This document shows, piece by piece, positions 1 through 63,908 of a stretch of DNA of 63,908 nt. Each line of letters starts with the position of its first letter. Position 1 is the stretch's first letter. A program made the translations under genes and the position numbers. Source of the stretch: Lachnospiraceae bacterium (GTDB taxonomy: Bacteria; Bacillota; Clostridia; Lachnospirales; Lachnospiraceae); contig JAIKYA010000055.1 in assembly GCA_024683645.1 (NCBI GenBank), positions 1 through 63,908 of the forward strand, read 5' to 3'. The notes beneath the pieces were generated by a model that saw nothing but the letters and a program-made list of their open reading frames with translations, did not search any database and had not been told where the DNA came from.

Positions 1-1383
1 AGTCATACGCTCACGTACAACTCTCTCCATACGTGACAGACCTATACGGTACTGGTTCTGCAGCAGCTCACCGACCGCACGGATACGTCTGTTTCCGAGG
101 TGATCGATATCGTCATCGTTACCGATGCCGTACTCCAGCGCGATATTGTAGTTTATGGAAGCAATGATATCACTCTTGGTGATGTGCTTGGGGATAAGGT
201 CGTGAACGTTATCCTTCAGCGCACCGATCAGCTGATCGGGCTTGTCATTGTACTCTCTTATCAGTTTCTTCAGCACAGGCCAGTAAACCTTCTCGTTGAT
301 GCCCAGTGCCTTTGCATCTATGTCGAGCCACTCGTTGATGTCGACCATCAGGTTGGAGAGAACTTTTACGTTGCGCTCCTCTGTTCTGATAAGTACGCTC
401 TCAACTGCGCAGTTCTGGATATCATCAGCCAGCTCTGCGGTCACCTTCGTACCTGCGGAAGCGATCACTTCGCCGGTGAAGGGATTTACAACATCCTCTG
501 CCAGCACATGACCGCGGATACGGTTCTTCAGCGCCAGCTTCTTATTGAACTTGTAACGGCCTACCTTTGCAAGGTCATAACGTCTTGCATCAAAGAAAGT
601 GGCATTTACATAGCCCTGAGCACTCTCAATGGTGAAAGGCTCGCCGGGACGTACTTTATTATAAAGTTCCTTAAGTCCTTCTTCGTAAGAACCTGCGATA
701 TCTCTCGAGAATGACTGAAGGATCTTGGGCTCATCACCGAAGAGGTTGATTATCTCTTCATTGGTGCCCACACCGATGGCACGTAAAAATACGGTGATGG
801 GTACCTTTCTGGTACGGTCTACCCTCACGTAGAATACGTCATTGGAATCGGTCTCATACTCCAGCCATGCACCCCTGTTAGGGATCACGGTAGCAGAGAA
901 GAGCTTCTTACCGGTCTTATCTCTTGTTATTCCATAATATATACCGGGGGAACGGACCAGCTGGCTGACGATAACACGCTCAGCACCGTTGATCACGAAT
1001 GTTCCGGTGTCTGTCATTAAGGGGAAATTTCCCATGAAAATGATATGTTCATGGAAGGATTCCTTATCCTGATTGTGAAGTCTGACCTTTACCTTGAGCG
1101 GTGCTTCATAGGTAAGATCCCTTTCCTTACACTCATTGATGTTGTGCTTGATCTCAGATTCATCGAGCTTGAAATCCACGAAATCAAGTCTCAGTCTTCC
1201 GCCGAAATCCGTGATAGGAGAAATATCGTCGAAAGCTTCTCTGAGTCCCTCTTCAAGGAACCACTTGTAGGAATTCTTCTGCACCTCGATGAGGTTGGGC
1301 ATCTCCAGGACTTCACGTCTTCTGGAGTAGCTCATACGCATACTGTTTCCGCTGACGATGGGATAAATACGATTTTTTTCCAT
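1..1383 (-). CDS. rpoB: RNA polymerase beta subunit, N-terminal part (cut by window edge)
   Basis: Translating the minus strand from an ATG at 1383 gives about 461 residues with no stop before the window edge. The start reads [12 protein letters not shown], followed by the typical beta-subunit text [15 protein letters not shown] and later [17 protein letters not shown] and [15 protein letters not shown]. This covers the protrusion and lobe and runs into the region around the rifampicin pocket; the catalytic C-terminal part lies outside. A GGGGTG ribosome-binding site sits about ten bases before the ATG. The gene follows rplL but has its own promoter (1487-1515) behind a strong terminator. The identification is very secure. 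Confidence 0.97.
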
Positions 1384-1486
1384 ACTGATGATCACCCCGT
1401 TAATAGATTAGTTAATGGTTACAATGCCACTATTTCCGCGCGCAAAAGGGCACAAAGCCCTAAAGCCTCATAATGACACATTTTTC

Positions 1487-1515
1487 ATAGTATCACGCGG
1501 GTAATTAGAAGTCAA
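1487..1515 (-). promoter_or_regulatory. rpoB promoter
   Basis: The minus strand reads TTGACT (1510-1515), a 17-nt spacer, then TACTAT (1487-1492), a good vegetative sigma-factor promoter about 100 nt upstream of the rpoB ATG. It lies just past the rplL terminator, so rpoB can be transcribed independently of rplJL. Confidence 0.75.
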
Positions 1516-1553
1516 CAGTTTTTTTTCAGAAGTTTTCAGAATAGTCTTTCGGG

Positions 1554-1583
1554 AAAAAAATCCCCCGCGACGGGCGCGGGGGA
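1554..1583 (-). terminator. Intrinsic terminator after rplL
   Basis: A perfect 9-bp GC stem (arms 1561-1569 and 1575-1583, 5-nt loop) is followed on the minus strand by seven T residues (1554-1560). It lies just after the rplL stop and before the rpoB promoter, so it probably reduces read-through into rpoB. Confidence 0.9.
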
Positions 1584-1594
1584 GAAAAGATTTA

Positions 1595-1972
1595 TTACTT
1601 TAATGTTACGGTAGCGCCAACTTCTTCGAGCTTTGCCTTGATGTCGTTTGCTTCTTCCTTGGAAGCGCCTTCCTTTACCATCTTGGGCGCGCCCTCTACC
1701 AGTTCCTTGGACTCCTTGAGGCCAAGACCTGTGATGGTACGTATTACCTTGATAACGTCCATCTTCTTCTCGCCGAAGCTTGTGAGCTCTACGTCGAACT
1801 CTGTCTTCTCTTCCTCAGCGGCTGCTGCTGCACCGGGAGCTGCTGCTACTACAACGCCTGCTGCTGCAGATACGCCGAACTCTTCCTCACATGCCTTAAC
1901 CAGTTCGTTGAGCTCAAGTACGGAGAGCTCCTTTATAGCGTCAATGATCTCTTCTTTTGATAACTTTGCCAT
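1595..1972 (-). CDS. rplL: 50S ribosomal protein L7/L12
   Basis: This 125-residue acidic protein has the classic L7/L12 plan. An N-terminal dimerisation domain (about 1-35, [19 protein letters not shown]) is joined by an Ala/Gly-rich flexible hinge (about 36-52) to a C-terminal factor-binding domain ([24 protein letters not shown] to the end). It forms the ribosomal stalk with L10 and recruits translation GTPases. It is 34 nt downstream of rplJ and followed by a strong terminator. Length and sequence match the family throughout. Confidence 0.98.
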
Positions 1973-2006
1973 TTTTAATTTCCTCCATTTTGATTAAACG
2001 ATAAAC

Positions 2007-2549
2007 TTATGCTTCTGCGGGAGCTTCTTCCGCTGCGGGTGCTGCTTCTGCAGCTGCTGCGCCTGCACCGCCTTTTTCTGCCAGCTGATTCATCACGCGG
2101 GCGAAATTGGTGATAGGTGACTGCATGGAGCCAAGAAGTCTTGAAAGGAGCTCTTCCCTTGAAGGTACGCTCGCGATCGCTTCAATGCCCTTTGCATCAT
2201 AGAATCCGCCTTCTACGATACCGCCCTTGATCTCAAGCTTGGGAGCTGTCTTTGCAAACTTTGCGAGTTCCCTTGCAGGAGCGGTAGCGTCTGTCTTGGA
2301 TACAGCCATTGCGCTGGGTCCCTCAAGGAACTGATCGAGCTGCTCGCAGTCCGTATCCTTGAAAGCAAAACGCATCATGGTGTTCTTGTATACCTTGTAT
2401 GTGATGCCTGCTGCACGGAGATTACGTCTGAGCTGAGTATCTTCCGCAACGGTAAGGCCTCTGTGGTCTACAAGCACCACTGACTGTGCATCCTTTATCG
2501 CCTCGGATATCTCCGCTACGATAGGCTGTTTCAGTTCTACCTTTGCCAT
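2007..2549 (-). CDS. rplJ: 50S ribosomal protein L10
   Basis: The 180-residue protein has the L10 N-terminal rRNA-binding domain (VVLVDHRGLTVAEDTQLRR, YKVYKNTMMRFA) and a long Ala/Glu-rich C-terminal helix (from about 160) that binds L12 dimers. It anchors the stalk on 23S rRNA. The start at 2549 is supported by an AGGAGG sequence a few bases upstream. The transcript begins at its own promoter (2730-2758) and carries a recognisable L10 leader, so it is probably autoregulated by the L10-L12 complex. Confidence 0.98.
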   Translation of the reverse strand: MAKVELKQPIVAEISEAIKDAQSVVLVDHRGLTVAEDTQLRRNLRAAGITYKVYKNTMMRFAFKDTDCEQLDQFLEGPSAMAVSKTDATAPARELAKFAKTAPKLEIKGGIVEGGFYDAKGIEAIASVPSREELLSRLLGSMQSPITNFARVMNQLAEKGGAGAAAAEAAPAAEEAPAEA

Positions 2550-2601
2550 TCTAGTTTCCTCCTTTTCAAATATTTTATTGCCGATCAGGAGTTTACCTGG
2601 T

Positions 2602-2630
2602 AAAAAACTCCGGCACGCAAAATGCCGGAG
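2602..2630 (-). terminator. Attenuator hairpin in the rplJ leader
   Basis: A perfect 8-bp stem (2608-2615 with 2623-2630) is followed on the minus strand by six T residues (2602-2607), about 50 nt before the rplJ ribosome-binding site. It has the form of an intrinsic terminator inside the 5' leader, directly after the L10-binding element, so premature termination coupled to L10 binding is the likely role. Confidence 0.75.
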
Positions 2631-2649
2631 GATAAGTATCAGTATACTC

Positions 2650-2712
2650 TTTCTCCTCGGCAGGCAGCTTACGCTTTACGTCTTGGGACACCTGCTGTCT
2701 TCGGCATGGCCG
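2650..2712 (-). promoter_or_regulatory. L10 (rplJ) mRNA leader, L10-binding element
   Basis: On the minus strand the leader contains CCGAAGACAGCAGGTG and, 30-40 nt later, GCCTGCCGAGGA. These are the two halves of the conserved Firmicute L10 leader that mimics the L10 site on 23S rRNA. It sits between the rplJ promoter and the attenuator hairpin. Recognition rests on the remembered consensus, not on a covariance search. Confidence 0.8.
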
Positions 2713-2729
2713 TTTTGGCGACCTTGAAT

Positions 2730-2758
2730 AGAATACCCTATGCTGAAATATATGTCAA
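2730..2758 (-). promoter_or_regulatory. rplJ promoter
   Basis: The minus strand reads TTGACA (2753-2758), a 17-nt spacer, then TATTCT (2730-2735). A transcript from here begins just before the L10 leader. It separates rplJL transcription from the upstream rplKA unit. Confidence 0.85.
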
Positions 2759-2770
2759 GCACTTTTTTCG

Positions 2771-2894
2771 GAAAACCACGGGGACGGACCTTGTGGTTTC
2801 TCGAGCCCGAACCCAAACGGGAGCGGGTCTTGCCATGAACGATCTTTGCCATGGATAGAAGAAAAAAACCACAAGGTCCGTCCCCATGGTTTTT
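2771..2894 (-). repeat. 124-bp repeat element with terminal inverted repeats (copy A)
   Basis: Two arms of about 29 nt (2771-2799 and 2866-2894) are inverted copies with only two or three mismatches. The outer part contains the GGGGACGGACC motif. The inside (2802-2844) matches 17996-18038 at 39 of 43 positions in inverted orientation, so this is a member of a dispersed family. It lies between the end of the capA-like gene and the rplJ promoter. It has no coding capacity and looks like a REP or MITE-like element. Confidence 0.75.
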
Positions 2895-2902
2895 CTATAT
2901 CG

Positions 2903-4156
2903 TCACCAGCTCACATAGCCTTCGTCGTCGATCGTAACATTCGGCGAAATACTTCTCATATACTCTATCAGTCTTGCAGCCTCGCCATCATGCAGCAGCT
3001 TCACTGCGGATCCCGCCTGCAGGCACGGAACAAACCTGAGACTCTTAAGCCCTCCGTCCGAAAGCTTTACTTCTATAAGACAGCTGTCCAGGCTCTTGGA
3101 ATTGAACCAGAAATTGCCGGTACTGTATACTACAGGCACTCCGTTTGCCACGGAGATCGGCTGCAGTATATGCGGATGGGAACCTATTATCAGATCGACA
3201 CCCGAAGCGATAAGCTCGGGCAGCTGCTGGTTCTGGCACCAGTCCGGATCGACCTCCCTCTCCGTTCCCCAGTGAATGAACAGTATCACATAGTCACTGT
3301 TTTCTTTGGCTTCTTTTAAAACCTCAACAAGCTGATCGACGCTCGGCCAGCATCTGAGCATGCCGGCTGTATCTTCCGTAGCCGCAATGGAATGAGGATT
3401 GCCCATTCTCTCTATCTGCGTAGCTGCAACGACAGCTATCTTCATATCGGCAGCATGGAGATATATGGGTCTCGCCGCTTCGGATATATCATGTCCGCCA
3501 CCGACATAAGGGATACCTGCATTTTCAAGTATGTCCATAGTATCCAGGAAAGCATCCATTCCGTAATCAAAAGCGTGGTTGTTTGCCACTCCCGCTATAT
3601 CCACACCCATCTCTTTCAGTATGTTGACCGATTCGGGCGCCGCCCTGAAAGTATAGGTTTTTCCGGCCGCCGGCGTTCCTCTGTCGGAAAACGGGAATTC
3701 ATTGTTCACCATAAGCACGTCCGCAGCCCTCATCTCATCGAGCAGATCCTGCGATATGCACTTATCAAGCGCGCCTCCCCTGTTCCTGTACGCAGTGTAG
3801 ATCGCATAGCCCGGATCCAGCAGTATATCACCGGTAAAGGCCAGGCTTATCTCGCCTTCTTCCGCGGTCTTCACAAAATACTCGCCCTCTGCACTGATCC
3901 CTTCACCGAGCGTCGTATACAGCTCCTCCGGCCCCGGAGTGGGTGTCGGTTCGGGAGTTGGTGTAGGAGTGGACGTGGCCGCCACTTCTATGACCTGCTT
4001 CTCCGGCTTGGGCTGTGCCGGCTGTTCGGCTATGGGGACAGGCTGCTGCGTTGCGGGAACATCTTTATCGGGCGTGCCGTAGATCATGATCGCCAGTACG
4101 CCCACACATAATACCGCCATTAAAGTTGTAAAGAATATCTTCAGTTTCCTGTTCAC
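2903..4156 (-). CDS. CapA-like (poly-gamma-glutamate synthesis type) exported metallophosphatase-fold protein
   Basis: This 417-residue protein has an N-terminal membrane segment or uncleaved signal (about 6-27) and a Pro/Thr-rich wall-type linker (about 60-76, alternating TP). The PGA_cap domain follows, with FTGD (107-110), NNEF (151-154), ANNHAFDYG (191-199), HWGTE (295-299) and GSHPH (325-329), the usual metal-ligand motifs of the family. The start is GTG at 4156 behind AGAGGAAG. The domain should lie outside the membrane; the substrate is unknown. The gene sits between rplA and rplJ, an unusual place, after the rplA terminator and with no clear promoter of its own. Confidence 0.85.
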   Translation of the reverse strand: MNRKLKIFFTTLMAVLCVGVLAIMIYGTPDKDVPATQQPVPIAEQPAQPKPEKQVIEVAATSTPTPTPEPTPTPGPEELYTTLGEGISAEGEYFVKTAEEGEISLAFTGDILLDPGYAIYTAYRNRGGALDKCISQDLLDEMRAADVLMVNNEFPFSDRGTPAAGKTYTFRAAPESVNILKEMGVDIAGVANNHAFDYGMDAFLDTMDILENAGIPYVGGGHDISEAARPIYLHAADMKIAVVAATQIERMGNPHSIAATEDTAGMLRCWPSVDQLVEVLKEAKENSDYVILFIHWGTEREVDPDWCQNQQLPELIASGVDLIIGSHPHILQPISVANGVPVVYSTGNFWFNSKSLDSCLIEVKLSDGGLKSLRFVPCLQAGSAVKLLHDGEAARLIEYMRSISPNVTIDDEGYVSW

Positions 4157-4218
4157 TGATCATCTTCCTCTTTTCCGGTTCAGGGCAGGACTCTTTGGTC
4201 CGTATCCCCCTTTCCTTC

Positions 4219-4249
4219 AAAAAAAGCTGCACGGGATACGTGCAGCTTT
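4219..4249 (-). terminator. Intrinsic terminator after rplA
   Basis: An 11-bp perfect stem (4223-4233 with 4239-4249, 5-nt loop) is followed on the minus strand by a run of seven T residues (4219-4225). It closes the rpmG-secE-nusG-rplK-rplA transcript. Confidence 0.9.
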
Positions 4250-4265
4250 AAAAATCTTTCCGTTA

Positions 4266-4955
4266 TCAGAACTTCGCGGTGCTTACTCTTACGCCAGGGC
4301 CCATGGTCGTTGCCAGGGTCACACTCTTTAAGTACTGTCCCTTAAGGGTGCTGGGCTTTGCCTTTATGATCGCATCCATAAGCGCGTTGAAGTTTTCCGT
4401 AAGCTGCTCTTCGGTGAAAGAAGCCTTACCGATAGGGCAGTGGATGATGTTGCTCTTGTCAAGTCTGTACTCGATCTTACCTGCTTTGATCTCAGCTACT
4501 GCCTTGGCAACATCCATTGTTACGGTTCCTGCCTTAGGGTTTGGCATGAGTCCTTTGGGACCGAGCACCTTACCGAGGCGGCCGACAACACCCATCATAT
4601 CGGGAGTTGCAACTACTACGTCGAAATCAAGCCATCCGTCATTCTGGATCCTGGGTATCAGCTCCTCGCCTCCTACGTGATCTGCGCCGGCTGCTTCAGC
4701 CTCGTTGATCTTATCGCCTTTAGCGAATACCAATACTCTTACAGTCTTACCTGTTCCGTTGGGGAGTCCTACAGCGCCTCTTATCTGCTGCTCTGCGTGA
4801 CGTCCGTCGCAACCGGTACGGATGTGTATCTCTACTGTCTCATCAAACTTTGCAACGGTAGCTTTCTTTACCATTGCTATTGCTTCCGCGGGCTCGTAAT
4901 AAGTCGCGCGGTCAAACTGCTCTAAGGCACCTCTGTATTTCTTTCCGTGCTTCAT
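4266..4955 (-). CDS. rplA: 50S ribosomal protein L1
   Basis: The 229-residue protein matches L1 along its length, with [21 protein letters not shown] near the N-terminus, the central MNPKAGTVT stretch, and the end [21 protein letters not shown]1 forms the mobile stalk at the E site and represses the L11 operon by binding its mRNA. It follows rplK by 13 nt and is closed by a strong terminator. Confidence 0.98.
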
Positions 4956-4968
4956 TTACTTACCCTCC

Positions 4969-5394
4969 TTATTCTTCTACCGTTACGCCCATGCTTCTGC
5001 ATGTGCCTGCTATCATGGACATTGCTGCCTCGAGAGAAGCTGCGTTAAGATCCGGCATCTTCAGCTCAGCGATCTCCTTAACCTTTTCCTTGGAGATGGT
5101 GGCAACCTTTGTCTTGTTGGGTACTGCGGATGCACTCTTTAAGTTGCAAGCCTTCTTGATCAGTACCGGAGCAGGAGGGGTCTTTGTAACGAAACTGAAT
5201 GACCTGTCCGCGTAAACCGTGATGACCACGGGGATGATGAGATCTCCCTGATCAGCTGTCTTGGCGTTGAACTGCTTCGTGAATTCAACGATGTTAACGC
5301 CGTGCTGACCCAGAGCAGGACCAACCGGGGGTGCCGGTGTTGCCTTGCCTGCAGGGATCTGCAGTTTAATGTAACCTTCTACTTTCTTTGCCAT
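4969..5394 (-). CDS. rplK: 50S ribosomal protein L11
   Basis: The 141-residue protein has the L11 signature from the start ([26 protein letters not shown]), followed by the C-terminal rRNA-binding domain ending with the [11 protein letters not shown] block. It binds the GTPase-associated region of 23S rRNA. An AGGAGG precedes the ATG. It is in one transcript with nusG upstream and rplA downstream. Confidence 0.98.
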
Positions 5395-5407
5395 TTTGGC
5401 TTCCTCC

Positions 5408-5460
5408 TTATAATTTATGTGGTAGTGGCGCCGGCGCTATGCCGGCTCCCACAATAAACC
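5408..5460 (-). promoter_or_regulatory. Candidate L1-responsive stem in the rplK leader
   Basis: Between nusG and rplK the minus strand carries GTGGGAGCCGGC, AUA, then a complementary GCCGG block and a CCAC half, so a long GC-rich hairpin can form just before the rplK ribosome-binding site. L1 is known to repress the L11 operon through a leader structure at this place. Assigning this hairpin to L1 is inference from position and from the GUGG/CCAC flanks. Confidence 0.45.
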
Positions 5461-5475
5461 CAAGACCAGATATTA

Positions 5476-6162
5476 TCAATCTATCTTCTTTACCTGAGAA
5501 AATCCGAGTTCCACCGGTGTCTCGCGTCCGAACATTTCCACCATGATAGTACAGGTCTGCTTGTTCTCGTCGATCTTCGAAACGTTTCCGATAGTCTCTC
5601 TCCATGCGCCCTCGGTAACCCTGATGGTATCACCCACTTCGAATTCCGCTTTTGCGATCTTCTCCTGATCGATCATTGTTATCTCGTAATCGTCAAGGGG
5701 AACGGGCTTGCTTCCGGGTCCAACGAATCCGGTCACGCCGCGTGTATTTCTCACGACATACCATGCATCATTGTCATCAGCGTCCATATGTATGAGAACA
5801 TAGCCGGGCAGCACTTTCTTCTGCACATTCTTTCTTCCCGTGGAACGTATCTCCAGCACATCCTGCATGGGCACACGCACCTCAAGTATCTTATCTTCGA
5901 GGTGACGGTTCTCTATGGCCTTTTCAATGTTAGCCTTAACCTTTTTCTCATAACCGGAATAGGTATGTACCACATACCATCCCATACCGCGTCCGGATTT
6001 ATTCTCGCTCTGACCTATATCATGATCTTCGAGCGATTTCTGGATCTCCTCATCTGTAGCGGTCCTTACCGGCTTTAATATCTCGCTGGTCTCTTCCGGA
6101 GCCGACAGTATTGACTTTAATTCACCCAGACGTTTTATCCTTGCACCTTTTGTCTCCGCCAT
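5476..6162 (-). CDS. nusG: Transcription elongation/antitermination factor NusG
   Basis: The NGN domain starts near residue 60 (GWYVVHTYSGYEKKVKANIE) and includes PGYVLIHM and RNTRGVTGFVG. A C-terminal KOW domain begins near 176 (GDTIRVTEGAW) and ends GFSQVKKID. At 228 residues it is about 50 longer than a typical NusG because of a charged N-terminal extension of about 58 residues (start MAETKGARIKRLGE). It binds the RNA polymerase clamp and couples it to the ribosome or Rho. It lies 15 nt from secE. Confidence 0.96.
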   Translation of the reverse strand: MAETKGARIKRLGELKSILSAPEETSEILKPVRTATDEEIQKSLEDHDIGQSENKSGRGMGWYVVHTYSGYEKKVKANIEKAIENRHLEDKILEVRVPMQDVLEIRSTGRKNVQKKVLPGYVLIHMDADDNDAWYVVRNTRGVTGFVGPGSKPVPLDDYEITMIDQEKIAKAEFEVGDTIRVTEGAWRETIGNVSKIDENKQTCTIMVEMFGRETPVELGFSQVKKID

Positions 6163-6177
6163 TTTTACACTCCTTTA

Positions 6178-6384
6178 TTAAAAAGTGGTAAGCCAGTCCA
6201 CACCATACTTAAGCACCATATCTATCAAAGCTATGATGATGGCGAGGAGTGCGGAAACAACCACAACGGCCGTAGTCTGCCTGATAAGCGAATTCTTATC
6301 CGGCCATGTGATCTTCTTGAACTCGGTCTTTACACCCTTTGTAAAACTGGGCTTCTTAGCTTTCTTTTCACCTGAATTAGCCAT
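6178..6384 (-). CDS. secE: Preprotein translocase subunit SecE
   Basis: This 68-residue protein has the short SecE plan: a charged cytosolic part with the conserved amphipathic TEFKKITWPDKNSL motif and one C-terminal transmembrane helix (about 38-60). It clamps SecY in the translocon. It sits between rpmG and nusG, the usual Firmicute order. Confidence 0.96.
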   Translation of the reverse strand: MANSGEKKAKKPSFTKGVKTEFKKITWPDKNSLIRQTTAVVVVSALLAIIIALIDMVLKYGVDWLTTF

Positions 6385-6417
6385 GACACCTCTATCCTTT
6401 ACCTGTTGAAAAAGAAC

Positions 6418-6567
6418 TTACTTTGTTTCCTTATGCAGCGTATGAGTCTTGCAGAATCTGCAATACTTCTTTGTCTCCATACGATCGGGATGTGTCTTCT
6501 TATCCTTCATTGTGTCATAGTTACGGCGCTTGCACTCTGTGCATGCCAGTGTAATTCTTGTACGCAT
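6418..6567 (-). CDS. rpmG: 50S ribosomal protein L33, zinc-binding type
   Basis: The minus strand from ATG 6567 to TAA 6418 encodes 49 residues that start [17 protein letters not shown] and end KETK. Two CxxC pairs (C9/C12 and the YCRFC pair near residue 36) mark the zinc-ribbon form of L33. GGAGG lies about seven bases before the ATG. It is the first gene of the rpmG-secE-nusG-rplK-rplA unit. Confidence 0.96.
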
Positions 6568-6617
6568 TTTTTTATCCTCCAATCACACAAAAAAAAGAGT
6601 TGATCACTCGAAACAGA

Positions 6618-6647
6618 ACTATATCATCCCGGACCCTCTCTTGTCAA
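6618..6647 (-). promoter_or_regulatory. Promoter of the rpmG-secE-nusG-rplKA unit
   Basis: The minus strand reads TTGACA (6642-6647), an 18-nt spacer, then TATAGT (6618-6623), about 50 nt upstream of rpmG. Confidence 0.85.
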
Positions 6648-6685
6648 TACCTATTTTTTAGCGGTTTACATAACCATGGATATCT

Positions 6686-6711
6686 GCGGGTGCGGCACTC
6701 ACCGCACCCGC
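6686..6711. repeat. GC-rich hairpin between the rpmG promoter and the EF-hand gene
   Basis: A perfect 10-bp inverted repeat (6686-6695 with 6702-6711, 6-nt loop) lies nine bases after the stop of the calcium-loop gene. It has no T-run on either side, so it may be an inefficient terminator or an RNA 3' end stabiliser. Confidence 0.55.
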
Positions 6712-6719
6712 GACATCTC

Positions 6720-7709
6720 TCATGCCCGTTTCATTATATCAATATGCATCATACTTCCCGCGCGTCCGTCTTCATATAAGAAGACTCCGCTCTTTCTGAT
6801 CTTCCCGTTCAGATTGTTGTCCTGAAGCGACGTCAGTGAAAACTCCGTATCAGCGCTTGCCAGGCATATGGCTCCTATGTTTTTATCCTTCAGTGAATAC
6901 AGCTGTCTGCTTCCGTCTGCATCCACCACCCATATCTTCAGCCTGTCAAATACCGGATCAGCCTCGTCGATCCATCCGTTACCGTCGCTGTCATATTCCG
7001 CCAGATCGGCAAAACCGTCTCCGGAGCGCGTACCGAAAAGCTCACTCCCGTCATTTATATCACCGTCGGCATTTTTGTCAAGTGCCAGGAAGCCTCCGCC
7101 TGTCGGCACACTTATGTTTTCGGCCGTACCGTCCGCATCAAGATCAAACACTATCTTCTGCTCGCTCAGTCCCGGCGGAGCACTGTCAAGATTTATTACC
7201 AGCGGATCGATCAGCTCACCTATGTCCGTACGCCTTTCAAAATACTGCTCAAAGCGTCTGGTCATGGATACGTTCAGCTTGAAATCCATCGTCCGCCCGT
7301 CCTTTGTCACCACGCTTCCCGTCGTATCAAAGACCGTCTCTTCATACTCCATACTGCAGCTTTTCTCGGAGATGCTGACCATGCCGCCTGCAAAACCTAT
7401 CGTATCCGCCTTAAGCTGCATTCCGTCCCTCTTCCTGAATAAACGGTGTATCGCATTCAGTATGTACATAAGACTCTGCCGTCTGAGGCTCTCCATCGCT
7501 CCGGCCTCATCCATACGCCCGGCTTTCAGCTGCGCCGGCATGCGTCCTCTCATTCCGCCGTCCTTCATCTGCAGATACTCCATAAAACTGCCGCGTCCTC
7601 CGTACCTGTCCGCTCCGCCCGGCGAAAGCGTCATCCCGTAAGCATTCGCATTCACCTTCGCATAGCTCCGCCTTGCAGCCATCTCTACACTGCCTGAACT
7701 TATTATCAT
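6720..7709 (-). CDS. Hypothetical protein with EF-hand-like calcium loops
   Basis: The gene encodes 329 residues from the ATG at 7709. A longer frame opens at 7733, but its first codons encode the GGAGG ribosome-binding site, so the internal start is better. The C-terminal half carries Asp/Asn-rich loops of dockerin or EF-hand type: DLDADGTAE, DKNADGDINDGSELFG and DSDGNGWIDEAD. There is no signal peptide or membrane segment. The N-terminus (MIISSGSVEMAARRSYAKV) resembles conserved proteins of unknown function in Lachnospiraceae. Calcium binding is inferred from the loops; the role is unknown. Confidence 0.75.
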   Translation of the reverse strand: MIISSGSVEMAARRSYAKVNANAYGMTLSPGGADRYGGRGSFMEYLQMKDGGMRGRMPAQLKAGRMDEAGAMESLRRQSLMYILNAIHRLFRKRDGMQLKADTIGFAGGMVSISEKSCSMEYEETVFDTTGSVVTKDGRTMDFKLNVSMTRRFEQYFERRTDIGELIDPLVINLDSAPPGLSEQKIVFDLDADGTAENISVPTGGGFLALDKNADGDINDGSELFGTRSGDGFADLAEYDSDGNGWIDEADPVFDRLKIWVVDADGSRQLYSLKDKNIGAICLASADTEFSLTSLQDNNLNGKIRKSGVFLYEDGRAGSMMHIDIMKRA

Positions 7710-8089
7710 CTTACCCTCCATATACAAGGGCACGTTTTCTTTCTTTCAGCTCCCTCCTCCATAATCAAAAAAGATATCGCCCGTCACATACCTCCTGTAT
7801 GCTCCCACCGACATCCCTGTGCTCATGTCTCTTTAATGTATTTTTCCGTTCCGGTCCGCCCTGCGCACTGACATTCCTTTCGGATACTTATTATATCGGC
7901 ACTGCACACAGTTTATTTAATCCCGTATCCCGCCGCCATTTTTTCGCCCACACCGCTTCCGCCCCCCTTACAGCCGCAGAAGTTTCGTACGGCCGCTCAC
8001 GGTATAGGCTGCAGGACGTGCGACTTAGCACGTCCTGCAGCCTATACCGTGAACGGCGGAACGAAAACTCCCCCCCTCCGATAGGGGTT
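7710..8089. other. Divergent intergenic region
   Basis: About 400 bases separate the leftward EF-hand gene and the rightward membrane gene. No credible coding frame is visible. The main object is the 84-nt inverted repeat at 7983-8066; the promoter at 8090-8118 follows. A small CCCC/GGGG hairpin lies at about 8072-8087. Confidence 0.6.
7983..8066. repeat. Long near-perfect inverted repeat (39-nt arms)
   Basis: Arms 7983-8021 and 8028-8066 are reverse complements at 36 of 39 positions around a 6-nt loop (GACTTA). The inner 25 pairs are perfect. It lies in a divergent intergenic region just upstream of a consensus promoter, so it is not a convergent terminator. It could be a transposon-derived MITE, a recombination or regulatory site, or a structured RNA gene. 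Confidence 0.85.
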
Positions 8090-8118
8090 TTGACACTATC
8101 GTTTATTGATGATATAAT
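8090..8118 (+). promoter_or_regulatory. Consensus vegetative promoter
   Basis: TTGACA (8090-8095), a 17-nt spacer and TATAAT (8113-8118) are a perfect match to the primary sigma-factor consensus, about 40 nt before the start of the membrane-anchored protein gene. Confidence 0.92.
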
Positions 8119-8157
8119 TCACCCTGTTGTAAAATGATTTGGACGGAGGTTACGGAT

Positions 8158-8634
8158 ATGCCAACCTGGCTCATAGTGTTACTTATAATCATAGTGGTAC
8201 TTGTGGTGCTGCTTGTGCTTCTTTATTTTGCGGGGAAAAAGCTGCAGGCGAAACAGGCCGAGCAGGAGGAGATGCTGCAGGCACATAAACAGACGGTGAG
8301 TCTCCTGGTCATCGATAAGAAGCGGATGAAGGTGCAGGATGCAAAGCTGCCCGATGCCGTGATAAGCCAGCTGCCCAAGATTTACAGGAAGATGAAGGCT
8401 CCGATGGTAAAGGTGAAGGTGGGGCCGCAGATAACGACGATGTTCTGCGATGAAAAGATATTCGATCTGGTGCCTGTGAAAAAGGAAGTCAAGGCTGAAG
8501 TGAGCGGTATGTATCTGGTGGGGATCAAGGGTATCCACGGTACGCAGCTTCAGAAGGAGCAGAAGAAAAAGAGCCGCTTTAAGCAGGCTGTGGAAAAGCT
8601 CCAGGAAAAGGCCGGAGCAAAGCCGATAAAATAA
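8158..8634 (+). CDS. Conserved membrane-anchored protein of unknown function
   Basis: The gene encodes 158 residues. The start at 8158 is chosen over an upstream ATG at 8134 because GGAGGT (8146-8151) lies a suitable distance before it. A single N-terminal transmembrane helix (about 4-26, very rich in Val/Leu/Ile) is followed by a Lys/Gln-rich coil and a basic cytosolic domain ending in lysine-rich segments (KEQKKKSRFKQAV). I do not recognise a named domain. The perfect promoter suggests strong constitutive expression. Confidence 0.75.
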   Translation: MPTWLIVLLIIIVVLVVLLVLLYFAGKKLQAKQAEQEEMLQAHKQTVSLLVIDKKRMKVQDAKLPDAVISQLPKIYRKMKAPMVKVKVGPQITTMFCDEKIFDLVPVKKEVKAEVSGMYLVGIKGIHGTQLQKEQKKKSRFKQAVEKLQEKAGAKPIK

Positions 8635-8673
8635 ACAGCTAAGATATAAGAGATCATTTCGGGAAGCAGATTT

Positions 8674-9129
8674 TCAGGCAGTGAAAAATTTGCTTCCCGT
8701 TTCTTTTGAGCGTGCTTCAAGTTTCAGATTGCATTCTGCAAAAAGATCATAGTTTAAATCAAGATAATAGAGTATGTCCAGCTTCATGCTGTCTTCATCT
8801 TCTTCTATCTTTATGTTTGCAGTATCTATTCCTATCACCATGTTTCCGAAAGGCGTGCGGTAAGTGCTGATGTTCTTCTGGCCTTCGATGAAGAGCATCG
8901 AGGTACTGACTTTTCCTTTTTTGCTCAGTTCCACGCGCTCACTGTTTATCTTTATGGTGTTTTTCGTATCGGGCTCGCCGCCGTCCATGGCTTCCGAATA
9001 CATCAGATATATGGTATCGCCCTTCTTGTGGTACTGGCCTGCCACTATCAGTTCCACTTCATCCTGATGCGGCTCCGCCGAAGTATCAAACTGAAGTCCT
9101 TTTATGGATATCAATACGTCCTTTGTCAT
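8674..9129 (-). CDS. DUF1934 family beta-barrel protein (YwiB-like)
   Basis: The gene encodes 151 residues from ATG 9129 (MTKDVLISIKGLQFD). The sequence has the DUF1934 pattern: an N-terminal short strand, GDTIYLMYSEAMDGGEPDTKNTIKI, then STSMLFIEGQKNISTYRTPFGNMVIGIDT and a C-terminal LDILYYLDLN block. The family has a lipocalin-like fold and no assigned activity. Its start overlaps the TAA of the upstream GntR gene (TAATG), so translation is probably coupled. Confidence 0.85.
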   Translation of the reverse strand: MTKDVLISIKGLQFDTSAEPHQDEVELIVAGQYHKKGDTIYLMYSEAMDGGEPDTKNTIKINSERVELSKKGKVSTSMLFIEGQKNISTYRTPFGNMVIGIDTANIKIEEDEDSMKLDILYYLDLNYDLFAECNLKLEARSKETGSKFFTA

Positions 9130-9806
9130 TACTCGAATTTTTCCGAAAAAACTGCCTGCTGCCATTCTACGTGCTTGCCAGCTTCCCTGCCCGCTTCCTC
9201 GGCTTTTCCTTCCTTTATCTTTTCATATATGCTTCTGTGCTCGCCTATCAGGCGCTCATAGATATTTTCGTTCTTAAGCGTTTCGTATCTGTAGCGGTAT
9301 ACCTGCTCCCGCAGATGCTTTGTCAGCTGCAGCAGCCTGTTATTGTTTGCCGCTTCGATTATGGCGTTGTGGAAATCTCCGTCCGTCTCGGTTATCTTCT
9401 TCAGGTTTCTGGTCTTGATCGCATTCTCGAAAACCAGCATCTTCTGATGGATATTCTCGAGCTGTTCTTCCGTGACCCTCTCGCAGGCAAGCCTGCAGGC
9501 AAACTCATCGAGGTTTATACGGAGTTCCAGAACATCCTGCATATCCTTTTTGCTGGGCATCGCCACTCTTGCTCCGCGTCTGGGCTGTATCTGTGCCAGT
9601 CCTTCCGCTTCCAGCATACGTATCGCTTCGCGCACGGGCGTGCGGCTCACTCCCATATCCTCGGAAAGCGCCACTTCGGGAAGTCTGGTTCCCGGAGGCA
9701 TATCCCCGTACAGTATCGCGCTCCTCATGGCATTGAAAACCTCATCCCTGAGCGGAAGGTTTTCATTTTCCGTCTGCGCCATATACCTGTTCCAATCAAT
9801 CTTCAT
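9129..9806 (-). CDS. GntR-family regulator, FadR/FCD subfamily
   Basis: The 225-residue protein has an N-terminal winged helix-turn-helix (about 15-85: GTRLPEVALSEDMGVSRTPVREAIRMLEAEGL) and an all-helical C-terminal FCD domain (about 90-215) with the conserved Asp and His that bind a metal and an organic acid effector (GDFHNAIIEAANN, EHRSIYEKIKEG). It is a DNA-binding repressor or activator; the effector is unknown. It is followed directly by the DUF1934 gene and preceded by ispE. Confidence 0.93.
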   Translation of the reverse strand: MKIDWNRYMAQTENENLPLRDEVFNAMRSAILYGDMPPGTRLPEVALSEDMGVSRTPVREAIRMLEAEGLAQIQPRRGARVAMPSKKDMQDVLELRINLDEFACRLACERVTEEQLENIHQKMLVFENAIKTRNLKKITETDGDFHNAIIEAANNNRLLQLTKHLREQVYRYRYETLKNENIYERLIGEHRSIYEKIKEGKAEEAGREAGKHVEWQQAVFSEKFE

Positions 9807-9854
9807 GCTGCCACCCCCTCTGTCACCGGCGCCAACGCGCCTTGTCTGCTGTTG

Positions 9855-10745
9855 TCATACCATAGTTGCCCATCCTGCATAGACCGTACCCATTGACTTC
9901 TTTATCGTTTCCGCTGCTTCAGATGCTTTTGCGGCATCCGCATACAGAGCAAATACCGTCGGCCCTGAACCCGTCATCAGGGCTGCTGCCGCTCCTGTCT
10001 GTAACAGTGCATCCTTTATCTTCCCTATCTCGGGATGAAGTGATATTGCAAGCGGTTCGAAAACATTGCCCAGATACCCCCCCAGTTTCTCCGCTGTAAC
10101 ACCGCCTCTTTCTATAAGCCTGCATATACCGTCATTATCGGGATGTCCCGCAGGTGCTCCCGTCTCATCATACATCCTGTATATCTTTGCCGTGGGTACA
10201 TCCACTGCCGGCTTCACATATACGAGGCTGATACCTTCAAGTCTTTTAAGCCCGGTCATCTCCTCGCCTATGCCTTCGCAGAGTCTGGTACCGCCCATTA
10301 TGCAAAACGGCACATCCGCTCCGAGCTTCACTCCCGCTCCGCACAGTTCGCTATCGGAAAGCTTCAGCTCAAAAAGTTCATTCATCCCTCTGAGTACAGC
10401 CGCAGCATCCGCACTGCCGCCTCCCATGCCTGCTGCCGCAGGTATCCTCTTGACCAGCCTGATCGCGACTCCGCCGGCTCCTGTTTTCTCAAGCATCAGC
10501 TTTGCCGCCCTGCATACCAGGTTATCGTCACCGGCAGGGATAGTGTCATGTCCGCTTGCCTCATTTCCTTCGCAGACAAGCTCAAGACTTACCCCGCTGC
10601 TTTTACGCTCAAGTATTATATCGTCATGCAGATCTATCGTCTGCATCACGCTCTTTAACAGATGATAACCGTCACTTCTGACCCCCGTGATATCCAGTGT
10701 CAGATTCAGTTTCGCATATGCCTTTTCACTTACGATATCCGTCAA
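9855..10745 (-). CDS. ispE: 4-diphosphocytidyl-2-C-methyl-D-erythritol kinase
   Basis: The 296-residue protein has the GHMP kinase pattern of IspE: AYAKLNLTLDITGVRSDGYH at the N-terminus, the ATP loop PAAAGMGGGSADAAA (about 105-119) and the C-terminal MTGSGPTVFALY block. It phosphorylates CDP-ME in the MEP pathway to isoprenoids. It overlaps the stop of the upstream pyrophosphorylase gene by four bases (ATGA), so the two are in one operon and translationally coupled. Confidence 0.95.
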   Translation of the reverse strand: MTDIVSEKAYAKLNLTLDITGVRSDGYHLLKSVMQTIDLHDDIILERKSSGVSLELVCEGNEASGHDTIPAGDDNLVCRAAKLMLEKTGAGGVAIRLVKRIPAAAGMGGGSADAAAVLRGMNELFELKLSDSELCGAGVKLGADVPFCIMGGTRLCEGIGEEMTGLKRLEGISLVYVKPAVDVPTAKIYRMYDETGAPAGHPDNDGICRLIERGGVTAEKLGGYLGNVFEPLAISLHPEIGKIKDALLQTGAAAALMTGSGPTVFALYADAAKASEAAETIKKSMGTVYAGWATMV

Positions 10746-11968
10746 AGTGTCACACCGTTTTCCTTAAGCAGTGCCTTTGCACTTTCTATGGAATCCACCC
10801 CGGTCTTATTTTTGATCGGTGCAAATTCCCTGTTCCTCACCACCTCATAGGGCAGACAGTTCTTTACCAGATGTATCATATCAAGTATAAGCATCTCAAA
10901 CTTATATCCGTTGGGCTTATCGGGTTTTACATGCTCTCCCGCCTCATTGATGTAAGGTATCTTCTTTTCAACAACATGCGTCATCAGTTTTTCGTTCACT
11001 ATCCTGTCAAGTTCTTCCACACTGAAAAGATAATTAAGGATGACGCCGAAAGCATAGGCCAGCTCTCCGTCTGCATCCCTGAGTGTCCTCATCTCCTCCG
11101 TCATCTCATAGTATTCAACTATCGAAGGGCTTCCGTCCTCAAGACACAGCACGCCGACTCTCTCATCGGGATCGTTCTTTCTCACCACCTTGGCGCCGCA
11201 TACCACGCCCTTATCCAGCACAGCACCTATAAAAAGCGGATCCGCTATCTGCTGCAGCACGTTATCTACGGCAAAGATGTTGAGCCACTTTATGCCGCGC
11301 TTCCTTACGTCTCCGATCACTCCTGTCTTTGCCATCGATGCATACCAGCCGCCGTTTCCGTTCGGCGAAAGTGACAGACTGTCTTTTTCCTCCAGCAGGA
11401 GCTTTCCGTTATAGTCCGCCGAAGGTGCCATATCCTGTATAAAGAAGGCCACCTCACTCTCAGGATAGCCGAAATACTCATGCTCCCGGAAAAACGCTGC
11501 AGTCTCCTCATGATTCTTATCAGAAGTCATGATGTAGAGCGGCACATAAGCCCCTGCCTCATCTGTCACCTTCATAAGGTTCTTTATCAGACACTCAAAG
11601 ATGTAGAGCGTCCTTGTTTCTCCAATGTTCACGGTTCCCTTCGGTCCGTCATAGCCCAGTCTCGTACCCTGGCCGCCTGCAAGCAGCACAGCACCGACCT
11701 CTCCTGCTTTTATCGCATTCAGGCCCTTCTCCCTGTACCTTGCGCTGTTTAATTCTATCTCTTTTACAGTCACGGCGCTTAAGGGTTCAAGCTTCCCTCT
11801 CCCGGCCGTTTCTTCATTATGCTCAAGCAGTCCGAGCAGCGACATGTCAACGGACTCTATCTGATCCAGAAGCTTCTTCTTTCCGGCCTCATCCAGCTCG
11901 TCATAGAAACGGAGCAGCTGTTCCTGCCCGTTTTCTTCCAGATATTTTTTCGCAGCATTATAATCCAT
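10742..11968 (-). CDS. UTP--sugar-1-phosphate uridylyltransferase, UDPGP family (probable UDP-GlcNAc/GalNAc pyrophosphorylase)
   Basis: The 408-residue protein has the UDPGP-family nucleotide loop AVLLAGGQGTRLGYDGPKG near residue 95 and FFIQDMAPSADYNGKL, NGNGGWY and KWLNIFAVDNVL blocks typical of the UAP1-like (eukaryote-type) branch. It should make UDP-N-acetylhexosamine or UDP-glucose for envelope polymers. The exact sugar cannot be read from the sequence. It is coupled to ispE downstream and lies 57 nt after the processing protease gene. Confidence 0.88.
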   Translation of the reverse strand: MDYNAAKKYLEENGQEQLLRFYDELDEAGKKKLLDQIESVDMSLLGLLEHNEETAGRGKLEPLSAVTVKEIELNSARYREKGLNAIKAGEVGAVLLAGGQGTRLGYDGPKGTVNIGETRTLYIFECLIKNLMKVTDEAGAYVPLYIMTSDKNHEETAAFFREHEYFGYPESEVAFFIQDMAPSADYNGKLLLEEKDSLSLSPNGNGGWYASMAKTGVIGDVRKRGIKWLNIFAVDNVLQQIADPLFIGAVLDKGVVCGAKVVRKNDPDERVGVLCLEDGSPSIVEYYEMTEEMRTLRDADGELAYAFGVILNYLFSVEELDRIVNEKLMTHVVEKKIPYINEAGEHVKPDKPNGYKFEMLILDMIHLVKNCLPYEVVRNREFAPIKNKTGVDSIESAKALLKENGVTL

Positions 11969-12025
11969 GATAAAGCCTCCTCTTTCATGTCCTTCACCTG
12001 ACTTTGTCTGCAGGATCTCTTCCTC

Positions 12026-13309
12026 TTACTGCGTCAGCAGTTTTATCGCTTCTTCCAGCTGGTTATCCGTTTTGTCCTTCTCATATGCTTCGCTGTCATA
12101 TTCCAGTTTTATATCGGGTTCGATACCGACCTTGTGAATGTCATTGCCGTTGGGCGTATAATAATGGCTTACCGTCAGCTTCACGGCCGAGCCGTCCTCG
12201 AGCGTGAATATCTGCTGCACTATACCTTTGCCGAAAGTGGTCGTCCCTATCAGTGTACCCTTCTTGTAGTCCTTTATCGCGCCTGCAAGTATCTCCGAAG
12301 CGCTGGCCGAATAACCGTTCACCAGCACTGCCATGGGCACGTCTATCTCATGCGTTCCGTCACAGTTGTAATTATTCTGCTTTCCGTATTTATCCTCGGT
12401 GTACACTATACGTCCCTGCGGAAGCAGCATCCTCGCGATATCTACCACTGCCGCCAGTGATCCGCCGGGATTGGATCTCAGATCCAGGATGAGTCCCTTC
12501 ATCCTCTTTCCCTTCGCTTCCGCCAGCGCCTCTGCGAACTGATCCACCGTCACGGCATCAAACTCGCTTATCTGTATATAGGCGATGTCATTTTCCTTCA
12601 TCTCCCAGGAAACCGTAGGTGTCTCGACTTTACGCCTTACCACATCGAATTCCTTTACTTCACGTGATCCGGCCTCGCCCCTTACTATCGTAAGGTGTAC
12701 GTACGTACCTTCCTCGCCTTTTATCTTAGTCACCACATCGGTCAGGTCCAGATCATAGACATCCTCTTCGGCTACTTTCTCTATGATATCGCCTTCCTTA
12801 AGCCCTGCTTCCTCAGCGGGAGTGCCGGCTATCACACCGGTGATCCTGGGATAGAGCAGTTCCGTGTCCTTCTGCAGATAAGCGCCTATCCCGTAGTATA
12901 TGCCCTGGTTGCTCTGCTGCATGGATATCCACTCTTCGGGCGAATAATATGCCGCATACGGATCGTCGATCGATTCCATCAGCCCGTCATATACGCCTTC
13001 CGCGATAGCATCCTTGTCAATATCATCGATATAATTCTTGTGGATGAGCTTCTCGATATACTCTATCTTTTTCTGCACATCCTTGTCTCTGACTATGGAG
13101 CTCTCATCAACTCTTTCCTTTTCTTCCGGCTCCTCTCCTTCTTCCTCTTCCCCCGAAAGAGAAGTCTCGCTGCGCCGTCTCATGCTCTCGGCCTTGGTGT
13201 CCCCCGTTTCCCTTGCCACCTTTATGCACAGAACGATGGCCACGACCACCAGGCTCATGATAAATGCGGTAAGCATGCCCGCTATAAAATCTTTTTTATT
13301 GTTGTTCAT
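12026..13309 (-). CDS. S41 family C-terminal processing protease (CtpA/CtpB-like)
   Basis: The 427-residue protein has a single N-terminal transmembrane helix (about 9-30), a highly acidic linker (about 53-68), a PDZ domain (about 137-215) and the S41 catalytic core. The catalytic serine lies in SASASEI (334-340) and the lysine in TFGKG (358-362). It is anchored facing the outside and trims or degrades envelope proteins. It follows the EnvC-like M23 gene and ftsX directly. Ctp proteases are often linked to cell-wall hydrolase control. Confidence 0.95.
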   Translation of the reverse strand: MNNNKKDFIAGMLTAFIMSLVVVAIVLCIKVARETGDTKAESMRRRSETSLSGEEEEGEEPEEKERVDESSIVRDKDVQKKIEYIEKLIHKNYIDDIDKDAIAEGVYDGLMESIDDPYAAYYSPEEWISMQQSNQGIYYGIGAYLQKDTELLYPRITGVIAGTPAEEAGLKEGDIIEKVAEEDVYDLDLTDVVTKIKGEEGTYVHLTIVRGEAGSREVKEFDVVRRKVETPTVSWEMKENDIAYIQISEFDAVTVDQFAEALAEAKGKRMKGLILDLRSNPGGSLAAVVDIARMLLPQGRIVYTEDKYGKQNNYNCDGTHEIDVPMAVLVNGYSASASEILAGAIKDYKKGTLIGTTTFGKGIVQQIFTLEDGSAVKLTVSHYYTPNGNDIHKVGIEPDIKLEYDSEAYEKDKTDNQLEEAIKLLTQ

Positions 13310-13327
13310 TCTTCCTGTCTCCGGATA

Positions 13328-14554
13328 TTACATTCCCAGATAACTTCTGGGGTTAACATAGCTTCCATTCTTCCTGACGCCGAAATGCAGATGATTGCCG
13401 GTAGATCTTCCCGTGGATCCGACCGACCCTATCCGCTGGCCTCTCGTCACCTTTGCCCCCTGTGCCACGGAAAGGGCTGAGGCATGCATGTATATGGTAT
13501 ACAGATCGTCGCCGTGATCGATCATTATATAATTGCCCATGCTGGACGAATACCCCGCTGCCACCACCTTGCCGTCATAAGCAGCAACTATCGGAGATCC
13601 TCCCGGTGCCGCGAAATCTATACCGTTATGCAGCTTCTGTACGTGGAGTGTGGGATGCATACGCATGCCGAACTCGTCAGAGATCCTGGTATATGAAGGT
13701 GCGGGGATCGCGAATTTTCCGCCGTTATAATGTGTCCTTTCGGGATCGGACAGGGCCGCGCGGTCTGCCGCGATCTGGGCTTCCACAGCCGCTATCAGCC
13801 TGTTCTGGTCCGCGATCTCCTGATCGTATTCCTTGATGGCTTTCTCATCCTTGGTTATCTCCGCATCATACGCGACTATCTGCTTTTCCTTCTCATCGAT
13901 AAGAGCCTTCAGGTTCTCCTGCTCCTCCTCCGCTGCCGCCTTGGTATCCCCGAGCAGCGCCTTCTCTTCTTCGAGCAGCTGTTTTGTGATCTTCACATTC
14001 TCCACTATCAGCCTGTATTCCTCAAGCTTTCTCTTGTCATATTCCGAAAGCTGCTGTATATAATCGGCTTTGTTGAGCATGTCCGCAAACGAAGTGGAAG
14101 TAAAGAGCATCTCCATATACATATGATCACCGCGCTCATACATAAAGCAGATGCGCTTTTTCATTGCCGCATACTGCTCTGCCGCGGTATTCTCGGCTAC
14201 CTCCAGATTCTCGGCAGTAGTCTTTATCTCCTCTTCCTTGACCACTATCATCTCTTTCAGTTCATCGATCTTGCCCTGAACTTCTTCAACCTGTGAATCG
14301 AGCTCCGTAACGACAGCTGCCAGCTCCTGTTTCTTTCCCTTAAGCGAATTGACGATAGCCTGCACATTGGTCCTGCTCTTCTGCAGCTGGTTCTTTTCCT
14401 GCTTCAGATCATCGAGCTCGCCCTCTTTTTCGCTTATGGTTTCCTTGAGTTTATCGATATCCGTATCCTTATCCGCAAGACTTACCGTACTCGCGAATAT
14501 CATTATCAGTAATGACAGCAGTATGCCGGTCTTTTTAAAAACACCGATCTTCAT
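13328..14554 (-). CDS. EnvC-like coiled-coil M23 (LytM) protein
   Basis: The 408-residue protein has an N-terminal signal peptide (about 1-27), a long coiled coil (about 30-270, dense in Lys/Glu/Gln) and a C-terminal LytM domain (about 290-405). The metal motifs HNGIDFAAPGG and HLHFGVR are intact, so the peptidase may be active rather than degenerate. It is four bases from ftsX, an arrangement matching the FtsEX-PcsB or EnvC systems in which FtsEX gates a septal peptidoglycan hydrolase through its coiled coil. Confidence 0.93.
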   Translation of the reverse strand: MKIGVFKKTGILLSLLIMIFASTVSLADKDTDIDKLKETISEKEGELDDLKQEKNQLQKSRTNVQAIVNSLKGKKQELAAVVTELDSQVEEVQGKIDELKEMIVVKEEEIKTTAENLEVAENTAAEQYAAMKKRICFMYERGDHMYMEMLFTSTSFADMLNKADYIQQLSEYDKRKLEEYRLIVENVKITKQLLEEEKALLGDTKAAAEEEQENLKALIDEKEKQIVAYDAEITKDEKAIKEYDQEIADQNRLIAAVEAQIAADRAALSDPERTHYNGGKFAIPAPSYTRISDEFGMRMHPTLHVQKLHNGIDFAAPGGSPIVAAYDGKVVAAGYSSSMGNYIMIDHGDDLYTIYMHASALSVAQGAKVTRGQRIGSVGSTGRSTGNHLHFGVRKNGSYVNPRSYLGM

Positions 14555-14558
14555 ATCA

Positions 14559-15458
14559 TCAAACCCTTAAGTGCTTCCTTACCGTCATGATACTTCCGAC
14601 AAAACCTATTCCCACACCGACTGCCATACATGCAGGGAAAAGATTCTGATATACCGTCTGCACCGGCAGGAACTGCAGCAGGCTGGTGAGCACCGAGAAG
14701 CGCTCCAGCACATAGGCTATCAGCTTGTCATACAGCACGTATATGATACCCAGCGGGATAAGCGCTCCCACCGCGCCTATTATCAGACCCTCTATGACGA
14801 AAGGCGCCCTTACGAAGAAATCCGTTGCACCTATGTATTTCATGATCGCTATCTCTTCCCTTCTGACCGAGATACCTATCATTACGGTATTTGAGATCAG
14901 GAAAATGGAGACCGCCAGCAGTATGATGATTATACCTACCGATACATAGGCTATCAGCGAATTCATGCCGGTCAGCATGTTTGCCGTTACCTCGGATGCA
15001 TTTACGCGTCTGACACCGTCGAGATTTCTGAGATAATCCGTCAGCTCCTTCTGCCTCGACACATCCTTAAGATATATCTCATAGTTTTCGGAATGCTCCA
15101 GAGGATTCTCCGTAAAGCCGTCTGCATACTCGCCGAGATACTCGTTCTTAAAGCTTTCCCAGGCTTCATCGGCCGAAATGAACACCGCCTTGGAGATTGC
15201 GCTGTGGGTCTTTAATATCCCGTCTATCTCCGCCAGTCTCTGCTCACTGATATCGTCATCGAAAAAGACCGTTATCGATACTCCTTCTTCTGCGGTCTTC
15301 ACCATATGCTGCACATTGAGTACGACACTGTAGCCTATACCGAAGAGAAAGAGGCAGGCTCCTATCGTCGCTATCGATGCCAGGGTAAACATCTTATTCT
15401 TAAAAGTTGATTTTATGCCCTGTCCTATAACATAGAAAAAAGTACTAATTGTCCTCAT
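14559..15458 (-). CDS. ftsX: Cell division ABC-type protein FtsX
   Basis: The 299-residue protein has a transmembrane helix near residues 22-46, a large extracellular loop (about 50-170; ISKAVFISADEAWESFKNEY is typical) and three C-terminal helices (about 175-290) with the FtsX signature RREEIAIMKYIGATDFFVRAPFVIEG. It is the membrane partner of FtsE. Its start lies 14 bases inside the ftsE reading frame, which suggests coupled translation. Confidence 0.96.
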   Translation of the reverse strand: MRTISTFFYVIGQGIKSTFKNKMFTLASIATIGACLFLFGIGYSVVLNVQHMVKTAEEGVSITVFFDDDISEQRLAEIDGILKTHSAISKAVFISADEAWESFKNEYLGEYADGFTENPLEHSENYEIYLKDVSRQKELTDYLRNLDGVRRVNASEVTANMLTGMNSLIAYVSVGIIIILLAVSIFLISNTVMIGISVRREEIAIMKYIGATDFFVRAPFVIEGLIIGAVGALIPLGIIYVLYDKLIAYVLERFSVLTSLLQFLPVQTVYQNLFPACMAVGVGIGFVGSIMTVRKHLRV

Positions 15459-16386
15459 CTAAATACACACCCATTTCTTCATCGCTTACCACCACGCCGT
15501 TCTTTATGGTGATAACGCGCTTCTGCATATCATTTACTATCTTTTCGTTATGCGTCACCACTACCACCGTGGTGCCGTTCTTGTTTATCCGGTCAAGCAG
15601 GTTCATGATCTCGACGGTATTCTTCGGATCCAGATTACCCGTAGGCTCGTCGCAGATCAGTATCGGAGGCTCGTTCACGAGCGCTCTGGCTATGGCGACA
15701 CGCTGCTGTTCACCGCCCGAAAGCTCCGTGGTCTTTGCCTTATATTTTCCCGCCAGTCCGACCATTGCCAGCATATTGGGAACATTTCTTTTCATCTCCC
15801 TCACCGGTGTCTGTATAATGCGCTGCGCAAAAGCAACGTTTTCATATACATTACGGTCCTTCAGCAGCTTGAAATCCTGGAACACAACGCCCATGCTGCG
15901 TCTTAATTTGGGTATTTTCCCGTTCCTGAGCTTATCCACTCTCATGCCGTTTATCGTGATCGTACCCGTGGTAGGTTTCAGTTCACGCAAAAGAAGGCGT
16001 ATCAGCGTTGACTTACCCGCACCGCTGTCGCCCACTATAAAGACAAACTCGCCCTTTCTTATCTTGATGTTGACATCTTCAAGAGTCGGCACACCCTTGG
16101 TATATGATTTTCCGACACCGTTTAAGGCAATGATAACGTCATCATCCGCACCGTTTTTCTTTTTATATTTTCCGCGGACCGGAGGGAGATGTTCTTCGTT
16201 TTCCGTCTCCGTTTTTTTCTCCCGCCTGGTCTCTTCGATCATACGGCGGCGGCGTTCCTCACGGATCATCTTTTTCTCGCGCTCTCTCAGTTCCCTGGTC
16301 TGGCGGATCTGTTCCTCGCTCTCCTTGATCACGTCACCGATATTGCCCGTGTTGTCGAGATCTTCAAAAAAATCGTCCTCAGCCAA
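15445..16386 (-). CDS. ftsE: Cell division ATP-binding protein FtsE with N-terminal extension
   Basis: The ABC ATPase core starts near residue 84. Walker A is GDSGAGKS (119-126), the signature LSGGEQQR is at 222-229, and Walker B ILICDEP is at 242-248. The protein is 313 residues, about 85 more than usual FtsE. The extra N-terminal part is very charged (EREKKMIREERRRR) and probably helical. The start is TTG at 16386 behind AGGGG, and no in-frame ATG gives a better ribosome-binding site. FtsE energises FtsX to activate septal hydrolases. Confidence 0.95.
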   Translation of the reverse strand: MAEDDFFEDLDNTGNIGDVIKESEEQIRQTRELREREKKMIREERRRRMIEETRREKKTETENEEHLPPVRGKYKKKNGADDDVIIALNGVGKSYTKGVPTLEDVNIKIRKGEFVFIVGDSGAGKSTLIRLLLRELKPTTGTITINGMRVDKLRNGKIPKLRRSMGVVFQDFKLLKDRNVYENVAFAQRIIQTPVREMKRNVPNMLAMVGLAGKYKAKTTELSGGEQQRVAIARALVNEPPILICDEPTGNLDPKNTVEIMNLLDRINKNGTTVVVVTHNEKIVNDMQKRVITIKNGVVVSDEEMGVYLDEDN

Positions 16387-16400
16387 AATTAATTCCCCTT

Positions 16401-17486
16401 TTACAATTGTTTTTCCATATACTTCATGTACTCACCCACCATAAGGGCGATCTTGAAGGTTATGGCATCTTCGAATACGCGCAGATCCAGGTTTGTGCTC
16501 TTCTGCAGCTTGTCAAGCCTGTACACCAGCGTATTCCTGTGAATGAACAGCTGCCTCGAGGTTTCCGACACGTTTAAGCTGTTTTCGAAAAACTTCTGTA
16601 TGGTAGTAAGCGTCTCCTCGTCGAAATCATCCGGATTCTTTCCGTCAAAAATCTCCTGGATGAACATCTTGCATAAGGGCAGCGGCAGCTGATATATAAG
16701 GCGCCCTATGCCCAGCTCGTTATAAGCCACGATCTTTCTGTCCGCAAAGAATATCTTGCCGACATCCATCGCCATCTTGGCTTCCTTGTATGAACGGCTC
16801 ACATCCTTTATCTCCGCTACGACCGTGCCGTACGAAATACGCACGCTCTCAAGTCCGCCCTTCTCAAGAAAAGCTCCGAGACCGTCTGCCGTCTTCTCTA
16901 TCTCGTCTTCCTCGCTCTCGTCCAGTTCCTTGACTATCACCACGCTGTTCTCATCCACTGCCGTGACTATATCCCTGCTTCCGGGCTTACCCATGTATTC
17001 CTTTACAAGCTCGGTCAAGTTGCTGTCCTTGCCGGAAGCACATTCACTGACTATCACGACACGCTTCGCATCTGTCTGCATATGCAGCTTTTTAGCTCTG
17101 CTGTAGATATCTACCAGCAGCAGATTATCAAGCAGGAGGTTCTTGATGAAGTTGTCCTTATCAAATTTCTCCCTGTAGGCAACGAGCAGGCTCTCCAGCT
17201 GAAAAGCAGCCATGCTGCCGGCCATGGAAGCTCCGGATCCCGTCCCCGCCACAGCAAGCACATATTCCAGATGCTGTTCGTCGTCGATCTTGTAGAGGCT
17301 GAAACCTTTCTTTTCCGCAGTTCTCTCACTGCCCGAGACGAACTCCGCAGTCACTGCCTCCAGGGCTTTGCGATCCTTGATGGTACCGACTACCACACGT
17401 CCCTCGGTATCGGTAACACTCATTTCCAGCTTGGTGATCCCCACAAGGCCTTCTATGGTGTTCTGCAATATCTGATTTGATATCAT
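16401..17486 (-). CDS. PucR/CdaR-type transcriptional regulator
   Basis: The 361-residue protein has an N-terminal sugar-diacid recognition-like domain (about 1-130; start MISNQILQNTIEGLVGITKLEMSV), a GGDEF-like CdaR domain (about 150-280) and a C-terminal PucR helix-turn-helix (about 295-355; SLNVSETSRQLFIHRNTLVYRLDKL). It is a DNA-binding regulator; the ligand is unknown. It is 14 nt upstream of ftsE, so the division genes may be in its operon or under its control. Confidence 0.9.
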   Translation of the reverse strand: MISNQILQNTIEGLVGITKLEMSVTDTEGRVVVGTIKDRKALEAVTAEFVSGSERTAEKKGFSLYKIDDEQHLEYVLAVAGTGSGASMAGSMAAFQLESLLVAYREKFDKDNFIKNLLLDNLLLVDIYSRAKKLHMQTDAKRVVIVSECASGKDSNLTELVKEYMGKPGSRDIVTAVDENSVVIVKELDESEEDEIEKTADGLGAFLEKGGLESVRISYGTVVAEIKDVSRSYKEAKMAMDVGKIFFADRKIVAYNELGIGRLIYQLPLPLCKMFIQEIFDGKNPDDFDEETLTTIQKFFENSLNVSETSRQLFIHRNTLVYRLDKLQKSTNLDLRVFEDAITFKIALMVGEYMKYMEKQL

Positions 17487-17608
17487 AATCCACCCCCCTT
17501 AAAAAAATGTAACCCCTTGACGTACTTACGGGATATTTTACTACATTTTGTACAAAAAATCTACCTTTTTTTTCCGCTTTTTTCACATTCCGCAAACCTC
17601 CGGACTGC

Positions 17609-17637
17609 TTGACAGCCGGCCCCGATAATGAGATAAT
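17609..17637 (+). promoter_or_regulatory. Promoter of the YjfB-like gene
   Basis: TTGACA (17609-17614), a 17-nt spacer and GATAAT (17632-17637) lie about 30 nt before the start codon at 17667. This is a vegetative type promoter, not the motility sigma-factor type. Confidence 0.8.
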
Positions 17638-17666
17638 ATATCAAACGAACTGAAAGGAGGCATACT

Positions 17667-17879
17667 ATGAGTGTTGGTGGTATAGGGCCCACCATCGTAA
17701 ATACTGCGATGACCCTTGCGAAAAGCAGAAATATGGATCAGGTTGGTACCAAAGTGCTGAGTAACGCTCTTGATGCCCAGGAAGCAGCCGGAGCCGGCCT
17801 TCTCAAAATGATAGACGCTGCCGCAATGGAGCGTTCGGTTACCCCCTACATAGGCGGCAACTTCGACGCCTCGGTTTAA
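17667..17879 (+). CDS. YjfB-like putative motility protein
   Basis: The 70-residue protein has the small helical YjfB plan: a short N-terminus, VNTAMTLAKSRNMDQVGTKVLSNALDAQEAAGAGLLKMI and a short C-terminal tail. Members are linked to flagellar gene sets in Firmicutes, but the molecular role is not known. AAGGAGG precedes the ATG. It is a single-gene unit with its own promoter and terminator. Confidence 0.8.
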   Translation: MSVGGIGPTIVNTAMTLAKSRNMDQVGTKVLSNALDAQEAAGAGLLKMIDAAAMERSVTPYIGGNFDASV

Positions 17880-17903
17880 GCGCCCGCTTTGATCCGATCT
17901 GCC

Positions 17904-17937
17904 AAAAGACATACGACTCCGTCGTATGTCTTTTTTT
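17904..17937 (+). terminator. Intrinsic terminator after the YjfB-like gene
   Basis: A perfect 14-bp stem (17904-17917 with 17921-17934, 3-nt loop) ends in a run of T residues to 17937. Because the arms begin with AAAA it could work in both directions. Confidence 0.9.
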
Positions 17938-17950
17938 CACCCCGGACACA

Positions 17951-18327
17951 GGGGACGCTCCTTCTGTCTTATTCACAATATCTAAAAAGTCAAGAGATCG
18001 TTCATTGCAAGACCCGCTTCCGCTTGGGTTCGGACTCGCAGCGGTGCTATACTCGCAGTTCGCCTGCAGTTCCTGCTCGTTAAGCACCGTCAGCCCCGGA
18101 TCATACCGACGCAGTCCGCAGGCGATTAAGTTCTGCGACTTAGTGGAGCACTTAGTGAAAACGAGAAGCATATCCCGGGCACAGCAACTTCCCGGAGGGA
18201 ACGTCGCGAGCCCGGGGATAGTTTTGCTTCGATGTTTGAGCTTATGTGCGTAACGATTTAGCAGGACTTAATGCCTGCCGGATGGGTCGGTATGAAATGA
18301 CAGTCTCAAGGCGAAGAGGGCCGTCCC
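17951..18327 (+). repeat. Noncoding repeat element of about 377 bp (copy B)
   Basis: The left end begins GGGGACGCTCCTTCTGTC and the right end, read inversely, begins AGGGACGGCCCTCTTCGCC, so the element has imperfect terminal inverted repeats. Its segment 17996-18038 matches 2802-2844 (inverted) at 39 of 43 positions. A 110-codon open frame on the opposite strand exists only because of the repeat and has no protein-like context. The right end touches the stop codon of the CPBP gene. It is probably a REP/MITE-like or structured RNA element. Confidence 0.7.
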
Positions 18328-19227
18328 TTATCCGGGGAGGAGTTCTTTTATTATGTAGATGATGCAGATGGCGCAGCCTGCGAGATAGGGGATGGTGAGG
18401 ACGCTGCTTTTTTCGTTTTTGTGGCTGGCGAAGATGCCGGCGATGCCGTTTTCTTTACCGCATACATCCGCTACCCACATCAGCAGTGCGATTGCCAGGG
18501 TTGTTGTGATCAGGGCTATCACCATCAGGCATCCTGCCGCGATCAGCATCATATCTTTTGTCATGACTTCGCCTGCCTGAGTCACGGCCTTGTCTCCGCC
18601 AAGCAGGAGAGTCAGCGTGGAACTGCCGTTTATGCATACATGGCAGATCACCGAAGGCAGGATGCTTTCGCTCAGTTCCCTGAGTATTGCAAAGAACAGG
18701 CCCAGCATGAAAGCGTATGCAGCCTGGTTTATGTTCATATGGAAGAGTCCGAAAGCAAGAGCACTTATCAGTATTGCCTGAAGCGCAGAGCCGCTCTTTC
18801 TTATGCCGGTAAATAAGAGCCCCCTGAAACAGCATTCTTCCACACAGGGTCCTATCACGGCGACAAATAGAAATATCACGGGAGCCGGCAGTTCCGACAG
18901 TGAATTAAGGATCACCCCGGCTTCATTCTCCGTAAAGAACAGGGTTGAAAGATTCACCAGTGCGGTCAGCGGGGTCAGCAGAATAGTCAGGAGCATACAG
19001 GCCGGTATCAGCTTAAGCTTTATGCCGGATATGCCGAAAGCTTTTGTGAAGCTGTCGTGTGAAGCAAGCCAGCCGGCCAGGCAGGGCAGTATCATTATCG
19101 CTTCGGTAAGGATCAGGCGTCCGTACAAACCCGGGCGAAAGCCGGGAACGCTGCGCATTATCATAATCAGCGCCACATCAATCAGGGTCATACCCAAAAA
19201 GATAAATCCGGTGATCTTTTTATTCAT
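18328..19227 (-). CDS. CPBP family intramembrane metalloprotease (CAAX/Abi type)
   Basis: The 299-residue multi-pass membrane protein has the three CPBP motifs: EECCFRG (EExxxR), FGLFHMN (FxxxH) and a third His in ICHVCIN. Around eight hydrophobic segments are visible. The family cleaves or modifies membrane proteins and is often tied to peptide tolerance; the substrate here is unknown. Its start overlaps the end of the CvfB-like gene by eight bases. Confidence 0.9.
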   Translation of the reverse strand: MNKKITGFIFLGMTLIDVALIMIMRSVPGFRPGLYGRLILTEAIMILPCLAGWLASHDSFTKAFGISGIKLKLIPACMLLTILLTPLTALVNLSTLFFTENEAGVILNSLSELPAPVIFLFVAVIGPCVEECCFRGLLFTGIRKSGSALQAILISALAFGLFHMNINQAAYAFMLGLFFAILRELSESILPSVICHVCINGSSTLTLLLGGDKAVTQAGEVMTKDMMLIAAGCLMVIALITTTLAIALLMWVADVCGKENGIAGIFASHKNEKSSVLTIPYLAGCAICIIYIIKELLPG

Positions 19228-20065
19228 CGCTCTGTACCTTTCTTATATGGCCGTCATTGATGCTGATCAGCCTCTGCTTGTACAGATGGCCGACCGCCCT
19301 CTTAAACTCATTCTTGCTCATCCCCGTCTCTCTCGCTATCACCTGAGGGTCTGCCTTTTCCGTAAAAGGCAGCGCTCCGCCGTAGGAATCGAGCAGCTCG
19401 AGTATTCTCTGCATATCGGGTTCTATCTGGAGATAGGCCTTCTCGCGTATGCTTAAGTTGAGCTTTCCGTCTTCCTTTACACGGGTCACCCTTGCCCTGA
19501 TGCTGCTGCCGAGAGGTATCTCGCTGTACACCTCCTGCTTCGGGATGATGGCCGAATAGATATCGTCCACCGCAACAAAGTAGCCGAAACGCTCGCTCTT
19601 TTCATAGACCGTGCCTTCCACATCATCGCCGGTCTTGTACGGGGAATCGTTCAGAAGATATTTATACACGTTCATCGTGGCTGCCAGCCTCGAACTCTTG
19701 TCCATATAGAGAGCGCAGAGCACCTCGTCTCCGGCTGCCACGCGGTAGGTCTGCTCCCTGAACGGGAGAAAGAGATCCTTTTCCAGTCCCCAGTCCAGAA
19801 AGGCTCCCGGTTTTGAAACCGATACCACCTTAAGCCTCGCTATCTTTCCCATTGTGATAAGAGGAGTCCTTACCGTAGCTATGGGCCTGTCCTCGGAATC
19901 CCTGTATATAAAAACCTTAAGGCGGTCGCCCGCCTTAAGCCCTTCCGGCACCTGCCTGGAGGGGAGGAGGATACGCTCCTCACTCTCCCCTTCCCCGGCA
20001 AGATACGCGCCGTGTTCTTTTATCTTTACTACGCACAGTTCCTGTACGCGTCCGAATTCAAACAT
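19220..20065 (-). CDS. S1-type RNA-binding protein, CvfB/YitL-like
   Basis: The 281-residue protein consists of several S1-like OB folds (an N-terminal one; one with KIARLKVVSVSKPGAFLDWGLEKDLFLP near 75-100; one with GDDVEGTVYEKSERFGYFVAVDD near 150) and a C-terminal winged helix (about 225-280; ETGMSKNEFKRAVGHLYKQRLI). This matches CvfB, a nucleic-acid-binding regulator of virulence or stress genes. It overlaps the CPBP gene and is three bases from the zinc-ribbon gene, so the three form an operon. Confidence 0.9.
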   Translation of the reverse strand: MFEFGRVQELCVVKIKEHGAYLAGEGESEERILLPSRQVPEGLKAGDRLKVFIYRDSEDRPIATVRTPLITMGKIARLKVVSVSKPGAFLDWGLEKDLFLPFREQTYRVAAGDEVLCALYMDKSSRLAATMNVYKYLLNDSPYKTGDDVEGTVYEKSERFGYFVAVDDIYSAIIPKQEVYSEIPLGSSIRARVTRVKEDGKLNLSIREKAYLQIEPDMQRILELLDSYGGALPFTEKADPQVIARETGMSKNEFKRAVGHLYKQRLISINDGHIRKVQSDE

Positions 20066-20068
20066 CTG

Positions 20069-21367
20069 TTATGCTCCTGTGCTCTGCTGGGCTTTGCGGA
20101 CCAGCTCGTTTCTGGTACCCGTATGCCTGTCTTCTTTTCTCTTAAGTTTAAAGCTTCCCTGCTTCAGATACTGGGCTGCTTCATGCTTTCTGTGGCTGAC
20201 CATGGATGACTTGGCGGATGAAAGTGCTATCGCTCCGATTATGAGCGCCACTACCAGCGCACCTATCTCTGCCGGTACCACATTACTGCCCTGAAATACC
20301 TTTAGCAGGAAGAAGATCGCCTGTATCACGGCAAAGGCTATGACCGCTATCTTTGCAAAATATCCCGTAGCTGCTCCCTTATCCACCGGCAGGTCTCCGG
20401 TCACCTTGCCTGTCTGCCCGTTCATCGCAAAGGTATATGCTTCGCCGTTGTATCTTGTGGTCAGCATCCAGACGGGGATCATACAGTAGGTTATCTTTCC
20501 GTTCTTTATGTCTATATCCGAAGCCTGCTCGGATACGGTCGTATATCCCTCCACCGTCTTTCTTATCTCACTTTTGGCGGTGTTTCTTATCCTCTCGTCA
20601 ACCCTGCCCTTTACGGCATTGGCATCCTCGTCATATTTGCTTGCAACATAACCTGACATATAAGCGGCATTATAAGCCGTGATCTTGCTGTAATCGTAGG
20701 GCTCGAGCGAATCCATGTAAGCATCGTCCATTTCCTTCGCACCGTCGGCGGGAACTTTTTCAAAGCTCATGCTTGCCGCTCTCATTACCGCAAAGTCCCT
20801 GATCTCCTTCCAGTCATCCTCACCCTGCTTGTAATCGCGCTCCTTGGTAGCCTTGTAGAAAACGCTGCCGTCCGTTTCGCAGTCAAAGAGCCAGAACGGA
20901 ACATACACACCGTTGATGTTGTCCATCCTGTTATTATCGATAAAGCCCTTGGGCAGAAGCTTCTTGCCGCTGTAGTAATTCTTCAGGGCATCCTGAGCGC
21001 TCTTCTTGTCAACGGCAAAAGGTATCAGCCCGTCAGGCAGGTTCATGCCTTCAAATGTATCCTTTATGATAAGAGGATTGCCGCAGTAAGGACACTCCGT
21101 AGCACCCACGTTCTCCTCGGCTACCAGTACTGCGCCGCAGGTATTGCAGGCATACTCGTTCATCCCGGCTTCTCCGGCAGCCATTGTGTTTCCGGCGCTC
21201 TGCGACCAGTCACTCGTTTCTTCCCTTACCCTGTCATCGTCCTTAAACTCGGACATATCAAACTGCGAATCACAGAATTCGCAGACCATCTTGTTTACAT
21301 CACCCTTGAAGACCAGCGGTCCTCCGCAGTTTTTACATTTATAATCATGATACCCCTGTTCAGCCAT
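20069..21367 (-). CDS. TFIIB-type zinc-ribbon membrane protein
   Basis: The gene encodes 432 residues from ATG 21367, preferred over a start at 21403 because GAGGAAGGGAAAG lies just before it. Two zinc knuckles are visible: CKNCGGPL with CEFC, and CNTCGAVL with CPYC. A central domain (about 130-330) has PFAVDKKSAQDAL and two C-terminal transmembrane helices lie near 345-395. Similar proteins are common in Clostridia and have no assigned function; a zinc-ribbon fused to a membrane anchor is what can be said. Confidence 0.85.
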   Translation of the reverse strand: MAEQGYHDYKCKNCGGPLVFKGDVNKMVCEFCDSQFDMSEFKDDDRVREETSDWSQSAGNTMAAGEAGMNEYACNTCGAVLVAEENVGATECPYCGNPLIIKDTFEGMNLPDGLIPFAVDKKSAQDALKNYYSGKKLLPKGFIDNNRMDNINGVYVPFWLFDCETDGSVFYKATKERDYKQGEDDWKEIRDFAVMRAASMSFEKVPADGAKEMDDAYMDSLEPYDYSKITAYNAAYMSGYVASKYDEDANAVKGRVDERIRNTAKSEIRKTVEGYTTVSEQASDIDIKNGKITYCMIPVWMLTTRYNGEAYTFAMNGQTGKVTGDLPVDKGAATGYFAKIAVIAFAVIQAIFFLLKVFQGSNVVPAEIGALVVALIIGAIALSSAKSSMVSHRKHEAAQYLKQGSFKLKRKEDRHTGTRNELVRKAQQSTGA

Positions 21368-21392
21368 AACTTTCCCTTCCTCATCATTTGTT

Positions 21393-21437
21393 AAAAAGCG
21401 CAACTGTGCCGGGATCGCTCCTCCTCACAGTTACGCT
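21393..21437 (-). terminator. Intrinsic terminator after gpmA
   Basis: A 12-bp stem with one G-T pair (21397-21408 with 21426-21437) is followed on the minus strand by five T residues (21393-21397). Confidence 0.8.
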
Positions 21438-21451
21438 TTCCATTGTTTTAT

Positions 21452-22198
21452 TTATTTTGCCTTGCCCTGGTTTGCTACAGCTTCCATCTTAGCCTTAAGT
21501 GCTTCCTGGTCGCCGAGATAGTAATGATTTACAGCCTTGAAGTTCTCATCAAATTCATATACCAGCGGAGTACCGGTAGGTATGTTGAGTCCGAGGATCT
21601 CCTCTGCGCTCATGTTGTCCAGATACTTGACAAGTGCACGGAGTGAATTGCCGTGTGCGGCGATGATCACTCTCTTGCCCGCCTTCATATCAGCCAGGAT
21701 GTTCTTGAGGTAGAAAGGTATAACTCTCTCTATTGTTGTCTCAAGGGACTCGTTCCTGGGAAGGAAGTAATCATCTACATCCCTGTACATCACCTGCTTC
21801 TTTGTGGAACGCTCGTCATCATCTGAAAGCTCGGGGGGCTTTACGTCGAAAGAACGTCTCCAGATCTTAACCTGCTCTTCACCGAACTTCTCTGCAGCTT
21901 CGCTCTTGTTCTTGCCCTGCAGATCACCGTAGTGACGCTCATTGAGCTCCCATGCCTTGTTAACGGGCAGCCAGTTTCTGTCCATCTCATCAAGGATATG
22001 GTTCAGTGTGTGGATAGCTCTCTTCAGATAAGAGGTATAGCATACATCAAAATCATAACCCTCTGCCTTGAGCAGCTTACCTGCTGCCTTGGCTTCCTCA
22101 TGTCCTTTTTCCGACAGATCCACGTCCGTCCAGCCTGTGAAAAGATTGAGCTTGTTCCACTCACTCTCGCCATGTCTGACAAGTACCAGCTTAGTCAT
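21452..22198 (-). CDS. gpmA: 2,3-bisphosphoglycerate-dependent phosphoglycerate mutase
   Basis: The 248-residue protein has the GpmA signature [20 protein letters not shown] with the phosphorylated His in RHG (8-10), the [12 protein letters not shown] block and the second catalytic His in [10 protein letters not shown]. It interconverts 3- and 2-phosphoglycerate in glycolysis. It is a single gene with its own promoter and terminator. Confidence 0.97.
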
Positions 22199-22246
22199 TT
22201 ATCATTCCTCCTGTTTATTGATTTAAATATAAAAAACCTACGCTCT

Positions 22247-22275
22247 AATATACCACAGCCACAAGCTGTTTGCAA
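22247..22275 (-). promoter_or_regulatory. gpmA promoter
   Basis: The minus strand reads TTGCAA (22270-22275), a 17-nt spacer and TATATT (22247-22252), about 45 nt before the gpmA start. Confidence 0.75.
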
Positions 22276-22305
22276 GAATCAGCAGATAGTATTATCATAT
22301 AGCTC

Positions 22306-23019
22306 ATGAAGATCGCAGGATTTGTAAAAACAACCTTACTTGATTATCCCGGCCACCTTGCCGCAACCGTATTCACGCAGGGCTGCAATCTGCGCTGCCC
22401 TTTCTGTCAGAACGGCTCGCTGGTGCTTCCGGAATACTTCGAAACACCTCTCGATACAAAAGAGGTACTTTCTCATATAAAAAAGCGCAGTTCCGTTCTC
22501 GAGGGTGTATGTATCACGGGCGGCGAACCCACGCTCATGCCTGACCTCCACGTCTTTATCAGAGAGATAAAGGATGCCGGTCTCCTCGTAAAACTTGATA
22601 CCAACGGTACCAACCCTGACGCGGTAAGCGCGCTCATAAATGATAAGCTCATAGACTATGTAGCCATGGATATAAAGGCATCGCCGGCGGACTATGCAAA
22701 GGTCTGCGGCCTTAACAGCATCAGCCTTGAAAAGATAAGTGCCACCATTGAACTCTTAAGATCTTCCGGTATAGAACATGAATTCCGCACCACCCTCGTA
22801 AAGGGTCTGCACACCGAAGCCTCCGTAAAAGCGATGGCGGAATGGCTTTCCGGACCCGATCCGTACTTCCTCCAGTCTTACCGTGAGGAAGCCGGTGTCA
22901 TCGCCGTACTGAACCATTCCGCCACCTTGTTTGAAAGCTTCAGCATTGAGGAGCTTGAAAAGCTTCTTGATATGGTCAGGCAGTATATGCCGTCCGCTTC
23001 GTTAAGAGGCCTCTCATGA
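22306..23019 (+). CDS. Radical SAM activating protein (anaerobic NrdG-type)
   Basis: The 237-residue protein carries CNLRCPFC with the 4Fe-4S cysteines at 27, 31 and 34, followed by ITGGEPTLMPDL (SAM-binding GGE) and VAMDIKASP. This is the pattern of single-domain glycyl-radical activases annotated as anaerobic ribonucleotide reductase activating protein. No reductase gene is in the window, so the partner is not shown. Its last six bases overlap the end of the convergent yjfF-like gene. Confidence 0.88.
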   Translation: MKIAGFVKTTLLDYPGHLAATVFTQGCNLRCPFCQNGSLVLPEYFETPLDTKEVLSHIKKRSSVLEGVCITGGEPTLMPDLHVFIREIKDAGLLVKLDTNGTNPDAVSALINDKLIDYVAMDIKASPADYAKVCGLNSISLEKISATIELLRSSGIEHEFRTTLVKGLHTEASVKAMAEWLSGPDPYFLQSYREEAGVIAVLNHSATLFESFSIEELEKLLDMVRQYMPSASLRGLS

Positions 23020-24048
23020 AGCCTGTTTATTCTTCTGTCTCCTTCCGAGCACTATACTCTGCAGCAGTATAAAGAAGCAAAGCATTCCACCCGTTGTGAT
23101 ACTCTGCCACCAGGGATCTTTGAGTCCGCTGGATACGACTATCTTCTTGATGGTCGTCAGTGTCATTGTTCCGAAGAAAGTTCCCGCAACATTACCGACA
23201 CCACCCGTCAGCAGTGTTCCTCCTATGATAGAGGAAGCTATGGCGTTCATCTCCATGCCTGCCGCATTCGTTGCATTACCGGCTCCGGTATGCATCATCA
23301 GTACAAAGCCGGAGATACCGCTTAAGAGTCCGCTTATGATATAGCTTATGAAACGTGTTCTCTTTACATTGATACCGAGCATCAGCGCACTCTGCTGGTT
23401 ACCGCCCATCGCATAGAAGTTTCTTCCGAGACGGTGGAACATCAGTATCACAAAGACCACTATGATACAGAAGAAAGCTATCACTACGCCCAGCTCCATT
23501 CGTGCCGGCACGAGATTGCCGTTCTTCGCAACATATCCCAGCCAGGGTATCTCGATCTTGGTATTGCGCAGCTTTTCAAACGCTTCATTATCAACCTTCT
23601 GAGGGTTGACCGACAGTATCGTAGTCATGCCTCTTGCAAAGAACATACCTGCAAGCGTCACGATGAAAGGCTGTATCTCAAGGTAGCTTATAAGGAAACC
23701 GTGTACCAGACCGAAGGCAAGTCCTATACCGAGAGCCAGAGTCAGCGCCAGCAGTACGTTTCCGCCCCTGTTCAGATAAAGTATACAGCTCATTACTACC
23801 AGTGAAGTCACAGCACCGACGCTGATATCGATACCTCCGCCGATCATTACAACTGTCAGACCGCAGGAGACGATTATCAGGCTGGCATTATCGTTCAGCA
23901 GATCGAATATCTGCTGTGCATGCAGGAAGCCTCCCTTTAAAAGTACCATAGCCAGCAGGTACATCACTATAAAGATACAGATGGTTATAGTCATCAGAAG
24001 CTGTGTATCGTTCAGGGGTTCTCTTGTCTTTTTTGCTTTCTCGTTCAT
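23014..24048 (-). CDS. yjfF: Sugar ABC transporter permease, YjfF-like
   Basis: The 344-residue BPD_transp_2 family permease has about eight to ten hydrophobic helices, GGGIDISVGAVTSLV and NPQKVDNEAFEKLRNT. It is the last of four importer genes and overlaps the ytfT-like start by four bases. Together with YtfT it should form the channel for galactofuranose or a related sugar; the substrate comes from family similarity only. Confidence 0.88.
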   Translation of the reverse strand: MNEKAKKTREPLNDTQLLMTITICIFIVMYLLAMVLLKGGFLHAQQIFDLLNDNASLIIVSCGLTVVMIGGGIDISVGAVTSLVVMSCILYLNRGGNVLLALTLALGIGLAFGLVHGFLISYLEIQPFIVTLAGMFFARGMTTILSVNPQKVDNEAFEKLRNTKIEIPWLGYVAKNGNLVPARMELGVVIAFFCIIVVFVILMFHRLGRNFYAMGGNQQSALMLGINVKRTRFISYIISGLLSGISGFVLMMHTGAGNATNAAGMEMNAIASSIIGGTLLTGGVGNVAGTFFGTMTLTTIKKIVVSSGLKDPWWQSITTGGMLCFFILLQSIVLGRRQKNKQAS

Positions 24049-25115
24049 GCTGCTTCACCCCCTTTTACGGCTGCTTTTCTCTTCTTCATTAATTTTTCGA
24101 AACGCTCCTTTATAACAGGTGAACCTATGACCACCAGAAGAACAATCACGATAGCCTTGTATGCCTTTACGTCCGTGGAAGACACCTTCATGGCATAGAG
24201 GGTGATCGTAAGCATCTGTATGACGTAGGCTCCGATTATACTGCCGCTTATCTTGAACTTACCGCCGCCCAGACTGTTACCGCCTATAGCTACGGCAAGG
24301 ATCGCATCCATCTCGACATCGAGCAGGAGCGTCTCGTGATTGATCAGGCCCAGACGGCTGACGCCTATGATTCCCGCAACCGACACACACAGTCCCAGCA
24401 GTATAAAGGAAAGCAGCTTTATGAAGGTCGTGTTTATGCCGTTAAGCTTTGCCGCACTCTGGTTGATACCTACCGACTGGGTAAGTATCTCAAGAGAGGT
24501 AAAATGGAAGAGCAGTTTGAACAATACGGTCACTATTATGACTATGATCACAGGCATGGGAATGGGTATTCCCGGCGCGAAACTGCCTATTGCATTGATT
24601 ATCGGACTGGTAACTGTAGGTGTTGCACCGCCGTTGATCCAGTATGCTATGGAGCGGCCACAGGTATAAAGTATCAGCGTTGCTATCATCGGCTGTATAT
24701 TGAATACTGCGACCAGGGTTCCGTTGAAAGTACCGAATATCATTGCCACTATGCAGGCGCTGATAAATGCGAGTATCACCGTTCCTCCGGTGATGTCCGC
24801 ACCGGACTTCAGCACTTTTACGAACACACTGCCCGCAATGGCTGCTGCCGCGCCGACGCTGATATCCTGCCCTTTTGTTGCCGCCGTTACAAGCGTCATG
24901 CCTATCGCAAGAATTGCAAGCTCGCTTGCACCGTTTATGATACTGATCAGGTTGCCCGCCAGCACCGCATTACCGTAGTTATTGTGGGTTATGCTGATAC
25001 TGAAGAATCCGGGATCCCTTATCAGGTTAAAGATAACGAGCAGCGCCACCGCGATGATCGGGATCGTAAGCTGCCCCAAGCCGCCTTTCGGCATCTTTTT
25101 TACTTTTTCTTTCAT
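24045..25115 (-). CDS. ytfT: Sugar ABC transporter permease, YtfT-like
   Basis: The 356-residue BPD_transp_2 permease has GATKGQDISVGAAAAIAG, TFNGTLVAVFNIQPMIATLI and the YtfT-typical INGGATPTVTSPIINAIG. Ten helices are plausible. The gene overlaps its neighbours by four bases on each side (ATGA junctions), typical of a tightly coupled transporter operon. Confidence 0.88.
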   Translation of the reverse strand: MKEKVKKMPKGGLGQLTIPIIAVALLVIFNLIRDPGFFSISITHNNYGNAVLAGNLISIINGASELAILAIGMTLVTAATKGQDISVGAAAAIAGSVFVKVLKSGADITGGTVILAFISACIVAMIFGTFNGTLVAVFNIQPMIATLILYTCGRSIAYWINGGATPTVTSPIINAIGSFAPGIPIPMPVIIVIIVTVLFKLLFHFTSLEILTQSVGINQSAAKLNGINTTFIKLLSFILLGLCVSVAGIIGVSRLGLINHETLLLDVEMDAILAVAIGGNSLGGGKFKISGSIIGAYVIQMLTITLYAMKVSSTDVKAYKAIVIVLLVVIGSPVIKERFEKLMKKRKAAVKGGEAA

Positions 25116-26614
25116 TCTGCCTCTCCTCCCGCGATCGTCTTCATCACCTGGGCCTGATTGAGATCCTGCCCTTTCAGTTCTCCCACGATATGCCTGTCAC
25201 GCATTACGATCAGGCGGCTGCAGGTACGGAGCATCTCTTCCACTTCCGAAGAGATAAAGGTCACGCTCACTCCGTCTTTTGCAAGCTGCAGTACCAGCTT
25301 CTGTATCTCGAGTTTGGTACCCACATCTATACCGCGGGTAGGCTCATCCAGTATCAGATAATCCGGATGTGTGAGCAGCCATCTTGCGAGGATGACCTTC
25401 TGCTGGTTACCACCGCTTAAGGAGCCTATCGGCGTCTCACTGCTTGCCGTCTTGATCTTCAGTGCCTTTATATACTCATCTGCAAACGCTTCGGATTCAC
25501 TGCGGCTGATCGGTTTGAAGAAACCGTTCATCACCTGCAGCGCAAGTATTATGTTTTCACGAACACTCAGATCGGCTATGATACCGTCACGCTTTCTGTC
25601 TTCAGCCAGATAACCGATGCCATTCTTCATGGCATCGATGGGACGCGATATCTTTGTTTCCTTACCGTTTATCTTTACCTTGCCGCCTGTCACCTTGTCC
25701 GCGCCGAATATCGCCCTCACACTCTCACTGCGTCCGGAACCGAGCAGTCCCGTAAAGCCATTCACTTCACCCTTCCTTATCGTGAAGTTGAAAGCATTGG
25801 TCTCTTCGCTCACAAGCCCTTCCGCTTCATAGAACACATCGCCGCTCGCCGCTTCCCGTGATCCTATCTCTTCCAGATCACTCAGCTCGTCGAGTGACTT
25901 ACCCATCATCTTAGCAACAAGCTGTACCTGCGGAAGATCCTCGGTAAGATACTCGCCGACCAGTTCTCCGTTACGGAGCACCGTGATGCGGTCACTCACT
26001 TCATATACCTGTTCAAGGAAATGTGTTACGAATATGATGCCGACCCCTTTTTCCTTAAGGTCACGCATAAGGGAGAACAGCATGTTTACTTCCTTATCGT
26101 CCAGTGAAGATGTCGGTTCATCAAGTATCAGTACCTTGCACTGCATATCCACGGCACGTGCTATCGCTACCATCTGCTGGACTGCCAGCGAACAGCTTCC
26201 CAGTATCTGTGCTCCTCTCGCGGGAATACCGAGATTCTTAAGCTGCTCATCCGCCCTTCTCCTGTACTCCTTCTGATTGATAAATGCGCCGCCCTCACGT
26301 CCGATGAACATATTCTCGGCCACAGTCAGGTTCGGGCAGAGTGTTATCTCCTGATAAACCGTACTGATGCCCGTATTCTGTGCATCCTGCGGTGAATGTA
26401 TGCTGACCGTCTGTCCGTCAACAAAAACGCTTCCCTCATCCATCTGGTATACACCGGTAAGTATCTTTATGAGCGTTGATTTTCCGGCACCGTTTTCACC
26501 CATCAGAGCATGGATCTCTCCCTTTCTCAAAGTGAAATCCACATTATGCAGCGCCCTTACTCCCGGAAATCTTTTCCCTATTCCGCGCATTTCCAGTAAA
26601 GCTCTTTCCTGCAT
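25112..26614 (-). CDS. ytfR: Sugar ABC transporter ATPase with two domains, YtfR-like
   Basis: The 500-residue protein has two ABC domains. The first has Walker A GENGAGKST (about 39-47), and the second has the LSGGNQQKVILARW signature and LDEPTRGIDVG. The second P-loop is the degenerate type seen in RbsA/MglA-like ATPases. It drives import with YtfT and YjfF. It is separated from ytfQ by a hairpin that may reduce expression relative to the binding protein. Confidence 0.92.
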   Translation of the reverse strand: MQERALLEMRGIGKRFPGVRALHNVDFTLRKGEIHALMGENGAGKSTLIKILTGVYQMDEGSVFVDGQTVSIHSPQDAQNTGISTVYQEITLCPNLTVAENMFIGREGGAFINQKEYRRRADEQLKNLGIPARGAQILGSCSLAVQQMVAIARAVDMQCKVLILDEPTSSLDDKEVNMLFSLMRDLKEKGVGIIFVTHFLEQVYEVSDRITVLRNGELVGEYLTEDLPQVQLVAKMMGKSLDELSDLEEIGSREAASGDVFYEAEGLVSEETNAFNFTIRKGEVNGFTGLLGSGRSESVRAIFGADKVTGGKVKINGKETKISRPIDAMKNGIGYLAEDRKRDGIIADLSVRENIILALQVMNGFFKPISRSESEAFADEYIKALKIKTASSETPIGSLSGGNQQKVILARWLLTHPDYLILDEPTRGIDVGTKLEIQKLVLQLAKDGVSVTFISSEVEEMLRTCSRLIVMRDRHIVGELKGQDLNQAQVMKTIAGGEAE

Positions 26615-26632
26615 GCCTCATCCTCCTCGTGT

Positions 26633-26680
26633 AAAAAAAATGCGCAGCCAGGTTGTCAGTACTCTGCAACTTGGCTGCGC
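26633..26680 (-). terminator. Hairpin with T-run between ytfQ and ytfR
   Basis: A long stem (outer arms 26642-26650 with 26672-26680, continuing past a bulge) is followed on the minus strand by eight T residues (26633-26640). It lies inside the transport operon, a known way to make more binding protein than membrane components. Confidence 0.8.
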
Positions 26681-26697
26681 CCTGCTTATCTACAATA

Positions 26698-27654
26698 TCA
26701 TTCACCAAGACCGTAGGTGTCGATATCAGCCTGTGTAAGTTCCTTAGCGTCGAAGCCCTTCTCCTCGTTGATTATCTTCTTTGAGGAAGGAGTGCTGCCG
26801 CTCTTGATCAGATCGCTGATGATCTTAGCCTGGAAAGGTGAGCACTGGCCATCATAGTTCCAAGCGCCTGCAAGGAGTTCTCTGAGTGCCCATTTGTTGC
26901 AGTCAAAGCCCATTACTATAACGTCGCCCTTTGTTCCGTGAGTGATACCTGCTTCGTCAAGTGCTGCTACGGCACCCTTAGCCATACCGTCGTTCTCAGC
27001 GTAGATTACGTTGAACTTATCACCGCTGTTGATAACGGACTCAACGATCTTCTTAGCTTCTGCTTCATCCCATGTAGCAGTCTGCTGTATAACCTTGTTC
27101 ATCTTGCCTGATGCGAACTGTGCATCAAGAGCTCCTGTACGGCCGATCTGTGCATCGGAACCCATAGCGCCCTGGATATGGATCACGTTGTACTCGGGAA
27201 GATTCTGAGCGAGCAGCCAGTTAACTGCGGTCTCGCCTTCCTTAGCCATATCGGAAACAACTGCTGCCTCGTAGAGGCTGTCGCTGACATCGATCATACG
27301 GTCAAAGAGATAAACCTTGATTCCGGCTTCCTTAGCCTTCTTGAGAACTTCGTCCCAGCCGGTTGTCTCAGCTGCAGAAATAAGAAGGTAATCAACGCCT
27401 TCTGTGATGAAGCCCTGAGCTGCCTGAAGCTGCTCATCGTTCTTAAGGCTGTAGAATGTCTTCAACTCATAGCCGTTCTCTGCCGAGAAAACCTTCTCCA
27501 TGTCCTTAACGTTTGCTTCGCGGTAACCGGACTCCGAAGGGGGGTTGTTAACAACGCCAACCTTGATGTTGCCGGACTTCTTCGAGCATGCACCCAATAC
27601 AACTACAAGCACGAGTAACAGAGCAACAAGCAGTGTTCTAGAAACTTTTCTCAT
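26698..27654 (-). CDS. ytfQ: Sugar-binding lipoprotein, YtfQ-like
   Basis: The 318-residue protein has a lipoprotein signal (LLVVLGACSKK; Cys near residue 23) and a periplasmic-binding type 1 fold (IKVGVVNNPPSESGYREAN, YLLISAAETTGWDEVL, VIHIQGAMGSDAQIGR, MGFDCNKWALRELL). This matches galactofuranose-binding YtfQ. It is made from an AraC-type-regulated promoter (27770-27799) and followed by an attenuating hairpin. Confidence 0.92.
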   Translation of the reverse strand: MRKVSRTLLVALLLVLVVVLGACSKKSGNIKVGVVNNPPSESGYREANVKDMEKVFSAENGYELKTFYSLKNDEQLQAAQGFITEGVDYLLISAAETTGWDEVLKKAKEAGIKVYLFDRMIDVSDSLYEAAVVSDMAKEGETAVNWLLAQNLPEYNVIHIQGAMGSDAQIGRTGALDAQFASGKMNKVIQQTATWDEAEAKKIVESVINSGDKFNVIYAENDGMAKGAVAALDEAGITHGTKGDVIVMGFDCNKWALRELLAGAWNYDGQCSPFQAKIISDLIKSGSTPSSKKIINEEKGFDAKELTQADIDTYGLGE

Positions 27655-27689
27655 ACTTTCTCCTCCTAAAAAATAAATAGATGTTATAC

Positions 27690-27735
27690 AGCCCGATCGG
27701 ACTGTCTGTACATAGGATAGCCTAATCGGGCCGGG
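27690..27735 (-). promoter_or_regulatory. Stem-loop in the ytfQ 5' leader
   Basis: GCCCGAT and ATCGGGC halves, about 30 nt apart, can close a 7-bp stem in the untranslated leader, about 45 nt before the ytfQ start. There is no T-run, so it is probably a stability or translation element. Confidence 0.45.
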
Positions 27736-27769
27736 AGGTAAATCGAGGTTCGTTTCGTTTTGGTTGAAA

Positions 27770-27799
27770 ATTATATCAGTTTTCTACACGTTTTCTGTA
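27770..27799 (-). promoter_or_regulatory. ytfQ promoter with tandem 11-bp regulator repeats
   Basis: The minus strand has TATAAT (27770-27775) without a good -35. Directly upstream, two direct copies of a GTTTTCTRYA-type decamer (forward 27779-27788 and 27790-27799) are spaced by 11 bp, about one helical turn. This fits a weak promoter activated by the adjacent AraC-type response regulator. Confidence 0.6.
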
Positions 27800-27816
27800 A
27801 ACGGTTGGTTTTCGTT

Positions 27817-29073
27817 TTACTCAGGTTCGTTTTGATACCGGGTGCGGTATTCCGACGGCGTTATTCCGGTATTTTTCTTAAATATATAGCTGAAATAATG
27901 GGCATCGTTGTATCCGGACTCCCGCGCTATCTGGGCGCTTTTCATGTTCGTACGCCTCAGAAGCTCCTTTGCCCTGTTAAGCCGCAGATAAATAAGATAC
28001 TCGGTAAAGGTCTGCCCGTTCTGCTGTGAAAATACCGTGGAAAAACGGCTGTTGCTCATGTTCACCGCTTTTGCCACATCCTGAAGCATAAGGTTAGGAT
28101 CGGAGAAATGCTGCGCCATATAGAGCTTGGCGTCATTTATTACCGAGGGAGTCCTTGTATCCTCCGCGGGTTCGCCCATTTCACGCACTCCAAGGATAAA
28201 GGCCTGCTCTTCGGTTCTCTTTACGAGCAGATGACGTATATGCCGCGCAGTCTTGAAGCTGTTTATGATCTCCTCGGGTTTATCGACGATCTCGCCTATT
28301 CCGGTACGTATCTGGGAGCAGCCGGCGCGTTCGAGCTCCCTCACAAGAGAATTCGCGAAGGCATACGCCCTTTCTTCGGCATCCTCCGAGCTGTCTCCGA
28401 GAACCAGAAGCCGGGTGCCCGTGCGGCTCGACGATGTGTGCACGATCCCTCCGCTGCTGTCGGCAAGCGCGGCCGCGGCTTCCTGCCCCTCTCCCGTAGG
28501 TGTGAAGGCGGAATCTATCACGACATAATATGCGGCGGGAACAGGGCATCCCATCGAACGCAGCTGTTCGATCGCGGTATGGGCGTCATCCTCGGATGCT
28601 TCATCGGAAAACAGAGACCCGATCAGCTTTTCCCTGACGAACCTGCTGCCGCTTTCCATGCGCGCCCTGAGGCTCGCGGCGTGCTCAAGGTTTTTCCTCT
28701 CCGCTATTATCTGCGCGCTGACCTTGTCAAGTACCCCGCGGAGATCCTCCGCGTTGATGGGCTTGAGCAGGTATTCGCGTACCCCGAGCTGAATGCACTG
28801 CCGGGCATATTCGAATTCATCATAACCGCTGAGGACTATTATCCCTATCCAAGGCATCTGTCCGCGCAGGGTCCTGCAAAGCTCGATGCCGTCCATGAAA
28901 GGCATCTTGATATCCGTGATCACGATATCAGGATTCGTATCCCTGATCATCGGAAGCGCCATTTCTCCGTCGGGAGCCTCGCCTACAAGCGTATATCCGG
29001 AGCCCTCCCAGGGAAACGACTCTCTTATCCCCTCTCTTATAACTATCTCATCATCAACCAGAAACACTTTCAT
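27817..29073 (-). CDS. YesN-type response regulator with AraC DNA-binding domain
   Basis: The 418-residue protein has an N-terminal receiver (about 1-120; phosphoacceptor Asp54 in VITDIKMP, conserved VFLVDDE acids and a KPI lysine), a central linker domain and a C-terminal AraC double helix-turn-helix (about 310-415; FTEYLIYLRLNRAKELL, SGYNDAHYFSYIFKKNTGITPSEYR). Its start overlaps the kinase gene by 20 bases. It probably activates ytfQRT-yjfF, which lies next downstream. Confidence 0.93.
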   Translation of the reverse strand: MKVFLVDDEIVIREGIRESFPWEGSGYTLVGEAPDGEMALPMIRDTNPDIVITDIKMPFMDGIELCRTLRGQMPWIGIIVLSGYDEFEYARQCIQLGVREYLLKPINAEDLRGVLDKVSAQIIAERKNLEHAASLRARMESGSRFVREKLIGSLFSDEASEDDAHTAIEQLRSMGCPVPAAYYVVIDSAFTPTGEGQEAAAALADSSGGIVHTSSSRTGTRLLVLGDSSEDAEERAYAFANSLVRELERAGCSQIRTGIGEIVDKPEEIINSFKTARHIRHLLVKRTEEQAFILGVREMGEPAEDTRTPSVINDAKLYMAQHFSDPNLMLQDVAKAVNMSNSRFSTVFSQQNGQTFTEYLIYLRLNRAKELLRRTNMKSAQIARESGYNDAHYFSYIFKKNTGITPSEYRTRYQNEPE

Positions 29074-30523
29074 CCCTAAGCTCTATCTCCTCTCTGGTCC
29101 TGCAGGGAACCCTGAACCTGACCTCGGTACCACCCGGACCGCTTTCTATCTGCAGTCCCTCACTCTGGTTGTAATACAGCCTTATGCGGAGGTTTACGTT
29201 CACCAGTCCGAATCCTCCGGAACCCGCGCTTACGGAAGGCTGTCCCTTCTTCATTCTCTCGTTGAGGTCCTTCAGCTGCTCCGCGGTCATTCCGCATCCC
29301 GTATCCTTTACGCTGAACACCAGAAAACCTTCCTCAACTCTTCCCGAAACCCTGATCGTACCTCCTCCGCGTTTTATCTTTATGCCGTGGTAGAGCGCGT
29401 TTTCGACCAGCGGCTGGAGAAGAAGCTTCAGGATATAGAACTGTCCTATATCCTCGGGTATGTCTATCTCATAATTCATAATGTCGCGATATCTTGTCTG
29501 CTGTATCTTAAGATATCCTTCAATATGCTTTCTTTCCTGACTGATGGGTATCCAGTCCGCGCCGGATGAAAGGCTGATCCTGAAGAAATCGCTCAGCGCG
29601 CTTGTCAGCTGAATGACCTCGTCCTTGTCTCCGGCCTCCGCCTTCCATACGATCGCGTCAAGGGTATTATACAGGAAATGAGGGTTTATCTGTGCCTGAA
29701 GCGTCCTGAGCTCTGCCTTTCGAAGGTTTCGTCCGTCCTGAAGGCTCTTTTCCATCATCGCTTCAAGCCTGTCAGCCATTGTATTAACCTGTATCGTAAG
29801 GTTTCTGAGCTCGGTAACGTCCGTATCCGTCAGCCTCGCATCAAGCGTTCCCTCCGCGAGCATTGCGGTCACCTCTTCAAGGCGGTCTATAGGCTGCTTT
29901 ACAAAGGCCGCCGTCTCGTTCATCGAACGCTTCTGCATGATCAGCGCTACGATCACGACCACAGCCTCCGCTATCGCGGTTATGATGATCATCGCTCTCA
30001 GGGAGATGCTCATCCGCGCCGTCGAGGCAATCTCCTGGGCGATATATTCGTTGAGCATACTGTCGACAAGCTTGGCGACATCTCTGATCTCGCTGAGAAC
30101 AGCTTCGTTCTGGACCACGGGAAGCTGCTTCTCAATATTGTCCCGTATCTGATCGACGTAGTTTTCAAGCGTCTGCATCGTACGGTACGCGACAATGAGC
30201 GAAAGCCGGTTCTCCTCGTCCGTTTTCCCGGTAACATCGTCTATGGTGTCATATACGGAATGGATCCTCTGGTAGACCCTGCTGCCCACAATGGTGTCCC
30301 TGCCGCTCACGACATCCCATACGCGTCCCGGAATGCCCTCCGCGACCTCTGTCTTAAGGCTCGCTATGGTCTCCATCCTGGCTATGGAGCTGTGATACCT
30401 GATCGCATAGCCAAGCATCAGCACAAGGCTGATAAAGATCGGGATCACGAGCATAAGCACCAGCTTGCGGCTCATGCCGTCGATCTTGCCGATAATGCTT
30501 TTTTCAGTTCTGACCTTTGCCAT
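29054..30523 (-). CDS. LytS/YesM-type sensor histidine kinase
   Basis: The 489-residue protein has two transmembrane helices (about 18-42 and 176-196) around an extracellular helical sensor domain, a HAMP-like segment and the His_kinase domain with QINPHFLYNTLDAIVW, where the His is phosphorylated. A HATPase_c domain with DTGCGM and GGFGLVNVN follows. It phosphorylates the YesN-type regulator encoded directly downstream. The upstream binding protein probably presents the sugar to its sensor domain. Confidence 0.93.
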   Translation of the reverse strand: MAKVRTEKSIIGKIDGMSRKLVLMLVIPIFISLVLMLGYAIRYHSSIARMETIASLKTEVAEGIPGRVWDVVSGRDTIVGSRVYQRIHSVYDTIDDVTGKTDEENRLSLIVAYRTMQTLENYVDQIRDNIEKQLPVVQNEAVLSEIRDVAKLVDSMLNEYIAQEIASTARMSISLRAMIIITAIAEAVVVIVALIMQKRSMNETAAFVKQPIDRLEEVTAMLAEGTLDARLTDTDVTELRNLTIQVNTMADRLEAMMEKSLQDGRNLRKAELRTLQAQINPHFLYNTLDAIVWKAEAGDKDEVIQLTSALSDFFRISLSSGADWIPISQERKHIEGYLKIQQTRYRDIMNYEIDIPEDIGQFYILKLLLQPLVENALYHGIKIKRGGGTIRVSGRVEEGFLVFSVKDTGCGMTAEQLKDLNERMKKGQPSVSAGSGGFGLVNVNLRIRLYYNQSEGLQIESGPGGTEVRFRVPCRTREEIELRDESVSG

Positions 30524-30528
30524 GATAA

Positions 30529-31548
30529 TCAGTAGCTCCGTTTCGTGATCGCGCTAAGATCCTGCTCGTCGGAGAAATACGTCTCTGCCGGATGGATCAC
30601 CTTCTCAACCTCTTCGCCGTTTTTCAGTTTTATCGCGGTATTCATCAGCTCGCTTCCCAGCATCGGCGTGCATTCCACGACACAGTTTATCCTGCCGCTT
30701 TTAAGGACGTCTATGGCCTCCTGCCCGCCGTCGATCGAGATAATGATGATGTCCTTTCCCGGAACATAGCCAGCCGCCTCGATCTCGGGAAGCGCGCCGA
30801 GCGTCATCTCGTCGTTGTGGCTGTAGACCACATCTATCTCCGAGCCGTAGGTTTCGAGCAGATATCTCATGCACTCGGCGCCGCGGCTTTTCAGGAAATC
30901 ACCGTTGACGCTCTCGAGCACCTCCATGCGCTCATCGGCAAGTATCGTATCCATAAATCCGGCCTGCCGCTGCATCATGGGAGTGGAATCCTCGGTTCCG
31001 GTGATCTCAACGATCTTCACGTGATCCTGCTCCAGGCTGTCGGCCTTGCGGATAAGATACTCTGCCGCCATTACGCCTTCCTTATAAAAATCCGCGCCTA
31101 TAAGGCAGCTGGTCAGTCCCTCGGTCTCCGTGCTGATGTCCCTGTCCACAAGTATCACCGGTATACCCGCCTTCTTGGCCTCCAGAAGAACATTGTCCCA
31201 GCCTTCTTCGACGATCGGTGAAAACGCGATGACATCGACCTTGTACGCGATAAATCTTCTGATGGCGTCTATCTGATTCTCCTGCTTCTGGTTCGCGTTC
31301 TCCAGCATAAGTCCGATCCCGTAGAGGTCCGCCTTGTCCTCAATGTCACGCGTATTTCCGATCCTCCAGGCACTCTCTGAACCGAGCTGGCTGAAACCGA
31401 GTATCAGACGCTGCGGTTTGCTCTCCTCCTTCTCTCCCGAGCATCCCGCCGCTGCTGAGGCCATAAGAACAAGAATGATAACGAGCGCCGCAAGCCTGAG
31501 GCTGGCACTGCGCGCTCCCGTTTGTCCCGTGGTATAATTCCCCTTCAT
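30529..31548 (-). CDS. Periplasmic-binding lipoprotein of the sugar three-component system
   Basis: The gene encodes 339 residues from ATG 31548, preceded by GGGGGG. An upstream frame to 31611 has no ribosome-binding site. It has a lipoprotein signal (SAAAGCSGEKE) and a type 1 periplasmic-binding fold (LILGFSQLGSESAWR, DVIAFSPIVEEGWDNVL, DVVYSHNDEMTLGAL). It is similar to YtfQ but lies in an operon with the kinase and regulator rather than with the permeases, so it is probably the sensor subunit. Confidence 0.88.
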   Translation of the reverse strand: MKGNYTTGQTGARSASLRLAALVIILVLMASAAAGCSGEKEESKPQRLILGFSQLGSESAWRIGNTRDIEDKADLYGIGLMLENANQKQENQIDAIRRFIAYKVDVIAFSPIVEEGWDNVLLEAKKAGIPVILVDRDISTETEGLTSCLIGADFYKEGVMAAEYLIRKADSLEQDHVKIVEITGTEDSTPMMQRQAGFMDTILADERMEVLESVNGDFLKSRGAECMRYLLETYGSEIDVVYSHNDEMTLGALPEIEAAGYVPGKDIIIISIDGGQEAIDVLKSGRINCVVECTPMLGSELMNTAIKLKNGEEVEKVIHPAETYFSDEQDLSAITKRSY

Positions 31549-31666
31549 AAACCCCCCGTTTTTGCAAAAAACTTTATTTAAGGTCAAGTATAACATATTA
31601 AACGGCATCAAAAAAGAGGATCATCGGTGCAGTATCCGCCGATGATCCCCCGATCACCAAAATGAC

Positions 31667-32308
31667 TTAAGAATTACCTGCCGTATGTGCTGCAACCTCC
31701 GCTGTCGCATCCTCCTCATCGAGATTTCCGAGGATGGCCGCCTTGAAGAGTACGGGACGGAGCGCAAGATACGCGATCACGGCTATCACGGAATTGATCA
31801 CCGCGTTGATGATGGTCGCATAGGTCGTGACCGCAACAAGTGCCTTGATCGCGGAAGCGGCCTTTTCGGCATTGGGTGTGAGGACCGTATACCATACATA
31901 CTTGAGCGCAGGCTCAAAGACACAGTTAAAACCGAGTCCCGCAACTGCGGAGATCACCGACCACTTGATCAGATAGCTTCTCGGATGGTTGTGGGATATC
32001 TTTGCGGCAACATGCGCAACAAGTCCAACGATAAGACCGATGACAAGCTTGGTTATGAAGGTTCTCGGAGCCGACTGTGCGAATCCTCCGAGGATATCAG
32101 CCACCGAGAGTCCGACAGCTCCGGCGATTCCGCCGTACAATCCGCCGAGGAAAAGAGCGCCGAGTACTACGAACGCGTTTCCGATATGTATCTTGGTTCC
32201 TCCGGCATTGATCGCGGGGAACACCGCATATCCCACATAGCACAGAGCAGCCATGAGACCCGCATAGGTAAGCTTCAGAAGTGTCTGTTTCCTGCTTTTG
32301 TTTTCCAT
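31667..32308 (-). CDS. ECF transporter S component (candidate vitamin B6 uptake)
   Basis: The 213-residue protein has about six hydrophobic helices with LTYAGLMAALCYVGYAVF, GNAFVVLGALFLGGLYGGIAGAVGLSVADILGG and a Pro/Arg loop, the pattern of substrate-binding ECF S subunits. The start at 32308 is preferred because GGAG lies too close to the ATG at 32317. No A or T components are near, as in group II ECF systems that share a common energising module. Divergence from a MocR/PdxR-like regulator and a promoter motif shared with pdxK suggest pyridoxine-type substrate; this is inference. Confidence 0.82.
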   Translation of the reverse strand: MENKSRKQTLLKLTYAGLMAALCYVGYAVFPAINAGGTKIHIGNAFVVLGALFLGGLYGGIAGAVGLSVADILGGFAQSAPRTFITKLVIGLIVGLVAHVAAKISHNHPRSYLIKWSVISAVAGLGFNCVFEPALKYVWYTVLTPNAEKAASAIKALVAVTTYATIINAVINSVIAVIAYLALRPVLFKAAILGNLDEEDATAEVAAHTAGNS

Positions 32309-32361
32309 GATATTCATTCTCCTTTACACTCTTTTTCATCAGCAGCTTTCCCTGTTGATTT

Positions 32362-32397
32362 TTGTTACTGTGTAATATATCATTGGTTTGGTACTAT
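32362..32397. promoter_or_regulatory. Candidate MocR/PdxR operator and ECF S-component promoter
   Basis: The forward strand has TTGTTACTGT (32362-32371) and TTGGTACTAT (32388-32397), direct copies with two mismatches, 26 bp apart. On the minus strand ATAGTACCA is followed after 9 nt by TATATT (32374-32379), a possible -10 for the ECF gene. The same ATAGTACCA occurs 10 nt before the -10 of pdxK (63165-63173). Confidence 0.6.
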
Positions 32398-32425
32398 TGA
32401 AATCACCAGAATCGGAGAATTTTAT

Positions 32426-33472
32426 ATGACCAGATATATTGAGATCTATGAAGATATCCGCAGGAAAATCGTGTCGGGCATTTATGAATACGGCTCGAAG
32501 CTTCCCTCAAAGAGAGTGACCGCCGAAAACTACGGTGTCAGTGTGATAACCGTCGTGCATGCTTATGAGCTTCTTATGGAGGAGGGCTACGCTGTAGCGC
32601 GCGAAAAGAGCGGTTATTTCGTCAATTACCGTGAAAACGAGAATTTCTCCGCTTCCTCCCCGCACAGGATCATTTCCCGTCCGGCCGCAAGCTCCGGAGC
32701 TGACGAGGCCTTATCGTTCAATATATACGCAAGGACCGTTCGAAGGGTTCTGAGCGAATACGCCGACGCTATCAGGGAGAGGCCCGATTCCTATGGCTGC
32801 GAAGCCCTTCGTATCGCGATCTCCGATTATCTCATAAAAAACAGGGGAATACGGACCGGGCATTCAAGGATCGTCATCGGATCGGGAGCGGAATACCTGT
32901 ACGGGCTGATCGTGCGTGCGCTGGGCCGCGACAGGATCTACGCGATAGAAAATCCCTCCTACCGCAAGATCTCCGAGATATATGACGCGGAGGGCATCAC
33001 CACCGACAAGCTCGATCTGGGCCCCGACGGTATACAAAGTGAACAGCTATGGAAGACAAACGCGGGCGTGCTCCACGTTACGCCCTACCGGAGCTTTCCC
33101 ACGGGTGTTACGGCTTCGGCGGCAAAAAAGCAGGAATACATAAACTGGAGCAGGAAGAAAAACGGAATAATAATTGAAGATGATTTTGAATCCGAGTTCT
33201 CGGTGAGCAGAAAGCCCGAAGAAACGCTTTTTTCAAAGGATGAAGAGAGCCGGGTCATTTACGTCAACACCTTCAGCAAGACCATCGGCTCCTTTATGAG
33301 AACGGCATACATGGTAATACCGGAAGGACTCGAGAAGCAGTTCCGCGAAAAGATCGGTTTCTACTCCTGTTCCGTTCCGGCACTTGAACAATATGTCCTT
33401 GCAGACCTTATGGAAAGCGGCGATTTCGTAAGACATATCAACCGCGTAAGGAGAAAAAGAAGGGAAACTTAA
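32426..33472 (+). pseudogene. MocR/PdxR-like regulator, C-terminally truncated
   Basis: From ATG 32426 (CGGAG upstream) 348 residues are encoded. They include a GntR winged helix (about 1-75: SKRVTAENYGVSVITVVHAYELLMEEGY) and a type I aminotransferase domain with the PLP lysine in NTFSKTIGSFMRTAYMV. MocR proteins usually have about 450-480 residues; this frame stops after GDFVRHINRVRRKRRET, where family members continue for about 90 more. The next gene begins its 3' end 16 bases later, so the missing part is not nearby. It may be an inactive remnant or a functional short form. Confidence 0.8.
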
Positions 33473-33488
33473 CAGCTCCTTCTTATTC

Positions 33489-34280
33489 TCAGAGCTCCGA
33501 AAGAAGGCTGTCCCATTTTCTTGTATCAAAGAAATGAGCCACCGCTTCGAGAAGTTCGTTCCTGCTGATCGACTTCAGAAGATATCCCTCGGGCTTAAGC
33601 CGCATAACATTCATAACGCTCTCACGGTCATTCTTGCCCGTAAGGAAGATAACAGGTATCTTGGCGGAGTTGGGTTCGCTGCGGAGCATCTCCAGTATCT
33701 GGGGGCCCGAAGTAACCGGCATGTCATAGTCAAGCAGGATCAGGTCAGAGGTGTGCCCTGCGATGTAGCTGATCGCCTGCATTCCCGAACGCGCGGCAGT
33801 AACCTGATATCTTGAGCCCAGCCACTCCTGCATCATCTGTAAAAACGTGATGTCATCATCTACCAGAAGTATATGATGCTGCTTCTTTCTGTTGAGGTTC
33901 TCCTTGCGGACAATGGTCTGAAGCTCGGCAGAAAGGCTCTTTACATCGATGGGACGCTTGAATTCACACGCGATCAGGCTGCGGGAGATCAGTTCCTCCA
34001 TCTCCGCAAGTTCTTTTTCGTATCCGACAACGCAGAGCGGAGTATCTGTATTGAAGCAGAAATCCTTCAGGTACGATAAAAGATCGGACGAACCATACAC
34101 ATAATCGCCCACAAAAAGCACGACTGCGTCGGCCCCTTCTTTTTCAAACTGGATCGCTTCAATCCTCGGCTCTACATGAACAGTGTCGATACCGGCCTTT
34201 TTCAAGGTCGCCACCAGCGTATTGGTCATCAGCATAGCGCCGTGATTAATAAGTAAAACCTTTCCTGTCAAACCTGCCAT
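33489..34280 (-). CDS. Two-receiver response regulator without output domain
   Basis: The 263-residue protein has a degenerate N-terminal receiver-like domain (about 5-125; VLLINHG lacks the acid pair) and an intact C-terminal receiver (about 135-255; ILLVDDD, phosphoacceptor Asp184 in LILLDYDMP, TG in FLTGKND, Lys in YLLKSIS). There is no DNA-binding domain. It lies 37 nt downstream of the large hybrid kinase and probably takes part in its phosphorelay. Confidence 0.88.
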   Translation of the reverse strand: MAGLTGKVLLINHGAMLMTNTLVATLKKAGIDTVHVEPRIEAIQFEKEGADAVVLFVGDYVYGSSDLLSYLKDFCFNTDTPLCVVGYEKELAEMEELISRSLIACEFKRPIDVKSLSAELQTIVRKENLNRKKQHHILLVDDDITFLQMMQEWLGSRYQVTAARSGMQAISYIAGHTSDLILLDYDMPVTSGPQILEMLRSEPNSAKIPVIFLTGKNDRESVMNVMRLKPEGYLLKSISRNELLEAVAHFFDTRKWDSLLSEL

Positions 34281-34317
34281 AGATTATTCCCTTCTTTATA
34301 ACGCGGCACAATCCGCG

Positions 34318-37300
34318 TCAGCTTCCCTTTCCTTCCGAAAGGAGCTCGTTCACGCGATCCCAGTCATAGCTTCCCACTGCCTTGCGGAGTCCCTCTACCC
34401 GCTCACGCTCATTTTCCGGGATCCTGAATCCATCGAGATAATTTATTATATACGACATACTGTCAGAATCAAGACTAACTATAAATTCTCGCATCGAATC
34501 ATATGCCTCGAGCAGCTCCTCATCGGTGATCATCGGGAGGTCATCATCTTTCGGAGTCTCCTCCGGCTTTTCAAGCAGAGGAGCGAGCTTTCCGACCAGC
34601 CCGCGATAACGTTCGAGAAGTCCGGGCAGTTCGGCATCAAGTGTCGCCTCGTCGCCCGCCTTGCCGGCCATCTCCAGCTTCTCTGCCAGCGCTCCTAGCT
34701 TCTCGGCTCCTATGGTACGCGACGTACTCTTTAGAGCATGGACCTTCACCGTCGTATTCTCGATATCACGCGCGCCCCAGTACTTTTCTATATCGTCAGC
34801 GCTCGCGGCTCCGTTCTTCGCATAGATCGTCAGGGCTTCAAGATAAGTCTCCCTGGTTCCGCAGTGTCTCAGACCGGAATCGATGCTGATCTCCTCGATC
34901 TCAGGCACCCACCTCGGCAGAGATTCCGGTTCTTTCGCTCCGCCGTCATCAAATCCGGAATTGAGCCCTGTCTGTTCGGCATGCTCCTCCGTAATAGTCC
35001 ACAGGCGGTCACTGCCCTTCCAGATATGGATATCCGCCGTGCGTTCATTCATCACGAAATTCTTGTCCTCATCGATCATTCTGATAAGGACCTTGGCTAT
35101 CTCGGGATCAAACTGGGTTCCGGCGCAGCGCTTTATCTCCGCGCGTACCTCGCTCTGCTTTCTGGGCTTGGAATAGGTACGTGTTGAAGTCATCGCATCA
35201 TAGCAGTCCGCAAGACAGATGATGCGCGCTGCTTCCGGTATCTCGGTGCCCTTAAGGCCGTCCGGATAACCCTTTCCGTCATAGCGTTCATGATGTGAAC
35301 GCGCTCCGGTGGAAAGCTCGGGCATCTCCGTGATAAGGCGGAGGATGTCGCTTCCGATGACCGTATGACGCTTGATGCGCTCGAATTCCTCCTCCGGAAG
35401 CTTTGAGGTCTTATTGATGATCTCCTCCGGAACTCCGATCTTGCCTATATCATGAAGCAGTCCCATCTCGTAGATATGCTCCTGCTCTTCGGCGCTTCTG
35501 CCCATTCGGCGCGCGATCTCGGCAGAGTATGCCGCAACTCTTTCCGAATGACCGCTGGTATAATGATCCTTTGCGTCGATCGCGCGGGAAAGCGCGAACA
35601 TCATCTCGCGGGTAAGATGTACCGCACGGATAGTCTGGTGGCGCACCTCGCTCAGAAGATCGCGCTGAAGACGGTTCAGCGTGATGATGCGTCCGATACG
35701 GCGCTGAAGGACCTCGGGTACAAAGGGTTTCCTTACGAAATCGGCAGCTCCGTCCCTGAAGCCCTTTATCTCGGTTTCTTCGTCACTCTCGCCGGTAAGG
35801 AATACTACCGGGATCTCGGCGGTCGCCGTGGAAGCCCTCAACGCGCGGAGCACATCAAAACCGCTTGCGTCGCCGAGATTGATATCCAGAAGGATAAGAT
35901 CGGGACGCAGCGCATCCGCACGTGCAGAGGTTTCCGAACCGCTCATGCAGGATTCCACACGGAAATCCTTGCCGAGTATCTCACCTGCCATCGCGCAGGT
36001 CATCGGATCATCATCCGAAACAAGTATCAGAGGCTTTTCCTCAAGCGTTGTAAATCCTGCTTCCTTGTTCGGAGTCTTCAGCTTCTCGGGAGGCAGGCAG
36101 GACATAAGAGTCTTCTCGAGTGCCTTTGCGTCAACGGGTTTGGAGAGATAGTCCGTGAAGCCTACCTCAAGATACATTTCACGCGCGCCAGATATTGCGT
36201 TTGCGGTCAGCGCGATAAACGGCTTATCGGATACGTCGGGCAGCTTGCGCAGCTCTATCATTGTCTCGATGCCGTCCATTTCGGGCATCATATGGTCAAT
36301 TATAAATACATCGAATTTTTCGCGCGATGCCTTCGCGATAGCTTCCCTTCCGGAGCCGGCAGTAACAACCTGTACGCGTGTCTTTTTGAGAAGGCCGCTG
36401 ATGACCGCAAGGTTTACCGGAGTGTCATCAACAACGAGTACTCGCGCGCCGGGAGCCTGGAACATCTCTCGGTAGGTTTCCCTTGCCGCCCTGGCTTCAA
36501 AGCGGTCCGCCAGACTGCCGATCGGCCTCCATTTTACTACGGGCTGTTCAACTGAAAATGAGAATGTGGAGCCTTCTCCGTAAACACTCTGCACGTCGAG
36601 CCTGCTTCCCATAAGATCGAGAAGCTGCTTGGTGATGCTCATTCCGAGTCCGGTGCCTTCGATATTGCGGTTGCGCATCTCCTCGATGCGTGAGAACGGC
36701 GCAAAGAGCTGGTCCATGTCCTCGCGCTTCATGCCGATGCCGGTATCTGTAACGCAGATACGAAGGGCGATGCGGTCATCCGTTATCTTATCGAAGCCGA
36801 TACTGAGCGTAACGGTTCCGCTTCTGGTATATTTTACCGCATTCGTCAGCAGGTTGGTCGCGCACTGACGGATACGTATCTCATCTCCGTAGAGGATATG
36901 AGGGGTGGTCTCATCAACCTCGACAACAAAACCAAGGCCCTTCTTCTCAGCGCGCGGGCGGGTCATGTTTACAAGGTCGTTTACAACATATACAAGGTCG
37001 TACTGAGTGGGCAGTATCTCGAGCTTGCCCTCCTCAACCTTCGAAAAATCAAGAATGTCGTTGATGATCGACAGAAGTGTTCTTCCCGCGCTCTTGATAT
37101 CCTCGGCGTAGGATACGATGGGCCCCTCGCCGCTCTCGCGGAGGATCATCTCGTCCATTCCGAGAATGGTGTTGATAGGGGTCCTGATCTCATGCGACAT
37201 TGTTGCAAGGAATCTGGACTTGGCCTGGTTTGCCAGCTCAGCTCCCCTGAGCTCCGCAACACGCTCGTTCTTCTGCTCGATATCCGCCATCATCTCGCTG

Positions 37301-37989
37301 ATCTTGCGGTTACGCTCAAGAAGAGCCACGATGTCCGGATTCTGAAGCGTAAAGTAGATCAGGAAGATAGTGATGACCATCGACAGACTGGTAATGAGAA
37401 GCTCCTTGTTCCAGCTCTCGAGTGCAGCCGTCACTGCCTCGATGAATACATACGCATATATGGGGATACGCCTTTCAAGCGTACTGCGCTTCCTGAAAAG
37501 GAAGGTGAATACAGGGAAGAAAACTGCCAGCACGGCACCGGTCGCATAGCAGAGATCCTGACAGGGACCGTACACATATGCGGCTACGGAATCGCTGTAA
37601 TAATACAGAGGCAGGAAGACCGAGCCTGCGGCAAGGCCGGCGCCGATCCAGGGCGTGATGTAGTAGAAGCGCCGCATCCATACGGGAACATTCTCAATGT
37701 CATCACCGAACGATATGCAGATAGTGTACTGAAGCAGCTGGAACATGCACATGAACATCAGCACGATATATATCTTACCGGTCGCGAGCTTCCAGAATGT
37801 ATCAACCTCGGGTGTCGCAAGCAGGATCGGACAGATAATGTCATCCACGGTAAGGAGAACAGTAAAGAAAGAAAGCCTTGCAAAGCATTTATTATCAGGC
37901 GTCCATTTACGGCTTTTAATTAAGAAAATGCAGAAGACCAGAAGCAGAAACACCAATGCACTGATCTGAAACTCAATATTGTACCTCAT
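34318..37989 (-). CDS. Hybrid histidine kinase with two receivers, HD-GYP domain and HPt domain
   Basis: This 1223-residue protein contains, in order: about six to seven N-terminal membrane helices (8-210); HisKA with His266 in MSHEIRTP; HATPase_c with DTGIGM (415-420) and GTGLGM; receiver 1 with Asp565 (VFIIDHMMP); receiver 2 with Asp702 (LILLDINLG); an HD-GYP domain with HD 846-847 and GYP 907-909; and an HPt with His1084 in VHALKSTSRTIG. All catalytic residues I can check are present. It could autophosphorylate, relay phosphate through its own receivers to the HPt, and degrade cyclic di-GMP. Confidence 0.94.
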   Translation of the reverse strand: MRYNIEFQISALVFLLLVFCIFLIKSRKWTPDNKCFARLSFFTVLLTVDDIICPILLATPEVDTFWKLATGKIYIVLMFMCMFQLLQYTICISFGDDIENVPVWMRRFYYITPWIGAGLAAGSVFLPLYYYSDSVAAYVYGPCQDLCYATGAVLAVFFPVFTFLFRKRSTLERRIPIYAYVFIEAVTAALESWNKELLITSLSMVITIFLIYFTLQNPDIVALLERNRKISEMMADIEQKNERVAELRGAELANQAKSRFLATMSHEIRTPINTILGMDEMILRESGEGPIVSYAEDIKSAGRTLLSIINDILDFSKVEEGKLEILPTQYDLVYVVNDLVNMTRPRAEKKGLGFVVEVDETTPHILYGDEIRIRQCATNLLTNAVKYTRSGTVTLSIGFDKITDDRIALRICVTDTGIGMKREDMDQLFAPFSRIEEMRNRNIEGTGLGMSITKQLLDLMGSRLDVQSVYGEGSTFSFSVEQPVVKWRPIGSLADRFEARAARETYREMFQAPGARVLVVDDTPVNLAVISGLLKKTRVQVVTAGSGREAIAKASREKFDVFIIDHMMPEMDGIETMIELRKLPDVSDKPFIALTANAISGAREMYLEVGFTDYLSKPVDAKALEKTLMSCLPPEKLKTPNKEAGFTTLEEKPLILVSDDDPMTCAMAGEILGKDFRVESCMSGSETSARADALRPDLILLDINLGDASGFDVLRALRASTATAEIPVVFLTGESDEETEIKGFRDGAADFVRKPFVPEVLQRRIGRIITLNRLQRDLLSEVRHQTIRAVHLTREMMFALSRAIDAKDHYTSGHSERVAAYSAEIARRMGRSAEEQEHIYEMGLLHDIGKIGVPEEIINKTSKLPEEEFERIKRHTVIGSDILRLITEMPELSTGARSHHERYDGKGYPDGLKGTEIPEAARIICLADCYDAMTSTRTYSKPRKQSEVRAEIKRCAGTQFDPEIAKVLIRMIDEDKNFVMNERTADIHIWKGSDRLWTITEEHAEQTGLNSGFDDGGAKEPESLPRWVPEIEEISIDSGLRHCGTRETYLEALTIYAKNGAASADDIEKYWGARDIENTTVKVHALKSTSRTIGAEKLGALAEKLEMAGKAGDEATLDAELPGLLERYRGLVGKLAPLLEKPEETPKDDDLPMITDEELLEAYDSMREFIVSLDSDSMSYIINYLDGFRIPENERERVEGLRKAVGSYDWDRVNELLSEGKGS

Positions 37990-38130
37990 TTCCCGGTACC
38001 CTTTCTACGTACATTTCATCATCTTGCACAGTACTTCTATTATATCAGTTCCGTCTTTATTTGAATACTGTTTTTTTCTTTTGTGTACTTTTTTGTATAC
38101 TGTGAATGCATCTCTCCCGAAGATGATGGC

Positions 38131-38162
38131 AAAAACCCCGGAGAGTCAACCCTCCGGGGTTT
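38131..38162 (-). terminator. Intrinsic terminator after the ABC permease gene
   Basis: An 11-bp perfect stem (38133-38143 with 38152-38162, 8-nt loop) is followed on the minus strand by T residues (38131-38135). Confidence 0.9.
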
Positions 38163-38183
38163 ATCAAAACTTATGCCTTTTTT

Positions 38184-40781
38184 TCAGGTTCCGATCTCAC
38201 GGATCCTCTCAACGATGCTTGCCCCGGAAATGCTCCTGTAGGACATCAGCGGAATGCAGATCCCGAGCACGACCATTACCGGCAGTGCGGCGAGTATCGG
38301 CGTGATCGAGAAATGCTTCGAATAAAACCAGAACATGTTGTTGGCGGCAACATTCAATACAGGAACGAAGGCAAGCGAAAGCGCAAGGGCTATGAGGCCG
38401 GACCCCGCGGAATAGATAAGTCCTTCCGTCATCAGCATTCCCCTGACCTGTTTTCCGGTCATTCCTATAGCCTGAAGCACCGCGATCTCATTTTTCCTGA
38501 CAATGATACCGGCCATCACCGCGTTGAAGAAGTTGAGCATTCCGACAACGCCGATGATACCGCACAGTATTCCGCCGAGGATCAGGAACATGTTCTTGAG
38601 TTCGTCAAATTCCTGTCTCTGCAGGGCCTTGCTCTCGTACATATACTCGGATGCGGTGTCGGAGCAGAAGCCGGCAAGAAAGCTTTCCGCTGCTTTTTCC
38701 GCCTCGCTGTCGGTCACATCAAAGGCATACAGCATGGGTATCACCTTATCGCCAAGGTCTTTTGCGAGTGATCCCGATCCGAATATGACATTGATGCCTC
38801 TTGAAGCTTTTCTCGGACCTATTGCTTCGGGCACAACAGCGTATGCCGCAACGGTGTACTCATACTCCTTTATACTTGCGAATACGTAGTCGTCGCCGCT
38901 TTCCTTTACATCCTCCGCAAAGGCGATCCTTACTTTTTCCCCGATCCCCGGCGCATCTGCATCGGGTACCACATTTCCGAACTCATCCTGATAGGAAATA
39001 AAAGCAATATAACGTTCATTCGGGTCCTTCAGAAGACTTACGTCACCTTCATATACAGAGATCTTGTCGATAAGAGCATCATCCATGGCTTCCGCGACAC
39101 CGAACTCAAAGAACTCTCCGTTTTCGCCGCGGCTTATCATCCCGAATCCCTGACTTCTTTCCACAAAATTATTATAGGTCTTCTCGTCGACCACCATATT
39201 CACATAGCATCCGATATCATAGCCCATACCGCCCTTTTCAATATCCGTGTGTTCGTTGATATATGCCACGTCCTCCCCGGCAACACCTCTTTCCTTAAAG
39301 AAGGCGCCGTTAAACTTGAAATAATCGTTCTTGCCCACAACAAAGTCAAAGGTAACGGTATGTGAGAGCCATTTTTCGCTGTCGAAGCCGCCAGTGAAAA
39401 GAAATACGGTATTCAGGAGTACGACCGCCAGAGCAAGGGATACAAATACCAGCACGGTTTTCTTTTTATTGCGTCCCAGATTGGCGAATGCCATGCTTGT
39501 AACCTTTGCACCCTTGGTCGCGCGGCTCTTTTTCTTTATCCCGCTTCCTTCCGTATACCTCAATGCTTCCACAGGAGAAACCTTTGCCGCCATACGTCCC
39601 GGCTTCGCCGTTGAAATAAGGACTGTCACTATTTCAAACACTGCCGACATTATGAAGATAAGCGGCGACGTGCTGATCGTGAGGGAATCCATCGGAAGGC
39701 TGCTGGTCTTGAGCACAACTCCTGTGAGCCCGGCTCCGAGCCCGTAGCCCGCGAGAAGCCCCAGAGGTATTCCGGCGAGGCACAGAGACATCGCCTGTAT
39801 CCTTATGATCCTTTTGAGCTGGCGTGAAGTGACTCCGATAGTTTTAAGCAATCCGTAGAACTTGATATCCCCCGCGACCGAGATCTGAAAAACATTGTAA
39901 ATGATCAGATATCCCGTAAACGCTATCAGGAGAGAAAACGCAAGGATCGCCAGAATGGTTTCCGCGGAATCCGCTTCCTCCGTAACACTTATGCTGTGGT
40001 ATCCCGGATTGACTCCGAAGTCAAGATAATTATCCGCAGTCGGATCCGCAATGTCATAGCCCGCATCAAGAGCGATCCCGGCCATTGTGTTTTCAAGATT
40101 AAATGAAGACCTGAGCATCACGCCCATATCGGTCCTGAAGGGCTCGAGACCGTTTTCCTCCGCGCTCTTCTCAAGTTCATCAAGATAAGCCCTGGAAATA
40201 TTGATGAAATGTGCAGGGCACATCCTGTCATATTCCCAGTATCCCGATAAAACAAACGTGTCTTCATATTCCGTGCCGATGCTATAGGTATTCAAAAGCT
40301 CAAAGGGGATCTTTATCTCCGTGCCGATCACAGGGCTTGCTCCAAGTACGGCAAGCGCCTCGGTATCCATTACCACTTCGTTTCGCGCTTCGGGAAAATG
40401 CCCCTCCTTTAATTCTATATACGACCACTTTGCCGTGGTTTCGTCCATATAGCTTATCTCTGCGGAGCGGTTCTTGAAGATTGACGACGAATTCACGCCT
40501 ACCACGGTGCGAAGGCCCGCCTCTTTTATCCTTCTGTCGGATGAAAGGATTTCAATGTCCTTCTCCGTTACCGACTTAAAGCTTCCGTGCTCGCAGCCGC
40601 CGAGCTGTCTGAAGCAGCTCGTTTCATAGGTCGCATTGATCGAAAGCATGATCGTAAACAGCGTTGTAAAAAGAACGGCAGTAAGGATAATGGCAGTCGT
40701 TGCTATCAGGTTGCGGCGTCTGTTAGCCATCATGCTTCTGAAGGCCAGACGGCGTATGGACTTTCTGTTTTCGACTCTCAT
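38184..40781 (-). CDS. FtsX/MacB-type ABC transporter permease
   Basis: The 865-residue protein has an N-terminal helix (about 22-46), two extracellular regions and two FtsX-type bundles of three helices (about 280-400 and 740-855), each with the typical LKTIGVTSRQLKRIIRIQ or LQAIGMTGKQVRGMLMTEG loop. It is the membrane part of the ABC exporter or mechanotransmitter encoded with the ATPase seven bases upstream. Systems of this layout next to a two-component pair often sense or resist antimicrobial peptides. Confidence 0.9.
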   Translation of the reverse strand: MRVENRKSIRRLAFRSMMANRRRNLIATTAIILTAVLFTTLFTIMLSINATYETSCFRQLGGCEHGSFKSVTEKDIEILSSDRRIKEAGLRTVVGVNSSSIFKNRSAEISYMDETTAKWSYIELKEGHFPEARNEVVMDTEALAVLGASPVIGTEIKIPFELLNTYSIGTEYEDTFVLSGYWEYDRMCPAHFINISRAYLDELEKSAEENGLEPFRTDMGVMLRSSFNLENTMAGIALDAGYDIADPTADNYLDFGVNPGYHSISVTEEADSAETILAILAFSLLIAFTGYLIIYNVFQISVAGDIKFYGLLKTIGVTSRQLKRIIRIQAMSLCLAGIPLGLLAGYGLGAGLTGVVLKTSSLPMDSLTISTSPLIFIMSAVFEIVTVLISTAKPGRMAAKVSPVEALRYTEGSGIKKKSRATKGAKVTSMAFANLGRNKKKTVLVFVSLALAVVLLNTVFLFTGGFDSEKWLSHTVTFDFVVGKNDYFKFNGAFFKERGVAGEDVAYINEHTDIEKGGMGYDIGCYVNMVVDEKTYNNFVERSQGFGMISRGENGEFFEFGVAEAMDDALIDKISVYEGDVSLLKDPNERYIAFISYQDEFGNVVPDADAPGIGEKVRIAFAEDVKESGDDYVFASIKEYEYTVAAYAVVPEAIGPRKASRGINVIFGSGSLAKDLGDKVIPMLYAFDVTDSEAEKAAESFLAGFCSDTASEYMYESKALQRQEFDELKNMFLILGGILCGIIGVVGMLNFFNAVMAGIIVRKNEIAVLQAIGMTGKQVRGMLMTEGLIYSAGSGLIALALSLAFVPVLNVAANNMFWFYSKHFSITPILAALPVMVVLGICIPLMSYRSISGASIVERIREIGT

Positions 40782-40787
40782 GAGGCC

Positions 40788-41468
40788 TTATCTCCTTTCA
40801 CCCGCAGATACGATATGTCCGTCCTCGATCCTGATGATCCTGTCAGCCATCTGCGCTATTTCGTCATTGTGAGTGATCATAACTATGGTCTGTGCGTACT
40901 TTTCCGCGGAGATCTTAAGCAGGCTCAGTACATCCTGCCCGGTCTTGGAGTCAAGATTGCCTGTAGGTTCATCCGCCAGAATGATAGCCGGTCTGAAGGC
41001 CAGGGCTCTTGCTATAGCCACTCTCTGCTGCTGACCGCCGGACAGCTGGTTCGGGAGGGCCTCCTTCTTGGCAGACAGCATAAGAGTTTCCAGTATCTCG
41101 TCCACATATGCCGCGTCGACCTTCTCGCCGTCCAACTCCATCGGAAGGATAACGTTCTCATAAACGTTTAAGACCGGCACCAGATTGAATGCCTGGAATA
41201 CGAACCCGATCTTTCTGCGTCTGAATATCGTAAGCTCATCATCCCCGAGCTTCGATATATCCACATCATTTACAAGCACCGTACCGGATGTGGGCCTGTC
41301 CAGCCCTCCAAGCATATGCAGCAGCGTGGACTTACCGCTTCCCGACGTACCTACGATCGCAACGAATTCTCCTTTGTTCACCTGAAGGTCAACTCCGTCA
41401 AGCGCGTGAACACTGTTTTCTCCTTCACCGTATATCTTCTTCAGATCCCTTGCTTCCAAAATGCTCAT
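40788..41468 (-). CDS. MacB/LolD-type ABC transporter ATPase
   Basis: The 226-residue ATPase has Walker A GTSGSGKST, the signature LSGGQQQRVAIARAL, Walker B IILADEPTGNLD and the switch His in MITHND. It is the standard size for a MacB or BceA-like ATPase and is encoded directly before its permease. Confidence 0.94.
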   Translation of the reverse strand: MSILEARDLKKIYGEGENSVHALDGVDLQVNKGEFVAIVGTSGSGKSTLLHMLGGLDRPTSGTVLVNDVDISKLGDDELTIFRRRKIGFVFQAFNLVPVLNVYENVILPMELDGEKVDAAYVDEILETLMLSAKKEALPNQLSGGQQQRVAIARALAFRPAIILADEPTGNLDSKTGQDVLSLLKISAEKYAQTIVMITHNDEIAQMADRIIRIEDGHIVSAGERR

Positions 41469-41488
41469 ATTATACCTCGCTTATATAT

Positions 41489-41519
41489 AAAAAAGTGTGC
41501 AGAGCTTTTCTCTACACAC
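41489..41519 (-). terminator. Terminator between the two-component genes and the ABC genes
   Basis: A 10-bp stem with one G-T pair (41495-41504 with 41510-41519) is followed on the minus strand by six T residues (41489-41494). Placed just before the ATPase gene, it may act as an attenuator, since there is little space for a separate promoter downstream. Confidence 0.75.
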
Positions 41520-41612
41520 TGATTATCACACCTGATTCTTTCCAGATTCTTTCGGACCGCATACTCAATTCTGTCAGTTTTGAAAGATTTGGACCCGGAA
41601 GCGGGCTCCGGA

Positions 41613-42512
41613 TCATTTTTTCAGATATATCAGGAACTCCGTTCCCTCTCCGGGCTCGGAATTCACCTTTATGTATCCGCCTTCCTTGGTGATTATCTCT
41701 CTTGCAAGATATAATCCTATTCCGACTCCTTCTTTTTCCCTTGAGGACTGAAGGCGTCCGAAACGCGAGAATATCCTGGGTATGTCGCTTTCGGCGATTC
41801 CGATGCCGGTATCCCTGACGCTTATGCACGCAAACATCTCGGTCGACTTAAAAGATATCTCGATACCGCCATTATCGGTGTATTTTACGGCATTGTCCAC
41901 TATATTGCTGACAGCCTCAAGTGTCCATTTGTAATCAAAGGAAGCCCTTTCGCTTTCCTCCGCAGTATGCAGATAAAGACCCTTGCCCTCAGCCTTCAGC
42001 CGCATGGTGTTTCCGACCTCCTTTACAAGCCTCGAAAGGTCATCTTCCTTCGGTTCAAGGACCATTATCCCGTTTTCCAGACGGGACAGCTTGACGAGAG
42101 CATCAACGAGGAACCGAAGCTTCTCCGCCTCGTTCTCTATCGCGGTAAGGCTCTCCCTCTGATCGGATGTAAGCTCGGATTCCTTAAGAAGCTCGCTGTG
42201 CAGTATCAGGTTTGCAATGGGCGTTTTTGTCTGATGCGAGATATCGGCAATAAGCGTTTTTATCTTATCCCGGTCCTTCTTTACATTTGCTGCGGAAAGC
42301 GCGGACGATTCCAGATAATCCGCCAGTTTGGACTCAAGCTTTGAAACCTCGTCCTCGCTGTACCCGCTTTCGCGGAATTCACCGCGGGTGGCTTCTTCAA
42401 GCATTTTCTGAAGGCCCCTGATTATCTTTCCCGTACGGTATTCTTTATAAAAGGCATAAAACAGTGCGCCCGCCGTAACTATTCCCGCTGTTATCAAAAG
42501 CCATTCATTCAT
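41613..42512 (-). CDS. Sensor histidine kinase with one membrane helix
   Basis: The 299-residue protein has one N-terminal helix (about 4-22), a short linker, HisKA with His93 in ADISHQTKTPIANL, and HATPase_c with NIVDNAVKYT, DTGIGI and GVGIGLYLAREI. There is almost no extracellular domain, as in kinases that sense through a partner ABC permease. It overlaps the regulator gene by eight bases. Confidence 0.92.
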   Translation of the reverse strand: MNEWLLITAGIVTAGALFYAFYKEYRTGKIIRGLQKMLEEATRGEFRESGYSEDEVSKLESKLADYLESSALSAANVKKDRDKIKTLIADISHQTKTPIANLILHSELLKESELTSDQRESLTAIENEAEKLRFLVDALVKLSRLENGIMVLEPKEDDLSRLVKEVGNTMRLKAEGKGLYLHTAEESERASFDYKWTLEAVSNIVDNAVKYTDNGGIEISFKSTEMFACISVRDTGIGIAESDIPRIFSRFGRLQSSREKEGVGIGLYLAREIITKEGGYIKVNSEPGEGTEFLIYLKK

Positions 42513-43191
42513 CGCTCTTTACCCACATATATCCCAGACCATAGACCGTCTTGATATAATCCTTCGCAGAAAGCTTGTCACGGAGCCTTTTTATTGCTAC
42601 GGAAAGCGCATTCTCATCAACGTATTCCGCTCCGTCCGTCCACAGCCTGTCTATAAGGACATCTCTCGAAAGCGTGATGCCCCTGTTGAGTACCAGCATC
42701 TTTAACAGACGCTGCTCGATCCTGCTTAAAGAGACTTCCTCTGATGACACCGTGAATATCATTCTCTCGAAATCAAACGAGTAATCGCCGATCCTGATCA
42801 CATCTCCCGGAGCGTCCGCTTCATGCTTTCTCAGCTGTGTGTTGACCCTTGCACGGAGCACGCTCAGTGAAAACGGTTTTGTAACATAATCATCCGCCCC
42901 GAGCTCGAGTCCCTTCACAACATCCGAATCCGTATCATTGGCGGAAAGCAGGATGATCGGAACCGGCAGATTCTTTTCCCGTATCTCTTTTACGAGATCA
43001 AGGCCGCTGCCGTCCGGAAGATTGATATCCAGAAGGATCAGAGCCGGATTGGTCAGGAATATCTGATCCCTGGCACTTTTCAGGTCTTCACAGGAAACGA
43101 TTGACCTCGCATCTTCCTTAAGGGCCCTGCACAGGCCGTTCGCCAGATCCCTATCATCTTCAACTACAACTATTTGAACAGTCCTCTGCAT
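42505..43191 (-). CDS. OmpR-family response regulator
   Basis: The 228-residue protein has a receiver (about 5-120; VVVEDD, Asp55 in LILLDINLP, KPFSLSVLRARV) and a C-terminal winged helix (about 130-225; LSRIEQRLLKMLVLNRGI, DENALSVAIKRLRDKL). It forms a pair with the kinase downstream and probably controls the ABC genes. The first 32 bases of the gene overlap the remnant of a GNAT gene in another frame. Confidence 0.93.
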   Translation of the reverse strand: MQRTVQIVVVEDDRDLANGLCRALKEDARSIVSCEDLKSARDQIFLTNPALILLDINLPDGSGLDLVKEIREKNLPVPIILLSANDTDSDVVKGLELGADDYVTKPFSLSVLRARVNTQLRKHEADAPGDVIRIGDYSFDFERMIFTVSSEEVSLSRIEQRLLKMLVLNRGITLSRDVLIDRLWTDGAEYVDENALSVAIKRLRDKLSAKDYIKTVYGLGYMWVKSDE

Positions 43192-43312
43192 TGTCTCTCC
43201 AGCCCTCCGCGCCGCAGGTAAGATTATCGGTCTCCCCGCCGACCGTTTTCATATATGCGAGTATGCTTGAAACGTCAGCCGAAGTGGCTTCTCTGATTTC
43301 AATCTCATTCAT
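43160..43312 (-). pseudogene. GNAT acetyltransferase N-terminal remnant
   Basis: From ATG 43312 a frame of 50 codons starts MNEIEIREATSADVSSILAY and contains VGGETDNLTCGAEG, the N-terminal pattern of a common GNAT subfamily of about 150-180 residues. It ends at TGA 43160 inside the response regulator gene, without any acetyl-CoA motif. It begins seven bases upstream of, and overlaps the stop of, the epimerase gene. It seems to have lost its C-terminal two thirds where the signalling block begins. Confidence 0.75.
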
Positions 43313-44255
43313 TTTGCATCTCTTTACACATCAGATCGTATCCCATGGAAACAAGGCTTCTTGCGATGCCCTCCTTCAGCTTGACCGCCGGCATCCGGAC
43401 TCCGGCCTCCTTAAGCTTTGAGAGATCGTATACCCGATGGCACAGATGTCCAGAATACTCCGGATGCTGCTCCGGATATCCGGATAAGGGCACCTCTTCA
43501 ATATTCAATCCCACACCGAGGCACTCGGCAACAGCCTCGTAGTATGTCCTGTTCTCCACTGCCTCGGGTCCGCCTATGCAGAAAACCTGCTGAAAGGTCT
43601 TTTCGTTCTCCGCGCAGTCGACCATGGCTTCCGCAAGGTCATCCACATAAATGGGATGTATGATGTAAATCCCCCTTCCGACCAGGCGAATGGGCATCCC
43701 CTTAAGTATCAGCTCAGGCAGCTCCTTCTGCCTGCTGTGCTCGGGAAAGCACCCCAGCAGAAATCCGGGGCCGTATATATGTCCGGGTCTGAAGATCGTG
43801 ACCTTCAGGCCCGACATACCTGTACTCATATCACGAAGGAATACCTCCTCCATGCGCCTCTTATTGCCGGCATAGGTGCAGTCACCGACTGCTCCCGTTT
43901 CATGTACGCAGATCCCGTCTTCGTTTTCCGGAATTCTTTTGCAGCGTCCGTCATAAACCGAATCCGTCGATACAACCACCAGTCTGCCGGTATATTTCGG
44001 CAGTATCTCAAGATCCGCTTCCGCATGCTCACTGTTCATGCAGATACAGTCAAACACAACGTCCCATCTGACGTTCTGCGCATCAAGCGCCCGCCTCAGT
44101 TCTTCGGGATTGTTTCTGTCTGCCTTAACGGGTATTACGCCCGCAGGAAGCTCACGCAGTCCCCTTGTCACCGTCCATACCCGGTATTTCTTCATTGCAA
44201 GTCCGGCAACTACGCTGCTCAGTCCTCCGCTCCCGCCGATTATCAATGCATTCAT
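43305..44255 (-). CDS. NAD(P)-dependent epimerase/dehydratase (extended SDR)
   Basis: The 316-residue protein has the Rossmann start MNALIIGGSGGLSSVV (GGxGGL), the STDSVYDG strand, a CTYAGNKRRMEEVF stretch with the YxxxK pair, and FRPGHIYGPGF. These mark an extended SDR acting on nucleotide sugars or similar. The substrate is not known. Its stop overlaps the GNAT remnant. Confidence 0.87.
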   Translation of the reverse strand: MNALIIGGSGGLSSVVAGLAMKKYRVWTVTRGLRELPAGVIPVKADRNNPEELRRALDAQNVRWDVVFDCICMNSEHAEADLEILPKYTGRLVVVSTDSVYDGRCKRIPENEDGICVHETGAVGDCTYAGNKRRMEEVFLRDMSTGMSGLKVTIFRPGHIYGPGFLLGCFPEHSRQKELPELILKGMPIRLVGRGIYIIHPIYVDDLAEAMVDCAENEKTFQQVFCIGGPEAVENRTYYEAVAECLGVGLNIEEVPLSGYPEQHPEYSGHLCHRVYDLSKLKEAGVRMPAVKLKEGIARSLVSMGYDLMCKEMQNE

Positions 44256-44346
44256 TTAAGCGCTCCAATTCATTCAGGTTCCTTCCTGAAATACAGCTGC
44301 GAAGCCCTCCGAAGGACTTCACCGTTTTGTGCCTGATACGGCAATA

Positions 44347-45858
44347 TCAGTGAAACGAGATGACCTTGTCGTAGTCGTAGCCTCTGTCGGGTGTAAATTT
44401 CCTTTCGGTAAGCGTAAAGTATACAACTCCGTTATTTCTAACAGGTACAGCTACTGCTGCCTTATCGCCGGCCTTCACAATGCGGCTCTCAACGAGCGGC
44501 TGTGATGAGCTCTTTATCAGCCCGGTCTCTTCCGGGGTCGGATAAGCCGGTTCTCCAAGATCATGCCATACTTTAAGCGGATTGCAGCAGGTCTCATCCA
44601 CAGTCCGGGTTATCAGAGTATACTCATTTTCCCGATTCTTATCAGCGCCCAAGTCAAAGGATATCTCTTTTATCAGGTCGCCTTCATCTATGTTCCAGAG
44701 GATTCCGGCATAACCCCTCTCCCCCTTGACCACTGCAGCGTTATCGTCTCTGTAAACACATTTACTGCCAAATAGCTTAAGCTTCTTGAAAAAGTAAAAG
44801 GTCCAGAAGGTCGGCTTGGGAATACAGCCGGAAGCCACCATTCCAAAACCGCCGTGGAACAGCGAATTCTGTACCCCCTGTTCCTCGAATACATCGCCGA
44901 AGGTCCAGTATGAATAGGCCTCGTTCACATCCCCTAGACCGGCAAGCTGCCTTGCAAGATAGGCCGCGTTGAGGTTTGTATCATGGATCACGCCTCTCGG
45001 GGTATAAGAGGTGCTGAACTCCGTAAGGTGAATGGGCAGACCCTTAAACTCCTCGAAGGAATCAACTATGTCCCTTGTGGACTGTAGATTTTCGAAGCGC
45101 ATCTTTGAGTCCTCAAGCCTGGAATAGTCGTAATGGCCTATTCTCTCGGGAAATTCCACGGTATAATGGTGCCTAGTGATCCTGTCGGGGCGGATCCCCT
45201 CTTTTTTGCAGAAGTCGAGGAAGCTCCTGATCCACTCCGCGTCTCTGACGCCGCAGATAGCGGGGCCTCCGACCTTGAAGCGGCTGTCATAGGCCTTAAT
45301 TGCGCAAAAGGTCTCTTTAAACAGCCTGAAATACTCCTCCATATCTGCATTGTACCAGAACCCCGGAAGGTTCGGCTCGTTCCACACTTCGATCGGCCAG
45401 TCCGCAGTTTCCTCGCCGTAGCGGGCTTTCAAGTGATCAAGCAGCGCAATGACCATGTCGGTCCACTTCTTGTAATCCCCGGGTGGAGTGGTGTTTCCTT
45501 TCCAGTAGAAGATGGTCTGGGTGCCGCTCGCAAGCTGCTGCGGCATAAATCCAAGCTCAAGGTACGGACGTATCCCAAGCTCAAGGAAGCTGTCGATGAT
45601 CCTGTCTATGTAGGTGTAATTATACTCTGCCTTAGTCTCGCCGTTTTCCTCGTACTCATGGTATATTGCCACATCATCGGAAAAAAGCCCGTGACCTCTG
45701 ATATATGAGAAGCCGATCATGTCCTGCACATATTTCAGCTCTTTCAGGTATTCATCCGTCAGTGCAAGACCAAGGCGCCCCGTGCCTACGCAATAGTCGA
45801 CATTATTGTTAAAAGGTACCTCTGCTGCCGCATTAACCGCTATCTTTTCTGTTTTCAT
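44347..45858 (-). CDS. Glycoside hydrolase family 39, probable beta-xylosidase
   Basis: The 503-residue protein has no signal peptide, so it is cytosolic. It has the GH39 TIM-barrel text IGFSYIRGHGLFSDD, the acid/base Glu161 in WNEPN, the nucleophile candidate Glu280 in LTEFS, and a C-terminal beta domain. Family members are beta-xylosidases or alpha-iduronidases; a bacterial gene of this length is most probably a xylosidase. It is 18 bases downstream of a GNAT gene. Confidence 0.9.
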   Translation of the reverse strand: MKTEKIAVNAAAEVPFNNNVDYCVGTGRLGLALTDEYLKELKYVQDMIGFSYIRGHGLFSDDVAIYHEYEENGETKAEYNYTYIDRIIDSFLELGIRPYLELGFMPQQLASGTQTIFYWKGNTTPPGDYKKWTDMVIALLDHLKARYGEETADWPIEVWNEPNLPGFWYNADMEEYFRLFKETFCAIKAYDSRFKVGGPAICGVRDAEWIRSFLDFCKKEGIRPDRITRHHYTVEFPERIGHYDYSRLEDSKMRFENLQSTRDIVDSFEEFKGLPIHLTEFSTSYTPRGVIHDTNLNAAYLARQLAGLGDVNEAYSYWTFGDVFEEQGVQNSLFHGGFGMVASGCIPKPTFWTFYFFKKLKLFGSKCVYRDDNAAVVKGERGYAGILWNIDEGDLIKEISFDLGADKNRENEYTLITRTVDETCCNPLKVWHDLGEPAYPTPEETGLIKSSSQPLVESRIVKAGDKAAVAVPVRNNGVVYFTLTERKFTPDRGYDYDKVISFH

Positions 45859-45876
45859 GCTTTCCGCTCCCTTTTT

Positions 45877-46425
45877 TCAGCCCTCAACCGATATCCAGAA
45901 CCTCTTCATCTTTTCGCCGTCAACATCAATGGTTTTCTCATAGACTCCGCCATTTGCAAGAATGGTTTTCTCGCTTGCGATATTGCTCTCATCGCAGGTC
46001 ACAAGCATTTTCTCTATCCCCATCTCCCCGGCCTTCAGCTTGTCCAGACGCAGCATCTCCTTCGCATAGCCGTGCCCGCGCTCGGACGGACGCACCGAAT
46101 ACCCGCAGTGTCCGCCCCATGTGCCCAGAATCGGATGGTCAATGTGATGGCGAAGGTCTATCACGCCGATGATCCTGTTATCTCTTTTTCTGATAGCCAG
46201 AAAGGTATGTGAAGGGACCTTCGTCCCCACCTCTTCGCAGGTCTTTTCATCTTTCCTAAGAGTACATATCCGGATCCATTCGTCGGCGGAATTGCAGGAA
46301 TTCAGTGACATGCAGCCGGCAAACTGATTCTCATCATCGGCATCCTTATCAATTATCTCCTGCCTGAATGCCCATAGATCATCGGCATATTCATGAGCAG
46401 GCTCAACAAGTACGATATCATCCAT
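45877..46425 (-). CDS. GNAT acetyltransferase
   Basis: The gene encodes 182 residues from ATG 46425, chosen because AGGGGAGG precedes it; an earlier frame opens at 46497. The acetyl-CoA loop is in YSVRPSERGHGYAKEMLRL, with VTCDESNIASEKTILANGG as strand and helix five. The substrate is unknown. It is followed by the GH39 gene. Confidence 0.88.
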   Translation of the reverse strand: MDDIVLVEPAHEYADDLWAFRQEIIDKDADDENQFAGCMSLNSCNSADEWIRICTLRKDEKTCEEVGTKVPSHTFLAIRKRDNRIIGVIDLRHHIDHPILGTWGGHCGYSVRPSERGHGYAKEMLRLDKLKAGEMGIEKMLVTCDESNIASEKTILANGGVYEKTIDVDGEKMKRFWISVEG

Positions 46426-46554
46426 AAACAATTCCTCCCCTGTTTTTTCCATGTAAACAGCATATACAAAAAAGCCGCGGAAGGGAATACCTTCCATAAT
46501 TAAAACAGAAATTTTACCCCCGAAAAAATCAATAAAATATATATCGATATACTA

Positions 46555-46583
46555 TTGACTTATTAAATCCGATGTGCTATTTT
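46555..46583 (+). promoter_or_regulatory. Promoter of the iron alcohol dehydrogenase
   Basis: TTGACT (46555-46560), a 17-nt spacer and TATTTT (46578-46583) lie about 40 nt before the start at 46627, in an AT-rich stretch. Confidence 0.7.
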
Positions 46584-46626
46584 GAATCCGACAAGGGAAG
46601 ATAATCCCACAAAGGAGGAAAGTATT

Positions 46627-47850
46627 ATGGCACGTTTTACATTACCCCGTGATGTTTATCACGGCAAGGGTTCACTTGAAGCACTTAAGACTTTTAAGGG
46701 CAAGAAGGCAATGATCTGCGTAGGCGGCGGATCGATGAAGAAGTTCGGTTTCCTTGACAGAGCGGAACAGTATCTGAAGGAAGCCGGCATGGAGGTTAAG
46801 ATCTTTGACGGCATTGAGCCCGACCCTTCGGTTGATACCGTTATGCGCGGAGCCGATGCGATGCTTGATTTCGGTCCCGACTGGATCGTAGCCATCGGCG
46901 GCGGATCACCCATCGATGCGGCCAAGGCTATGTGGATCAAGTATGAGTATCCCGAGTCGACCTTCGAGGATATGTGCAAGGTATTCGGTATCCCCGAGCT
47001 TCGTAAGAAGGCTCATTTCTGCGCTGTATCGTCAACATCCGGAACAGCTACCGAGGTTACCGCATTCTCGATCATTACCGACTACAACAAGGGTATCAAG
47101 TATCCCATCGCTGATTTCGAGATCACTCCCGATGTTGCCATCGTTGATCCCGAGCTGGCCGAGACAATGCCCAAGAAGCTCGTTGCCCACACCGGTATGG
47201 ACGCTATGACTCACGCTGTTGAGGCTTATGTTTCCACCGCAAACTGCGAATACACCGATCCTCTCGCAATCCACGCGATCGAAATGATCATGAAGGATCT
47301 GGTTCCTTCCTACAACGGCGATATGGCTGCGCGTGACCGCATGCATGATGCTCAGTGCCTCGCAGGTATGGCATTCTCCAACGCTCTGCTCGGTATCGTT
47401 CATTCAATGGCTCATAAGACCGGTGCTGCATTCGCGGATCTCGGCGCGCACATCATCCACGGTGCCGCAAACGCAATGTACCTTCCCAAGGTTATTGCCT
47501 TCAATGCAAAGGATGCCGCTGCAAAGAAGCGTTACGGTGTTATCGTTGATTACATGGGAATTGCCGATAAGAACGCATCGGATGATGAGAAGGTTAAGGC
47601 ACTCATCGCTTATCTGCGCAAGATGAATGACGATCTGAACATCCCTCACGGCATCGGAACCTACGGTGCAGACAGCTATCCCGCAGAGAAGGGCTTCGTT
47701 CCCGAGAACATCTTCCTTGAGAGACTTCATGATATCGCGGTCAATGCCATCGGTGATGCATGTACCGGTTCGAATCCCCGTCAGCCCTCTGTTGAGGAGA
47801 TGGAAAAGCTGCTTAAGTGCTGCTACTATGACACAGAAGTTGACTTCTGA
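46627..47850 (+). CDS. Iron-containing alcohol dehydrogenase
   Basis: The gene encodes 407 residues from ATG 46627 (AAAGGAGGAAAG upstream). It has the group III dehydrogenase pattern: GGGSPIDAAKAMW nucleotide loop, SSTSGTATEVTAFSI, and metal ligands in GMDAMTHAVEAYVS, GIVHSMAHKTGAAF and HGAANA. It resembles butanol or 1,3-propanediol type dehydrogenases that reoxidise NAD(P)H in fermentation. The use of favoured codons suggests high expression. It is a single gene with its own promoter and terminator. Confidence 0.95.
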   Translation: MARFTLPRDVYHGKGSLEALKTFKGKKAMICVGGGSMKKFGFLDRAEQYLKEAGMEVKIFDGIEPDPSVDTVMRGADAMLDFGPDWIVAIGGGSPIDAAKAMWIKYEYPESTFEDMCKVFGIPELRKKAHFCAVSSTSGTATEVTAFSIITDYNKGIKYPIADFEITPDVAIVDPELAETMPKKLVAHTGMDAMTHAVEAYVSTANCEYTDPLAIHAIEMIMKDLVPSYNGDMAARDRMHDAQCLAGMAFSNALLGIVHSMAHKTGAAFADLGAHIIHGAANAMYLPKVIAFNAKDAAAKKRYGVIVDYMGIADKNASDDEKVKALIAYLRKMNDDLNIPHGIGTYGADSYPAEKGFVPENIFLERLHDIAVNAIGDACTGSNPRQPSVEEMEKLLKCCYYDTEVDF

Positions 47851-47869
47851 TTTTGGAGATTTATAGATG

Positions 47870-47930
47870 AGAATCCCGTCGCGGATCGGCTTTTTGCGCA
47901 GCCGGTCTGCGGCGGGATTCTTCTTTGCTG
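47870..47930 (+). terminator. Terminator after the alcohol dehydrogenase
   Basis: An outer 13-nt stem with one mismatch (47870-47882 with 47909-47921) encloses a second GGC/GCC stem and is followed by TCTTTGC. It lies 20 bases after the stop. Confidence 0.7.
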
Positions 47931-47963
47931 CCTTCAGCAGCTATATTGATGCATTCCTGATAT

Positions 47964-48878
47964 TTACAGGTTTTTCTTCAGAATTATCTTATCCTCTGTT
48001 CTGTATTCCTCATAAAAACCCTGCTTCAGGAAAAGCCCTGCTGCCGTGTTATCGATGGCGATATCATCATAAAGTACGTCAACCCCGTTTTCCTTAGCCG
48101 CCGCGCAGAGCAGTTCCAGCCCCCGTGCTCCGTATCCTCTCCCCCGGTACTTTGAATGGATTATGACATCGGCAACGCAGCCTTCATATTCGGGATCGTA
48201 ATGATATGCTATCTCGCCCACAAATCCGTTCTCATCCTTCAGATATTGGTAGTACCGCCGGTTCTCATGATCAACGACCCAGCAGTCATACCAGTCCTGC
48301 CATTTTTCTTTCGGAAAAGCTATCGTTCCTCCCCATGCATGATTATAAGACATGGTCTCTTCATCAGCCAGAAGGCTCTCTCTGAACCACATATCTTCCA
48401 ATGCGGGCACTACTGCTTCAAGCTTCCGACCGCCTCTTACCTTCCTTCGGAACAGCTGGTCCACCGTACCGTATACAGTCGTCATATTACCGATCTTTTC
48501 AAAACCGTATTTCTCATAAAGACCGATCTCACCGCTCATGATATAAATACTTTCAAATCCGGCGGATCCGGCATATTCCGTGGCTGCGTCGATCATCTTT
48601 TCGGAGATTCTTTTTCCCCTGTATTTCTCATCAACAAATACAAAGCCGATAAACGGAGAGTATGTTGAGCTCTCAGGCAATTCATCCTTAAGGGAAAAAG
48701 TGCAGAAGCCTGCAGGTTCGTTATCCTCAGCCGCCACTATTACCCGTTCTATCTCTTCGAACTCGTTGTTTCTCATTCTTTTAGCCAGATTGGGACCTGC
48801 TTTCCACGAGCAGTTTTCAGCTAATTCAATTGTTTTATCCCATAAGGGGTGACCTTTGGTCATTACGGATATTTCCAT
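47964..48878 (-). CDS. GNAT protein with two acetyltransferase domains
   Basis: The gene encodes 304 residues from ATG 48878, which lies just after the stop of the upstream methyltransferase. The N-terminal GNAT domain (about 1-145) has FVFVDEKYRGKRISEKMIDAA, and the C-terminal one (about 165-304) has DVIIHSKYRGRGYGARGLELL. The second CoA loop is complete. Substrates are unknown. It ends facing the alcohol dehydrogenase gene. Confidence 0.86.
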   Translation of the reverse strand: MEISVMTKGHPLWDKTIELAENCSWKAGPNLAKRMRNNEFEEIERVIVAAEDNEPAGFCTFSLKDELPESSTYSPFIGFVFVDEKYRGKRISEKMIDAATEYAGSAGFESIYIMSGEIGLYEKYGFEKIGNMTTVYGTVDQLFRRKVRGGRKLEAVVPALEDMWFRESLLADEETMSYNHAWGGTIAFPKEKWQDWYDCWVVDHENRRYYQYLKDENGFVGEIAYHYDPEYEGCVADVIIHSKYRGRGYGARGLELLCAAAKENGVDVLYDDIAIDNTAAGLFLKQGFYEEYRTEDKIILKKNL

Positions 48879-48912
48879 TTTTTTCAAATCGTTATCTCGC
48901 TTTCGGGTTGTT

Positions 48913-49698
48913 TTAAGCGCAAATGAACATGCCGTATTCCTTAGGCAGATCGATCGCTCCGTCCGCCGCATGCTCTTTCAGGATATCTCTTATCTTCTGA
49001 ACAGGAAGATCGATAACTGCCTTGAACGAAGCCAGGCTTCGCAGATACTCCACAAGATCTTCCGTTTCGGTGATGTGAAGGGAATCCTCATAGAAAAGAG
49101 GTGCTATCTTCTCAAAGGATCTGCCGAGTATTTCTTTTCCGTTCTGCATGGTGAAGTTGTGATTCGGCTTGAAGTCCTCTCCGCTGAGTCTGAACCATTC
49201 CGCAAGCGTATCGGTAAAGTTGTGCTCCCCAAAGGTAGAGCAGTAGAATGATCCGCCTTTTTTCAGTACTCTCCGCACTTCCTTAAGGCCCGTTCCGATA
49301 TCCGGCACATGATAGAGCATGGCATTGGCGATAACCACATCAAAGCTTTCATCCGCGAACGGAAGGCTCTGGATATCCGCTTTCCGATACTCGATATTAT
49401 CGAGTCTTCCGAGATTCTTCTCCGCAGTTTCCAGCATACCCTCCGATAGATCCGCAAGAATAAGCTTTCCGCAGCCCGATATGATATTCTCATGTCCCTT
49501 CCAGATGCTCCCGGTACCGCATCCGACCTCCAATACCGTCATTCCCCCGCGTATATCATAGTGGGAAACAAGCCATTCACCGTAGCCCTGTCTGTTCACA
49601 GAGTATTTTTCGTGAAACGTCATCCGTATATCCAGCCCCTTCGGCACAGCGTACTGTGCTTTTACCGCGGCGGAATCGTATGAACTTCCGATCTGCAT
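48913..49698 (-). CDS. Class I SAM-dependent methyltransferase
   Basis: The 261-residue protein has motif I VLEVGCGTGSIW (about 56-67), the acidic end of strand two in LILADLSEGML, and the motif IV VVIANAMLYHVPD, as in UbiE/Methyltransf_11 enzymes. The target is unknown. It forms a short operon with the two-domain GNAT. Confidence 0.9.
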   Translation of the reverse strand: MQIGSSYDSAAVKAQYAVPKGLDIRMTFHEKYSVNRQGYGEWLVSHYDIRGGMTVLEVGCGTGSIWKGHENIISGCGKLILADLSEGMLETAEKNLGRLDNIEYRKADIQSLPFADESFDVVIANAMLYHVPDIGTGLKEVRRVLKKGGSFYCSTFGEHNFTDTLAEWFRLSGEDFKPNHNFTMQNGKEILGRSFEKIAPLFYEDSLHITETEDLVEYLRSLASFKAVIDLPVQKIRDILKEHAADGAIDLPKEYGMFICA

Positions 49699-49781
49699 CC
49701 GTTATTCCTCCTGCTGTTGCGGCATCTTCGATGTCACCATTTATATGATCTTATTTTTTCTTAACATAGACAAGCACAAAG

Positions 49782-51692
49782 TTATTTTTTCCAATCATCC
49801 TCCTTGTACTCGATCACTTCGGTCGTGTACTTCCGCTCCATATCATGGCGCTTCTTCCGGTTTTCCACACTGTCAAAGACGATAGACATATCATAATCCT
49901 CGGGATACAGTTCCTCTGCCTTGACATGCAGCCTGACCCGTTTCTGATTGATCCATATTTTCCGCTTTGCAATCTGGACCCGAAGAATCCCCTTGTCGTT
50001 TACTTCTTCGCATACGATACCGATCTTGTTATCCGGAAGTACCATAACACTGTCCCCGATCCTGAACCTGCGGGACACAATATTTGTCTTGTGATCAGCA
50101 TTAATTCTGCTGATTCTTTTCCCGGAGCGGGTTTTCTCAAGTTCCCCGGTCTGAAATTCATAGGAGGCTGCCGCAGCTTCTCCGTAAGCAGCCGCAACCG
50201 CTGTGTTTAACATATCCTTAGGCATACCTAGTCGGTCAGCGATATAAAACGCACAGCTCTCCCCGGCTTCGCCCACGATCATCCGGTATGTGGGCTTTAG
50301 AGTCTGCCGGTCGAATACCATTCGCGCGTTAATAACGCCCTCACTTCTTTCGGCGTATTCCTTCACCTCGGGATAATGTGTCGTCACAAGGAAGTTAGCC
50401 CCGGTTTCACGAAGCTTTTCCAGTATGGCGATTGCAATCCCCATACCCTCCTGCGGATCTGTTCCCGATCCAAGCTCATCCATAATAACAAAGCCGTCCT
50501 TCTCGATCTTCCCGAGTATGCTGAGGACATTCTTTATGTGCGACGAGAATGTTGAAAGGTTGTCATTAATGTTCTGGCCGTCTCCGATATCGGAAAAGTA
50601 TCCGGAATTCATGCAGAGATCTGCGCTTTTACAGCATACGTGCAGGCCGCACTGCGCCATGACCGCGTTAAGCATCACGGTTTTGATCGCTACGGTCTTT
50701 CCGCCTGTATTCGGACCGGTTATTACAACACCCCGATTATCTGTCCCCAGCTCAAAATTAAGCGGAACACTGATCTTAGGATCCATTAAGGGATGTCTTG
50801 CCTCTTCGAGAACGATCCTTCGGTCAAGATTGAGCTGAGGTTCGGCAGCACCCAGTTCGATACTGAGTTTTCCCTTCGAGAAGATGTAATCCAGCTTCTC
50901 TATAAGGCGCATGTTATCCGTAAGTGTATCCGCACAATCCGAAACCATCGCCGTCAGGGTGTACAGAATGCGGCAGACCTCATTTTCCTCATCTATGCGA
51001 AGACTCTGCAGCTCTTCTCCCAGCTTTACCACACTTTCAGGTTCAATGAACAAGGTGCTTCCGGTACCGGATTTATCGATCAGACTTCCCGGGATCTTAT
51101 ATCTGTATTCCTTCTTTACGGGTACACAGATCCTTCCGTTTCTGGTCGTATAAAAGCTGTCCGCCATGCAATCCCGATTGTTCCTGATAACCGTTTCAGC
51201 TTTTTTCTTCATTTCGTCTTCGAGCTGCTGAAGCTTCATTCTGATCTCAAAAAGCTGCTTCGAGGCGTGATCATCAACACTTTCGCCTCTTATCTGCGCT
51301 GCGATCTCATCCCTGAGTTCCGGTTGGGTGTTAAGGGATTCATCGTAATAACTCAGGGAATTCTGATACTGATGCCCTCTTTTCAGATAGCCGGACAGCC
51401 TTTCCAAAACGGTAAGTACGGTTTGCACCCGCTCCAGCTGATACGGTGTGAGGCAGTCTCCCCTCACTGCTATCGCAAGTATTTCCAGTATCTCCGAAAC
51501 ATCCTGCAACGGCGGATTTCCAAGCTTATCAATTAGTTCCCTGGCATCTGTGGTATCCCTGATCTCTTTTCTGAGTGTACCTTCATCCAGAATGATCCAT
51601 TTTTGTTCTATCTGTTCCTTTGCTTTACCGGTCATTGCAAGGCCGGACCATATTTCTTTTATTCTATCAAATTCGATTTGCTTTTCGATCAT
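49782..51692 (-). CDS. MutS2-like ATPase lacking the Smr nuclease domain
   Basis: The 636-residue protein has an N-terminal helical core (about 1-290), a MutS-type ATPase with Walker A GPNTGGKT (326-333) and Walker B GFVIMDELGSGTDP (about 400-413), and a C-terminal coil and KOW-like segment (about 515-570; RFRIGDSVMVLPDNKIG). Full MutS2 is about 780-790 residues with a C-terminal Smr nuclease domain; here the protein ends without it. There is no mismatch-recognition domain. It is probably a DNA structure or ribosome-associated factor, as for MutS2. The start has a weak ribosome-binding site and the upstream transcript at 51750-52047 may regulate it. Confidence 0.87.
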   Translation of the reverse strand: MIEKQIEFDRIKEIWSGLAMTGKAKEQIEQKWIILDEGTLRKEIRDTTDARELIDKLGNPPLQDVSEILEILAIAVRGDCLTPYQLERVQTVLTVLERLSGYLKRGHQYQNSLSYYDESLNTQPELRDEIAAQIRGESVDDHASKQLFEIRMKLQQLEDEMKKKAETVIRNNRDCMADSFYTTRNGRICVPVKKEYRYKIPGSLIDKSGTGSTLFIEPESVVKLGEELQSLRIDEENEVCRILYTLTAMVSDCADTLTDNMRLIEKLDYIFSKGKLSIELGAAEPQLNLDRRIVLEEARHPLMDPKISVPLNFELGTDNRGVVITGPNTGGKTVAIKTVMLNAVMAQCGLHVCCKSADLCMNSGYFSDIGDGQNINDNLSTFSSHIKNVLSILGKIEKDGFVIMDELGSGTDPQEGMGIAIAILEKLRETGANFLVTTHYPEVKEYAERSEGVINARMVFDRQTLKPTYRMIVGEAGESCAFYIADRLGMPKDMLNTAVAAAYGEAAAASYEFQTGELEKTRSGKRISRINADHKTNIVSRRFRIGDSVMVLPDNKIGIVCEEVNDKGILRVQIAKRKIWINQKRVRLHVKAEELYPEDYDMSIVFDSVENRKKRHDMERKYTTEVIEYKEDDWKK

Positions 51693-51749
51693 CTTTGTTA
51701 AGCGTTCCTTTCGATTTACGTTTATTGCTTCCGTTCATCAAAAGTGCAT

Positions 51750-51787
51750 AAAAAAAACCATGATACCCTGCGCTTAAGATATCATGG
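51750..51787 (-). terminator. Terminator of the 51.75-52.05 kb transcript
   Basis: An 8-bp perfect stem (51758-51765 with 51780-51787) is followed on the minus strand by eight T residues (51750-51757). The loop contains a second copy of the element CTTAAGCG. Confidence 0.88.
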
Positions 51788-52047
51788 TCATGTATACAAA
51801 GATATTGATGTAAAGCACGCGCCGCAATTCCGGGCTAAAGACCCGGAAGATCAGCGATGCTTCACCAAACCAAAATATTAAGCGTAGAGAAATAAAGCTA
51901 ACATAATCACCAGTGTTAACTAAATTCGTACCACTAAAGCCGCACTGCACATATCTGCAGCTTTACATATCATATTGTTCGGATAATGATATGGGTTATT
52001 CACCCACCACGCTTAACATAATTTTACCTCTGTGTTAATAACTTGTG
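51750..52047 (-). ncRNA. Structured noncoding transcript of about 300 nt, family not assigned
   Basis: A transcript beginning about seven bases after the -10 at 52054-52059 and ending at the terminator 51750-51787 would be about 298 nt and has no coding frame of note. Many helices can be drawn. The 5' element TTAAGCGT pairs with ACGCTTAA (51877-51885) over 8 bp and closes a multibranch. Within it are TGGGT/ACCCA, CATATCAT/ATGATATG and CTGCA/TGCAG hairpins. On the 3' side a 7-bp TTCCGGG/CCCGGAA hairpin lies inside a GTGAAGCA/TGCTTTAC stem. Size and context are compatible with a large Clostridial RNA such as the raiA motif, but I cannot confirm that. Confidence 0.75.
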
Positions 52048-52053
52048 CTTATG

Positions 52054-52082
52054 ATACTAGCATTTGGAACAGCCAAAGTCAA
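52054..52082 (-). promoter_or_regulatory. Promoter of the structured transcript
   Basis: The minus strand reads TTGACT (52077-52082), a 17-nt spacer and TAGTAT (52054-52059), between the TauE stop and the transcript. Confidence 0.85.
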
Positions 52083-52099
52083 GTATCCAGCCGTCTGCT

Positions 52100-52840
52100 T
52101 CAGCCGCAAATGCTGAATATCTGCACTGCATTCAGCATTATCAAAGCAACACCCGAAGCTATAAGCAATATGATTACAAGATGCTTTACAGTTTTCTCGT
52201 TTAAGACTTTGCTGCTCCATATACCCAGAAGGAGTCCGCCGATTACGACCGGCATCAGGAGCAGCGCTTGTTTTAGACCTTCCAAAGTAATGATTCCCAT
52301 CACACTGTAAAGAATCAGTCGAAAGGTATTCTCTGCTATAAACACGGCGCTTATGTTTGCCTTGAACTCATCGCCGGATTCTGTCACTCTTCCGACATAT
52401 GCCGCCAGAAGCGCTCCCACGCCAAAGAGTCCGCAGAGGATGCCCGATAAAATGCCTATGATTGCAAGAACCGGTTTAGATTCCTTGAATTTAAGCCTTC
52501 CCTGCTCTCTTAAGAACATTTCTGCTCCGATCAAGATTATCACCACGCCAAATACTACTTTAATAAATGCGGCATTCACGTTCTTTAAGAGCAGCGCTCC
52601 GGGAATGCAGCCTGCCAGCACAAGAACCGCGAGGGGAATGAAAACCTTCGGATCAAGTCTCTTTCTGTTTTTCCAGGTCAAAATGAAGTTCGCGGGATAT
52701 CCCAGCATCAGTTCAACCGGTGAAATCGCCACGTTATTCGCTCCAAATCCCATTATCGATGTAAATACAAGTGTGTTCGCAAACCCGCACAGCCCCTTGA
52801 CAAAGAAAGCCGAGAAGGTGGCAATTATCCATAATAACAT
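52100..52840 (-). CDS. TauE/SafE (TSUP) family permease
   Basis: The 246-residue membrane protein has about seven or eight helices and the two TSUP repeats, with VKGLCGFANTLVFTSIMG near the N-terminus and ILSGILCGLFGVGALLAAYVG in the second half. The family exports or imports sulfur-containing anions. The substrate is unknown. It ends just before the promoter of the structured transcript. Confidence 0.88.
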   Translation of the reverse strand: MLLWIIATFSAFFVKGLCGFANTLVFTSIMGFGANNVAISPVELMLGYPANFILTWKNRKRLDPKVFIPLAVLVLAGCIPGALLLKNVNAAFIKVVFGVVIILIGAEMFLREQGRLKFKESKPVLAIIGILSGILCGLFGVGALLAAYVGRVTESGDEFKANISAVFIAENTFRLILYSVMGIITLEGLKQALLLMPVVIGGLLLGIWSSKVLNEKTVKHLVIILLIASGVALIMLNAVQIFSICG

Positions 52841-52860
52841 TCTTTTACTAACAGTAATCC

Positions 52861-52983
52861 CTATAATTGTAAATCCATTTTCATCAAGCGTCTCACTAAC
52901 AGGCTTGCATGAGTTCTTTCGTCATCTATCCAATTCTTTATTATTTCAAAATCTCTTCCCGGATCATATTTTCTCAGTTCCAT
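52861..52983 (-). pseudogene. GNAT N-terminal remnant
   Basis: From ATG 52983 (AAGGAAGG upstream) the frame reads MELRKYDPGRDFEIIKNWI then DDERTHA, the start of a GNAT subfamily, but changes to unrelated sequence and stops at 52861 after about 40 codons. The following text in another frame (DENGFTIIGI) resembles a later strand of the same fold, so an internal deletion with frameshift is likely. Confidence 0.6.
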
Positions 52984-53015
52984 ATACATCCTTCCTTGGC
53001 GCTATATATTTGAAG

Positions 53016-53606
53016 TTATTTTATATAGCGAAGGCTGTATCTTGTCACACCATTATCAGCTGTTACAGTATTATACAGTTCACAGCCAAAATGCTTATAC
53101 ATCTCTGCGTACTCTTTCATATCCGTATCAAATAGAAGCGGCATCCCCATTGTATCCGACATGTTCTTGGCATATGCCACCAGTTCTGAGGCGATTCCCT
53201 GTCCCTGGTGTCCTTTATCAACACAGACCATAAGAGCGTCCAAATGCCGCTTTTTTGCATACTTTGCGTTTGAAGAACCAATCTGTTTTGCAAACCTAAT
53301 CAGGCTCTTAAGTTTCGAGAACCGGATATTTATCAGCATTCTGAAAAGCATCCTGACTTGTGGAAGCTTATGTGCATTTTCTGAATCTTCCAGCCCGATG
53401 AATCCGGTATAATCTTCGTTGGAATACAATTCCCCGGCTTGATATACGTAATCCACATATAGCGCCATATACTTCATGACGTCTTCACTACGTTCATCTA
53501 TAGATCCCCAATTATGAAAAAGCTCATTGGTAACAAAAGCTTCGCCAACAAGAATCCGAATCTTTTCAAGCTGCTTTTCCGATATATGTTCTACTCTGCT
53601 TATCAT
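53016..53606 (-). CDS. GNAT acetyltransferase
   Basis: The gene encodes 196 residues from ATG 53606; a longer frame would need a TTG start. The acetyl-CoA loop is CVDKGHQGQGIASELVAYAKN, and FDTDMKEYAEMYKHFGCELY is the C-terminal part. The N-terminal half is long and helical, as in a poorly studied GNAT branch found in Clostridia. No strong ribosome-binding site is visible. Confidence 0.82.
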   Translation of the reverse strand: MISRVEHISEKQLEKIRILVGEAFVTNELFHNWGSIDERSEDVMKYMALYVDYVYQAGELYSNEDYTGFIGLEDSENAHKLPQVRMLFRMLINIRFSKLKSLIRFAKQIGSSNAKYAKKRHLDALMVCVDKGHQGQGIASELVAYAKNMSDTMGMPLLFDTDMKEYAEMYKHFGCELYNTVTADNGVTRYSLRYIK

Positions 53607-53667
53607 TTCTTCGTGATCACCGCAGTTGCGCAAGGCATCCTTCCGTCAACGACATTTTCTTTCATCA

Positions 53668-53682
53668 GTAGCACGTTATGTT
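53668..53682. repeat. 15-bp direct repeat, left copy
   Basis: GTAGCACGTTATGTT here is identical to 54538-54552. The pair brackets the isomerase gene. Confidence 0.85.
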
Positions 53683-53694
53683 AAAAAAAAATCT

Positions 53695-54522
53695 CTATAC
53701 AAAGTTGGTATCTTTTAACCATTCCACAGACTTTTTGAGTGCTTCAATAGTCTTCGTTTCCAAGACACATCTTGCATTTCTGTTCTTTGCAAATTTAAGC
53801 CTTGATGCCAGATCAATCTCGCCATCACCGAGTGCCAGATGATTCTTGGGAGGTTTTTCAGAACCATCATGAATATGAAAATGAATCAATCGACCTTCGT
53901 GCTTTATTAAATACGGGACGTCTTTCTCTCCCGTAGCTTTAGAATGCCCGATATCCCATGTCAATCCAAAAAGCGGGCTTTCAAGAAGAGAATCTATCGC
54001 TTTCATCTCATATTCATGAAAGCCGTCTGTATTCTCTACAGCAATCATAATATCGCTCCCGGCAATCCATTCCTCACATAAAGAGCGGAATGCTGCAAAA
54101 GAAGCCATATAAGTATCAAAATCCCTGTCATACATTTGAACCTTTCGATCAGGCAGAGTTATGAAGATTCCATGATTCATGTGCATGTTAAGAGTCAATG
54201 GTTGAGTTCTGTCTCCATAAGTGTCACGAAGCGGAAGCAACTCTTTAGCAGCTTCAATCGTTCGCCTTACCGTCTCCAGATATGCTGCAGATACCAGCGG
54301 ATTAAAATCAGCAACATTCAGGTTCTCATCCAGATGAATTGTATAATAAATCCCTGCATATTCCGCTGCTTTGATCAGGGTGTCTATCTGCTCCAGCTTG
54401 TTCACCTGAAACTCCGGGAAATTCATGTTAAGTTCTATGAATTGAAGACCGAGGCTTTTACAAAGATCTATATTGTCCTTTAGTGTTCGATTTTCAATCA
54501 GAGTCGGCATCCCAAACTGCAT
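53695..54522 (-). CDS. Sugar phosphate isomerase/epimerase (xylose isomerase-like TIM barrel)
   Basis: The gene encodes 275 residues from ATG 54522, with AGGAG a few bases before it; a longer frame to 54687 has no such site. Motifs are FIELNMNFPEF, YYTIHLDENLNV, AVENTDG with a metal Glu, TWDIGHSKATG and FHIHDG. This is the AP endonuclease 2 / IolE-like fold with divalent metal ligands Glu, Asp, His. The substrate is unknown. It is flanked by perfect 15-bp direct repeats. Confidence 0.88.
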   Translation of the reverse strand: MQFGMPTLIENRTLKDNIDLCKSLGLQFIELNMNFPEFQVNKLEQIDTLIKAAEYAGIYYTIHLDENLNVADFNPLVSAAYLETVRRTIEAAKELLPLRDTYGDRTQPLTLNMHMNHGIFITLPDRKVQMYDRDFDTYMASFAAFRSLCEEWIAGSDIMIAVENTDGFHEYEMKAIDSLLESPLFGLTWDIGHSKATGEKDVPYLIKHEGRLIHFHIHDGSEKPPKNHLALGDGEIDLASRLKFAKNRNARCVLETKTIEALKKSVEWLKDTNFV

Positions 54523-54537
54523 CTTTATTCTCCTATC

Positions 54538-54552
54538 GTAGCACGTTATGTT
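54538..54552. repeat. 15-bp direct repeat, right copy
   Basis: GTAGCACGTTATGTT, identical to 53668-53682, lies just upstream of the ribosome-binding site of the isomerase gene. Confidence 0.85.
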
Positions 54553-54601
54553 TAAAGATAATGCTGGCATTATGGTATTCCATATTTCCCCTCGCAATTC
54601 T

Positions 54602-55069
54602 TTACCATTGAAGTAGTTCAAGATTAATGGATTTCTCGGTAAAACCATACTTGGCGTACATCTCATAAGCCTGTTTGTTTCTGGCATTTACCTGAAGCTC
54701 AATTCCATCTGCTTTTTTCTGTGTTGCAATTTCTTTTACCTTATCAAAAAAAGCATGACCTATCCCCTGTCCTCTATACGGCTCATCTACAGCCATGCTA
54801 TCAATAAAAACGATGTCTCTTGTAACATGAGCCGGTGTCTCTATGTGGCGGTATTCAAGTCCCATCACGCCAATTACAGCACCGTCACTCTCAGCCACAT
54901 AGAAAGCATCACCAGCTAATGCAGCTTTAAAATCTTCTTTCGAAAAAAGCTGATTGTTTGGTTTATATACGTCAGGGCGCCATGTGACGTGCATATCCTG
55001 AACCTGACTCATTATTCTTAACACTTCTTCATAATCACTTAGCGCAGCTTTTCTTACACTGATTTCCAT
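54602..55069 (-). CDS. GNAT acetyltransferase
   Basis: The 155-residue protein has the standard GNAT core: MEISVRKAALSDYEEVLRIM, DSMAVDEPYRGQGIGHAFFDKV as the acetyl-CoA loop, and ELQVNARNKQAYEMYAKYGF. It is probably a ribosomal-protein or small-molecule acetyltransferase; nothing nearby reveals the target. Confidence 0.92.
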   Translation of the reverse strand: MEISVRKAALSDYEEVLRIMSQVQDMHVTWRPDVYKPNNQLFSKEDFKAALAGDAFYVAESDGAVIGVMGLEYRHIETPAHVTRDIVFIDSMAVDEPYRGQGIGHAFFDKVKEIATQKKADGIELQVNARNKQAYEMYAKYGFTEKSINLELLQW

Positions 55070-55150
55070 AGCTTTACCTTATCCATTCAATTTCCAACTA
55101 TTATACTCAAGTAATAAGCGGCTTACAATCACTTTCATGGTTGCAAACCA

Positions 55151-55360
55151 CTATAAATACTGGATATCCTCTCTTCCATAATTCCATTTTCCAGATAATA
55201 CTTTTGTTTCATGGAAAATGACACTCACATCACCTTCTGATTCGCAGCAATACAAAAGCAGTTCACGATCATTTTTATGACCGCGAACCACGATGAATAC
55301 TGGATTTTCTCCACCTTTTCTTCTCTGAAAATTCCCCATCTTTAGTTTAAAATACATCAA
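55151..55360 (-). CDS. Doubtful 69-residue hypothetical protein
   Basis: An open frame with MMYFKLKMGNFQRRKGGEN at its start ends GREDIQYL. No domain is recognised. The core VFIVVRGHKNDRELLLYC has a decayed echo downstream after the stop codon (the 140-bp duplication), so this may be a fragment of an older gene. There is no good ribosome-binding site. Confidence 0.3.
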   Translation of the reverse strand: MMYFKLKMGNFQRRKGGENPVFIVVRGHKNDRELLLYCCESEGDVSVIFHETKVLSGKWNYGREDIQYL

Positions 55361-55447
55361 GAAACTACGTTCGAAGCGAAGCCTAAACCAAGAATTATTT
55401 CGTTGAGGAAAAATAATCTTCCAAGATAATTTCTTGCTTCTCTTTAG

Positions 55448-55649
55448 TTACGTGGAAGCTTTTTTATTTGCACTTTCAAAATCATCATAGCCAAAAGAAT
55501 TATCATAAAAATTTATGATGGTGCTTAATGATGTACCATGGCTTCCAACTACTATATTTTTTCCTGCCTTCCATTCCTCGCGGACTTAACTCACGAGATC
55601 TGTCATCATGATTGTCATAATTTGGTTCTGCATGCCTTACAAAAAATAC
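55448..55649 (-). pseudogene. Histidine phosphatase (phosphoglycerate mutase-like) remnant
   Basis: Right after the phosphorylase stop the minus strand encodes VFFVRHAEPNYDNHDD then RSRELSPRG, the N-terminus of a histidine phosphatase with RHAEP. In another frame it continues KNIVVGSHGTSLSTI then INFYDNSFGYDDFES and stops at 55448. This is the part with the second catalytic His. The middle of about 80-90 residues is missing and the frame is shifted. There is no start codon at the N-terminus either, so the gene is dead. Confidence 0.75.
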
Positions 55650-56414
55650 TTACTGAGCTTCTGCGACATATTTTGCAAGTTCGAGTGCCATTCTGAAATG
55701 CCTCACATCATGCTGCCCCTTATCTCCGTCTGCCTCGAAACGGGAATCCCATTCGGGAGCATCAAGAAGATCTCCGCTCGTAAAAAATACATACAGATCA
55801 AGGTTTCTGAAAGTACACATTGCCTGAACTCCTGCGCTTTCCATCTCTACCGAGATACATCCGTCCGCCCTGCGTTTTTCGAAATTATTCCTTGTCTCGC
55901 GGTAGAAAGAATCTGTTGTCCATGTTTGTCCGAGAACATAAGGAATTTTATTCTCCGACATGAACTTTTCAACTATTTTACTGTTCGGAATATCTATATA
56001 ATCTGATGCCGGAGCATAATGATAGGATGTTCCTTCATCCCTGTAAGCGGCTGTAGGAACCATTACCCTTCCGTGCGCTATCTCTTTGTTGAGGCATCCC
56101 GCTCCTCCAAACAGAACATATTTATCACAATCAAGTTCTACCGTTGAGTCTTCTATGAGAGCAGTGGTAATCGGTGCACCTACAAATGTTCTGAAGAATG
56201 CAATTCTCTTATTATCGCTTTCTATCAGGTAGATTGTTGTTTTACCTGAAGCTGACCAGAGATCAGCAATTTCCTCTGATGCATAATTATCAGCCACATA
56301 TTTCTCAATCTCATGAGAAAATGTAACTATACATACGTCCACCTTCACGGCATCAGGCTTTTTTATCAGATTTATTATTGCTTCCGACTTGTTGTCAAAG
56401 GTCTCTGTTATCAT
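55650..56414 (-). CDS. Nucleoside phosphorylase superfamily protein
   Basis: The 254-residue protein has the PNP_UDP_1 pattern with FGGAGCLNKEIAHGRVMVPTAA, YRETRNNFEKRRADGCISVEMESAGVQAM (MES motif contacting ribose) and FTSGDLLDAP with the catalytic Asp. It is similar to uridine or purine phosphorylases and should split nucleosides with phosphate; the base is unknown. It ends against the histidine phosphatase remnant. Confidence 0.88.
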   Translation of the reverse strand: MITETFDNKSEAIINLIKKPDAVKVDVCIVTFSHEIEKYVADNYASEEIADLWSASGKTTIYLIESDNKRIAFFRTFVGAPITTALIEDSTVELDCDKYVLFGGAGCLNKEIAHGRVMVPTAAYRDEGTSYHYAPASDYIDIPNSKIVEKFMSENKIPYVLGQTWTTDSFYRETRNNFEKRRADGCISVEMESAGVQAMCTFRNLDLYVFFTSGDLLDAPEWDSRFEADGDKGQHDVRHFRMALELAKYVAEAQ

Positions 56415-56470
56415 CCTACTGTCCTCCTTTTTAAATTGATTCCAGTTTTATTGCTATGTGGCTCCACTTC

Positions 56471-57370
56471 TTATTCTAAGCCCAGCGAATCTGCAATATA
56501 AACCGTATACCCATTAGTAGCAGCCAGTTCTTTAGCCTTTTGTGCAATTTCGGGATCGGTAGTATATTCGATGGCATAAGCATCTTTCCCTGCATCTTTG
56601 ACAAGCTTAATGTAATCCAGAAAGTATTCCCTGTCCTCCGGAGCATTAACTGAGAAAGTGCTATTTTCCCAGTCAACTGCAGTATATACACTCTCCTGGT
56701 TGACTCCATCCAGGATTCCATCAAGATTGCCATGAAGCTTCAAATACTCCCTGACAAATTCATCTCCGCCGTTTATCATCACATAAGCTTTTTTCTCACA
56801 GAGATTTTTCAAAATAGCTCTGACACCCTCAAAAATCTCCTCCGTCGGGTAATTGTAATAGACATCGCAGTTGTCCACAAAGAAGCCGTCTACGCCTTTA
56901 TCTATAAGCTCATCTGCTTTGTCCGATATAAAAAGCTGCCATCTTTCATCTGAAACATCAACCCATTTTTCGTCTTCCCAGTTTTCGTATGCGCCAAGTG
57001 TGATGTTTTCGAAATCCTTGTAATAATCTCTAAAGGCCTCTACAGAGCCAATATTTATGTATGTATAAACCCTGTGCCCGCCTTCCTTTAAGTCCGAAAT
57101 TTCATCTCCCGCATAATACTGGGCATCTATCACGATAATCTCTGGTAAGTCCCTGCTGATAAGCTCCTCTGGCTCGGCGCCTATATATACGCCATAAGAA
57201 GCATCATAGGCATCATAATTATCAGAGGCTTCATAATCATCAGAAGCATCAAAGGCTTTAAAAGCCTTCTCTTTGTTTGTAGCAAAAAAGGATCTTGCAA
57301 CAGCCATAATGGCTACCATCAATAAAACTGCGCATATACCCACGCAGATTCTGAATGTACTTTTATTCAT
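56471..57370 (-). CDS. Exported GH114-like (endo-alpha-1,4-polygalactosaminidase / TM1410) protein
   Basis: The 299-residue protein has an N-terminal signal or anchor helix (about 9-30), then an acidic Asp/Tyr/Ala repeat tract (about 40-58), then a TIM-barrel domain with IVIDAQYYAGDEI, VYTYINIGSVEAF, GVDGFFVDNCDVY and AYVMINGGDEFV. These blocks match the spherulin-4/GH114-type family. It is probably surface-attached and acts on a galactosamine-containing polysaccharide; the activity is not proven for this branch. Confidence 0.8.
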   Translation of the reverse strand: MNKSTFRICVGICAVLLMVAIMAVARSFFATNKEKAFKAFDASDDYEASDNYDAYDASYGVYIGAEPEELISRDLPEIIVIDAQYYAGDEISDLKEGGHRVYTYINIGSVEAFRDYYKDFENITLGAYENWEDEKWVDVSDERWQLFISDKADELIDKGVDGFFVDNCDVYYNYPTEEIFEGVRAILKNLCEKKAYVMINGGDEFVREYLKLHGNLDGILDGVNQESVYTAVDWENSTFSVNAPEDREYFLDYIKLVKDAGKDAYAIEYTTDPEIAQKAKELAATNGYTVYIADSLGLE

Positions 57371-57461
57371 ATTTATCTCAGCCTCCAGAAAATCTCACTT
57401 CCCATCGAACACACAATAACGCTATAATAAAAATACCAAAACATCCTACGGAGAATATTAT

Positions 57462-58244
57462 ATGAATTCAAACATTATTATAGGTATACTCATTCCATTT
57501 GCAGGTACTACGCTGGGATCAGCTGCGGTTTTTTTTATGAAAAAAGAGCTGGATGCAATGGTTCAGCGTGCTCTGACCGGCTTTGCCAGCGGTGTCATGG
57601 TGGCAGCATCCATATGGAGTCTTATAGTCCCGGCATTGGAACAATCAGAAGGAAAGGGAAGTCTCTCGTTCCTTCCGGCAGCAATAGGCTTCTGGATTGG
57701 AATACTCTTTCTTTTATTTCTGGATAGCGTGATTCCTCACCTTCACATGAATGCAGAAAAAGCGGAAGGTCCTAAATCAAAGCTGCAGAAAACCACAATG
57801 ATGGTTCTTGCCGTAACTCTTCACAACATACCCGAAGGAATGGCTGTAGGTGTCGTATTCGCGGGACTTCGTTCAGGCAGTTCCACTGTTACAGCTGGGG
57901 GAGCCCTTGCTCTTGCCATCGGTATCGCAATTCAGAACTTCCCTGAAGGTGCCATTATATCCATGCCGCTTCATGCACAGGGCAAAAGCCGTTTTCGTGC
58001 TTTCCTGGATGGCTTCCTGTCCGGAGCAGTAGAGCCGATAGGCGCACTCCTTACTGTCCTTGCTTCAAGTTTGATTGTTCCCGCAATGCCTTATCTTCTG
58101 AGTTTTGCCGCCGGAGCAATGATGTACGTTGTTGTGGAGGAACTTATCCCAGAAATGTCAGAAGGTGAACACTCCAACATCGGCGTAATTATGTTCGCAG
58201 CAGGCTTCACACTGATGATGGCACTGGACGTGGCACTCGGTTAA
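57462..58244 (+). CDS. ZIP family metal transporter (ZupT-like)
   Basis: The 260-residue protein has eight helices and the ZIP motifs HNIPEGMAVGVVFAG and IQNFPEGAIISMP with the metal-binding His, Asn, Glu and Pro residues, and VVEELIPE later. It imports zinc or another divalent metal. TATAAT at about 57422 may be its -10; GGAGAA lies before the ATG. Confidence 0.94.
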   Translation: MNSNIIIGILIPFAGTTLGSAAVFFMKKELDAMVQRALTGFASGVMVAASIWSLIVPALEQSEGKGSLSFLPAAIGFWIGILFLLFLDSVIPHLHMNAEKAEGPKSKLQKTTMMVLAVTLHNIPEGMAVGVVFAGLRSGSSTVTAGGALALAIGIAIQNFPEGAIISMPLHAQGKSRFRAFLDGFLSGAVEPIGALLTVLASSLIVPAMPYLLSFAAGAMMYVVVEELIPEMSEGEHSNIGVIMFAAGFTLMMALDVALG

Positions 58245-58284
58245 TGTAAAAAGTGTAATCTCTTTTTATAATAAATCTCTATAT

Positions 58285-58839
58285 TTAAAATATGATCTCT
58301 TTCTCGTGATCACGAAGCCATTTGCGCCTCTCCTTGTAGTCCGGAAGAACTTTTTCCACCTCTGCCCAGAATCTGGGAGAATGGTTCATTTCTTTCAGGT
58401 GGCAAAGCTCATGAACGATGACATAATCAATTATCTCCTGCGGCGTAAGCATCAAAAGACAGTTAAAGTTAAGGTTCTTTTTAGAAGAACAGCTTCCCCA
58501 GCGGCTCTTTTGCATACGTATGGTTATCCTGCCGTATTGAACGCCCATGATATCAGCATAGTATCTTACGCGCTCAGGAAGTATCCGCTTTGCTCTGGTA
58601 GTAAGGAGTTTTATTTCCTGCCTGGACAAAGGCTTTACATCTGCCGATTCCCGCTCCATTTTTCTCTTCTCCATCATTTTAAGATGTTTGTCGATCCAGT
58701 CGGCCTTTTCCCCGATAAATCTGTTTATCTCATCCACGGACACCTTGAGCGGTGCTCTCACCACGACCTTTGCATCCGGCGTGATCTCTATGACTAAAGT
58801 TCTTCTTTTGCTCCGAATAAGCTCAATTTCTCTGTTCAT
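58285..58839 (-). CDS. YgjP-like zinc metallopeptidase (DUF45)
   Basis: The gene encodes 184 residues from ATG 58839; an earlier TTG is less likely. It has the family motif VIVHELCHLKEMNHSPRFW (HExxH with a third His), preceded by QKSRWGSCSSKKNLNFN. The family may be a SprT/WSS1-like peptidase; the substrate is unknown. It is downstream of the MATE gene. Confidence 0.92.
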   Translation of the reverse strand: MNREIELIRSKRRTLVIEITPDAKVVVRAPLKVSVDEINRFIGEKADWIDKHLKMMEKRKMERESADVKPLSRQEIKLLTTRAKRILPERVRYYADIMGVQYGRITIRMQKSRWGSCSSKKNLNFNCLLMLTPQEIIDYVIVHELCHLKEMNHSPRFWAEVEKVLPDYKERRKWLRDHEKEIIF

Positions 58840-58916
58840 TCTACCCTTACACAAGACAAATTTTTGTTCTCACAAAAAACACTTGCTCCCATTAACTTGC
58901 ATACTAAACAACAATA

Positions 58917-60287
58917 TCACTTAACTGTTGTCCTTTGAGGTTTCCACAGCACAAGGCGGATAAGGAACAGTGTCCCTCTTACGCACAGTTCGCTGCACAT
59001 GGCGATCCACGCACCCTTAAGGCCGTAGATGCTTCCCAGATAATAAGCCAATGGAATTCTTACAAACCAGACACTCATCAGGTTAAGCACACTGGACATC
59101 AGGGTTTCTCCTGCGCCTCTAAAGACACCTGCTGCCACAATTGATGCCCCGTATAAAGGCTCTGCAAAAGCCTCAATCCTCAGTATTGTAGCGCCAAGCC
59201 TTCTGATCTCCGCATCTGGTGAAAGAATGCCTATCATCCAGGGTGCAAATATCCACATGAGTGCGCCGCTAAAGCCCATGATCACCATCCCAAGAATAAC
59301 TGCCATCCAGCCAAGTCTCTTTGCAAGTTCCTTTCTTTGGGCGCCAATACACTGTCCCACTATCGTAGTCGCTGCTACGCCAATTCCAAATCCCGGCATA
59401 TAGCACAAACTCTCTGCCGTTATGGAAAAAGAGTTTGCGGCAACAGACACCGTACCGAATGGCGAAACAATCCTTGTGAATGCCACGTAAGCAAATCCCA
59501 TGATAACATTATCTATGGCCACGGGAATCGCAATTTTAAGTGCTGCCGATAGCTCTTTTGCCAGGAATGCAGAAAAGCTCACGTTCTCCTTATCTTTGCG
59601 GGAAACTATATGCAGAGCCGGTGACTTCACAAGCAAAATGTACAGCATTACTGCGGCTATTACGACAAATGAAAAAGCAGTGCCAAGGGCCGCTCCCATT
59701 ACTCCGAAATGCGGGATCAAAAGAGCATTAAACAGCACATCCAGTGCACACATGATCACATTAAGGATGCTCGGAATGCGGATATTACCGCTTGACTGTA
59801 TCATTCCCTGCGATGTGAGAAAAAGCTCGCGGACAGGGATTGAAATTGCATAAACAAGAAAATACGCAGCCGCATCTTTTCTGATTGCCTCTTCCCCTCC
59901 CATAATCGCCGGAAGATAAGCGCTCAAAGATATGCATACTGCCATGACAACAAGGCTAAACAAAAAGTTACATAAAAGCCCCCATCTTACAATGACTCTG
60001 GCACTGCTCTCATCCTGAGCTCCTATCCTGTGGGCCACGCATACCGAAAAGCCCATGGAAGCAGCTGTGATTATGCCTCCCACAAGCCAGGTAGTACTGG
60101 AGACAAGGCCAATCGATGCTGATGCATTGGCGCCAAGATGTCCTACCATTGACGCGTCTATATACTGCATGATGATCGAAGAGATCTGCGCCAGAATTGC
60201 GGGTAGACTTAACCTCAAAATAAGCATGGCCTCTTCTCTTACAGTTAGTTTCTGCCCGGTCCTAATCGGCAGTAAATGATCCTTCAT
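58917..60287 (-). CDS. MATE family efflux transporter
   Basis: The 456-residue protein has 12 hydrophobic helices and MATE blocks: LPAILAQISSIIMQYIDASMVGHLG at the start, VCVAHRIGAQDESSARV, and GVAATTIVGQCIGAQRKELAKR in the second half. It exports drugs or metabolites using ion gradients. The substrate is unknown. Confidence 0.94.
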   Translation of the reverse strand: MKDHLLPIRTGQKLTVREEAMLILRLSLPAILAQISSIIMQYIDASMVGHLGANASASIGLVSSTTWLVGGIITAASMGFSVCVAHRIGAQDESSARVIVRWGLLCNFLFSLVVMAVCISLSAYLPAIMGGEEAIRKDAAAYFLVYAISIPVRELFLTSQGMIQSSGNIRIPSILNVIMCALDVLFNALLIPHFGVMGAALGTAFSFVVIAAVMLYILLVKSPALHIVSRKDKENVSFSAFLAKELSAALKIAIPVAIDNVIMGFAYVAFTRIVSPFGTVSVAANSFSITAESLCYMPGFGIGVAATTIVGQCIGAQRKELAKRLGWMAVILGMVIMGFSGALMWIFAPWMIGILSPDAEIRRLGATILRIEAFAEPLYGASIVAAGVFRGAGETLMSSVLNLMSVWFVRIPLAYYLGSIYGLKGAWIAMCSELCVRGTLFLIRLVLWKPQRTTVK

Positions 60288-60349
60288 AAAAAACGTTCCG
60301 TCCCTAATAAATCTATAAATTACTTTCTCAAGCCAAAATGCCCTAATTC

Positions 60350-60388
60350 AAAAAAATCGCCGCTCAGATCCAATCATCCAAGCGGCGA
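60350..60388 (-). terminator. Terminator after the diguanylate cyclase gene
   Basis: A perfect 8-bp stem (60357-60364 with 60381-60388) is followed on the minus strand by seven T residues (60350-60356). Confidence 0.88.
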
Positions 60389-60402
60389 GCTCATTTTGTA
60401 TT

Positions 60403-61908
60403 TTATTTTGTTGAGACTCTGCGGTCAATACCCTTTTTTTCATAATATCTGGTTTTCGACTTATACATTTCACTGTCAGCCTTTTTCTCCAGCTCATGAA
60501 TGTCCAGGCCTTCATTTTCAGCATAAGAAGCATAACCTAAAGAGATAGACAGCGATTCCGAATACTTGCCATGCCATGCGGTCACATATTCTTCTATTTC
60601 CCGGCAAATTTCCTGCGGATCATCGGTATTGATAAGTATGGCAAACTCGTCTCCTCCGGTTCTGTAGACCTTTCCCTTATTTCTGATAGCATGCAAAAGA
60701 CAATCTGCCGCACCCTTTATGAGCTCATCACCGCCGACGTGTCCAACGGTATCGTTTACCTTCTTAAGACCGTTTACATCTGCCGAGAATATCACGAAGT
60801 TCTTTTTGAGTCCCTGCTGCTGATAGGCCAGAAGGTCTTCTTCGTAGCTTCGCCTGTTAAACAGCCTTGTAAGCTCGTCAGTCATTGCAATTCTGATAAG
60901 GCTCTCCTCGCGCTGTTTTTCATCTTCAACGTTTCTGGTGGTAAAAACAATTCTGTAGGGAACGTCGTTTTCATCCACATCAATAGGAATGTACTGGGCT
61001 TTGAACCATCCGTCCACAACGTCGACAAAGTCATCACTGATAAGTCTTTTCCCAACGAGTCTTGATCTTACGGTCGTAAGATCCGTAAAAGCAATAAATT
61101 TTTCAAGCTGATCCGGCATTACTCTCTCCCGAATCTTCGTGCTCAATATGGTATGGGTTTGAGTCGGCAGATCAATACTACGTTTAACCTGTACAGTATC
61201 TCTGACAGACATCTCAGTATTCTCAACAAAATCAATCAGATTAACCTTGTCATAGATATCAGCAATAGCCCTGAGAATGTCCATTTTTTCCCGTATTTCC
61301 GAATCCTTTGACTTCTGCAGCTTGATTGCAGCCTCCGATGTATCATGAAGTGAATGATATCGCACACACATTCCGATTGCAGAAACCAGCGTCAGAATAA
61401 AGTAGTTAATAACATTAATTCCATCGGCACCATCTACAATCATGAAAATTGCAAATTGAATCGTATACGTTCCCAATGTAAAAAGAGTACTGAGCCAGGG
61501 CCTAAGCGCTATAAAACAGACCAGCATAACCTCAACAGCGTAAAATGTCAGGATTTGTTCGTCTTCTACATACTTTGCGTATGAGGACCACATCGCCCAT
61601 ATTGACATAACCGAATAGTAAAGTGAATTAAGCAGCACCGCCTGAATATGATCCAATGAATCTTTTTTTAAAAGAAACTTTGTAAAAAAGTATCCGGCAA
61701 GACATGTCAGGATGCAGAACAGTACACTGTAAATACTGAGCCACTCCTTACCTCCAATATTCTCTCTGGTAAGAATAAACACAGATAATGCTATGGATTC
61801 AAAAACAGCTACGATGATAGAGATATTCTTGATACTCTTCATGCTGCTTTTATCCATCAGCTCTACTACTTCTTTATCTATTTTAGGAAAGAAAAACTCT
61901 TTTACCAT
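60403..61908 (-). CDS. Membrane-bound diguanylate cyclase
   Basis: The gene encodes 501 residues from ATG 61908 (AGGGTGAC upstream). About six N-terminal helices (20-190) are followed by a PAS-like segment (about 200-325) and a GGDEF domain with an intact active site GGDEF at 418-422 (TGGDEFAILI). No inhibitory RxxD is seen five residues before it. It should make cyclic di-GMP, opposed by the HD-GYP protein at 34.3-38 kb. Confidence 0.93.
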   Translation of the reverse strand: MVKEFFFPKIDKEVVELMDKSSMKSIKNISIIVAVFESIALSVFILTRENIGGKEWLSIYSVLFCILTCLAGYFFTKFLLKKDSLDHIQAVLLNSLYYSVMSIWAMWSSYAKYVEDEQILTFYAVEVMLVCFIALRPWLSTLFTLGTYTIQFAIFMIVDGADGINVINYFILTLVSAIGMCVRYHSLHDTSEAAIKLQKSKDSEIREKMDILRAIADIYDKVNLIDFVENTEMSVRDTVQVKRSIDLPTQTHTILSTKIRERVMPDQLEKFIAFTDLTTVRSRLVGKRLISDDFVDVVDGWFKAQYIPIDVDENDVPYRIVFTTRNVEDEKQREESLIRIAMTDELTRLFNRRSYEEDLLAYQQQGLKKNFVIFSADVNGLKKVNDTVGHVGGDELIKGAADCLLHAIRNKGKVYRTGGDEFAILINTDDPQEICREIEEYVTAWHGKYSESLSISLGYASYAENEGLDIHELEKKADSEMYKSKTRYYEKKGIDRRVSTK

Positions 61909-61955
61909 GCTGTCACCCTGTATTAAGAACAGATTTCGACACATTACACATTATC

Positions 61956-61988
61956 ATTATACCACTACATTTATTATGGTTAATGGTA
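61956..61988 (-). promoter_or_regulatory. Promoter of the diguanylate cyclase gene
   Basis: The minus strand reads TTAACC, a 16-nt spacer and TATAAT (61956-61961), upstream of the GGDEF gene. An ACTTATT/AATAAGT inverted repeat follows at about 62003-62019. Confidence 0.6.
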
Positions 61989-62047
61989 TATCAGCAGATT
62001 TTACTTATTCTTAATAAGTCTAAAGTGGCAGGTAATTTTTTGCACTG

Positions 62048-63031
62048 TTAAAAGCTTATCTCCTCGGTACAGACGGTGTCATAGCGCCAGTTCTTCGCAC
62101 TTCCTCCGGCGCCGTTATACCAGTTCCCGGTTATCTCATTTTTTATTGCAAGGCCGTCTTCTTTTTCCTCCATCTCGAATAGAAGTATTCTCTTCTTCTC
62201 GTGGATATTTGGACAATGAAGTGACATCATGAGCTTTCCTTCAAAAGTCTCAAATAGCATGGCATGACCGCCATCAAGGGCGTAAAGAGGCACCTTTTCC
62301 TGGCTCCAGGGCCCATGAACAGTTCCGCTTAAGGATCTTGCATAGCCCACGGTATATCCGCCTCTCTCCGAGAAGCCAGACCACAGCATTATAAGCATTC
62401 CGCTCTTTAGCCTGTACAGGAACGGTCCATCCGTTACAAGACCGCCGTCTGCTGCCCCGTCTCCACGCCAGGGAGCATCAGAAGCCCTGAAAAGTATCTC
62501 CGGCTCAGACACAGCTTTTGACAGATCATCGCTCAATTTTATTGCACAGATCTGGCCATCATAAACCTGCATCCACTCATGGCAAAAGACCATCCACGGG
62601 CTGCCTTCATCATCGACAAAAAGCGTGCCGTCAAGGCAATGCCATCCCTTGGGAGTTACCGGGCCGTCACCCACAGGTTCAAAAGGGCCCTCCGGATCAT
62701 CTGCCACAAGGCACTGGCAGCCCCTGTATTTTCCCTCAGCCCTGAAGGATGAGATCATATAGTATCTGCCTTTCCATATGTGACATTCCGGAGCCCAATA
62801 GTCCTTGTCGGCCCAGAAATTGCCTTTTTTAAAGCATACCTTTGGAACGGACAAGTTTATAAGATCCGGTGACTTTAATACATAGAAGCACGCCTCGTCC
62901 TCTTTTGCCTCAGGAAACCTTTTCGTGTCCACGAACTGAACGTAGGTGTAATACATTCCGCTCTTTTTATCCGCCAGAATAAATGGATCGCTTATGTGCA
63001 CATCTCTTATGCTGTATGGATAGTCCTTCAT
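62048..63031 (-). CDS. Glycoside hydrolase family 43
   Basis: The 327-residue protein has no signal peptide. The five-bladed propeller pattern is visible: the general base Asp15 in HISDPFI, DYWAPECHIWKGRYYMISSF, LDGTLFVDDEGSPWMVFCHEW and GGHAMLFETFEGKLMMSLH. It is an arabinofuranosidase or xylosidase; the substrate cannot be decided. It has its own promoter with a palindromic operator. It may work with the GH39 enzyme on arabinoxylan oligosaccharides. Confidence 0.9.
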   Translation of the reverse strand: MKDYPYSIRDVHISDPFILADKKSGMYYTYVQFVDTKRFPEAKEDEACFYVLKSPDLINLSVPKVCFKKGNFWADKDYWAPECHIWKGRYYMISSFRAEGKYRGCQCLVADDPEGPFEPVGDGPVTPKGWHCLDGTLFVDDEGSPWMVFCHEWMQVYDGQICAIKLSDDLSKAVSEPEILFRASDAPWRGDGAADGGLVTDGPFLYRLKSGMLIMLWSGFSERGGYTVGYARSLSGTVHGPWSQEKVPLYALDGGHAMLFETFEGKLMMSLHCPNIHEKKRILLFEMEEKEDGLAIKNEITGNWYNGAGGSAKNWRYDTVCTEEISF

Positions 63032-63067
63032 TTTGCCTGCCCCTCTCTTTTCCCTTTATGTAAAAAA

Positions 63068-63094
63068 ATTATAACATAGGCCGCGCGGTCTATG
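63068..63094 (-). promoter_or_regulatory. GH43 promoter with a 20-bp palindromic operator
   Basis: The minus strand has TATAAT (63068-63073). Directly upstream, CATAGGCCGCGCGGTCTATG (63075-63094) is a palindrome with one mismatched pair and a central CG, the form of a LacI-family operator, and it would cover the space between -10 and -35. No LacI-type gene is in the window. Confidence 0.65.
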
Positions 63095-63164
63095 AGCATC
63101 CACTCAAAATGATCTTATACTTTCAGGATCTGATATTAATAAATTATCTGAAACTGACTATTCT

Positions 63165-63189
63165 ATAGTACCAGAGTGTGGAGTATACT
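63165..63189 (+). promoter_or_regulatory. pdxK promoter with a candidate PdxR site
   Basis: ATAGTACCA (63165-63173) is followed after 10 nt by TATACT (63184-63189), with no good -35. The same 9-mer lies 9 nt before a -10-like sequence of the ECF S gene at 32374-32397. This suggests activation by a common regulator at the -35 position. Confidence 0.6.
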
Positions 63190-63222
63190 CTTTAGCATAA
63201 CATAGCGTTAAAGGAGCAGATC

Positions 63223-63908
63223 ATGAAAGTAGCGGCAATAAATGACCTGTCAGGATTCGGAAAGTGTTCACTGGCAGCAGATATGACAGTTTTGGCAGCG
63301 ATGGGAATAGAATGTTGTCCACTGCCTACAGCAGTTCTGAGCGCGCAGACCGGATACCCGTCATTTTATTCTAAGGATCTTACCGGCATCATACCCGAAT
63401 ACTTAAGAGAATGGAAAAAGCAGAACGAGATCTTCGACGGAGTGATCACCGGATTTATGATGAGCAGTCTCCAGGCTTCAAACAGTCTGGAATTTATAAG
63501 AGCATTCAAATCAGAAAATAACAAGATTCTGGTGGATCCTGTTATGGGCGATGACGGTATAACTTATAAGAACTTTTCAAAAGAGCTGCTGGAGATCATT
63601 CGGGAGATGGTAAAAGAAGCTGACATAATAACTCCCAATTTAACCGAGCTGATACTTCTTGCCGGAGAAAATCCCGAACGGGTAATGAATCTTAAAGGCG
63701 ATGATCTGATAGATGAGATCCGCAGGTTGTCTATACTCCTTGGTGGTGATGAGGGAAAAATCATTGCAGTTACGGGAATACCTCTTTTAAAAGACGGAGT
63801 CATAGGAAACTTCATCCTCGAAAAAGGAGAAAGCAAAGTCATTGCTGCACAAAGCAACGGAGTTCACTACTCCGGGACAGGGGATCTCTTTGCAGCTGTA
63901 TTCCTGGG
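63223..63908 (+). CDS. pdxK: Pyridoxal/pyridoxamine kinase, cut by window edge
   Basis: From ATG 63223 (AAGGAG upstream) 228 residues are read to the window end without a stop. The start MKVAAINDLSGFGKCSLAAD, LPTAVLSAQTGYPSF, GVITGFMMSS, DPVMGDDG, ITPNLTEL and GVHYSGTGDLFAAVF match the PfkB-like PdxK/PdxY kinases of Firmicutes, including the catalytic Asp in GTGD. It phosphorylates B6 vitamers in the cytosol. A promoter motif is shared with the ECF S component gene. Confidence 0.94.
   Translation, partial: MKVAAINDLSGFGKCSLAADMTVLAAMGIECCPLPTAVLSAQTGYPSFYSKDLTGIIPEYLREWKKQNEIFDGVITGFMMSSLQASNSLEFIRAFKSENNKILVDPVMGDDGITYKNFSKELLEIIREMVKEADIITPNLTELILLAGENPERVMNLKGDDLIDEIRRLSILLGGDEGKIIAVTGIPLLKDGVIGNFILEKGESKVIAAQSNGVHYSGTGDLFAAVFL

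What the first reader, a model, noticed from the sequence alone, without database searches (positions are those of the whole stretch)
51750..52047. Orphan structured RNA of about 300 nt with its own promoter and terminator
Directly visible: a TTGACT-17-TAGTAT promoter, no useful open frame, an intrinsic terminator with eight T residues, and at least seven helices, including a long-range 8-bp TTAAGCGT/ACGCTTAA pairing that closes a multibranch. Large structured RNAs with this layout are rare. It resembles in size and style Clostridial RNAs such as the raiA motif, but its gene context (TauE upstream, MutS2-like downstream) is not the usual one for that class. It could be a divergent member or a new class.
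Basis: partly seen in the sequence, partly recalled or inferred. Interest (0 to 1): 0.78.

Follow-up and report, generated by a model that had tools for sequence, protein, structure and literature searches.

The report
Leader-peptide switch upstream of MutS2 paralogue
The structured RNA is most likely not an orphan but a translation-sensing on/off switch in front of a gene for a MutS2-like protein, whose known relative pulls jammed ribosomes apart; the switch holds a tiny conserved peptide gene, and the searches made here found no earlier description of it.

Summary
Structure, promoter and terminator are real (minus strand), but the RNA is neither orphan nor ORF-free. It is the 5' leader of the downstream MutS2-like gene (MutS2L: 636 aa, MutS core and ATPase, KOW-like barrel, no Smr domain). 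No Rfam family matches it. A uORF-plus-helix pattern found 40 loci, with titles of Lachnospiraceae and allies; MutS2L lies downstream in 40 of 40. More distant MutS2L genes often carry diverged uORFs (consensus MLSVVVMEKIA[K/N]) followed by terminators; canonical mutS2 genes rarely do (39 of 70 against 1 of 35). The segment ending the long-range helix can pair with the terminator's 5' arm instead. Best explanation: a ribosome held on the uORF opens the helix, an antiterminator forms and MutS2L is made. This is the logic of msrD and hflXr control; B. subtilis MutS2 splits stalled ribosomes. The inducer, perhaps ribosome-targeting antibiotics or translation stress, is inferred. The kind is known; leader class and regulated gene appear new.

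The parts
52077..52082 (-). -35 box TTGACT
   Evidence: TTGAC[AT] with a -10 of at least 4 of 6 in 31 of 39 loci
52054..52059 (-). -10 box TAGTAT (TG before it)
52027..52030 (-). Shine-Dalgarno GAGG of the uORF
   Evidence: GAGG or GGAG 4-8 nt before the ATG in all 43 rows (41 distinct loci)
51996..52019 (-). uORF ATGTTAAGCGTGGTGGGTGAATAA (MLSVVGE)
52009..52016 (-). P1 5' strand TTAAGCGT (uORF codons 2-4), anti-antiterminator
51886..51995 (-). hairpins P2-P5 inside P1; seen in the four close relatives; this stretch differs in sequence in the divergent ones
51878..51885 (-). P1 3' strand ACGCTTAA
51870..51884 (-). antiterminator segment CGCTTAATATTTTGG, can pair with the terminator 5' arm
51790..51869 (-). 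variable hairpin region between P1 and terminator
51750..51789 (-). intrinsic terminator GACCATGATATCTTAAGCGCAGGGTATCATGGTT and T run
   Evidence: 5' arm pairs at 8 or 9 of 9 positions in 40 of 40 loci examined
51735..51750 (-). conserved sequence after the terminator, TATGCACTTTTGATGA
   Evidence: close relatives, with small changes
51698..51705 (-). second ACGCTTAA at the mutS2L ribosome-binding site (possible extra translational control)
   Evidence: close relatives, with small changes
49782..51692 (-). mutS2L, 636-aa Smr-less MutS2 paralogue, the regulated gene
48913..49698 (-). SAM methyltransferase, possible operon partner
47964..48971 (-). GNAT acetyltransferase with two GNAT stretches, possible operon partner

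Best explanation
It is a ribosome-controlled transcription attenuator. Default state: the uORF MLSVV(x) is translated quickly or not at all, P1 (uORF codons 2-4 with ACGCUUAA) forms, the terminator forms and only a short RNA of about 300 nt is made. Induced state: a ribosome held near the start of the uORF (antibiotic or other stall) keeps P1 open, the freed segment (CGCUUAAUAUYAUGG in many relatives, CGCUUAAUAUUUUGG here) pairs with the terminator 5' arm CCAUGAUAUCUUxxGCG, RNA polymerase reads through, and MutS2L (in many relatives with a methyltransferase or GNAT gene before it) is made. MutS2L then acts on stalled ribosomes, most likely by splitting them with its ATPase as B. subtilis MutS2 does. 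Supported by computation here: leader-gene linkage, conserved uORF with SD, P1, terminator, possible alternative pairing, no Smr domain. Inferred: that the uORF is translated, the stalling, the inducer, read-through and the protein's action.
For: MutS2L lies downstream on the same strand in 40 of 40 pattern loci: 36 in held DNA, 4 by whole-genome search and matching contig lengths. In the window plus 39 of these loci the uORF stops after codon 6 or 7 in 39 of 40, although the search pattern fixed nothing after codon 5 but P1. An SD-preceded ML[SITR][VI] uORF lies upstream of MutS2L in 39 of 70 regions (35 of these 39 not of the window type); reverse strand 0 of 70; 20 shuffle sets mean 0.45, at most 2 of 70; canonical mutS2 1 of 35. 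A terminator passing the score set follows the uORF in 25 of the 35 divergent ones. The segment ending P1 is the best partner of the terminator 5' arm in 36 of 40. Folding before the 3' arm is made: P1 in 40 and antiterminator in 7 of 40 when free; antiterminator in 40 of 40 with an initiating ribosome, 29 of 40 stalled at codons 4-5, 22 of 40 at the stop, against 7 and 10 of 40 with control masks. MutS2L resembles ribosome-bound MutS2 (7qv3).
Against: At equilibrium, with the 3' arm present and the uORF masked at codons 4-5, the terminator re-forms in 30 of 40, so the switch would have to be kinetic. Antiterminator pairing is weak (6 of 9, even as the best of 17 offsets) in 5 of 40 loci. 31 of 70 upstream regions show no such uORF within 700 nt (3 of them have it farther off). 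The variation of codon 5 (GTG 20, GTT 10, GTA 9, ATG 1) says little, because the pattern fixed its first two letters as RT. In the 12-codon uORFs amino-acid entropy does not separate frame 0 from frame 1 (1.32 and 1.31), though third positions vary most. B. subtilis MutS2 without SMR binds collided ribosomes poorly (PMC10897456 section 14). No expression or drug data exist here.
Confidence: 0.78

Rival explanations
1. Amino-acid attenuator: the uORF senses shortage of Val/Ile/Leu or Ser tRNAs, as biosynthetic attenuators do.
For: uORFs are rich in Val, Ile and Leu codons.
Against: The window uORF has two Val, one Leu and one Ser only; the regulated gene is not biosynthetic; in the 24 twelve-codon uORFs codon 3 is Ser, Ile, Arg or Thr and codon 5 mostly Val or Ile but also Ser, Thr or Phe.
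Confidence: 0.12
2. Ligand-binding riboswitch: the P1 junction binds a metabolite and the uORF is incidental.
For: Stable multibranched fold with very conserved hairpins in the four close relatives.
Against: The sequence inside P1 differs in divergent members while SD, uORF, P1 and terminator stay; the stop after codon 6 or 7 is kept in 39 of 40.
Confidence: 0.05
3. Independent trans-acting small RNA that merely lies upstream of mutS2L.
For: Own promoter and terminator.
Against: Linked to MutS2L in 40 of 40 pattern loci; the antiterminator segment and uORF have no obvious role in a plain sRNA.
Confidence: 0.04
4. Same uORF switch, but acting mainly on translation of mutS2L through its ribosome-binding site.
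For: ACGCTTAA recurs at the mutS2L RBS (51698-51705) and could pair with UUAAGCG of the terminator arm.
Against: Seen in close relatives; L071, also of that type, lacks it; terminator pairing is kept in 40 of 40 loci.
Confidence: 0.1

Closest known systems
msrD / MsrDL attenuator (leader peptide MYLIFM; PMC10314930, passages read)
   Same: Six-codon uORF; a stalled ribosome obstructs an intrinsic terminator in front of a gene whose product acts on ribosomes
   Different: Different peptide; regulated gene is an ABC-F, not MutS2; drug dependence unknown here
hflXr / rli80 of Listeria (PMC6310831, passages read)
   Same: uORF overlapping an anti-antiterminator, with antiterminator and terminator; regulated gene is a homologue of a ribosome-splitting factor
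   Different: 14-aa peptide with RLR motif and HflX-type protein there; MLSVV-type peptide and MutS2-type ATPase here
B. subtilis MutS2 (PMC10897456, abstract and sections 7, 8, 14, 17 read)
   Same: MutS core and ATPase, KOW-like barrel; phmmer 2.2e-96 to 7qv3
   Different: No Smr domain; 636 instead of 785 aa; paralogue beside a canonical MutS2 in the same genome
raiA motif RNA (recalled)
   Same: Structured RNA of similar size in Clostridia (recalled)
   Different: No Rfam match; different gene context

Membership tests
raiA motif (Rfam) | match to the Rfam covariance model | tested here: not met
   no Rfam match over the leader at gathering score; at E up to 10 only IR_84, MIR8007 and TMV_UPD-PK3, far below their cut-offs; in 14 related loci the only matches are three tRNAs and a TPP riboswitch
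ribosome-mediated transcription attenuator | short uORF with Shine-Dalgarno, conserved | tested here: met
ribosome-mediated transcription attenuator | mutually exclusive terminator and antiterminator, with the uORF overlapping the anti-antiterminator | tested here: met
   by sequence and folding only; equilibrium folds favour the terminator in 30 of 40
ribosome-mediated transcription attenuator | inducer-dependent ribosome stalling and read-through | not testable with these tools
   needs toeprinting, a reporter or RNA-seq
macrolide arrest peptides (RLR, IFVI/IAVV, MYLIFM) | a known arrest motif in the uORF | tested here: inconclusive
   by eye, V/I-rich peptides resemble IAVV/IFVI (motifs recalled; one search gave only two listings, not read); no RLR or MYLIFM in the uORFs listed
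MutS2 | MutS core and ATPase with Walker motifs | tested here: met
   TIGR01069 534 bits, cut-off 400; MutS_V; best 13 fold matches are MutS2 entries
MutS2 | KOW domain | tested here: inconclusive
   five strands at 548-590 in the model; sequence alignment to the B. subtilis KOW region only -1.7 bits
MutS2 | C-terminal Smr domain | tested here: not met
   protein ends after the barrel and short helices; TIGR01069 matched only to position 511 of 790

The most novel reading that the evidence does not exclude
A family of Smr-less MutS2 paralogues (found in 78 of 397 sampled genomes of this family) forms an inducible, antibiotic-responsive ribosome-splitting resistance or tolerance system, switched on by a new class of arrest peptide (MLSVV / MLSVVVMEKIAK) built into a transcription attenuator: a MutS-type protein under arrest-peptide control.
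Probability: 0.45. Interest if true: 0.85.

Novelty: new variant of a known kind. Interest (0 to 1): 0.7.

Why it matters
It gives a testable function to a MutS2 paralogue that is common in this family and that the searches made here found undescribed: a probably ribosome-acting ATPase made only when translation stalls. If right, MutS2-type proteins join HflXr as inducible ribosome-splitting responses to translation inhibitors in gut and rumen bacteria, and a new arrest-peptide family becomes available for study.

Tried and rejected
raiA and other Rfam classes: rejected. Mobile or phage origin of the leader: blastn against phages and plasmids gave nothing, and the leader pattern gave 0 in viral contigs. 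MutS2L-like matches exist in 19 plasmid and 32 phage records, all under 60% identity; the best full-length plasmid match is 38% (H1), and the three full-length phage-record matches are 33-34% and may be host DNA (not followed; one stretch was fetched and bore no annotation). Covariation in the close relatives: with four sequences only 4 of 64 predicted pairs changed on both sides, too little to prove P2-P5. Chloramphenicol/linezolid sensing by Ser at the penultimate place (context rule seen in PMC8987054 passages): attractive for MLSV, but codon 3 is Ile, Arg or Thr in 11 of 24 twelve-codon uORFs, so not adopted. Amino-acid entropy by frame did not discriminate.

Literature: searches for MutS2 with collided ribosomes, with leader peptide and attenuation, with Lachnospiraceae, with upstream open reading frame, with Smr-less or paralogue terms, and with transcription attenuation listed no paper whose title or abstract start describes such a leader. 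One search listed 12 of 1,524; the single hits hold the terms once each and were not read. Most subscription papers are not held. Searches served background.

Choices and drops. The ML[SITR][VI] rule was widened after looking at the data. The stricter rule used before (ML-Ser-Val-Val/Ile/Met, loose SD; framed after seeing the pattern loci) gave 13 of 74 upstream regions: 7 already known loci and 6 new ones. Of the 79 matches three partial ones (G120, G292, G094 contig 31) were not followed upstream; L153 and L154 were added from G004 and G027. In one search usable upstreams were 70 of 77 loci fetched; L082, L153 and L154 count as misses there because an intervening gene puts the uORF beyond 700 nt. 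In one search the window-type members were left out. In some searches the set was the window plus 39 of the 40 pattern loci: L055 was dropped because held DNA ends before the terminator, L037 and L038 because they duplicate L042 and L070. In one search L048 was anchored on a wrong terminator (re-anchored); the other misses were L042 (rank 2), L047 (7) and L043 (14). The canonical control used estimated gene starts and mostly genomes of the window's own genus. The class-wide search (22 of 291 genomes at E <= 1e-110) includes frames of about 800 aa that are canonical by length (L173-L177).

Full report
What is there. The RNA lies on the minus strand. Promoter TTGACT-17-TAGTAT (52082-52054), long-range pair TTAAGCGT (52009-52016) with ACGCTTAA (51878-51885), and terminator (51756-51789) with eight T are as described. 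The fold is far more stable than chance (MFE -103.9 kcal/mol, z -6.4, 0 of 200 shuffles); the plus strand is much less so (z -2.6). No Rfam family matches the leader at gathering score, and nothing convincing appears at E up to 10.

Homologues. BLASTN in 397 genomes of the same family found three clear relatives in three other genera (E 1.9e-43, 9.7e-43, 5.4e-37; the other rows are at E 0.003 or worse). In all four loci the same gene lies directly downstream: a MutS2-like protein 77-80% identical to the window's, while the neighbouring upstream genes differ. The four fold alike (z -6.4 to -7.5). A covariance model of the core found two more, weak members in 397 genomes (G351, E 4.6e-5; G015, E 0.0019), and the terminator-only BLAST hits (G015, G004, G027) proved to be divergent members as well.

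The uORF. In fact a Shine-Dalgarno (GAGG, 52027-52030) stands before ATG TTA AGC GTG GTG GGT GAA TAA (51996-52019; MLSVVGE). Its codons 2-4 are the 5' strand of the long-range helix. The pattern ATGTTAAGCGTGRT-N(91-121)-RCGCTTAA gave 40 stretches in a collection of 84,980 species genomes, with titles of Lachnospiraceae, Butyrivibrio, Blautia, Eubacterium, Eubacteriales or Clostridiales, several naming rumen or omasum; viral contigs gave none. MutS2L lies downstream in 36 of the 40 within held DNA. For the other four a whole-genome search placed it 1,025-1,182 nt downstream on the same strand of a contig of identical length (in L055 this copy is in two pieces and a second copy lies elsewhere). 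So 40 of 40: at 264-399 nt in 13, at 1,025-1,429 nt in 27. Of the 24 intervening genes readable, 15 begin like one another and like the methyltransferase of L053, and 9 like the GNAT acetyltransferase of L054 (family scans done for L053, L054 and L049 only).

Coding evidence. In the window plus 39 pattern loci (L055 dropped) the peptide is MLSVV, once MLSVM, followed by one or two variable residues and a stop in 39 of 40. The pattern did not ask for the stop; it did fix most of codons 1-5, so the third-base variation of codon 5 (GTG 20, GTT 10, GTA 9, ATG 1) is only mild support. GAGG or GGAG stands 4-8 nt before the ATG in every row, which the pattern did not ask for either. Independent of the pattern, 78 of 397 family genomes hold a MutS2L at E <= 1e-130. 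An SD-preceded uORF beginning ML[SITR][VI] lies within 700 nt upstream in 39 of 70 regions (4 of the 39 are of the window type); the reverse strand gives 0 of 70 and 20 dinucleotide shuffle sets give a mean of 0.45, at most 2. This rule was widened after seeing the data; the narrower earlier rule gave 13 of 74, 6 of them new loci. Canonical mutS2 genes give 1 of 35. Of the divergent uORFs 24 have 12 codons, consensus MLSVVVMEKIA[K/N]; their third codon positions vary most (nucleotide entropy 0.98 against 0.56 and 0.67), but amino-acid entropy does not separate frame 0 from frame 1 (1.32 and 1.31). Outside the family, other short SD-preceded uORFs appear upstream of MutS2L-like genes, such as MSVLSVKVINN.

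The switch. The terminator's 5' arm CCATGATAT pairs with its 3' arm at 9 of 9 positions in 35 and 8 of 9 in 5 of 40 loci. The segment that ends P1 can pair with the same arm: taking the best of 17 offsets, 9 of 9 in 19, 8 in 14, 7 in 2, 6 in 5 of 40; the window has 8. It is the best partner of that arm in the whole leader in 36 of 40 (one of the four misses, L048, was mis-anchored). Folding transcripts that stop before the terminator 3' arm: free RNA forms P1 in 40 of 40 and the antiterminator in 7; with a ribosome covering the start of the uORF the antiterminator forms in 40 of 40, at codons 4-5 in 29, at the stop in 22; masks of the same size elsewhere give 7 and 10. Against this, once the 3' arm is present the terminator re-forms in 30 of 40 at equilibrium with the codon 4-5 mask, so the mechanism would have to be kinetic, as attenuation generally is (recalled). 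The 35 divergent members with an ML[SITR][VI] uORF mostly have a terminator-like hairpin after it, often 145-185 nt from the uORF start; 25 of 35 pass the score set.

The gene. MutS2L matches TIGR01069 mutS2 to model position 511 of 790 and the ribosome-bound B. subtilis MutS2 (7qv3, 2.2e-96). The AlphaFold model (pLDDT 83.7) has core, ATPase and five strands at 548-590 where a KOW domain would sit, and no Smr domain; its best 13 fold matches are MutS2 entries. The same genome also holds a canonical MutS2 with a frame of 801 aa. B. subtilis MutS2 splits stalled ribosomes with its ATPase, and its deletion makes cells hypersensitive to chloramphenicol, tetracycline and erythromycin (PMC10897456, abstract and sections 8, 17). 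Loss of its SMR domain dramatically reduces binding to ribosomes (section 14), though the discussion allows partial activity through KOW (section 17); this speaks against simple equivalence.

Interpretation. A uORF overlapping the anti-antiterminator, an antiterminator and an intrinsic terminator before a ribosome-acting gene is the anatomy of the hflXr attenuator, and the msrD attenuator works by a ribosome stalled on a six-codon uORF (PMC6310831 and PMC10314930, passages). I take it as well supported that this is a conserved cis leader with a uORF, and as very likely that it is an attenuator; that stalled ribosomes are the signal is likely, and that antibiotics are the natural inducer is a reasonable guess (about 0.55). 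Six literature searches listed no description of a leader peptide for MutS2.

Noticed in passing
window 2592-2722, minus: Ribosomal protein L10 leader (RF00557, 62.9 bits), the only Rfam match at gathering score in the window.
   Followed up: no
window 47964-49698, minus: A methyltransferase and a GNAT gene follow mutS2L; in other loci a methyltransferase or GNAT sits between leader and mutS2L. The window methyltransferase is only 23-30% identical to the 14 distinct intervening genes it matched.
   Followed up: partly
window 51735-51750 and 51698-51705, minus: Conserved sequence right after the terminator and a repeat of ACGCTTAA at the mutS2L ribosome-binding site in close relatives.
   Followed up: partly
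L055 / genome G734: The leader-linked mutS2L copy matches in two separate pieces; a second, uninterrupted copy lies on another contig.
   Followed up: no
L026 (own genome, canonical mutS2): An SD-preceded frame MLSIGVIYGIL lies upstream of the canonical mutS2, the only such case among 35; not seen in its 91% identical relative L185.
   Followed up: no
L157, L159, L161, L162, L164, L165 (other families of the class): MutS2L-like genes outside the family have their own short SD-preceded uORFs (MSVLSVKVINN and similar), a possible second peptide type.
   Followed up: partly
L060: The only one of 40 loci whose uORF has lost its early stop, giving a 16-codon frame.
   Followed up: no
L074 and L078: One assembly (isolate RGIG5994) holds two leader loci.
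   Followed up: no
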